Of a stretch of 33,355 nucleotides of DNA, positions 1 to 33,355 are shown piece by piece. The notes below the pieces were generated by a model. That model was not told the DNA's origin. It saw nothing but the letters and a program-made list of their open reading frames with translations, and ran no database searches. The first letter of the stretch is position 1. Every line of letters begins with the position of its first letter. The DNA comes from Desulfuromonas sp. CSMB_57. Lineage in GTDB: Bacteria > Desulfobacterota > Desulfuromonadia > Desulfuromonadales > Syntrophotaleaceae. Location: NCBI RefSeq assembly GCF_020194955.2, contig NZ_JAFCIY020000033.1, positions 1-33,355 on the forward strand, given 5' to 3'. A program made the position numbers and the translations under genes.

Positions 1-1
1 T

Positions 2-36
2 GCCTACTTTCTATTGGACGAGCAAAGAAAGTAGGC
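2..36. repeat. Perfect 11-bp inverted repeat at window edge
   Basis: Bases 2-12 (GCCTACTTTCT) are exactly complementary to bases 26-36, with a 13-nt loop containing GGACGAGC. Similar CTTTCT...AGAAAG palindromes with a GACGAGC core are scattered through many proteobacterial genomes, from memory. It may be a REP-like dispersed element or the end of an upstream transcript. No T-run follows, so it is not a classical terminator. The rest of 37-248 shows nothing recognisable. Confidence 0.5.
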
Positions 37-248
37 CGGCTGCCGGCCGGGACCGGCGAACCTGGTTTTCCGGGTTTTTTCTGAAAGAAGAAGTTCAAAT
101 CCATAGGTTAAAGATGGAGTTTGGGGTAGGCATGGCGAGTTTTTTTAGCATCTCGTATTTTTAAGCACCCTAACCGTAGCGGCCCGAAATAGGCATCGTA
201 GACGCCATCGGCGGTTTATACCGCTAACTTGGAGATTATCCGCCCTGC

Positions 249-965
249 TCAGAAACCGCCAAAAGTGGGCCCGGCTTCGAATTTGCGCAGCCAGTCGCGG
301 TAATCAATCACGTAGTTGTAGCCACAGACGGTGGTCAGTTGCCGTCCATCGAGGTGCTCGCGGATGCGGCGGCCCCCGGCGATGGTCCGGTCGGCAGGAC
401 CGAAGGGGTTGAACCTCATGCCATCGTCAACGAGAAAAACATAGTCGCAGATGAACAGCGTTTCCTCGAAGATGTAGAAAGTAAAGCCGGGGGTATGGCC
501 ATCGATGTGAAAGGCTTCGAGGCCGCGATGGGTGAAGTCCTCCTCAAAGGTGCCGTCGAAGGGGAAGGGACGGCAGATGTCATGGCGCGAATCGGCCTGG
601 TGGATGTTTATCCGGGCGCCGAAATGTTCTCGGTAGAGGTTTGAGGCGCCGAGAAAATGGTGGTGGGTGAACAGGATCGTGTCGACATCTGGCAGCGATG
701 CATCGAAAGAGGAAGGGCAGTCGATCCAGCAGGGTCCGGCGCTGGTTTCGATGCGATAGGCGGCATGCTCCAGGCCGAGGGCCGGCCGGGAGTTGAGCCG
801 CGTTACCTTGTCGCTGACGGGGGTGGCCGCCACCTTGTAACGGGTCGAACACTCCTCGGCGGTAATGAATCGCGCCTTCGGCGCCCCGCAGAAGGGGCAG
901 TTGTCGGGATGGAAGCCAATCATGTTGAACCCGCAGACCAGACAGACGAACTGCTCCTTTTTCAT
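249..965 (-). CDS. Rubredoxin-domain / metallo-beta-lactamase-fold fusion protein
   Basis: A 238-aa cytoplasmic protein with no signal peptide. Residues 6-30 form a rubredoxin-like iron knuckle with two CxxC pairs (Cys8/Cys11 and Cys23/Cys26). The rest resembles an MBL-fold hydrolase: a FTHHHFLGASN segment at 99-109, HIDGHTPG at 153-160 and a metal-type Asp in FICD near 174. The usual HxHxDH signature is altered: His101-103 are present, but the Asp and last His positions are Leu and Gly. Hydrolysis or electron transfer (as in flavodiiron relatives) cannot be decided from sequence. The start is supported by AGGGGA about 8 nt upstream of the ATG. It is a single gene with no operon partner in the window. 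Confidence 0.85.
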   Translation of the reverse strand: MKKEQFVCLVCGFNMIGFHPDNCPFCGAPKARFITAEECSTRYKVAATPVSDKVTRLNSRPALGLEHAAYRIETSAGPCWIDCPSSFDASLPDVDTILFTHHHFLGASNLYREHFGARINIHQADSRHDICRPFPFDGTFEEDFTHRGLEAFHIDGHTPGFTFYIFEETLFICDYVFLVDDGMRFNPFGPADRTIAGGRRIREHLDGRQLTTVCGYNYVIDYRDWLRKFEAGPTFGGF

Positions 966-1416
966 GACGATTCCCCTTCGATTCCGCCGTACTCCCTTTC
1001 CTTCAGGAATCGGTCGCGTTTTTCACCTATCTCCCGCAGAAGTTCGCGAAAGGAGTCGGCGAACTTTCGGCTGTTTTTCCAGTATAGCGGGGAATCCGAA
1101 AGAGGCGACCTCTGTCTCTCACGACAGGCCATTGCCTGCTTTTTTATAGGTATCTCCCTGGGCGAAGCAAAAGAATGCTTTCCAAGTGCATGACTAACCC
1201 GAACTCAGTCGGCACGAACAGACGAAAACGAATGGGTGATGTGGGTCAATTGATCCGGGCGGGAACAATGCAGCATCCGTAAAGCAGAGTCGGCGCCGCC
1301 CGCCCCGAGGGCCGCATGGACCCATCCCTGGAGCTTGACGGTTGCCATAATTTGTTTGCAAGGGACCGGTTCTGATATAAAATATATGCAGTATTATTTT
1401 TTCTGGGGATATGATT
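966..1416. other. Intergenic region, 451 nt, no convincing gene
   Basis: This separates the rubredoxin/MBL gene (leftward) from the acetyltransferase gene (rightward), so it should carry both promoters. It contains an inverted repeat CTTTCGG (1064-1070) / CCGAAAG (1096-1102) and a small terminator-like hairpin at 1125-1145. Open frames across it have no family resemblance and are probably chance. The last 60 bases are AT-rich with TATAAAAT-like sequence, but I cannot place a well-spaced promoter. Confidence 0.5.
1125..1145 (+). terminator. Weak terminator-like hairpin
   Basis: CAGGC (1125-1129) pairs with GCCTG (1134-1138) across a CATT loop, followed by C and six Ts. The stem is only 5 bp and no plus-strand gene lies upstream in this window, so its role is doubtful. 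Confidence 0.3.
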
Positions 1417-2118
1417 ATGCTGACTGCCGAAAGCAGAAATTTATTCAAAATATTCGGTATGGGGAAAAAATTTCCAAATTCCTGCATTCGGTTTTACTTT
1501 TATGTACTGAATAATCTCGGAATTAAGCGCACAATTTTTTTGTTTTTAAAAAGAATAATTTTTGTAGATCGATTTTTTTGCCTTTGTCTGAATTTGCGCG
1601 CTCTGCGCGAAGACCTGCGAGTCAGGTCCGATATTAAAATTAGCCAGTGCAATATAAGTGACTTTTATGAAATTTTAAATCAAATTGAGAAGTTTGATAA
1701 ACTGTCGCGGAAACAAATTCTTGCAGGGTATCTGTTTTTTAAACGCGGATATCATGGTTGTTACTTGGGAAAAAACAAGCATGGTGAAATTGTTTCAATG
1801 CAATGGCTGTTGCGTCCGGGAGACAATCAAATTACCTTGAAAAACACCAATAGAACCATGCCTATTTTGGCAAAAAATGAAGTGTGTGTAGAAAATTTGT
1901 TTATTTTTCCAAAATATCGTAATTTGGGATTATTCACAACTTTGAATATGCAGATTCTTAAAATTGCTAAAGAAGAAGCGTATTCAATCTGTTATTCATT
2001 TATTCATAGAAAAAACATCAAATCATTAAACTGTTTCTTAAATATCGGCTTTCAAATTCATCAATTGGTTGATAGCTATAACTTTTTCGGGTTTTCATGG
2101 CGAAACACCAAAAAGTAA
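1417..2118 (+). CDS. GNAT-like N-acetyltransferase, AT-rich
   Basis: About 233 aa. The C-terminal half carries a GNAT motif-A-like segment (VENLFIFPKYRNLGLFTTL) followed by a helix and an IHRKNIKSLNCFLNIGF block, as in acetyltransferases where Asn/Ser-Leu and a final GF strand close the fold. The first 60 residues are basic and hydrophobic and match nothing I know. The second ATG (1417) is chosen because GGGG lies 8 nt upstream, whereas the ATG at 1411 is too close to it. Codon use is far more AT-rich than the flanking genes, suggesting acquisition by transfer. It converges on the ligase gene (44 nt apart) and may serve the same pathway by acylating an amino sugar or amino acid. That link is inferred from position only. 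Confidence 0.65.
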   Translation: MLTAESRNLFKIFGMGKKFPNSCIRFYFYVLNNLGIKRTIFLFLKRIIFVDRFFCLCLNLRALREDLRVRSDIKISQCNISDFYEILNQIEKFDKLSRKQILAGYLFFKRGYHGCYLGKNKHGEIVSMQWLLRPGDNQITLKNTNRTMPILAKNEVCVENLFIFPKYRNLGLFTTLNMQILKIAKEEAYSICYSFIHRKNIKSLNCFLNIGFQIHQLVDSYNFFGFSWRNTKK

Positions 2119-2162
2119 CTCGAAAGGGTTGACTTCGAAAATTGCTCAAAAATTCGAGAATT

Positions 2163-3743
2163 TTATTCCCGAGCGATGGAGAGAGACTTTTTGTCGACCT
2201 TGCCGGTTGGCGATTTCGGCAAAGAGGATCTGAACTCGACGTATTTCGGCACCATGAACGATTCCAGCGTTTTATTGCAATGAGCCTGAACCATGACCTC
2301 AGTCAAGAGGTAGCCGGCTCGGGGTACCACGAATGCCATGATGGCAGATCCCAGAATATCGTCAGGCACGCCGACAACCGCGGCTTCCGTCACCTCCTCC
2401 ATGGCACACAGGGCGTTTTCGATTTCCCGGGGGCTGACCCGTTCCCCCCGGGTTTTGATCAGATCGTCTTTCCGCGCCACAAAATATAGAAATCCTTCCT
2501 CGTCTTTGCGAAAGAGATCCCCGGTAAACAACAAGACTTCCTCCCGGTAACGTCCCGGTCTAAAGGTTCTAACGGTTTCTTCCGGGGCGTTCCAGTATCC
2601 CTGCATGACATGGGCGCCACGCACCACCAGTTCGCCGATCTGCTGGGGACCCACCTCTTTGCCCAGACTATCGACGATGAGAACTTCCGTATTGGGCATG
2701 GCAATGCCGACTGAGTCGGGTCGAATGTTCAACTGATCCGGAGGCAGATAGGACACCCTCTTGCATTCGGTCAATCCATACATGGAATAAATCCGTGATG
2801 CGGGAAATAACTCCTGCAATTTCCTGATATGTGCCACCGGCAGGGCGGCGCCGGTATTGGTCAGGTAGCGCAGGTTCCGGCAATCGAAACGGCCCAGATC
2901 GATTTTCAGCAGCATGGCCGCCATGGTCGGTACCAAGGGAAAACCGGTGACCTTTTCGGCAACCAGTTTTTGCATGATTTGGAAGGGATAGGTAAAGGAT
3001 TTTTCCAGTACCAGGGTGCCACCGAAATGAAAGGTCATGAGCAACTGGTAAAGACCATAATCAAAGGAGAGGGGCAGGGTGTTGAGCACGATATCGTCGT
3101 CGGTGTTTTCCAGGTAGGTGATGATGCTGTTTGCGGCGGCGATCATGTTGCCATGGGTGGAAACAACCCCCTTGGGCTCGCCTGTCGAGCCTGAGGTGTA
3201 AATAATCGCGGCCAGATCCACATCGATGACCGAAACCGGTTTTTGTGTCGAAGAGCGGGCTCCCCGCGCCATGGCCTGCTTCCCATCGCAGACCGTCGCC
3301 AGGATGTCGTGAGCGCGGATTTTGGCCAGTTCACCGGATTCGTTACGGGATGCGCTCTGAAAACAGACCATATGCTGTAATGCCGGACAGTCGGGGAGAA
3401 CATGGTCAACGATTTTCAGTCGCGAAGCCTGGGTGATGATGATTTGTGCCTGACAGTCGTTGAGGATGTAACGGAGTTTGCTTTCCTTCATGCCGGGATT
3501 GAGAAGCACGAAGACGCCCCCCGCTTTGAGAACGGCAAACAGGGAAATCACCGCCTCGGAGGAATTTTCCAGGAAAATCACCACCCGGTCCTGCCGCTGA
3601 AGGCCGTTTTCAATCAGGTAGCATGCCAGCAGATCGGCCTTTTGGTTGATTTCAGCGAAGCTCAGTCGCTCCGCTCCGCATATCAGGGCGGTTTTATCGC
3701 TGCGCAGTTGTGCCGAGCGTTCCAAAAAACGATGAACGTTCAT
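2163..3743 (-). CDS. AMP-forming acyl/aminoacyl ligase (exosortase-A-associated ligase type)
   Basis: A 526-aa ANL-superfamily adenylate-forming enzyme that would activate a carboxylate with ATP and transfer it to CoA or, here more likely, to the phosphopantetheine arm of the ACP encoded just upstream. The P-loop-like A3 motif IYTSGSTGEPKG lies at 181-192; later come YGLTEC (A5), FTGDLFRKDEEGFLYFVARKDDLIKTRG in pieces (A7/A8) and PTGKVDKK with the catalytic Lys near the C-terminus (A10). Overall similarity recalls the ligases described in exosortase A/polysaccharide loci. AGGAGG lies about 10 nt before the ATG. It is the last gene of the cassette, 32 nt after the ACP stop. The substrate cannot be told from sequence. 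Confidence 0.85.
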   Translation of the reverse strand: MNVHRFLERSAQLRSDKTALICGAERLSFAEINQKADLLACYLIENGLQRQDRVVIFLENSSEAVISLFAVLKAGGVFVLLNPGMKESKLRYILNDCQAQIIITQASRLKIVDHVLPDCPALQHMVCFQSASRNESGELAKIRAHDILATVCDGKQAMARGARSSTQKPVSVIDVDLAAIIYTSGSTGEPKGVVSTHGNMIAAANSIITYLENTDDDIVLNTLPLSFDYGLYQLLMTFHFGGTLVLEKSFTYPFQIMQKLVAEKVTGFPLVPTMAAMLLKIDLGRFDCRNLRYLTNTGAALPVAHIRKLQELFPASRIYSMYGLTECKRVSYLPPDQLNIRPDSVGIAMPNTEVLIVDSLGKEVGPQQIGELVVRGAHVMQGYWNAPEETVRTFRPGRYREEVLLFTGDLFRKDEEGFLYFVARKDDLIKTRGERVSPREIENALCAMEEVTEAAVVGVPDDILGSAIMAFVVPRAGYLLTEVMVQAHCNKTLESFMVPKYVEFRSSLPKSPTGKVDKKSLSIARE

Positions 3744-3775
3744 GCGGTTGTGTGTCCCTCCTGTGAGACCGGCTA

Positions 3776-4093
3776 TCAGCCGAGTTGCACAACGCCCTGA
3801 GATAATTCCGATGCGCCGACCTTTTTATTCAGGAAGCAGGCCGTTTTATCGATGGAGTCGAGATTGTCCGGTATCAGTTCTTCGTCGCTGATAGCTATTC
3901 CAAACTGTTTTTCCAAAAAATCAACCAACTCGAGTATGCCTGTCGAGTCGATAATGCCGCTTTCCTGGAAGGACGTTTCATCCTGCAGGCCTTCCTCGTC
4001 ACCAAACAGGAAATTGTCCACCACAAATGCCCGAATCCGGGCTCTCAGATTGCCGAGGTGTTTGGGACTGAAAAAAGGAACTTGGTCTGCCAT
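3776..4093 (-). CDS. Acyl carrier protein
   Basis: A 105-aa acidic protein with the phosphopantetheine attachment context GIIDSTGILELVDFLE. Ser50 in the DST triplet is the predicted modified residue (DSL is usual, so Thr replaces Leu). It is longer than housekeeping AcpP (about 78 aa), with an N-terminal extension of about 20 residues and a C-terminal tail, typical of specialised carrier proteins. AGGAG lies 7 nt before the ATG. It sits between the NadE-like gene (75-nt gap) and the ligase gene (32-nt gap), so the ligase is its likely loading enzyme, as in DltA/DltC-type pairs. No acyl transferase or thioesterase is present in the cassette. Confidence 0.85.
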   Translation of the reverse strand: MADQVPFFSPKHLGNLRARIRAFVVDNFLFGDEEGLQDETSFQESGIIDSTGILELVDFLEKQFGIAISDEELIPDNLDSIDKTACFLNKKVGASELSQGVVQLG

Positions 4094-4168
4094 AGGGTAA
4101 CTCCTGGGTCGGGTGGCCGAAGGGTTGGAAAAAGGGCGCCGAATTTCTGAAGGACCATTGTAACAGGG

Positions 4169-5209
4169 TTATGTCGGCAGGGGCCATGCCATGGCCGAAA
4201 GGCCGCCCCCTTTTTGCAGCCTGATTTCCGGGATATCGGAAATCAGCAATGGGGGCAGGTGCTGGTAACGTGTGGTGGCCCGCTTGGTGTCGATGTCCTG
4301 AAAGATACGCTGAATCCGGCTTTCATCAAGACCGATGACCGCGGCTACCTCGCAGGCCGGAATGGCGTGGTTCTTGGCGTAGAGGCAGAGATCCATGTGC
4401 CTCAGGGGCAGGGAAAAGTAAAATTCATCCTGTCCCTGTTCCAGGGAGAAGGTATCCGTGGTTGGTGCTCTTTGCCGGACCTCCTCAGGAATTTGCAGAT
4501 ACTCGGCCAATTGGTAGACCTGCGATTTGTAAAGATGGGCAATGGGCTTGATATCGGCGGCGCCATCTCCCTGTTTGACGAAAAAGCCCTGATCGTATTC
4601 GAGTCGGTTCGGTGTTCCGGCCACTGCAAAATGCAACCGGTCGGCATGATAGTATTCAAGCATTTTGCGGGTGCGCTGCTTGAAACTGGTGGCTGCCACA
4701 ATCTCGAGATAGGCCTGCAACGGCAGTCGGCACCTTGAAACGCGGCCGTCGGGACTCTGGGCCACAATGGAGAACAGGGTATAACCATCGGTCTGGGTGA
4801 TGTCCGGAGAAACGATTTTGGATCGCCATCCCTTTCCATATTCCGGAATCACCTGCCGTACCGCGGCCGCATAACGCGCATAAAACGAGAGGGCGTCGAG
4901 GATCGGGGTCAGGTCTTCCCGCAGGGTATTCAAACCCAGATGCCTCGCCACCAGGCCGCTCATCGCAAGAGATTCTTCCGCCGAATCCCGCTCCGGCATT
5001 TCGAGGCCTAAAACCCGGTTTGGACCCAGAGCCCTGACGGCCAATGCCGCAGTGACACTGCTGTCAATGCCGCCCGATAAGCCAACCACCAGGCCTCGAC
5101 GGCGCAATTGCTCCTTGAGCAGGGTACGGATCCCCTGGCAGATGGCTTCGGTTTCTGCCGCAACATCGATATCGAGCAACTCGGGGGAAAATTTGCGATT
5201 GGCAGTCAT
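4169..5209 (-). CDS. NadE-like PP-loop amide-forming ATP pyrophosphatase
   Basis: 346 aa. It has the PP-loop SGGIDSS at 45-51 and the downstream block expected of NH3-dependent NAD+ synthetase (VAGTPNRLEYDQGFFVKQGDG, then IKPIAHLYKSQVYQLAEYL and GQDEFYF). Adenylation of a carboxylate followed by amidation is the family reaction. It is about 70 residues longer than typical NH3-dependent NadE, with an insertion around residues 125-160, and has no nitrilase domain. Its start overlaps the asnB stop by ATGA (5206-5209), so translation is coupled to an ammonia-generating amidotransferase. It may be a paralogue repurposed for another substrate. A true housekeeping NAD synthetase role is not excluded. 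Confidence 0.75.
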   Translation of the reverse strand: MTANRKFSPELLDIDVAAETEAICQGIRTLLKEQLRRRGLVVGLSGGIDSSVTAALAVRALGPNRVLGLEMPERDSAEESLAMSGLVARHLGLNTLREDLTPILDALSFYARYAAAVRQVIPEYGKGWRSKIVSPDITQTDGYTLFSIVAQSPDGRVSRCRLPLQAYLEIVAATSFKQRTRKMLEYYHADRLHFAVAGTPNRLEYDQGFFVKQGDGAADIKPIAHLYKSQVYQLAEYLQIPEEVRQRAPTTDTFSLEQGQDEFYFSLPLRHMDLCLYAKNHAIPACEVAAVIGLDESRIQRIFQDIDTKRATTRYQHLPPLLISDIPEIRLQKGGGLSAMAWPLPT

Positions 5210-7224
5210 GGCTGTTCTCCATACTGGATGGAATCAGGTTGAAGGCCCTCTTGGCGAACCAGGCGATCCAGAACAGCCGGTTTTATGTTCATCCTGGGAA
5301 AATCTTCAATAAACAACTGGTGAGCCAGTTGCGTGGAAAGGATGCCGATCAAGGCCATATTCTGTGTTTCACTGATCAGGGCGGCATCGTCCCGACGAAA
5401 TTTCCGCAGCAGGAAAGCGACTTTGTTCGAATCGAAATATCCAAACCGCTGAAGCATTTCCGGAGCGAGCAAGTCGTGGATGTAGGATTTGCCGTGCGCG
5501 GTGCGAAATGCTTCGGCGATAGGCGCGCGATAGGGTTGTTTCACTCTTTTAGCGATGGTGGCGGGAAGCAAATGGCCAAAGGTTCGTTTTAGAATGGATT
5601 TTTCGTTGAGGCCACGAATCTTCCAATGGGCCGGCAGTCGGGCGGCAAACTCAATGACCCGGTGGTCCAGAAATGGCAAACGGATTTCCAGGGAGTGAGC
5701 CATTGCGACTCGATCGCCTTGAGAGGAAAGCAGGTAGTTGGCCAGGAAAATGTCCATTTCCAAAGCCTGGGTGCAGGAAAATAGATCCCATTGGCAAAAA
5801 TCCTCCGGCAAGGTCATGGCCAGGGTAGCAAGGCTATCGGATTCGGGCAACCTATGCTTGAAATCAGGGGCAAAAAAGGTGGTATTGCGTCGGGAATTCT
5901 CCCAGCGAATACGATGGGTAAACAGCGCATCCCGGCCGCCGCCCAAATTGCCGGCAAAGAAATGCTGCAGAAAATCCCGTCCCCTTCCGGGATTTTGAAA
6001 CACATAGGGGTAGAGCTTTTCCAACAGTCGGGGCCGTCGTTTGGAGCCGGGCTCCCGAGCCCAGAACTCTCTGATCTTGGCCTCCTTGAAGATGTTGTAT
6101 CCGCCGAATACCTCGTCCGCCCCTTCACCGGTGAGTACCACCTTGTACTGATTGTCACGGACCAGTCCGGACAGCATCCAGAGGGGAACCGGGGCCGTGC
6201 GCAGGAGCGGGGATTCGCAGTGCCAGATGACGGCCGGCAGGTTTTCAAGGATATCCTCCCGGTTGATGGCGATGCTGCGATGGTCGGTACCGAGATGGTC
6301 GACCAGTTGCTGCTGGAAGCAGGTTTCATCGAAGGCCGGCAGGTCAAAGGTCATGGAAAATGTGGTGAGGCGGTTGTCGAAAAACCGGGCAATCAGGGCT
6401 GTGGTAATAGAGGAGTCGAGCCCGCCGCTGAGGTAGGCCCCGACCGGCACGTCGGAACGCAGGCGGAGACGTACGGCATCGAGCAGCAGTTCGGCCAATT
6501 CCTGTTGGGCTTCTTCCAAACTTCCGGACCACTGCCGGTTTTCCTCGAAATGGGGCCGCACCCAGTATGGCTGCTCGCGGACTTGCCCTTTCCTGAAGGT
6601 CAGATAATGTCCGGGCCGTACCTGGCGGATGTCCTGAAACAAACAGCCGTTGCCCAAAGTGCTCCAGAATGTGAAGATTTCATCAATAGCGGCGGGGTCG
6701 ATGGCCCTGCTTACATTGGGGAGCACGAAAAGGGCTTTGGCCTCGGAGGCGAAGGCCATTTTTCCATCACAGGCGAGATAGTAAAGCGGACGGATGCCAA
6801 CCCGATCTCGAGCGAGGAACAATTCCTGTTGCCTTGCATCCCATATCGCGAATGCAAATTCTCCGTTAATTTTTTCCAAACAACGTTCCCCAAATTCTTC
6901 ATACAGGTGTAAAACAACTTCCGTATCTGTATTGGTGGTAAAATGATGACCTCTTGACAATAAATCATTCTTAAGTTCTATATAGTTGAATGTTTCGCCA
7001 TTGTAAACAATCCATAGATTCTTGTCTTCATTACTGATTGGCTGGCATCCATCTGATAATCCTATAATACTAAGGCGGGCATTTCCTATGGACATATTTG
7101 GTGAGCAAAAGGCGCCACTTTCATCCGGACCACGATATTTAATAACATTGATCATCCGTGAAATCGTATCAATGGATGTCTCAATATTATCGAAAAAATT
7201 AATGGCGCCAACAATTCCGCACAT
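5206..7224 (-). CDS. asnB: Asparagine synthase-type glutamine amidotransferase
   Basis: 672 aa. The N-terminal class II glutaminase begins MCGIVG, with Cys2 as nucleophile after Met removal; supporting residues include Arg50, the YNGETFN strand around 74-80 and Asp100. The C-terminal synthase domain has the PP-loop SGGLDSS at 266-272 and later GEGADEVFGGY. The frame is open 25 codons further upstream, but catalysis requires Cys at the N-terminus and GAGG lies about 11 nt before this ATG, so the start is set at 7224. It is longer than classical AsnB (about 550-600 aa) and resembles amidotransferases of exopolysaccharide and exosortase loci. As first gene of the cassette it would supply NH3 or transfer an amide within that pathway, rather than make free asparagine. 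The exact acceptor is unknown. Confidence 0.88.
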   Translation of the reverse strand: MCGIVGAINFFDNIETSIDTISRMINVIKYRGPDESGAFCSPNMSIGNARLSIIGLSDGCQPISNEDKNLWIVYNGETFNYIELKNDLLSRGHHFTTNTDTEVVLHLYEEFGERCLEKINGEFAFAIWDARQQELFLARDRVGIRPLYYLACDGKMAFASEAKALFVLPNVSRAIDPAAIDEIFTFWSTLGNGCLFQDIRQVRPGHYLTFRKGQVREQPYWVRPHFEENRQWSGSLEEAQQELAELLLDAVRLRLRSDVPVGAYLSGGLDSSITTALIARFFDNRLTTFSMTFDLPAFDETCFQQQLVDHLGTDHRSIAINREDILENLPAVIWHCESPLLRTAPVPLWMLSGLVRDNQYKVVLTGEGADEVFGGYNIFKEAKIREFWAREPGSKRRPRLLEKLYPYVFQNPGRGRDFLQHFFAGNLGGGRDALFTHRIRWENSRRNTTFFAPDFKHRLPESDSLATLAMTLPEDFCQWDLFSCTQALEMDIFLANYLLSSQGDRVAMAHSLEIRLPFLDHRVIEFAARLPAHWKIRGLNEKSILKRTFGHLLPATIAKRVKQPYRAPIAEAFRTAHGKSYIHDLLAPEMLQRFGYFDSNKVAFLLRKFRRDDAALISETQNMALIGILSTQLAHQLFIEDFPRMNIKPAVLDRLVRQEGLQPDSIQYGEQP

Positions 7225-7738
7225 TGGTTGGATTTCCTCTTTGATAATATGAAAAATCCACAAGCCTATAAAAAATAGGTTTGACTTGCTTAATACCATA
7301 TCGTGAAGTCTGTTGCTGTCAAGGCAGAGAGTGTCGGCCAGTGGATCGGTATGAGCGCGCTACCGCGGACGGTTTCAGGCTGTTATAGAGCTATTTTTGA
7401 AATGCCCCCGAGAGGAAATTTTTCCTCTGATGGCTGGGCTCCATGGTTGATTCCAAATATTTACGGTAAAGGTTTCGTCACGGTTGATTTTTCATCTGAA
7501 GTGGCAACAGGGGGGAGGAACACTTTTGATCAATGACTTGCGGTACCTTGCCACTGTGATTCGAGGTGTCATGCGGCAAGTTTTGTTTGGAAAAGTGCGG
7601 ACAAAGGGGTGACTTGTTGCGGGCGTGGGGCGGGGCGTGAGCCATGGCTCATGGCGCCCGTCAGGTTCCGCAGAAAGTCCGGTAGGGCTGGGAGGAAGCA
7701 GGCGGCGGTGGGGTCGGTCATGGGGGTCTCTTTTGGGG
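7225..7738. other. Intergenic region, 514 nt, with three dyad symmetries
   Basis: No supported gene. It lies between the start of the asnB cassette and the end of the lactate permease gene (both minus strand). Features: a near-perfect hairpin at 7261-7283 (CAAGCCTAT / ATAGGTTTG) inside or just before the asnB leader; AGAGGAAATTTTTCCTCT at 7411-7428; and the 14-nt palindrome TGAGCCATGGCTCA at 7638-7651, about 90 nt beyond the permease stop. None has a convincing U-tract. The first could be an operator for the cassette. Confidence 0.5.
7261..7283. promoter_or_regulatory. Hairpin/dyad upstream of asnB
   Basis: Two 9-bp arms (CAAGCCTAT and ATAGGTTTG) separated by five As, with a single G-T mismatch. 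It lies 37-59 nt upstream of the asnB start codon, where an operator or leader hairpin would act. No regulator is identifiable. Confidence 0.35.
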
Positions 7739-9436
7739 TCAGAAGGTTCCCGGGAACAACACATAACTCAGCAGCAGGCCCATAAGGCCCGCCGCCAGGC
7801 CGTACAGCAGCAAAGGTACCAGGGTGCGGCGGATGATGAGGCCTTCCATGCCGACCAGGCCGACGGTGGCCGAGGCCGCCACCACGTTATGCACGCAACT
7901 CATGTTGCCCATGGCGCCGCCCACGGCCTGCAGGGCCAGGATGATTTCCCGGCTGGCGCCGATGCCTGATGCCAGTCCGTATTGAAACTCGGCGAACATG
8001 AGGTTGGAGACGGTGCAACTGCCGGCGATGAAGGAGCCGAGGGCGCCGACATAGGCGGCGAACAATGGCCAACTGCGGCCGGCGAGATCTGCCATGAATT
8101 CGGCCATGGCCAGGGGCATGGCGCTGTAGCCCTGGTCGTTGTAACCGGACTGCTTCATGATTTCCACCAGGGCTACGGCGAACAGCATGGCGATGGTGGG
8201 ATTCTTCAGGCGTCGGAAGCTTTCGGCCCAGGCTTTGGCGACCTTGGCACGCGGTATGCGATGCAGGAAGATGGTGAGCAGGGCCACCAGCAGAAAGGGC
8301 AGGATGCCCGGCAGATAGAGGGGTTTCATGCTGAAGCTGACGGTCTCGAAACCCAGGATGCGCGGGAACTCCAAACTCCAGGCGTTCAGGCGGGCTTTGA
8401 AGGGCAGCGCATCGATGCGCGTCAGCACCAGGATGCCGGCGATGAGGATATAGGGCAGCCAGGCAAAAAACTGAGTCATGCAGGGCTTTTGCTCGGCACT
8501 GCCGGTCTCGATGAGACCCATCCAGTCATCGCCCCAGGCGGAACGCGGTGGAAAATCCCAGGTCGACGCGGGCAAAAAGAGGCCGCGTTTGGCGGCGGCG
8601 ATGACCAGGGCCAGGCCGACCAGGCCCCCCAGCAGGGACGGAAATTCCACGCCGAACAGAAAGGCGGTCAGGAGATAGGGCAGGGTGTAGGCGAAGGCGG
8701 CGAACAGGGCGAAGCGCCAGGCACCGAGACCTTCCCGCCAGGAACGGTTGCGGCCAAAGAAACGGGTCAAAAAGCAGACCACGAACAGCAGCAGACCGAA
8801 GGCCACCAGGCTGTGGATGATGGCCGCCCATTGGCCGACATGCCGGAGAAATCCGTCGAAACTGGAAAAACCCATGGGCCCTGCCGGGGCGGCCAGGCTT
8901 TGCTGCACCGGCGGTTGCAGGTTTTTGAGGCCGAACCACATGGGTGTGCCGACGGCGCCGAAAGTGACCGGCACCGAATTGAAGATCAGGCAGACGCAGA
9001 CGGCGGCGAGGGCCGGGAAGCCGAGGCCGAGCAGCAGGGGGGCGGCAATGGCCGCCGGGGTGCCGAAACCGGCGGCGCCTTCAAGGAACGCGCCGAACAT
9101 GAAGGCGATGATGATGGTCTGCACCCGTCGATCCCGGGAGATATGGAGGAAGCCCGCACTGATGGTTTCCATGGCCCCGCCGGCCTGCAGGGTGTAGAGG
9201 ATCAGGATGGCACCGAAAACGATGATCAGCACGTTGACGGCGCTGCCGAATCCGGCCAGGGTGGCGGCGGCGATGAAGGCCGGCGGCATTTTCCAGATAA
9301 GGGCGCCAAGCAGCGCGCACAGGGCCCAGGCCAGAGGCATGGCCCGGGTGGCCGGCCAGCGCATCCCGACCATGAGCACCAGCACCAGGGCGATGGGGAG
9401 AAACGCGAACAGGGCCAGGGTACCTGAAGACAGCAT
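7739..9436 (-). CDS. lctP: L-lactate permease (LctP family)
   Basis: 565 aa with about a dozen hydrophobic segments and the family motif [20 protein letters not shown]; later [16 protein letters not shown] and a C-terminal block with [23 protein letters not shown], as in LctP/LldP and GlcA. It imports lactate (or glycolate) with protons across the inner membrane. The start at [12 protein letters not shown] is preferred to an ATG 29 codons upstream because the extra residues are non-hydrophobic, and AAAGGA lies about 11 nt before this ATG. No lactate dehydrogenase genes (LldEFG/LUD) are adjacent. A chemoreceptor gene lies upstream in the same direction, 139 nt away. Lactate as electron donor fits an anaerobic respirer. 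Confidence 0.92.
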
Positions 9437-9499
9437 TTTCACTCGTCCTTTAGGAAGGCGCCAGGTAGCGGGATAATGAATCAGGGGGTTGACGGCAGC

Positions 9500-9519
9500 G
9501 GGGCGCAGGGTTGCGCCCC
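9500..9519 (-). other. GC-rich hairpin between chemoreceptor and lctP genes
   Basis: GGGGCGCA (9500-9507) and TGCGCCCC (9512-9519) form a perfect 8-bp stem with a 4-nt loop. It lies about 57 nt past the chemoreceptor stop and about 64 nt before the lctP start. There is no T-run, so it may stabilise the upstream mRNA end or act in the lctP leader. Confidence 0.35.
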
Positions 9520-9575
9520 TCATTTAACAAGCTGGGCTGTTTCAGGTCAAGGTGAATCCGGAAAGGCAGGGAGGG

Positions 9576-11165
9576 TCAGGCTGCGTCGAGGGTTTCCAGC
9601 AGGCGGAGGATGCTGATGTCCGCGCCCAAAACACCGAGAATCCGGTTCTGTTCATTACGGATGACGCAGGCGACGGTAAAGCAGAAACGCCCGGTGGCCG
9701 CCGAACGGTACAGTTCGGAAATGTGGCAGCCGTCGTTTTGCAGGGCGCCCTGGAACCAGGGCCGACGGGACCAATCCATGTCGTGACCGTTGCTGCCGTA
9801 GGCGCTGGCGGTACCCTCTTCGGCGAAGATGTTGCTGGTTACCTGGCGGCCCTGGGCGTCGGTGACATAGAGCAGCTCAAGGCAGGGGTCCTGTTTGGCG
9901 GCCAGGCGCAACCGGTTCTCCTGTCGGGTGCGGTCCATGGCGACAAGGTCGCTCTGGCCGGCGAGTTCCGAGACCATTACGCGCGCCATTTCGTGCGCAT
10001 GCAGCCGGAACCGGTCGAGCAGCAGCAACAACTCATCGGTGACACCATTCAGACTTTGCACCTCGCTGCTGACCCGGCGTGCCATGCTTTCCATGGCCCC
10101 GGACAGACCGGCCATCTCTTCGATGCTGCTGGACACCTCCTGAGTCGTGGCGGCCTGCTCCCGCACTGCGCCGGAAATTTCGGTAATGCGGTGATGCACT
10201 GTTTCGAAAGTGGCGATCATGGTTTGCAGGGCTTGACCGAAATGACCGATATCCTGCCCGGTCCGGGTCACGGCCTGGCAGGTACTGTCCAGGTCCGTTG
10301 CCGTATGGCGGCACTCAGCCTGAATATGGCCGATCTGAGCGGCGATATCCTCGGTGGCGCACAGGGTGCTTTCCGCCAGGTTCTTGACTTCGGCGGCGAC
10401 CACGGCAAAGCCCTTGCCGTGAATGCCGGCTCGGGCCGCCTCGATGCTGGCATTGAGGGACAGCAGATTGGTCTGGTTGGCAATGCCGCGGATCAGGGTC
10501 ACCACCTTGCCGATGGCCACGGAACTGGTTTCCAGGCGCTGCATGGATTCGGTCAACAGGCGGGTTGAGGCCAGCACCTCCCGGGCGGATTCCTGGGCCC
10601 GCTCAGCAAGGATTTTCTCCTGTAGAGCCTTTTCCATGGCTTGCTGGGACATGCCGGCCACGGAATCGGCATGACCGGCGATCTGGGTGATGGTCTGGGC
10701 CATCTCTTCGGCGGCGGCAGCGATCTGATGGGTTTTTTCCGATTGCAGGCCGGCATTGTCGGCGGCGGCGGTGGCACATTGCTCCAGGGAGGCGGCCGAC
10801 AGGTATACCCGGTTGGCGGAGCGGATGAAGCCGCCCAGAGTTCCGTTAAGGGCCGTCGTCGCTCGCTCCAGGCTCGCAGCCAGGTATTTCAGCAAGCCGT
10901 TCCGGGTATTGCCGGTCATGGCGAAATGCAGCTTTCCTTGGCCCATCCCATGGATCAGGTCCGTCAATTCCTGTTGTTGGCTTTGCAGGGGGCGGCAGGC
11001 CAGAAAAATCAGCCACCAGCCAAACCCCAGACCCGTAATTCCCAAAACAGCCGTGACCAGGGGCCCGAGCCCTCCCGACAGAGTTCCATACCCAAGGGCC
11101 GCCCCGCCTAGAAATGCCAGGGTGACCAGGAGGACCATGCGCATTTGCCAGAGTACCTGTTTCAT
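9576..11165 (-). CDS. Methyl-accepting chemotaxis protein with C-terminal Cache-like sensor domain
   Basis: 529 aa. Two membrane helices (about 9-29 and 35-57) are joined by only a few residues, so there is no periplasmic sensor. A long coiled-coil signalling domain contains the receptor tip ([20 protein letters not shown], then [16 protein letters not shown]), the conserved CheA/CheW contact region. After the hairpin, residues from about 405 resemble a PDC/Cache domain: [22 protein letters not shown] and ILGVLGADI near the C-terminus. The sensor would therefore be cytoplasmic and C-terminal. The start is set at MKQVLWQM because GGGAG precedes it by about 9 nt; a longer frame reaches 11312 but adds a non-conserved stretch with no ribosome site. 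Position next to lctP suggests, but does not prove, a metabolic ligand. Confidence 0.85.
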
Positions 11166-11669
11166 CGTAGCTGCTCCCTTCTTCATTGAATTGAACAGGA
11201 TTTTCCGGAACAGCGTAGTCGGCCCCCAGGTCGAACACCTGACGAGGGATACTGGAAATACCAGGCTGAAAGCGGGTTCCGGAAAGATGCGTCTTTGATC
11301 GAGAAACGCCAATTTTGCAAGGCTTGTGCCATTAATTAAGGACCAAAAACCTTGTGTTGACGATAGTTTATAAGATTGACAGGAAGCGTGAAGACCCCTG
11401 TATGCTTAAAAATAAGGCAGGGTGTGGAGTTTTTCGGCAGCCAAGGAAAGATGAATTGGGGTAGGAGAGTGAGGTCAACTGGTGAAGATCTGGCAGAGTG
11501 GTTGGAAATCAAGGGGCGGTTAACCGATGGGGATGTTCAGGCGCATTTTTCGTTGTCAGCGAAGCGCTAACGGATCCGTTCTCGTTGTGATTAGTGGTAG
11601 TCCATCCTCTCGGCCATACGATAAGGAGCAGCCTATACTCCGTGTGCACAACCTAAAGGGCGGCAGAAT
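11166..11669. other. Intergenic region, 504 nt, no gene seen
   Basis: It lies between the chemoreceptor start and the diguanylate cyclase stop (both minus strand). Short open frames here have no family resemblance. A TTGACA (11377-11382) followed by TATGCT-like sequence on the plus strand is poorly spaced and serves no visible gene. No terminator hairpin was found after the cyclase. Confidence 0.5.
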
Positions 11670-13103
11670 TTACCAGCAGGCAAAGGCGGTTGCCGTGACC
11701 CGGTTACGGCCACCGGCTTTGCTGGCATAAAGCGCTTGATCCACCTGCTCCAAGAGTTTTTTCCAGTTCGGTACACGATCACAGGATACATATTCCAGTA
11801 CGCCGACGCTGATGGTGACCTGAAAAGCCTGTTCCCGAGCTGAAAAGCTCTCTTCCATGGCGGCCCGCCGCAACCGCTCGGCGAGAGCATTGGCGCCCTG
11901 GATGCCCGTTTCGGGCAAAACCAATATGAATTCGTCGCCGCCGTAGCGGGCGGCAAAATCCACGGCACGTATCATGCCGCCGGCGAGCCCGGCCAGGCGT
12001 TGCAGGACCTGGTCGCCCGCGAGGTGTCCCCAGGTATCGTTGATTTCCTTGAACCGGTCGACATCGAACATGACGAGGGACAGGGAGCGCTGATAGCGGT
12101 GCGCCCGTTCCAATTCATTTTCCATGATGGAGGCCAGCCAGGTCTGGTTGTAAAGGCCGGTCAGGCCATCCAGGCGAGCACGTTCCAGCAGGCTCTGGTG
12201 GGTCAGGAGTCGCCGAATCAGGGGACCCATGGCCAGCACCGTGGCGACGACGATGAGCAGGGTGGCGGTGATGATGGCGGCCATCAAGTTCAGCTTTTGC
12301 CGATGGAGATCGGCGAAGAACAGCCGCGTGTCAACGACGGCGAAAACCTTCAAGTCGCTGTCGGCCAGCGGCAGGCGGGGCAATTGATAGAATTTATGGA
12401 CTGTGCCATTCTGCAAAAAGGCTTGCAGAGTTGTCCTGGCTTCCGCGTCGGGGCAGTCGGCGGGCCAATAGAGAATATCCCGGCCCCGGGTGATGGCCAG
12501 ATGGCTGGAGGATTTGGCGGCAGCGGAGACGATGCCCTGAATGCGTTCATCGCTGAACATCAGGATATCGTAGCCCGCCAATCCGAACTGTTGGTCGACG
12601 ATGGGGGATGCATAGAGCAGGTACGATATTCCTTCGATGGTGGCGGGGCCTGCGATCTGGACGGTTTGGGGGATGTGGTCGAAGGCATGGTCCCATGCCA
12701 CGGGCAGCGCAATTCCGGCCGAATAGAGGCGCCGGCCCTGGGGATCGAAGCGGGTGATGCCGGCGATTTCCGGGTGAGCAGTCAGGCCATCGGCGAGCTT
12801 GTCCCGGCTGAAGGCCGCCAACGCCGCCCCATCGATCTCGCCCCGCAGATAACGAATCTGTTCTTTGCGAATGATGGTGCGGCTGGCCATCTGGCGGGCG
12901 ATGTCGCGGTGGTTTTGCAGGACTTCGTGGAGGAGCTGGTGACCGCTGTTCAGGTAGAACCGGATTTCCTGGCCGTGGGCCTGGTGCAGTCGGTCGACCA
13001 GGGGGCGGAAACCGAAGAGATAAAAGCATAGCGCCAGCAGAACACAACTCAGGGCGATAACGGCGTAAACCTTGAAAATATCTTTTCTGTAACCCTTGAC
13101 CAT
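11670..13103 (-). CDS. Membrane-anchored diguanylate cyclase (GGDEF)
   Basis: 477 aa. A TM helix (about 11-31), an extracytoplasmic region of about 230 residues resembling a double-Cache sensor (GITRFDPQGRRLYSAG, then YASPIVDQQFGLAGYDILM) and a second TM (about 270-295) precede a GGDEF domain that begins near RARLDGLTGLYN. The active site is intact: GGDEF at 388-392. An inhibitory I-site RAVD lies five residues before it (379-382), so product feedback is expected. It makes c-di-GMP from two GTP in response to an external ligand. There is no EAL domain. The start codon has only a G-rich stretch upstream. It lies 114 nt from the phosphatase gene in the same direction and is probably transcribed separately. 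Confidence 0.9.
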   Translation of the reverse strand: MVKGYRKDIFKVYAVIALSCVLLALCFYLFGFRPLVDRLHQAHGQEIRFYLNSGHQLLHEVLQNHRDIARQMASRTIIRKEQIRYLRGEIDGAALAAFSRDKLADGLTAHPEIAGITRFDPQGRRLYSAGIALPVAWDHAFDHIPQTVQIAGPATIEGISYLLYASPIVDQQFGLAGYDILMFSDERIQGIVSAAAKSSSHLAITRGRDILYWPADCPDAEARTTLQAFLQNGTVHKFYQLPRLPLADSDLKVFAVVDTRLFFADLHRQKLNLMAAIITATLLIVVATVLAMGPLIRRLLTHQSLLERARLDGLTGLYNQTWLASIMENELERAHRYQRSLSLVMFDVDRFKEINDTWGHLAGDQVLQRLAGLAGGMIRAVDFAARYGGDEFILVLPETGIQGANALAERLRRAAMEESFSAREQAFQVTISVGVLEYVSCDRVPNWKKLLEQVDQALYASKAGGRNRVTATAFACW

Positions 13104-13217
13104 GGGCCCCCGTCATGTCACATGAAGCATTAACCGTATGTTCGGATGTGGAATTTCGCACCTCATTATGTCGTGAAAATCCGTACTAAATCTACCATTA
13201 ATTGCAGGGGTTGCACC

Positions 13218-13868
13218 TCAGCCATTTACGCTCCAGCACCTGCGGTTCCGCACCTCGCAGCAGGTCAGGGCGCGGCCATGTCCGGCGCCGGTATCCAGGC
13301 CGATGCGGTGCTCGGAAAAGGCGGGGGATTTCAAGGGAGTGTGACCGAAGACCACGGTTTTGCCCCAATCGAAATCCGATTCCAGAAAATCTTCTCGAAT
13401 CCAAAGCAGATCTTGATGATTCTGTTGTTCCGGGGACAAACCGGGGCGGAGGCCGGCATGGACAAAGATGAAGCCGTCGGTTTCGTACCACAGACGCAGG
13501 CTGTGAAAAAATTCGAGATGGCGTGGCGGGATGTGGATCCGGTTGTCCCGATGGTATCCGGCCAGGGTGGTGGCGCCGCCGTTGAGGAGATAGAGCAGGG
13601 TTTCGCGGCCGGCCAGGTAGTCCAGCAACATGGCTTCATGGTTGCCTTTGAGAAAGACGGTTTGCGGGAACCGGTCCTGCAGCTCGAGCAGTTGGTCGAT
13701 GACGCCGGGCGAATCGGGTCCGCGGTCGATGTAGTCGCCGAGGAAGACCGCCACATCCGCGGGTTGGAGGTCGACCTGCTTGAGCAGCTTTGCCAGCAAT
13801 TCCGCTTGGCCATGGATATCGCCGACGGCCAGCAGCCTGCCTGATATGTGCGGGTCAGCACCGGGCAT
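13218..13868 (-). CDS. Metallophosphoesterase, PrpA/ApaH-like serine/threonine phosphatase
   Basis: About 216 aa with the full phosphoesterase signature: GDIHG near residue 16, GDYIDRGPDS and GNHEAML, plus the later VFVHAGLRP and VFGHTPL His motifs, which together bind two metal ions. The family includes PrpA/PrpB/PP-lambda protein phosphatases and diadenosine tetraphosphatase. Length and the GDYIDRG form favour the protein-phosphatase side. The frame can start with TTG at 13874, but the ATG two codons later is placed better behind GAGGG (about 9 nt), so 13868 is chosen. It is divergent from the MYG1 operon. The substrate is unknown. Confidence 0.88.
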   Translation of the reverse strand: MPGADPHISGRLLAVGDIHGQAELLAKLLKQVDLQPADVAVFLGDYIDRGPDSPGVIDQLLELQDRFPQTVFLKGNHEAMLLDYLAGRETLLYLLNGGATTLAGYHRDNRIHIPPRHLEFFHSLRLWYETDGFIFVHAGLRPGLSPEQQNHQDLLWIREDFLESDFDWGKTVVFGHTPLKSPAFSEHRIGLDTGAGHGRALTCCEVRNRRCWSVNG

Positions 13869-13983
13869 TGCCAAGATCCCTCGCCCTCGTCAGTGGAATT
13901 GCGCCGGATTGGCGGCGTGGGCCGTCCGGCGATTTTTACGGATCTTTGACTGCAGGCTGAAATTTTATCTTAAAAGGGGTAAG

Positions 13984-14046
13984 ATGACAGCACGTGTTGA
14001 TTTTACCACCGTTTTAAATTGGAAAGGTTTGAAGAATAATCCATGA
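13984..14046 (+). CDS. Possible 20-aa leader peptide coupled to the MYG1 gene
   Basis: An ATG preceded by AGGGG (4-nt spacing) opens a 20-codon frame (MTARVDFTTVLNWKGLKNNP) whose TGA overlaps the MYG1 ATG as ATGA. The MYG1 start has no good ribosome site of its own, so this short frame could deliver ribosomes to it. It has no homologue I recognise and no run of one amino acid that would suggest attenuation. A chance frame is possible. Confidence 0.35.
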   Translation: MTARVDFTTVLNWKGLKNNP

Positions 14047-14897
14047 AACAGATAGTCGTTCATCCGGGAAATGCCCACCGTGACGATTTCATGGCGGTAT
14101 GTGTGCTGCTGGCAACCCACGACAATGTCAAGGTATTCAGACGCGATCCCGTGCCGGAGGATCTTGCGGATCGGGATACCTATGTGGTTGATGTCGGCAT
14201 GGAATACGATCCCCTGCGACACAACTTCGACCATCACCAGGATTCGTCCCTGCCTTGCGCTTTTCATCTTATCATGCAACATCTCGGTTATCACGAGGAT
14301 GCCATGCAGATGTTTCAGTGGTACCCTTTCATGAGCATGATGGATGTCAAGGGGCCGCATAAAGCCGCGGCTCATCTGGGGGTGGACAGCAGTGTTCTGT
14401 TTGCTTCTTCCTCGCCCATCGAAGGCCACATCCTGTCGCGATTTTCGCGGATGAGGGACCTGGGTCCGGAAAACCTGCTATACGTGCTCATGCAGGAATT
14501 GGGGCGCGAATTCATCGCCATGATCGGGCTCAAGGTCGCCAGACTGGAGCGATTGAAGAAGGAAGCCCGGGTCGTCCAGGTCAAGCATCTCAAGGCGGTA
14601 ACCTGCCATATCGAGGAGCAACCCAAGATGTCCATGGAACTTTTTCTGCGCTCCCTGGACGATGAGCGCATCGCCATCTGCATCACACCCTCGGTCCGGG
14701 GTGAGGGCTGGGAGTTGCTGCGCCTGGGCGATCACAGCATGGTGGATTTTCGGTTGGTGGCCAACAGTCCGGAAATCCGCTTTGTGCATGCCAACGGTTT
14801 CGTGGCCACCACCCGGACGCGGATTCCTCAGGAGCAGGTGTTGCAATTGGCGGCCGGGGCGGTCATCGACGCTGAGTCCAGATCCTTCGGAATATGA
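14043..14897 (+). CDS. MYG1-family (DHH-like) putative phosphohydrolase/exonuclease
   Basis: 284 aa. The N-terminus HPGNAHRDDFMAVCVL and the DVGMEYDPLRHNFDHHQ block are the metal-binding signatures of the MYG1/UPF0160 family, related to DHH phosphoesterases. Eukaryotic MYG1 is reported as a 3'-5' RNA exonuclease; bacterial members are uncharacterised. The C-terminal half (DDERIAICITPSVRGEGWEL, later HANGFVATT) also fits the family. It is the first large gene of an operon whose members overlap by four bases; its own stop overlaps the start of the membrane protein gene. Its link to that redox and glycosyltransferase operon is unexplained. Confidence 0.82.
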   Translation: MKQIVVHPGNAHRDDFMAVCVLLATHDNVKVFRRDPVPEDLADRDTYVVDVGMEYDPLRHNFDHHQDSSLPCAFHLIMQHLGYHEDAMQMFQWYPFMSMMDVKGPHKAAAHLGVDSSVLFASSSPIEGHILSRFSRMRDLGPENLLYVLMQELGREFIAMIGLKVARLERLKKEARVVQVKHLKAVTCHIEEQPKMSMELFLRSLDDERIAICITPSVRGEGWELLRLGDHSMVDFRLVANSPEIRFVHANGFVATTRTRIPQEQVLQLAAGAVIDAESRSFGI

Positions 14898-15616
14898 AAA
14901 TTGGCAGATGGTGGCGCCTCATGCCGGTGGCCGCTCTTGTCGGCGTTCTCTACTATCTCGTCCGCCAGGTCGATGTGCAGCCGCTGTTTTCCAACCTGCT
15001 GCGCTGGATTGATACTGCCGGTCTTTTTGGGGTTCTGCTTTTCGTTCTGGTTTATATCCTGGCTGCGGTGTTGATGTTGCCCGGGGTTATTCTGACCCTG
15101 GCGGCCGGATTTCTCTACGGCGTGATCCAAGGTACCGTAGTGGTGTCCGTTGCTTCCACCCTAGGTGCGGGCTGCGCTTTTCTCATCGGCCGGTACCTGG
15201 CCCGGGATTGGGTGAAGCGGCGCATGGCCGGGCGGGAGGCCCTGCAGGCCATGGATGAGGCCGTCGGTCGGGAGGGTTGGAAGATCGTCTTGCTGACGCG
15301 CATGTCGCCGGCTTTTCCCTTCAACCTGATCAACTACGCCTACGGGCTGACCGGGGTTTCGTTTCCGAAATACTTTGGCGCTACCTGGCTGGGCATGCTT
15401 CCCGGTACGGTCCTGTTCGTCTATCTGGGATCCCTGGCCGGCGAACTGGCCGCCGTCGGCGTCACGCCAGCGCAGCGCAATCCTCTGGAGTGGCTGTATT
15501 ACGGACTCGGCCTGCTGGCGACCATCACGGTTACCGTGCTGGTTACCCGCTTGGCCCGCAAGGCCTTGCGGGGACGGTTTTCACTTCCGGATCCGCATCA
15601 GGGGAAGGAAACATGA
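14894..15616 (+). CDS. TVP38/TMEM64-family (DedA-like) membrane protein
   Basis: 240 aa with an N-terminal TM and four or five further hydrophobic segments. It carries the family region around LPGVILTLAAGFLYGVIQGTVVV and the conserved F/NLINYAYGLTGVSFPKYFGATWLGMLPGT block. Members of the SNARE-associated/DedA superfamily are thought to be lipid scramblases or transporters in the inner membrane. It overlaps MYG1 by ATGA and its own stop overlaps the next start by ATGA. In other bacteria I recall this protein next to, or fused with, the same kind of disulfide oxidoreductase, supporting a functional pair. Confidence 0.88.
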   Translation: MKIGRWWRLMPVAALVGVLYYLVRQVDVQPLFSNLLRWIDTAGLFGVLLFVLVYILAAVLMLPGVILTLAAGFLYGVIQGTVVVSVASTLGAGCAFLIGRYLARDWVKRRMAGREALQAMDEAVGREGWKIVLLTRMSPAFPFNLINYAYGLTGVSFPKYFGATWLGMLPGTVLFVYLGSLAGELAAVGVTPAQRNPLEWLYYGLGLLATITVTVLVTRLARKALRGRFSLPDPHQGKET

Positions 15617-17130
15617 GATCGCCCGTCAACCTCGAGCCTTGGGACGATTTCAATCGGGACCTCGCGGGCCTGGTCCGTCCCCCGGATTGGCGTAATCCTC
15701 GACCCGCCGACCGCTACAACCTGGTGGTGATCGGTGCCGGTACCGCCGGCCTGGTCTGTGCCGCCGGTGCAGCGGCCCTCGGTGCCAGGGTGGCCTTGGT
15801 GGAACGCCATCTGCTGGGCGGTGATTGCCTGAATGCCGGTTGCGTGCCTTCCAAGGCGCTGCTCAGCGCGGCGCGCGTGGCGGCGGCGGTGCGGGATGCC
15901 CATCCCTTCGGGGTCCGGGTCGATGGATCGGTGCGGGTCGATTTTGCCGCCGTCATGGAGCGCATGCGGCGATTGCGGGCATCCATCGCGCCGCACGATT
16001 CGGCGCGGCGCTTCCAGGAAATGGGGGTCCATGTCTTTTTCGGCACCGCCCGGTTCGTGGACCGGCACACCGTGGCGGTCGGGGAGGAGCGGTTGCGCTT
16101 CAGCAAAGCGGTCATCGCCAGCGGCAGTCGGCCGGCGGTTCCCGCCATTTCCGGTCTGACGGAACTGGATTTTCTGACCAACGAAACCCTCTTTTCCCTG
16201 ACGGAGCTGCCCCGTCGCCTGGCCATCATCGGCGCCGGCCCCATCGGCTGTGAAATGGCCCAGGCTTTTGCCCGCTTCGGCGCCGATGTGCTGCTGGTGG
16301 AGAACCGCCATGGTCTGCTGCCCCGCGAGGAACGCGAGGCGGCGCGCATCATCCAGGCCGCCCTGGAGCGCGATGGCGTGCGCCTGATGTGCTGCGGCAA
16401 GGACCTGCAGTTGTCCAGGGAGGCCGCGGGGATACGCCTGCAGGTGGCTTCCCACGACCATCCCTACGATGAATCGGCGGATTGCCTGCTGGTGGCGGCG
16501 GGCCGCCGCCCCAACCTTGAAGGCCTCGACCTCGACCGGGCGGACATCGCCTATTCCGACCAGGGAGTAGGGGTCAACGACTTCCTCCAGACCAGCAACC
16601 CCCGGGTCTATGCCGCCGGGGACGTCTGCTCGTCCTACCAGTTTACCCATGCCGCCGACTTCATGGCCCGCATTGTCCTGCGCAACGCCCTGTTTGCGGG
16701 TCGGGCCCGGGTCGGCGCCCTGACCATTCCCTGGTGCACCTATACGGATCCGGAAATTGCCCGGGTCGGCCTCTCGCCCCAGGAAGCCGCCGAGCGGGGG
16801 GTCGCCATCGACACTTTTACCCGCCCGCTGTCGGAAGTGGACCGGGCGGTTCTCGAGGCGCGCAGCGAGGGCCTGGTACGCATCCACGTCCGCCAGGGCA
16901 GCGATCGCATGGTCGGCGCCACGGTGGTGGCGGCCAACGCCGGCGACCTGATTGCTCAACTCAGCCAGGCCATGACCCATGGCCTGAGGCTGCGGCACCT
17001 GGCTGCCACCATTCATCCCTATCCGACCCAGGCGGAGGCCATCCGGCAGGCGGCGGACCTTTACAATCGGTCACGGCTGACGCCCATGGTCCGATTCCTA
17101 TTAAGTCGATGGCTGGCGTGGCGTCGATGA
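15613..17130 (+). CDS. FAD-dependent pyridine nucleotide-disulfide oxidoreductase, mercuric reductase-like
   Basis: 505 aa. The FAD-binding VVIGAGTAGLVCA motif (38-50) is followed by the redox-active disulfide in GGDCLNAGCVPSKALL (Cys72/Cys77), an NAD(P)-binding IIGAGPIGCEMA, AAGDV for FAD and a C-terminal dimerisation domain ending HPYPTQAEAI, which supplies the catalytic His. This is the lipoamide dehydrogenase/mercuric reductase fold. It lacks an N-terminal heavy-metal domain and the C-terminal Cys pair needed for Hg(II), so it is not a true MerA. The start is at the ATGA overlap with the preceding gene, behind GGGGAAGGAA; the frame is open 112 codons upstream, within that gene. The physiological disulfide or quinone substrate is unknown. 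Confidence 0.88.
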   Translation: MRSPVNLEPWDDFNRDLAGLVRPPDWRNPRPADRYNLVVIGAGTAGLVCAAGAAALGARVALVERHLLGGDCLNAGCVPSKALLSAARVAAAVRDAHPFGVRVDGSVRVDFAAVMERMRRLRASIAPHDSARRFQEMGVHVFFGTARFVDRHTVAVGEERLRFSKAVIASGSRPAVPAISGLTELDFLTNETLFSLTELPRRLAIIGAGPIGCEMAQAFARFGADVLLVENRHGLLPREEREAARIIQAALERDGVRLMCCGKDLQLSREAAGIRLQVASHDHPYDESADCLLVAAGRRPNLEGLDLDRADIAYSDQGVGVNDFLQTSNPRVYAAGDVCSSYQFTHAADFMARIVLRNALFAGRARVGALTIPWCTYTDPEIARVGLSPQEAAERGVAIDTFTRPLSEVDRAVLEARSEGLVRIHVRQGSDRMVGATVVAANAGDLIAQLSQAMTHGLRLRHLAATIHPYPTQAEAIRQAADLYNRSRLTPMVRFLLSRWLAWRR

Positions 17131-18512
17131 ACCCTCTGTTGATGATTTTTACCCGGCTGCCGGCGGCCGGCCGGACCAAGACCCGGCTTATTCCCGCCCT
17201 CGGCGCCGAGGGGGCGGCCGAGTTGCAACGGCAGATGACCCTGCACACGGTCCGATGTGCCAGGCGCGCGGCGCGGGATGGGGGACTGGACATGGAAATC
17301 CATCATGCCGGCGGCCAGGCCGAGGATTTCCGGAGGTGGCTCGGCCCCGATCTGAACTATCAATGCCAAATGGAAGGCGACCTGGGCCGGCGGATGGCCC
17401 AGGCCTTTGCCACGGCTTTCCAGGCCGGACGCCCGGCGGCGGTTCTCATCGGCTGCGATTGTCCGCAGCTGGACGAGAATCTTTTGGGGCGGGCCTTTCA
17501 GGAATTGGCGGAAAGACAGCTGGTCCTGGGTCCGGCCCTGGATGGCGGTTATTATCTCATCGGCCTGCGGCAAGACTGTCCGGAACTGTTTCAGGGCGTG
17601 GCCTGGGGCACGGACCGGGTTCGAGCCGAAACGCTCCGCATCGCCGACGGCAAGGGCCTGACCGTCAAGCTCATGGAACCGTTGTCGGATGTGGACCGGC
17701 CCGAGGATCTGCCGGTTTGGCGTGCGGTGCAGGCTGCCGGTCGGGCGCCCATGGCGGCAGCGGAGCTCATCAGCGTCATCATACCGACGCTGAACGAAGC
17801 ACAGTGCCTCGGGGAGACCCTGGCCCGGGTGTGGGGCGAGCCGGGAGTCGAAATCATCGTGGCGGATGGCGGCAGCAGCGATGGGACCGGTGAACTGGCC
17901 GCTTCCCAGGGCGCCCGGGTGGTGGCTTCCAGGCCCGGTAGAGGGCGCCAGATGAATGCCGGAGCCCGCATCGCCCGGGGCGGGTTGCTGTTGTTTCTGC
18001 ATGCCGATACCTTGTTGCCGGCCGGTTATGTCGAAGCGATCCGAGGGGCCATGGGCCGTGGGAACGCCGTCGCCGGTGCTTTTCGGCTACGCCTGGATGT
18101 GCGCTCCGCAGGGCTGCGGCTGGTGGAATCGTTGACCAATCTGCGCTGTCGACTGTTCCAGGAACCTTACGGGGATCAGGCCCTGTTCCTGCGGGCGGCG
18201 ACCTTTCGGGAGTTGGGCGGCTTTCCGGAAACGCCGATTTTGGAGGATGTGATGCTGGTGCGGCGCCTGAAACGCCGCGGCCGCATCCTGTTGTCGCCCC
18301 TGCCGGCATTGACCTCGGCGCGCCGCTGGCAGCGCTTGGGAATCGTCAAAACCACCCTGCTGCACCGCGCGGTAATGCTGGCCCATGCCTGCGGGATAGG
18401 ACCGGAAATCATTGTTGCCTGGCTGCGTCGCGCCGGATATTATGGCGGCCGTCGCGAGGGCCGTTCTTCGAAGAGATCCGGCGCGCCTTCGGAATCCAAA
18501 TCCACTCAATAA
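17127..18512 (+). CDS. Fused glycosyltransferase pair (TIGR04282 + TIGR04283 type)
   Basis: 461 aa in one frame. Residues 1 to about 205 resemble TIGR04282-type nucleotidyl/glycosyltransferases (MIFTRLPAAGRTKTRLIPAL, IGCDCPQLDENLL, LDGGYYLIGL). Residues about 212-440 are a GT2-type enzyme of the TIGR04283 kind (ISVIIPTLNEA, VADGGSSDGT, FLHADTLLP, PILEDVMLVRRL). The two families, named for arsenosugar biosynthesis, are usually separate adjacent genes; here they are joined by a short linker. No ArsM or radical-SAM ArsS is visible in the window, so arsenosugar synthesis is not shown. ATGA overlap with the oxidoreductase gene sets the start at 17127; an in-frame ATG at 17109 is the alternative. 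Confidence 0.85.
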   Translation: MNPLLMIFTRLPAAGRTKTRLIPALGAEGAAELQRQMTLHTVRCARRAARDGGLDMEIHHAGGQAEDFRRWLGPDLNYQCQMEGDLGRRMAQAFATAFQAGRPAAVLIGCDCPQLDENLLGRAFQELAERQLVLGPALDGGYYLIGLRQDCPELFQGVAWGTDRVRAETLRIADGKGLTVKLMEPLSDVDRPEDLPVWRAVQAAGRAPMAAAELISVIIPTLNEAQCLGETLARVWGEPGVEIIVADGGSSDGTGELAASQGARVVASRPGRGRQMNAGARIARGGLLLFLHADTLLPAGYVEAIRGAMGRGNAVAGAFRLRLDVRSAGLRLVESLTNLRCRLFQEPYGDQALFLRAATFRELGGFPETPILEDVMLVRRLKRRGRILLSPLPALTSARRWQRLGIVKTTLLHRAVMLAHACGIGPEIIVAWLRRAGYYGGRREGRSSKRSGAPSESKSTQ

Positions 18513-18526
18513 AAAAATGAGGAACC

Positions 18527-19495
18527 ATGGTCACGGCGTTGCTGGGGGTGTTGCTGGGCTTGGCGTTGCTGGTATGGAGCGCCGATCGGTTTGTGGAAGG
18601 CTCGGCGGCAACAGCGCGCCATTTCGGCATGCCGCCGCTGCTCATCGGCATGGTCATCGTGGGCTTCGGCACCTCCATGCCGGAGATGGTGGTTTCGGTT
18701 TTTGCCGCCGCTCAGGGTACCACGGGTATCGCCTTGGGCAATGCCTACGGCTCCAATATCACCAACATCGCCCTGATTCTCGGCTTGACGGCTCTTATCA
18801 GCCCCATTGCCGTGCACTCCCGGGTGTTGCGTAAGGAATTGCCGGTCTTGACCCTGGTGACGGCCTTGGCTGCCTGGCAGCTTCGCGACGGCTGGTTGAG
18901 CCGCCTCGATGCCTTGCTGCTGTTGGTGGTGTTTTCCGGGTTGATGGCCTGGACCATCCGCGAGGGGCTTCAGCAGCGTGCCGACAAGCTTGGCCAGGAA
19001 ATGGAGGAGGCACTGGAAGCCCGCTCCATGCCTATCGGGCGTGCCTTGTGCTGGACCGGGCTGGGGTTGGTGCTGCTGATCATCAGTTCCCGCATCCTGG
19101 TTTGGGGCGCCGTGGCCATCGCCCATGGCTTCGGGGTCAGCGATCTGATCATCGGCCTGACGGTTGTGGCCGTCGGAACGTCCTTGCCGGAGTTGGCCTC
19201 ATCGGTGCTGGCGGTGCGTAAAAACGAGCACGACATCGCCCTGGGTAACATCCTCGGTTCCAATCTGTTCAATACTCTGGCGGTGGTCGGCGTGGCCGGG
19301 ATGGTCAGACCCATGGCGGCGGCAAGGGAAATCCTGCTCCGCGACATGATGGTCATGGGGGGGCTGACCCTGGCCCTGTTTCTCATCGGCTACGGATTTC
19401 GCGGCCCGGGCCGCATCAATCGTCTCGAAGGCGGGATTCTGCTGGCGTGTTTTGCCGGCTATACGGTCTATCTGGTAACCCATGCCTTTGGGTGA
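18527..19495 (+). CDS. Calcium/sodium antiporter (CaCA family, YrbG-like)
   Basis: 322 aa, about ten TM segments in two inverted halves. Each half carries an alpha-repeat: GFGTSMPEMVVSVFAA with GNAYGSNITNIALILG in the first, and AVGTSLPELASSVLAV with GNILGSNLFNTLAVVG in the second. The acidic residues in the GTSxPE motifs bind the cation. It exchanges Na+ or H+ for Ca2+ at the inner membrane. A GAGG site lies 4-5 nt upstream of the ATG, and the gap from the glycosyltransferase stop is only 14 nt, so it is probably the last gene of that operon. Confidence 0.92.
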   Translation: MVTALLGVLLGLALLVWSADRFVEGSAATARHFGMPPLLIGMVIVGFGTSMPEMVVSVFAAAQGTTGIALGNAYGSNITNIALILGLTALISPIAVHSRVLRKELPVLTLVTALAAWQLRDGWLSRLDALLLLVVFSGLMAWTIREGLQQRADKLGQEMEEALEARSMPIGRALCWTGLGLVLLIISSRILVWGAVAIAHGFGVSDLIIGLTVVAVGTSLPELASSVLAVRKNEHDIALGNILGSNLFNTLAVVGVAGMVRPMAAAREILLRDMMVMGGLTLALFLIGYGFRGPGRINRLEGGILLACFAGYTVYLVTHAFG

Positions 19496-19502
19496 CTACT
19501 CA

Positions 19503-19634
19503 GCAACCGTGGAGAAAGGGTTGCGCGTTCTTCATGCCGAGGGTGTCTGGCGCCCGGATGGCGCCAGTCAAGACCCAGGGATGGGTTCATGCGGCCCTCG
19601 GCGTGAGGGGCGCGAGACCCTCCGTTATGAACGG
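19503..19634. repeat. Hairpin-rich intergenic element (four stems)
   Basis: In 132 nt there are a GCAACC/GGTTGC stem (19503-19508/19519-19524), a long-range 10-bp stem (19534-19543/19595-19604, one wobble pair) and two hairpins inside it: CTGGCGCC/GGCGCCAG (19547-19554/19560-19567) and ACCCA/TGGGT (19573-19577/19582-19586). A fourth hairpin, CCGTT/AACGG, lies at 19622-19634. The two inner loops both contain GGA next to the 3' arm. No T-run follows. It lies 53 nt before the chromate transporter start. It could be a structured leader or a dispersed palindromic repeat. I could not match it to a known riboswitch. Confidence 0.55.
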
Positions 19635-19686
19635 TTCGCCGTTGCATGAATGAAAATCTTCGACATCCGGGCATCATTCCATTAAC

Positions 19687-20292
19687 ATGGACGGATATTT
19701 TTCTCCGTCGAAAGCTCTGATTTCCGTGGATTCCCCTAAGCCTTTCCCCTGGAAAGCCCTGGCCGAACTGGTCAAGGTCTTCTTTCATATCGGCCTGTTT
19801 TCCATCGGCGGCGGGTACGTCATGCTGCCGCTGATGGAACGGGAACTGGTGCAGGTCCGACGCTGGCTGACGGCGCGGGAGATGGCCAATTACTACGCCA
19901 TCGGTCAGGCGACCCCCGGCGTCATCGCCATCAACACCGCGACCTTTGTCGGTTATCGGCAGGCGGGGGTGGTGGGCGGAATCTTCGCCACCCTGGGCAT
20001 GGTGCTGCCGTCCCTGATCTGCATTGTGGCGATTGCCGGGCTGTTTCAGCAATTTGAACACCTGCTCTGGGTGCAGCAGGCATTTCGCGGTATCCGGGTG
20101 ACGGTGGCGGTGCTGCTGGTGGTGACGCTGGGGCGCATGATCCGGGCCCTGCACCCGACGGTGGGTCGCATGCTGCTGGTGGCGGTCAGCTTTGTCGCCA
20201 TCGCGGTTCTGCACTGGTCGCCCATCTGGATTGTCCTGGCGGCGCTATGCCTCGGCCTGTTCCTGGCCTGGTATCGGGAGGGGGCGGCGTGA
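19687..20292 (+). CDS. Chromate transporter, N-terminal-type half (short-chain CHR)
   Basis: 201 aa. It has the CHR signature FFHIGLFSIGGGYVMLPLMERE and the internal IGQATPGVIAINTATFVGY block, with about five hydrophobic segments. Short-chain CHR proteins work as two subunits that together equal one full-length ChrA; the partner is encoded immediately downstream with overlapping codons. The role is anion (chromate/sulfate) movement across the inner membrane. The ATG at 19687 has no clear ribosome site; a GTG 13 codons later is an alternative. The long structured leader upstream may control it. Confidence 0.85.
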   Translation: MDGYFSPSKALISVDSPKPFPWKALAELVKVFFHIGLFSIGGGYVMLPLMERELVQVRRWLTAREMANYYAIGQATPGVIAINTATFVGYRQAGVVGGIFATLGMVLPSLICIVAIAGLFQQFEHLLWVQQAFRGIRVTVAVLLVVTLGRMIRALHPTVGRMLLVAVSFVAIAVLHWSPIWIVLAALCLGLFLAWYREGAA

Positions 20293-20837
20293 TTTATCTG
20301 CAATTGTTCGTCGTCTTTTTTCGGGTCGGACTGTTTTCCATCGGCGGCGGTCTGGCGGCCATGCCCCTGCTGCAGGTCGAACTGTCCCGGGTCGGTTGGG
20401 TCGGCCACCAGGAATTCATCGACATGCTGGCCGTGTCCCAGGCGACGCCGGGGTCCATCGGCATCAACATGGCCACCTACGCCGGCTACAAGACCGCATC
20501 CGTGGGGGGCGCCGTGGTCGCCACCGCCGGCATGGTGGCGCCGTCCCTGATCATCATTCTGCTCATTGCCCGTTTTCTCAAGCATTATCAGCATATGTCC
20601 GGAGTTCGGCACGCCCTCGGCGTGCTGCGGGCGGTGAGTGCCGGGATGATTGCCGCCGTAACCTGGTTTATTCTGGCGGAAGCGCTGGGGGGCAGTGGGT
20701 CGACCGGCCTGCCGCTGCCGGTCGATGTAAAAGCCATTGGAATGTTTATGGTTTTTCTGGCAGCCTACTGGAAGACCAACGGCAATCCGGTATTGTTTAT
20801 CCTTGCCGGGGGATTGGCGGGTATGGCGGTGTTTTGA
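20289..20837 (+). CDS. Chromate transporter, C-terminal-type half (short-chain CHR)
   Basis: 182 aa beginning at GTG, which overlaps the previous stop as GTGA. It carries FFRVGLFSIGGGLAAMPLLQ and the SQATPGSIGINMATYAGY block, the second CHR repeat, with five or six hydrophobic segments. The GTG is preferred to an ATG 14 codons upstream because the extra residues would lie inside the preceding gene and add no hydrophobic helix. It must function with the first subunit. Its transcript ends at the strong terminator at 20847-20891. Confidence 0.85.
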   Translation: MIYLQLFVVFFRVGLFSIGGGLAAMPLLQVELSRVGWVGHQEFIDMLAVSQATPGSIGINMATYAGYKTASVGGAVVATAGMVAPSLIIILLIARFLKHYQHMSGVRHALGVLRAVSAGMIAAVTWFILAEALGGSGSTGLPLPVDVKAIGMFMVFLAAYWKTNGNPVLFILAGGLAGMAVF

Positions 20838-20846
20838 CGGCCAGGC

Positions 20847-20891
20847 AAAGGCGGGCCACCGATAAAGTTTGATCGGTGGCCCGCCTTTTTT
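20847..20891 (+). terminator. Rho-independent terminator after chromate transporter
   Basis: A perfect 17-bp stem (20847-20863 with 20872-20888) with an 8-nt loop, followed by a run of Ts. It lies between convergent genes (chromate transporter and FNOR). On the minus strand the A-tract is short, so it works mainly for the plus strand. Confidence 0.93.
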
Positions 20892-20904
20892 ATCCGGTCA
20901 GGTT

Positions 20905-22143
20905 TCACACAGCTCTGAGCAGGTAATCGGGCACGCTGCCGAATGCCAAATCGCCCAAGGGGAGCTGCTGGATGATGGCTGCAGCGTAAAGACCGGCCTG
21001 ACTGATGTCGCCCCACAGGATGGCCGCCTTGAGGACGCCATTCGAGTCCGTGTAGCAGACCTTGCTGCACAGACGGTTGCGGCTGTCCGTATGTTCGCAA
21101 AGCTCCTTGCGCCAGGCGGGATCCGGTTCGAAGACGGGCCCCAAAGACACCAGGGGTGTACCGCACAGTACCGCCGAGGTTTTCAGTCCGGTATGAGCCT
21201 CGAGGGTCGTGCTGCCGCCGCTCATGTTGAGGCCGGCCACCCGACCCTGGCGGCGTGCCGCCGGCCAGATGGCACTGGGCATGACCCGGCCCATGGTGCT
21301 GTCGCAGCTTTCGGTGACATCTCCGGCGGCGAAGATATCCGGTACACTGGTGCGACCACCGGCATCGACCACGATGCCGCGGCGGCCGATGGTCCCCAGA
21401 CCGGCGAACAGGTCGGTATTGGCCCGTACCCCGGCGGCGCAGACCACCAGATCGGCGGGCAGGGCGCGTCCCGATTTGAGGACCACCGCCCGGGGTTGGC
21501 CGGCCCTGTCCCGCTCCACGGCGGCCACGGAATCCCGGCAGAACATGGCCATGCCGTGGTCGGACATCACATCGCGCAGACGCGCGCCGATGGTCATCTC
21601 CAGTTGCAGGGGCAGGGGGTGAGGTGCCATTTCCACCATGCTTACCGAGGGATGGCCGCCGGCCGCCAGGGTTTCCGCCAACTCGCAACCGACCAACCCG
21701 GCGCCGATGATCACCACATGGCGACTCTTACCCACCCGCTGCAAAATTCCCTGAGCATCTTCCAGATTGCGCAAGCCGAACACCCCGGAGCCCCGAACTC
21801 CTTCAATGGGCGGCGTCAGGCTGCCGGCGCCGGTAGCCAGCAGCAGGCGGTCGTAGGGCAGGCTATCACCGTTGCGGCAGCTTACTTCCTTGCGCAACGG
21901 GTCGATGGCCACAACGTCCCAGCCCAGGCGAACCTCCACGCCATGGCGCTGTGCCCAATCTTCGGGCACGAAGCTGGTCTTGGCCGCAGGACGTACCCCG
22001 CCGGCCACCAGGTGCAGCTGACAGCGGGAGTAAAATGTGGCATCCCGGGTCAGGATGGTGATCTCCGCATGCGGCTGATTGGCGCGGATTGCTTCCGCCG
22101 CCGCCGTGCCGGCGGCGCTGTTGCCGATTATCAGGTGTCTCAT
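20905..22143 (-). CDS. NAD(P)/FAD-dependent oxidoreductase of the CODH module (FNOR)
   Basis: 412 aa, a two-dinucleotide-fold flavoprotein related to rubredoxin reductase and NADH oxidase. FAD-binding IIGNSAAGTAAAEAI at the N-terminus, FYSRCQLHLVAG, NAD-binding VIIGAGLVGCELAETL (about 144-159) and DIFAAGDVTE are all visible. In the CooS-CooF-FNOR arrangement known from several deltaproteobacteria it is thought to pass electrons from the CooF ferredoxin to NAD(P)+. Its start overlaps the CooF stop as ATGA, behind GGGAGG. The third gene of the operon, it ends facing the chromate transporter terminator. NADPH versus NADH use cannot be read from sequence. Confidence 0.88.
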   Translation of the reverse strand: MRHLIIGNSAAGTAAAEAIRANQPHAEITILTRDATFYSRCQLHLVAGGVRPAAKTSFVPEDWAQRHGVEVRLGWDVVAIDPLRKEVSCRNGDSLPYDRLLLATGAGSLTPPIEGVRGSGVFGLRNLEDAQGILQRVGKSRHVVIIGAGLVGCELAETLAAGGHPSVSMVEMAPHPLPLQLEMTIGARLRDVMSDHGMAMFCRDSVAAVERDRAGQPRAVVLKSGRALPADLVVCAAGVRANTDLFAGLGTIGRRGIVVDAGGRTSVPDIFAAGDVTESCDSTMGRVMPSAIWPAARRQGRVAGLNMSGGSTTLEAHTGLKTSAVLCGTPLVSLGPVFEPDPAWRKELCEHTDSRNRLCSKVCYTDSNGVLKAAILWGDISQAGLYAAAIIQQLPLGDLAFGSVPDYLLRAV

Positions 22144-22643
22144 CCGCAGGCCTCCCGTGGTTGGGGCGGGTTGACATAGACCACGCCATCGTCCTGTCCG
22201 GCCTCTTCACCCAGGGTCAGACAGGCGGTGGGACAGGTTTCGACGCAGGCCGGAAAGGTCCGGTCACTGCAGCCGTCGCATTTGACCATCACGCGGTCGC
22301 CGGCCGTAGCGGGGCGGGCGGCGCCGAAGGGGCAACTCATCACGCACATGAAACAGCCGACGCAGGTTTCCGCATCGCAGACGACAAAGTCCTGCTCGTT
22401 GCGGCTCAGGGCGCCGCTCATGCAAGCCTGCAGGCACTGCGCCTCCCGGCAATGGCGGCAATGTTCCGGGAACAGCCGGCCGCCGGAAGTAAGCTCGATT
22501 TTGCAGCGGGCGCGGACTGCCGCCATGCCACCCTCCCGGTAAGCCTGGTGGAGGTTTTCGTCCGGGCTGTGAACCACCATGCAGGCCAGTTCGCAGTTCT
22601 TGCAGCCGACGCATTTTTCGCAGTCGATGATCTTCCGTTTCAT
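22140..22643 (-). CDS. cooF: CooF-like 4Fe-4S electron-transfer protein
   Basis: 167 aa with four cysteine clusters: CEKCVGCKNCELAC at the N-terminus, then CRHCREAQCLQAC, CVGCFMCVMSCPFG and CDGCSDRTFPACVETCP. This is the four-[4Fe-4S] ferredoxin arrangement of CooF and of DmsB/HycB-type subunits. It would take electrons from CooS and hand them to the flavoprotein encoded next. The ATG at 22643 overlaps the CooS stop (ATGA), and G-rich GGGGGTGG lies upstream; longer frames into cooS are not meaningful. Codon overlaps on both sides show tight coupling and probably equal synthesis of the three proteins. Confidence 0.9.
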   Translation of the reverse strand: MKRKIIDCEKCVGCKNCELACMVVHSPDENLHQAYREGGMAAVRARCKIELTSGGRLFPEHCRHCREAQCLQACMSGALSRNEQDFVVCDAETCVGCFMCVMSCPFGAARPATAGDRVMVKCDGCSDRTFPACVETCPTACLTLGEEAGQDDGVVYVNPPQPREACG

Positions 22644-24532
22644 GCCGCCACCCCCAAGGCCTGCAGTTTGTCGCGGATAATCCCTTCCATCAGCTCCGCC
22701 GTTTTTACCGGATCGGCTTCGATGAACAACCGGCCGCCGGTCAGGTTGGGCAAATCCTCGGTGAGGACCTTGGTGATCAGCGGCGAGCCGGTTACCGGCG
22801 GCGCCTGGGCCAGGTGCAGGGTCAGCCCCAGAGCCAGGCCGAAACAACCGTCCGCCAGAGCCTGTTCCTCCAGCCACTGGGGCGCGCTGATCACCACCGG
22901 CAGCTGCGGCAGGGAGACCCCCATGGTTTCGGCCAGGGCCTTGGCCACCATCTCGATGCGACCGATACTCAGGCAGGGGCCGAAATTGAGCACCGGGGGA
23001 ATGCCCAGAGCTTCGCAGACCCCTTTCAGGCCGGGGCCGGCCCAGTCCTTGGCCGACGGGGAACAGAAGCCGCAGTTGGCCAAGCCGCCGGTGGTGCAGC
23101 CGGCGGAGAGTACCAGGATGTCGCGCTGGATCAGCTCGCGGGTCAGGTTGACGGTCATTACGTCGTGACCGCCTTCGGCCAGATTGGAACAGCCCAGGAC
23201 CGCCGCCACGCCTTTGATGCGGCCGCCGGCCACCAGGTCGACCAGGGGCTGCAGGGAGCCGCCGAGGAATTGGACCAGGGACTTTTCGCTGACGCCGGTG
23301 ACCACGTCCTGGTGGCCGTGCCGGGGCAGGTCGATCCGGATCTTTTCGGACCCCGGAGCACGGCGCTGCCGGTACTGATCGGCGGCCATCCGCGTCAGTT
23401 TTTGCGCCAGTTCCCGCTCCTGCCCCGGGATGTCCGCCAGCAGTTCCGAACTGGTCAGCTTGGCGACATCATCCAGGCACACCAGTTTGATCTGCTTGGC
23501 TTCGGCGATGGGTTCGATGCCCGACAGGGTGCAGTTGAATTCGCTGATGACCATGTCGACGGCGCCGGTGGCGAGCAGGGCTTCCTGGGTGAAGTTGTTG
23601 CCGGCCTGGCCGGAGAAAATTTCCGTGCCGCTGGCCCCGGCCCGCAATTGCATGTCCTGACCGACGCAGGTCATGCCGACGATGCGCACCCCTTTGGCGC
23701 CGGCCGCCCGGCCCACATCCTGCCCGGCAGCCGTTTCCAGATAGGCGATGAGGCCGGCGAAAACCGAATGGCTGTGGCCGCTGACGGCGATATTGACGTA
23801 ATCGGGATCGGCGACGGAGAAACCGGTGGCTGCGATGCGGATTTCCGGCTCGCCCATGATGACGTCGTTCATGAGGTTGGTCATGGTCAGGCCGTACAGG
23901 CCGGTGGAGATGCCGAGGTTGAGACAGTGCAGCAGTTGGTCGATGGGGTCGGTATTGAGGTTGGTGCTGGTCTTGACCAGAGCGTCGAATACCTCGGCCT
24001 TGGCGCCACCCGGGAAGATGCCGAGCCGGTTCCAGGTGTCGAGGCGCTCCTGGGGCACCAGGAATTGTACCAGTTCCATCTTTTCATGACGCGGTTTGTA
24101 GAGGTCGGCCAATACTCCATCGGCGACCAACCTGGCCTTTTCCTCGGTGGTGTTGGCTTCGATACCGAGCATGGCGGCCAGTTGATCCAGGGACTGTTTG
24201 GAACGGATGGGCACAGGTGAGATGCCTTCGCCGATGGCCTTCAGGCGGCGCGCGGTTGCTTCGCAGACGTGCAGGTAGCAGCCGGCACCGGCGGTGACCA
24301 TGCGGAGAAAGTTGCGGGCGACAATGCCGTCGGCGGTGGCGCCGCACACCCCCTTGGGGGAGTCGGGCGTGATGCGGCAGGGACCGTTGGAACACAGGCG
24401 GCAACAGACCCCCAATTGAGCGAAACCGCACTTGACCTGTTGCTCGGCAAAGCGATCGAAGGCGGTATTGATATCGGTTCGGCTTTCCAGGTAGTGGGAC
24501 AGACAGGTGTCGGCGGACTTGCAGTGTGGCAT
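22640..24532 (-). CDS. cooS: Anaerobic Ni-CO dehydrogenase catalytic subunit, divergent clade
   Basis: 630 aa. D-cluster Cys35/Cys43 and B-cluster Cys44/47/52/63 are present (KCGFAQLGVCCRLC, then GPCRI and GVCG). C-cluster ligands are all found: His253 (SGHSHS), Cys289, Cys334, Cys448 (GCSN), Cys479 (AGCTT) and Cys520 (GPCLS). By comparison with remembered Carboxydothermus CODH-II, the catalytic Lys of the HEKA motif is Gln557 (EEQA), and the GHSGHAKH proton-relay segment is replaced by CYLHVCEA (85-92). So cluster assembly is expected but catalysis may differ. The start is at MPHCK because GGAGGG lies about 8 nt upstream; a frame 17 codons longer has no such site. No cooC is adjacent. A TTGACA (24631-24626) and AT palindrome (24607-24616) lie upstream. 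Confidence 0.92.
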   Translation of the reverse strand: MPHCKSADTCLSHYLESRTDINTAFDRFAEQQVKCGFAQLGVCCRLCSNGPCRITPDSPKGVCGATADGIVARNFLRMVTAGAGCYLHVCEATARRLKAIGEGISPVPIRSKQSLDQLAAMLGIEANTTEEKARLVADGVLADLYKPRHEKMELVQFLVPQERLDTWNRLGIFPGGAKAEVFDALVKTSTNLNTDPIDQLLHCLNLGISTGLYGLTMTNLMNDVIMGEPEIRIAATGFSVADPDYVNIAVSGHSHSVFAGLIAYLETAAGQDVGRAAGAKGVRIVGMTCVGQDMQLRAGASGTEIFSGQAGNNFTQEALLATGAVDMVISEFNCTLSGIEPIAEAKQIKLVCLDDVAKLTSSELLADIPGQERELAQKLTRMAADQYRQRRAPGSEKIRIDLPRHGHQDVVTGVSEKSLVQFLGGSLQPLVDLVAGGRIKGVAAVLGCSNLAEGGHDVMTVNLTRELIQRDILVLSAGCTTGGLANCGFCSPSAKDWAGPGLKGVCEALGIPPVLNFGPCLSIGRIEMVAKALAETMGVSLPQLPVVISAPQWLEEQALADGCFGLALGLTLHLAQAPPVTGSPLITKVLTEDLPNLTGGRLFIEADPVKTAELMEGIIRDKLQALGVAA

Positions 24533-24606
24533 GGTTTCCCTCCGGTTGGTTGAGTGATGGGCTTTACAGTCAATTATGACCAAATCAGTAATGATAACGA
24601 AATTGG

Positions 24607-24616
24607 TAATATATTA
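24607..24616. promoter_or_regulatory. AT palindrome upstream of cooS operon
   Basis: TAATATATTA, a perfect 10-nt dyad, lies 75 nt upstream of the cooS start and just past a minus-strand TTGACA (24631-24626). The promoter spacing is not canonical, so I only suggest this is part of the cooS control region. A CRP/FNR-type site was looked for and not clearly found. Confidence 0.3.
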
Positions 24617-24778
24617 GGGCTCGCTTGTCAACCGGATTTTTTGACTTGAGGCAAATTTTTTCCAAGGGAGTAAAGGGGAGGGCGCGTCCATGGGCGAAAT
24701 GAGGATTTTTCGTGCGGAGTGCTTCGGCAGATGTATACTGCAAGCCAAGGAGGTGTCCGTTGCGGGCTAAAAAAATTG

Positions 24779-25387
24779 ATGGAAAGCTTGGTTTTCAAAA
24801 CACCGGAGAAACACCACTGGCGTGAGATTGCCCGTTTGATAGCAGATTCCATTCCCAATTCAATAGTTTCTCACCTGGGAGTTCCCTTCGCTGCGTTGTA
24901 CTACGAGCATATCGCAAAAAAACCTTTGTCCTGTTGCTATGCAGTCTTTGATGCGATGAATAATTTGGCTGGCGTATCCATCGCCACGCTTGACCGAACC
25001 CAATCAAGAAAACTAACTTTAATTCTGAAGGTTAAATTGTTTTGTGCAGCGAATGTAAGAATTCTGTCCCTAAAAACAATTCATTGGATACTGAGTGGAT
25101 TTTTCAACATCGATGAAACGAACAACAATGAAAAGGGCTTTCCAAAAGCGGAACTGATGGTGATTGCGATTGCTCCCCAATATCGTGGGCAGCACTTAAG
25201 CAGGAGGTTTCTTGAAAAAATTGAAAAATTTTTCAAGGAAAACAATGTCAATAATACCTATCTCATTCTTACAGAATACTCCAACCTAAAAGCCAATCGC
25301 TTATATGGAAGGATTGGCGCCAAGTTCATCAAAACCAACACCTACCATGGCAAAAAAATCAACGAATGGCATAAATCATTGGCTTGA
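24779..25387 (+). CDS. GNAT-family N-acetyltransferase, AT-rich, start uncertain
   Basis: About 202 aa from ATG 24779. Motif A is clear (LMVIAIAPQYRGQHLSRRFLE), followed by the B block around TEYSNLKANRLYGRIGAKFIKT, so it binds acetyl-CoA. The substrate is unknown. The best ribosome site (AAGGAGGTG, about 24747-24755) is spaced for a TTG at 24760 that is in another frame and stops after 21 codons. A run of seven As (24769-24775) lies between; removing one A would join that start to this gene. The frame is also open back to 24719. Low GC relative to neighbours resembles the other acetyltransferase at 1417-2118. Confidence 0.75.
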   Translation: MESLVFKTPEKHHWREIARLIADSIPNSIVSHLGVPFAALYYEHIAKKPLSCCYAVFDAMNNLAGVSIATLDRTQSRKLTLILKVKLFCAANVRILSLKTIHWILSGFFNIDETNNNEKGFPKAELMVIAIAPQYRGQHLSRRFLEKIEKFFKENNVNNTYLILTEYSNLKANRLYGRIGAKFIKTNTYHGKKINEWHKSLA

Positions 25388-25412
25388 ACGGACTTTGTTT
25401 TCGACTATATTT

Positions 25413-25784
25413 TCAGTTAAACACTCGCGGCAACGGCAATCGTTCCATTTCGTGCAATCGCAGGCCGAAAGTCTGTCCGCCGATAATGGCCGTCGTCTTG
25501 ACCGTCGCCCGGATGGCAATGAAATCATGGATGGCCGGGAGGGTCTGCTCGGTGACTACGGCAATTTCCCCACTGTTGTCCCGTACGGTGAAGGTCTTGA
25601 TCTCCAGCAAGGGCAATTTGCTGATATCCGTGACCGTGCCTTTGATCTTTACCTCCGAGCCTTCGAAACGACCGGGGCTTTGGTGGATGTCTCCGATGGC
25701 CGTATAGCCGAAGGGGAGGTAATCGCAAGCCGTCAGGAAGAAGAGGATTACAGTCATCAAACCGGTCCATTTTGCAGGTTGCAT
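25413..25784 (-). CDS. Small lipoprotein with OB-fold-like domain
   Basis: 123 aa. The N-terminus MQPAKWTGLMTVILFFLTAC is a type II signal peptide with lipobox LTAC, so the mature protein begins at Cys20 and is lipid-anchored. The remainder (IKGTVTDISKLPLLEIKTFTV, then VRDNSGEIAVVTEQ) looks like a small OB-fold or tRNA-anti-type beta-barrel seen in many periplasmic lipoproteins. The start at 25784 follows AAGGAG at about 11 nt; an upstream ATG would hide the signal peptide behind 12 polar residues. It is divergent from the ferritin-like gene, and the 3' end is 25 nt from the converging acetyltransferase. Function unknown. Confidence 0.75.
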   Translation of the reverse strand: MQPAKWTGLMTVILFFLTACDYLPFGYTAIGDIHQSPGRFEGSEVKIKGTVTDISKLPLLEIKTFTVRDNSGEIAVVTEQTLPAIHDFIAIRATVKTTAIIGGQTFGLRLHEMERLPLPRVFN

Positions 25785-25916
25785 GGGGATGTTTTCTCCT
25801 TGAATGGGTTCTGTTTTCACTCGAAGCGGAAGACACCGTCACGTTGACAAGGTTCAATCCTGGGTTAGGCTATGAAAATTGCCAACCTGGAAACGCTTTC
25901 GAAAAGGGGATTGCTC

Positions 25917-26408
25917 ATGGATATGTTAAAAGTATACCAGTATGCATTGCAGCGGGAGTATGAGGGGAAACGCTTTTTTGAGGAGAACGCCGGACGATTG
26001 AGCCATGCCGCAGCCGTTGGTGCGTTCAAGAACCTGGCCAAGGAGGAGCAGAAGCATATCGATTTCATTCAGAATCAGATCGAACAGATCAAGCAGGGCA
26101 TCCCGCCCAGCCTGGCCCTGGGCAAGGATCTGGAAAACGAAGGATTTTTCTCCCAGCGGGCGGCCACCGAAGCGCTGGACAGCACGGTGCTCGAGTCCAT
26201 GGTGCCGGACCTGCCCGTATTGCGCATGGCCTATCTCATCGAACGGGATTTTGCCGAGTTTTACGAGAAAGCCGCCGACCGGGCCGAGGGAGAAGCTAAA
26301 GAGGCCCTGAAGATGCTGGCCAACTGGGAGCGCAGTCACGAAAGCCTGTTCAGGCAATATCATGACAAAGCTTTCGAGGAATACGCCGGGATGCCTTGGG
26401 GCGGCTGA
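25917..26408 (+). CDS. Ferritin-like domain protein (rubrerythrin-type four-helix bundle)
   Basis: 163 aa, almost wholly helical. Two ExxH motifs (KEEQKHIDFI and NWERSHESLF) and further Glu residues in REYEGKRFFEE and ERDFAEFYEKA match the di-iron site of rubrerythrin-type ferritin-like proteins. There is no rubredoxin domain at either end, so an external electron donor is needed. Likely roles are peroxide reduction or iron handling in an anaerobe. The ATG at 25917 is chosen because AGGGGA lies about 7 nt before it; the frame is open 15 codons further. A strong hairpin follows the stop. Confidence 0.88.
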   Translation: MDMLKVYQYALQREYEGKRFFEENAGRLSHAAAVGAFKNLAKEEQKHIDFIQNQIEQIKQGIPPSLALGKDLENEGFFSQRAATEALDSTVLESMVPDLPVLRMAYLIERDFAEFYEKAADRAEGEAKEALKMLANWERSHESLFRQYHDKAFEEYAGMPWGG

Positions 26409-26433
26409 CCGCCAATTGATGATTGGCCATGGA

Positions 26434-26472
26434 GAAGGGGTTTGAGTTCACACTCAAACCCCTTCGCTTTTC
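26434..26472 (+). terminator. Hairpin terminator after ferritin-like gene
   Basis: A 13-bp stem (26434-26446 with 26453-26465) with loop TTCACA, followed by GCTTTTCC. The U-tract is short. It lies 25 nt after the ferritin-like stop and faces the converging lpxA, so it may serve both. Confidence 0.75.
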
Positions 26473-26521
26473 CTGCCAACCCATGGCCCTGCGCACCGTA
26501 AATACCTTGCCATCCGGACCG

Positions 26522-27319
26522 TCATTCGCCGCTCTGGCCGGATTTTCTTCCGCTGCCCACGCCGCGTTTGCTGGCGCGGATGAAATCGACCAGCAGGCGC
26601 ACATCGTCGTCGGCATCGGCACGGGTTTCCAGTTCCTGCAGAGCCGCTTCCAGGCGCAGACCGGACAGAAAGAGGGTTTTGAAGGCGTTTTTGATGGCGC
26701 GGATGCGTTGCGGATCGTAGCCGTTGCGGCGCAGGCCGACGACATTGACGGCCCGCAGACAACTCATGCGGTCGTTGACGCAGAAGGGAGGAACGTCCTT
26801 GGTGGCCGAGGACCCGCCGCGCATCATGGCCAGGGTACCGATGCGCACAAACTGGTGAATCTGGCAGTTGCCGGAAATGATGGCGCGATCGTCGACATCG
26901 ACATGACCGGCCAGCAGGCAGCCGTTGACCAGAATGACATGGTTGCCGATGCGGCAGTTGTGGGCGACATGGCTGTTGACCATGAAATAGTTGCCATGAC
27001 CGATGACCGTCGAGGTGCCTTCGCGGTTGCCGCGGTGGATGGTCACGCCTTCGCGGATGATGTTGCCGTCGCCGATGACGGTAAAGGCTTGTTCGCCGTG
27101 ATAGCCGACATCCTGGGGGTCCTGGCCGACCACCGCGTAGGGATAGACCGTGTTGCCGCTGCCGAGGGTCGTCCAACGGCCGATATGGGCACCATGCATG
27201 ATACGGGTGCCGTCGCCGATGGTGACCTCGGCATCGATGAAGACATTGGGTCCGATTTCGACCTGATCGGCCAGAATCGCCGAGGGATCGACAAAAGCTG
27301 ATGGGTGGATACGAGGCAT
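26522..27319 (-). CDS. lpxA: Acyl-ACP--UDP-N-acetylglucosamine O-acyltransferase (LpxA)
   Basis: 265 aa, a left-handed beta-helix of hexapeptide repeats followed by a helical tail, matching the 262-aa E. coli enzyme. His120 in SHVAHNCRIGN corresponds to the catalytic His125; YHGE and VTIHRG are also conserved. It performs the first step of lipid A synthesis using hydroxyacyl-ACP. The start at MPRIHPSAF is conserved in the family, although its ribosome site is weak. No lpxD, fabZ or lpxB is next to it, so it lies outside the usual lpx cluster and could be a second copy. It is divergent from the aldehyde dehydrogenase operon. Confidence 0.88.
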   Translation of the reverse strand: MPRIHPSAFVDPSAILADQVEIGPNVFIDAEVTIGDGTRIMHGAHIGRWTTLGSGNTVYPYAVVGQDPQDVGYHGEQAFTVIGDGNIIREGVTIHRGNREGTSTVIGHGNYFMVNSHVAHNCRIGNHVILVNGCLLAGHVDVDDRAIISGNCQIHQFVRIGTLAMMRGGSSATKDVPPFCVNDRMSCLRAVNVVGLRRNGYDPQRIRAIKNAFKTLFLSGLRLEAALQELETRADADDDVRLLVDFIRASKRGVGSGRKSGQSGE

Positions 27320-27501
27320 GCCTGAACCGTTATGGGCTGGGGTGGATGACAGAACCGGGCCATGGGACCGACCTTCGGCCTTGAGGCAGCCCCTATCATG
27401 CCCCAGCAATTTACGGCGTTCAAGGATTTTCCGCGGCTCGGCAGCGGTTGCATTGAAAGGGGGGCCAGACCTGATAAGCTGGAGGGCAGAGGAGGTGAGG
27501 C

Positions 27502-28992
27502 ATGGAAATTCTGCATAATTTCATTGGTGGTCAATGGCTGCCGCCGGGTAGCGGCGATTACGGCGAAAGTGTCAATCCGGCCCGCTCCACCGAGGTGGTG
27601 GCGCGTTATCCTCTTTCGGATCGGAATGATGTCAACCGGGCGGTGGCCGCCGCGGCGGAGAGCTTTCCGCGCTGGCGGCGCATGCCGGCACCGCGCCGGG
27701 CGGAGGTGCTGTTCCGGGCGGCGGAAATCCTGAGCCGGAAAAAGCCGGAATTGGGACGTCTGGTCACCCTGGAAATGGGCAAGGTCCTGGCTGAAGGCTT
27801 GGGGGATGTCCAGGAAGCCATCGACATGGCTTATTTCATGGCCGGTGAAGGACGACGCCTGATCGGCGAAACGGTGCCCTGTGAACTGCCCGACAAGGAC
27901 GGCAAGTCCATCCGGGTTCCCCATGGGGTGGCCGCCTTGATCACGCCCTGGAACTTTCCCGTCGCCATTCCTTCGTGGAAGGTGTTCGCGGCTCTGATCT
28001 GCGGCAATACGGCGGTGCTGAAACCGTCCTCGGATTCGCCCCGGTGCGCCGTGGAATTTGTCCGGATTCTCGAAGCAGCCGGTTTGCCTCCGGGAGTGCT
28101 GAACCTGGTCATGGGACGGGGCGAGTTGGCCGGCGACGCTTTGGCGGTTCATCCCAACGTGGCGCTGGTGTCCTTTACCGGTTCCTGCGCCGTGGGTGGG
28201 GAACTGGAAGCCAAGCTGGCCCCGTTGCACCGGCCCCTGGCCCAGGAAATGGGCGGCAAGAACGCCATTTTGATCATGGAAGATGCCGACCTGGAGCTGG
28301 CCCTGCATGGTGTGCTGTGGGGTGGTTTCGGCACCACCGGACAACGCTGTACGGCCGCCAGTCGGGTCATCGTTCATGAAGCGGTGCATGACCGCTTCCT
28401 GCAGATGCTGGTGAAGGCGGCCCGGGCTTTGCGCCTCGGTGATGGCTTGCAGTCGGACACCCAGGTCGGACCGCTGATCAACCAGCGGGCCCTGAACAAG
28501 GCCTTGAACTATGTCCGCATCGGGCAGGAGGAGGGGGCCAAGCTCCAATGCGGCGGCGGGCGCGCCGGCGGCGGCGAGTTGGCCTTGGGTAATTTCATGG
28601 AACCGACGGTTTTTTCCGAGGTCAAACCGTCCATGCGTATCGCCCAGGAGGAGATTTTCGGCCCCCTGGTGGCGGTCATGCGGTGCTCATCCTTCGAAGC
28701 CGGGGTAGACATGGTCAACAGTACCCGCTACGGCTTGTCTTCCGCCATCTATACCCGCGACGTCAATCGCGCCGCCCGGGCCGAACAGGAATTGGAATCG
28801 GGTCTGGTCTATGTCAACGCCAGTACCATCGGTGCTGAAATACAGTTGCCCTTCGGCGGTTTCAGGTATTCCGGTTCGGGGCATCCCGAGGCCGGCGGTC
28901 GCATGGGTGCCATCGATTTCTTTTCCCGGATCAAGGTGGTTTATCGGGACTTCAGCGGGCGTTTGCAGCGAGCCCAAATCGATATCGAATGA
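27502..28992 (+). CDS. NAD(P)-dependent aldehyde dehydrogenase
   Basis: 496 aa with the full ALDH apparatus: TPWNFP (Asn151), LKPS (Lys174), FTGSCAVG for the cofactor turn, general base Glu249 in QEMGGKN and nucleophile Cys283 in GTTGQRCTAA. It oxidises an aldehyde to the acid with NAD(P)+. The QEMGGKNAILI form, in place of LELGGKN, resembles the alpha-aminoadipic semialdehyde/betaine-type ALDHs, but the substrate is not fixed by sequence. GGAGG lies 6 nt upstream. Its stop overlaps the next start (ATGA, 28989-28992), so it is co-translated with the cDPG-synthetase-like protein, hinting at a glyceraldehyde-like or other phospho-sugar substrate (inference). Confidence 0.9.
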   Translation: MEILHNFIGGQWLPPGSGDYGESVNPARSTEVVARYPLSDRNDVNRAVAAAAESFPRWRRMPAPRRAEVLFRAAEILSRKKPELGRLVTLEMGKVLAEGLGDVQEAIDMAYFMAGEGRRLIGETVPCELPDKDGKSIRVPHGVAALITPWNFPVAIPSWKVFAALICGNTAVLKPSSDSPRCAVEFVRILEAAGLPPGVLNLVMGRGELAGDALAVHPNVALVSFTGSCAVGGELEAKLAPLHRPLAQEMGGKNAILIMEDADLELALHGVLWGGFGTTGQRCTAASRVIVHEAVHDRFLQMLVKAARALRLGDGLQSDTQVGPLINQRALNKALNYVRIGQEEGAKLQCGGGRAGGGELALGNFMEPTVFSEVKPSMRIAQEEIFGPLVAVMRCSSFEAGVDMVNSTRYGLSSAIYTRDVNRAARAEQELESGLVYVNASTIGAEIQLPFGGFRYSGSGHPEAGGRMGAIDFFSRIKVVYRDFSGRLQRAQIDIE

Positions 28993-30371
28993 GTTCGCCC
29001 GATGCAGGCGGACGTCCCGGCGGCGCCCGGCGCCTGGTCATTGCCGGTGCCGGCGGCCGCGATTTTCACAACTTCAACGTGCTTTATCGGCACTGTGCCG
29101 AAGTCGAGGTGGTGGCCTTCACGGCCGCACAGATTCCTTTCCAGTCCCGGCGGCGCTATCCCGCCTCCCTGGCCGGAGCCCGTTATCCGGAGGGCATCCC
29201 GATTCTCGGCGAAGAAGAACTGGCCCGGTTAATCGCCGACCAGGCGGTTGATGAGGTGGTGTTTTCCTACAGCGATGTGCCTCACCAGCAACTCATGGAA
29301 AAAGCCTCGGCGGTTCTGGCGGCCGGTGCCGATTTTCGTCTCATTGCCCCGCGGCATACTCAATTGAAAGCCCGCCGACCGGTGGTGGCAGTCTGCGCCG
29401 TGCGCACCGGTTGCGGCAAAAGCCCTCTGTCCCGCTACCTGTGTCGGGTATTGCAGGACGCTGCCTATCGACCGGTGGTGGTGCGTCACCCCATGGCCTA
29501 CGGGGAGCTGGAGGGTAAGGACGTCCAGGTGTTCCGGGCGTTGACCGATCTCGACCGATGGGATGCGACCATCGAGGAACGGGAGGAATTCGAACCGCTG
29601 ATCCGGTTGCGGGTCCCGGTTCTGGCCGGCGTGGATTACCAGGCCGTGCTGGAGCAAGCGGAACGACTGGGGGATGTGCTGATCTGGGACGGCGGCAACA
29701 ACGACGCGGCTTTTTTCCATCCTGATCTGCAGATTGTACTGGCTGACCCCTTGCGTCCCGGCGACGAGCGAAGCTATTATCCGGGCCTGGTCAACCTGAT
29801 GCTGGCCGATGTGGTGGTGCTGGCCAAGTCCGGTGGTGCCGACCGGGCCGCCATCGATGTGGTGCAGCGCCATGTTCGCCGGTTTCGACCGGGCTGTGTC
29901 ACCCTGCGAGGAGACCTGGACGTTGCGGTTGGGGAGGCTGCGTCCATTGCCGGACGGCGGGTGTTGGTGGTGGAGGATGGCCCGAGCCTGTCCCACGGTG
30001 GCATGGCCTACGGCGCCGGGGTGGTGGCGGCACGGCGCTTCGGTGCCGCGGAACTGGTGGATCCGCGGCCCTTTGCCGTCGGCAGTCTGCGTCGCGTGTT
30101 TGAGGATTATCCCCATCTCGGGCCGGTCTTGCCGGCCATGGGTTACAGCCGGGAACAACTGCTGGATTTGGCAGCGACCCTGGAGGCGGTGCCCTGCGAT
30201 CTGATTCTGTGCGCCACGCCTGTCGATCTGCGCCGCTTGCTGTCCTTGGCCAAGCCTCTGCACATGGTTCACTATGAATTTGTCGAACTGGATGGAGACG
30301 CCTTGGCCCGCGCAGTGCTGGACCGGGTTGGGCGGTCTGGCGAAAAGGCCCCGCCTTTTGCCGCGCGTTGA
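28989..30371 (+). CDS. Cyclic 2,3-diphosphoglycerate synthetase-family GTPase-like protein
   Basis: 460 aa, the same size as the archaeal cDPG synthetase described from Methanothermus. The N-terminal Rossmann-like part (RLVIAGAGGRDFHNFNVLYR) is followed by a P-loop CAVRTGCGKSPLSRYL near residue 138 and a nucleotide-binding domain with LIWDGGNNDAAFF and VLAKSGGADRAAID. In archaea the enzyme cyclises 2,3-DPG with ATP; bacterial homologues are uncharacterised. The start is at the ATGA overlap with the aldehyde dehydrogenase gene. The stop overlaps a possible TTG of the next frame, but the following gene is taken to start at 30443. No signal peptide; cytoplasmic. Confidence 0.8.
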   Translation: MSSPDAGGRPGGARRLVIAGAGGRDFHNFNVLYRHCAEVEVVAFTAAQIPFQSRRRYPASLAGARYPEGIPILGEEELARLIADQAVDEVVFSYSDVPHQQLMEKASAVLAAGADFRLIAPRHTQLKARRPVVAVCAVRTGCGKSPLSRYLCRVLQDAAYRPVVVRHPMAYGELEGKDVQVFRALTDLDRWDATIEEREEFEPLIRLRVPVLAGVDYQAVLEQAERLGDVLIWDGGNNDAAFFHPDLQIVLADPLRPGDERSYYPGLVNLMLADVVVLAKSGGADRAAIDVVQRHVRRFRPGCVTLRGDLDVAVGEAASIAGRRVLVVEDGPSLSHGGMAYGAGVVAARRFGAAELVDPRPFAVGSLRRVFEDYPHLGPVLPAMGYSREQLLDLAATLEAVPCDLILCATPVDLRRLLSLAKPLHMVHYEFVELDGDALARAVLDRVGRSGEKAPPFAAR

Positions 30372-30442
30372 GCCGAGATACAGGAGACAACGCAATCCGG
30401 CCATCCGAATTTAACCACGAATCCTCTTTCAAAGGTGTGTGC

Positions 30443-30967
30443 ATGCTGGTTCTCAACGATGAAATCAATGCCTTGCGGCAGGCTGCACAATTGCTGTGCA
30501 TTGCCGCCCGGACCGCGCCGAAAGGCCGGGGCCGGGATCTGCTGACCACCGCCATTGTCACGGGGGCCGAGAAGGTAGAACTCGCGGCCCGCATGCGCTT
30601 CATCGCCGATCGGGATGAGGTGGCCTTTTTCCGCCGTGATGCGGGCAATGTGGATGAGGCCGAAGTGCTGGTCCTGTTCGGCACCCGTTCGGCTCCCATG
30701 GGCTTGCCGAACTGCGGATATTGCGGTTTTGCCGATTGCATGGCCCTGCAGCAGGCCGGCGGGATCTGCGCCTTCAACAGCGGCGATCTGGGTATTGCCC
30801 TGGGGTCCGCGGTCAGTCGGGCCGCGGATTTGCGCATCGACAATCGCATTCTTTATTCCGCCGGCAAAGCCGCCATCGAGTTGGGCCTGCTGGGGGCGGA
30901 TATTGTTCAGGCCTATGGTCTGCCCCTCTCGGCGACGGGGAAGAACCCCTTTTTTGATCGTAAGTAA
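30443..30967 (+). CDS. DUF2148 protein with Cys-rich ferredoxin-like domain
   Basis: 174 aa. The central GLPNCGYCGFADCMALQQAGGICAF segment has four Cys suited to an iron-sulfur cluster, as expected for DUF2148, a family common in anaerobes. The tail ends VQAYGLPLSATGKNPFFDRK. The start at MLVLNDEI follows AAAGG at about 8 nt; the frame is open to a TTG at 30368 that overlaps the preceding stop, but its first 25 residues look uncharacteristic. It is probably the third gene of the ALDH operon. No function is known to me. The 3' end runs into the heptamer repeat array. Confidence 0.82.
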   Translation: MLVLNDEINALRQAAQLLCIAARTAPKGRGRDLLTTAIVTGAEKVELAARMRFIADRDEVAFFRRDAGNVDEAEVLVLFGTRSAPMGLPNCGYCGFADCMALQQAGGICAFNSGDLGIALGSAVSRAADLRIDNRILYSAGKAAIELGLLGADIVQAYGLPLSATGKNPFFDRK

Positions 30968-31072
30968 CTGAAGGCTGAATGCGGAAGGCGGAAGGCTGAA
31001 GGCTGAAGGTGGAAGGTGGAAGGTGGAAGGTGGAAGGTGGAAGGTGGAAGGTGGAAGGTGGAAGGTGGAAGG
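30968..31072. repeat. Heptanucleotide tandem array (15 units), left of glnBA
   Basis: Fifteen 7-bp units start right after the DUF2148 stop. The first six are variants of CTGAAGG (30968-31009); the last nine are exact TGGAAGG copies (31010-31072). Exact copies on one side suggest recent slippage or expansion. Any open frame through it is an artefact, since 21 nt encode a 7-residue repeat. Confidence 0.97.
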
Positions 31073-31178
31073 TGGGCAGGGACCTGCGATGTGTGCAAAT
31101 GTTATGCATATTGCCTGGCGAATTGCCTAATAATTAATCTCTTTGTGTATGGATAGATTTGTGGTGGCAATCAAATAG

Positions 31179-31724
<546 letters not shown>

Positions 31725-31801
31725 AGCCGGCGGAAACGTCATCGACACAATTCGAACGCCCCTAATCAAGCCGGGGAAACTTTCAGCGAGGAGCAGAAGT
31801 C

Positions 31802-33211
31802 ATGACACCAAAACAGGTAATGGAGTTTGTCAAAGAGAAGAACATCCAGATGGTGGACTACAAGTTTCTGGATTTCATCGGCGTTTGGCAGCATGTGACT
31901 GTACCCGTCTGCGAACTGAGCGAGGACACCTTTGAAGACGGTCTGGGCTTCGATGGATCTTCGATTCGCGGTTGGCAGCCGATTCACAACAGCGACATGG
32001 CCATCGTTCCGGATCCGGCCACGGCCAAACTCGATCCTTTCATCAAGGTTCCGACCCTGAGCCTGATCTGCAACATCTTTGACCCCATCACCAAAGAAGG
32101 TTATACCCGCGATCCGCGCTTCATCGCCCAGAAAGCCGAAGCCTACCTGAAGTCCACCGGTATCGGCGATACCGTTTTCTTTGGCCCGGAACCGGAATTC
32201 TTCATCTTCGACGACGTGCGTTTCGATTCCAGCTGCAACCAGTCCTTCTACAGCGTCGACTCCAGCGAAGGTATCTGGAACTCCGGCCGTGAAGAGTTCC
32301 CCAACCTGGGCTACAAGCCGCGCCACAAGGAAGGCTACTTCCCCTGCGCGCCGACGGACTCCCTGGTCGATCTGCGCAATGAAATGGTCCAGGTCTGCCA
32401 GAGCGTCGGCATGCACATCGAAGCGGCCCACCACGAAGTGGCCACCGGCGGCCAGTGCGAAATCGACTTCAAATTCGACTCCCTGGTCAACACCGGCGAC
32501 ACCCTGCAGTGGTTCAAGTACATCATCAAGAACGTGGCGGTACGCAACGGCAAGACCGTCACCTTCATGCCCAAGCCCCTGTTCGGCGACAACGGCAGCG
32601 GTATGCACTGCCATGTCTCCATCTGGAAGGACGGCGCCAACACCTTCGCCGGTGACGGCTATGCCGGACTGTCCAAGACCGCCATGTACTTCATCGGCGG
32701 CATCATGAAGCATGCCAAGGCCCTGTGCGCCTTCACGAATCCCAGCACCAACTCCTACAAGCGCCTGGTGCCGGGCTACGAAGCGCCGGTCAACCTGGCC
32801 TACTCCAGCCGCAACCGCTCGGCGGCCCTGCGTATTCCCCAGGCTTCAAGCCCGAAAGGGAAGCGGGTTGAGTACCGTACGCCTGACCCGTCCAGCAACG
32901 GCTACCTGTGCATGTCCGCCATCCTCATGGCCGGTCTCGACGGCATCGAGAACAAGATCGATCCGGGTCAGCCTCTGGACAAGGATATCTACGGTCTGCC
33001 GCCGGAAGAACTGGCGACCATTCCGAGCGTCGCCGGGAGCCTGGAAGAAGCCCTCGCTTGCCTCAAGGAAGACCACGCCTTCCTGCTCAAGGGCGATGTG
33101 TTCACGGAAGACGTCATCGACAAGTGGATTCGCTACAAAACCGAATCCGAGGTCGATCCGGTCCGCATGCGTCCGGTGCCCCTGGAATTCGCTCTCTACT
33201 ACGACTGCTAA
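31802..33211 (+). CDS. glnA: Glutamine synthetase type I
   Basis: 469 aa, the size of the E. coli enzyme. Visible signatures are FDGSSIRGW near the N-terminus, [10 protein letters not shown], the ATP-site region [18 protein letters not shown] and NRSAALRIP. Tyr397 in [10 protein letters not shown] is the adenylylation site, so the enzyme is expected to be regulated by GlnE under P-II control. It makes glutamine from glutamate, NH3 and ATP. GAGGAG lies about 8 nt before the ATG. It shares the sigma-54 transcript with glnB and ends at a strong terminator. Codon use in its second half is notably C-rich at third positions, typical of a highly expressed gene. Confidence 0.97.
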
Positions 33212-33222
33212 GCGCCTCGAAA

Positions 33223-33255
33223 AAAACGGCCCCCGGATTCCCGGGGGCCGTTTTC
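33223..33255 (+). terminator. Rho-independent terminator of glnBA
   Basis: A 14-bp stem (33223-33236 with 33241-33254) with a 4-nt loop ATTC, GC-rich core, ending TTTT. The 5' arm starts with As, so it could also act on the minus strand. It lies 11 nt after the glnA stop. Confidence 0.93.
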
Positions 33256-33289
33256 GGTAGAATTCGGCTTATCAACGATTCCATATTGG

Positions 33290-33324
33290 CCTTCAGCCTT
33301 CAGCCTTCAGCCTTCAGCCTTCAG
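33290..33324. repeat. Heptanucleotide tandem array (5 units), right of glnBA
   Basis: Five exact CCTTCAG units, the reverse complement of the CTGAAGG units left of glnB. The array lies just beyond the glnA terminator and is inverted relative to the left array. Confidence 0.95.
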
Positions 33325-33355
33325 CCTGATTTTCATCCCACTTCATTATACGGTC

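Follow-up and report, generated by a model that had tools for sequence, protein, structure and literature searches.

The cooS operon and its metal ligands

The stretch of Desulfuromonas sp. CSMB_57 DNA analysed here (33,355 nucleotides; the window) carries on its minus strand a gene for a Ni-CODH catalytic subunit followed by two genes for putative electron carriers. The gene names CooC, CooF and FNOR rest on domain and similarity matches.

22640..24532, minus strand: cooS, catalytic subunit of a clade C Ni-CODH, 630 amino acids
22140..22643, minus strand: cooF-like polyferredoxin, 167 amino acids, with Fer4 domains; ATGA overlap with the cooS stop
20905..22143, minus strand: FNOR, an FAD/NAD(P) pyridine nucleotide-disulphide oxidoreductase, 412 amino acids, Pyr_redox_2 match of 190.7 bits; ATGA overlap with the cooF stop

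From their ATGA overlaps, cooS, cooF and the FNOR gene look like a single operon. The cooS product scores 733.7 bits against TIGR01702, the family of Ni-CODH catalytic subunits (curated cut-off 478), and 26.3 bits against TIGR01703, the hybrid cluster protein (HCP) family, which is below the curated cut-off of 360.8. All 12 canonical ligands of the D-, B- and C-clusters are present: C35 and C43 for the D-cluster, C44, C47, C52 and C63 for the B-cluster, and H253, C289, C334, C448, C479 and C520, the full set of six, for the C-cluster. The D-cluster motif, C35-x7-C43-C44, is of type II (Cys-(X)7-13-Cys-Cys), as in clade C. The underlying column map was validated with residues printed for DvCODH (His266, Cys301, Cys302, Cys340, Cys519 and Lys556; PMC6168284) and for CooS-V (His259, Glu295, Asn337, Cys338, Cys449, Cys480, Cys521 and Glu556; PMC9311411), all of which land on the expected columns; CODH-II numbers (His93, His96, Lys563, Ile567) were carried over by motif, not by alignment. 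A sequence-only reading of the gene had held that every metal ligand is kept, which is correct for the canonical set but not for DvCODH Cys301, a non-canonical ligand whose column holds Thr288.

Comparable gene arrangements were found elsewhere. Among 41 related loci, found by the protein patterns CVGQDMQ and [KR]TDINTAF, CooF and FNOR genes lie downstream in 25 (in L037 with an FNOR match of 40 residues only); 16 have no CooF/FNOR match, some of them being short of DNA after cooS (e.g. L061, L062 and L063). A marine survey (PMC13240472) also describes clade C genes beside FNOR and CooF, in a role given as unclear. One CooC-like query, applied at an E value of 1e-8, matched none of the 41 loci within their flanks, and its sole match in the Desulfuromonas genome was the query itself. 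An Rrf2-type regulator gene (family confirmed by Pfam for one) lies upstream in 24 of the 41 loci and is present in six close orthologues (L006 included), whereas none stands beside the window operon; the best Rrf2-type match elsewhere in the genome is 38% identical. Because the orthologues have this gene there, the DNA upstream of the window operon is not comparable with theirs. The genome encodes one other CODH above the family cut-off, with the His, the Lys and all ligands, and its gene lies in a cluster that also encodes a CooC-like ATPase and proteins resembling CooF and FNOR. One hybrid cluster protein exceeds its cut-off, and the ACS profile PF03598 has no match in the genome.

Acid-base positions and membership of clade C

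In CODH, the role of catalytic base has been proposed for Lys556 and the active-site His (PMC6168284), and PDB titles list the CODH-II variants H93A, K563A, K563H, H96D, I567A/L/T and C295D. The window CooS is changed at three columns in this part of the protein.

24275..24277, minus strand: Tyr86 codon; column of DvCODH His97 (acid-base His; CODH-II His93)
24266..24268, minus strand: Val89 codon; column of DvCODH His100 (CODH-II His96)
22862..22864, minus strand: Gln557 codon; column of DvCODH Lys556 (acid-base Lys; CODH-II Lys563)

The alignment confirmed that Gln557 replaces the catalytic Lys and that the His93 relay is missing, as the sequence-only reading had proposed, and adds the loss of His96. 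Tyr86 occurs in all 39 clade C sequences counted and Gln557 in all 38 that are readable (one has X), whereas sequences outside clades C and D-1 have His and Lys at these columns in 35 cases out of 35. The His96 column holds Val or Ile in 39/39 counted clade C sequences, the window CooS among them. With Y86, Q557 and T288, the window CooS departs from the ordinary acid-base CODHs of clades E and F, which have the His, the Lys and the Cys301-equivalent. This state is not due to chance, because it is the same in every readable clade C sequence counted and because comparison of cooS with six orthologues gives a dN of 0.07-0.13 against a dS of 0.71-0.89, a sign of strong purifying selection.

Inoue 2019 (Table 2, PMC6344411) describes clade C Ni-CODHs as having a complete C-cluster, Tyr for His and Gln for Lys, with FNOR and CooF as the neighbours of groups C-1 and C-2. 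The window CooS has all of this in common with C-1/C-2, namely the six C-cluster ligands, the Tyr, the Gln, the type II D-cluster and the CooF/FNOR neighbours, and is therefore an additional member of a known clade. Its N-terminal cysteines C4 and C10 would indicate C-1, C10 not being fixed among its orthologues. Placement in a CODH tree, suggested by the sequence-only reading, gave the same result: in a 71-protein tree built after removal of ten diagnostic columns, the window CooS falls in a clade of 35 with support 100, which includes Thermoanaerobacter kivui CooS and is separate from D-1, D-2-like, D-3/4-like and His/Lys CODHs. T. kivui CooS and a near twin form the deepest branch of clade C. 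An earlier tree, made with all columns and without T. kivui and the D-2 to D-4 sequences, shows the same grouping; both are unrooted and come from "quick" searches with SH-aLRT support only. Since the residue signature, the tree and the CooF/FNOR neighbours agree, the window CooS is assigned to clade C, a known, little-studied CODH branch whose sequences predict an active site without the textbook proton-handling residues.

A gene 80-88% identical to cooS was found in six of 277 genomes searched, five from the same family and one (G197) only from the same class; named relatives are Pelobacter sp. UBA5610 (88%) and a Desulfuromonadales MAG (81%). Lentisphaeria and kin follow at 69-72%, then mostly Bacillota and Methanomassiliicoccales at 48-59%, and a plasmid search yielded two distant CODHs of about 29-30% identity. 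Choosing the 41 loci by two patterns biases columns 18-25 and 289-295; the patterns do not cover columns 86, 288, 333 and 555-561. In a pattern-free check, a protein search found a match at 1e-110 in 93 of 398 genomes, and the loci of the 30 best matches include 18 clade C sequences, every one with Y, T, N, E, E, Q and D at the pocket columns (three of these loci repeat genomes of the pattern-found set). Truncated loci (L069, L070, L073 and L074) and same-genome duplicates (L034-L037 and L056) were dropped before columns were counted; L064 has X at 555-557 and 561, and L055 has a gap at 333-334. The clade C pocket residues are fixed across bacteria and archaea.

Missing catalytic residues and a second, intact CODH in the genome could also mark cooS as a decaying gene. 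This explanation has almost no probability: the operon is intact, the same residues are fixed across both domains, and the dN and dS values given above rule it out.

The two extra cysteines to which the sequence-only reading drew attention, Cys85 and Cys90, are both present but are not equal, since Cys85 occurs in 37 of the 39 clade C sequences and Cys90 in seven, which are the window CooS and its six close orthologues. Cys90 was ruled out as a new cluster ligand on this distribution; Cys85 stays a candidate. That reading had also left room for a Lys or His reaching the same space from elsewhere in the chain. In an AlphaFold2 model built with 29 window and locus sequences (mean pLDDT 92.0), residues 67-101 form one helix, on which Tyr86 and Val89 (i, i+3) would share a face and His88 would point elsewhere; by the geometry of that helix only, no Lys or His from it is predicted at the Tyr86/Val89 face.

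Pocket residues common to clades C and D

Four further columns distinguish the pocket of the window CooS.

23669..23671, minus strand: Thr288 codon; column of DvCODH Cys301 (non-canonical cluster ligand, Ni incorporation)
23534..23536, minus strand: Asn333 codon; column of CooS-V Asn337 (Gln in other CODHs)
22868..22870, minus strand: Glu555 codon; column of CooS-V Glu556 and HCP Glu494 (hybrid-cluster iron ligand)
22850..22852, minus strand: Asp561 codon; column of DvCODH Ile560 (Ile567 in CODH-II numbering, by motif)

The comparison covered 39 sequences of clade C, 23 of D-1 and 35 others that have His and Lys. At column 288, all 39 clade C sequences have Thr, all 23 D-1 sequences Ile and all 35 His/Lys sequences Cys. 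Asn stands at 333 in 38/38 clade C and 23/23 D-1 sequences, against Gln in 35/35 His/Lys CODHs, and Glu at 555 in all 38 readable clade C and all 23 D-1 sequences, against none of the 35. At 561, Asp is found in 37 of 38 clade C sequences (one Asn) and 23/23 D-1, against Ile in 34 of 35 (one Ala). The D-2-like (4 loci) and D-3/4-like (12 loci) sequences, so labelled in the present analysis from Inoue's signatures, follow clade C at 333, 555 and 561 and keep C289; at 288 they have Val and Met, respectively. DvCODH, CODH-IV and a Thermococcus CODH (clades E and F) have the fold and the B-, D- and C-cluster ligands in common with the window CooS, but carry His, Lys, the Cys301-equivalent and Ile at four columns altered in it.

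Cys301 of DvCODH is described as "strictly conserved in CODHs", is a ligand of the oxidised cluster and has been linked to Ni incorporation; the C301S variant is Ni-free and inactive, and the corresponding Moorella thermoacetica mutant also lacks activity (PMC6168284). A search of openly available main texts turned up no paper reporting that clades C and D lack this residue. In the passages of Inoue et al. covered here (PMC6344411), D-1 is the only group for which the Glu at column 555 is mentioned.

The solved structures nearest to the model in a Foldseek search are chains of CooS-V from Carboxydothermus hydrogenoformans (clade D-1; TM 0.95, rmsd 1.8-1.9 Å), followed by Thermococcus and D. 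vulgaris CODHs (TM 0.90-0.93). CooS-V agrees with the window CooS in the Tyr, Asn, Glu and Asp at 86, 333, 555 and 561, and its Glu556 binds Fe3 of the hybrid cluster as the counterpart of HCP Glu494 (PMC9311411). It differs in having Glu for Cys295, a change held responsible for its hybrid cluster, in keeping Lys558 and in its [2Fe-2S] D-cluster, and the same report describes no detected CO activity (PMC9311411). Glu replaces Cys295 in 23 of 23 D-1 rows, whereas the window CooS has C289 there; E555, the Glu two residues before the Lys site, is the D-1 feature that it does possess. Assignment to the D-1/CooS-V type was ruled out on the retention of Cys289, and the altered C-clusters with hydroxylamine-type activity invoked by the sequence-only reading fit clade D-1, which has the change of Cys295 to Glu.

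An alternative explanation is that the cluster in the window CooS is of the iron-sulphur-oxo type or otherwise lacks Ni, that Glu555 binds iron as its counterparts in CooS-V and HCP do, and that the physiological reaction is a reduction of hydroxylamine, NO or some other small molecule, with electrons supplied from NAD(P)H via FNOR and CooF. The four residues in common with CO-inactive CooS-V, the CooS-V-like fold and the loss of a cysteine without which DvCODH contains no Ni would fit such a cluster, as would the Rrf2-type genes at 24 of 41 loci and the up-regulation of a C-1 gene cluster of Clostridium ljungdahlii on oxygen exposure, cited by Inoue et al. (PMC6344411). We nevertheless consider it unlikely, as the Cys whose change to Glu is held responsible for the hybrid cluster is kept and T. 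kivui CooS, with the same residues, oxidises CO.

Clades C and D may share one remodelled pocket. Its features are a missing Cys301-equivalent, an Asn directly preceding the second cluster Cys, the hybrid-cluster Glu two positions ahead of the Lys site, and a carboxylate where ordinary CODHs have the pocket Ile. With the full C-cluster ligand set inside a hybrid-type pocket, clade C would then be chimeric: its cluster would oxidise CO but acquire nickel independently of Cys301, or need none, with a potentially iron-binding glutamate and with carboxylate proton transfer replacing Lys and His. We offer this proposal tentatively, and doubts about it outweigh its appeal.

Activity in clade C and the likely role of CooS

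T. kivui CooS (TKV_c08080; Jain 2021, PMC8683389) provides activity measurements for clade C. Its gene was located by published primers: one primer, searched in 37 genomes of one class, matched two, and the gene in G1068, to which the gene-derived portions of six cooS primers from that paper fit, was taken as T. kivui cooS. The protein is 48% identical to the window CooS and the same at Y86, H88, T288, C289, N333, E555, E556, Q557 and D561; it differs in having His at the His96 column (Val89 in the window) and Arg in place of Glu91. Its gene has cooF1 downstream, a gene of unknown function upstream and no FNOR in the published description (PMC8683389). Purified with CooF1 after production from a plasmid in strain DSM 2030, the enzyme gave 13.9 U/mg in the CO:MV assay and 0.5 U/mg in the CO:Fd assay, with a Km(CO) of 5 µM; AcsAB in the same study gave 213.9 and 111.5 U/mg, and Jain et al. 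quote 160 U/mg for D. vulgaris and 660 U/mg for Rhodospirillum rubrum (PMC8683389).

As T. kivui CooS oxidises CO with the same residues, the residue losses do not exclude CO oxidation. A clade C enzyme without Lys563 and His93 can thus oxidise CO, at rates below the 160 and 660 U/mg quoted; the losses are a hallmark of the branch and are not in themselves evidence of another kind of enzyme. The suspicion of the sequence-only reading that this is "not a straightforward CO oxidiser" survives in part. The His/Lys pair is absent, as is the Cys301-equivalent, whose Ser mutants are inactive in two CODHs, and columns 86, 333, 555 and 561 match CO-inactive CooS-V; against this, the T. kivui enzyme shares the Tyr, Gln, Thr, Glu, Asn and Asp and is active.

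In a CO-adapted T. kivui strain, deletion of cooS lowered the CO:MV activity of CO-grown extracts from 178.6 to 14.9 U/mg (76.9 on complementation), produced no drop in glucose-grown extracts, and showed the gene to be required for sustained growth on CO (PMC8683389). A different CO-adapted isolate showed lower expression of cooS and cooF1 on CO (PMC12056078). Bohm and Land 2026 (PMC13056359) place T. kivui CooS in clade C as early-branching, and hold clade C activity to be undecided because the T. kivui strain was CO-adapted. An acsA knock-out of Clostridium autoethanogenum released 2.03 mmol CO, with CO oxidation not seen, and Liew et al. 2016 (PMC4895105) suggest CO2 reduction by the monofunctional CODHs of that organism.

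Bohm and Land further suggest that clades C and D act as redox or CO sensors or regulators of carbon flow rather than as bulk catalysts. On H2 + CO2, knock-out strains of C. autoethanogenum (PMC4895105) and T. kivui (PMC8683389) grow better or form more acetate, and clade C often occurs together with clade E (PMC13056359), just as the window genome has a second CODH. The T. kivui gene, however, cannot be dispensed with when growth on CO is to be sustained, and it accounts for most of the extract activity there, and a sensor role for the window CooS appears improbable.

We regard the window CooS as probably a monofunctional clade C Ni-CODH (Inoue C-1 or C-2) with an electron line of its own, in which electrons would pass from CooS to CooF, to FNOR and to NAD(P). 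To judge from T. kivui CooS, it would catalyse both CO oxidation and CO2 reduction at rates lower than those of ordinary CODHs; the CO release by the acsA knock-out of C. autoethanogenum counts in favour of this. With Lys563 and His93 absent, protons from the iron-bound water and the metallocarboxylate may be taken up by the pocket carboxylates Glu555 and Asp561, or may follow an alternative path through Tyr86 and ordered water, a rerouting that would cost rate. Its role would then be low-flux CO scavenging, or redox balancing via NAD(P)H, beside the ordinary CODH of the genome. Counted against this explanation are the distance of T. kivui CooS in identity, its branching depth and its His at the His96 column, the unchanged CO:MV activity of glucose-grown T. 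kivui extracts after cooS deletion, the down-regulation on CO, the doubt of Bohm and Land, the lack of CO oxidation in the acsA knock-out and the absence of matches to one CooC-like query at the 41 loci.

The clade C sequences compared here lack the Lys, the His and Cys301, and T. kivui CooS, the one purified member in the papers covered, is reported to be active (PMC8683389). One enzyme thus poses two questions: what takes over the acid-base chemistry, and by what route nickel enters the cluster when Cys301 is missing. The comparison also bears on the doubt raised by Bohm and Land 2026, in that T. kivui cooS, as read from the genome, encodes the clade C residues and the purified enzyme was plasmid-made. 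The value of following up the window CooS lies mainly in the pocket that clades C and D may share, and chiefly in the absence of Cys301 from a clade that includes a CO-oxidising enzyme.

Upstream regulators and neighbouring genes

In near relatives a gene for an Rrf2-type regulator lies immediately 5' of cooS, with a match in 24 of the 41 named loci (clade C cooS relatives with their flanks); family membership was checked with Pfam on locus L034 only, the other loci being similarity matches. An Rrf2-type gene is absent upstream of the window cooS operon (position 24532), its place being taken by a divergent GNAT-like gene. Beside the close orthologue at L037, the best matching piece of FNOR covers only 40 residues (7414-7533); divergence, replacement or breakage of the gene may account for this. 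The genes in question, with further window genes found by domain or similarity matches, are:

L034 4528-4953: Rrf2-type regulator gene (Pfam Rrf2)
Window 19687-20837: two consecutive chromate-transporter domain genes
Window 25872-26408: rubrerythrin-like protein gene
Window 31802-33211: glutamine synthetase gene

Other CODHs

The equivalent of Cys301 (DvCODH numbering) is missing in the clade D-like CODHs compared as well, where Met, Val or Ile is found, and the hybrid-type Glu, Asn and Asp are present (L156-L167, L121, L126, L127, L131, L078-L099). Similarity and domain matches also place a second CODH cluster in the organism's own genome:

L075 (G000:C50:33000-48000), about 2863-9454: second CODH cluster

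Its cooS2 encodes an ordinary His/Lys type CODH and is accompanied by a CooC-like ATPase, a CooF-like match and an FNOR-like gene, with a CbiM-type metal transporter gene nearby. The LytTR-domain regulator encoded on the 5' side of cooS2 is possibly a CO sensor.

Distribution of clade C genes

Clade C cooS also occurs in archaeal MAGs, mostly Methanomassiliicoccales relatives (L058-L060, L062, L063, L068, L069, L071-L073), but the flanking DNA available, in some cases only a short stretch, gave no match to CooF or FNOR. A gene set 81% identical to that of the window was found in G197 (L009 / L036), a Geobacteraceae MAG of another family in the same class, on a 14.8 kb contig whose name gives a coverage of 3.0; this reflects either horizontal transfer or a mis-binned contig. 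Next in similarity to the window gene, behind the close orthologues, come the clade C genes of Lentisphaeria and relatives (69-72%; L038-L042, accompanied by CooF and FNOR), a pattern that suggests movement between phyla.
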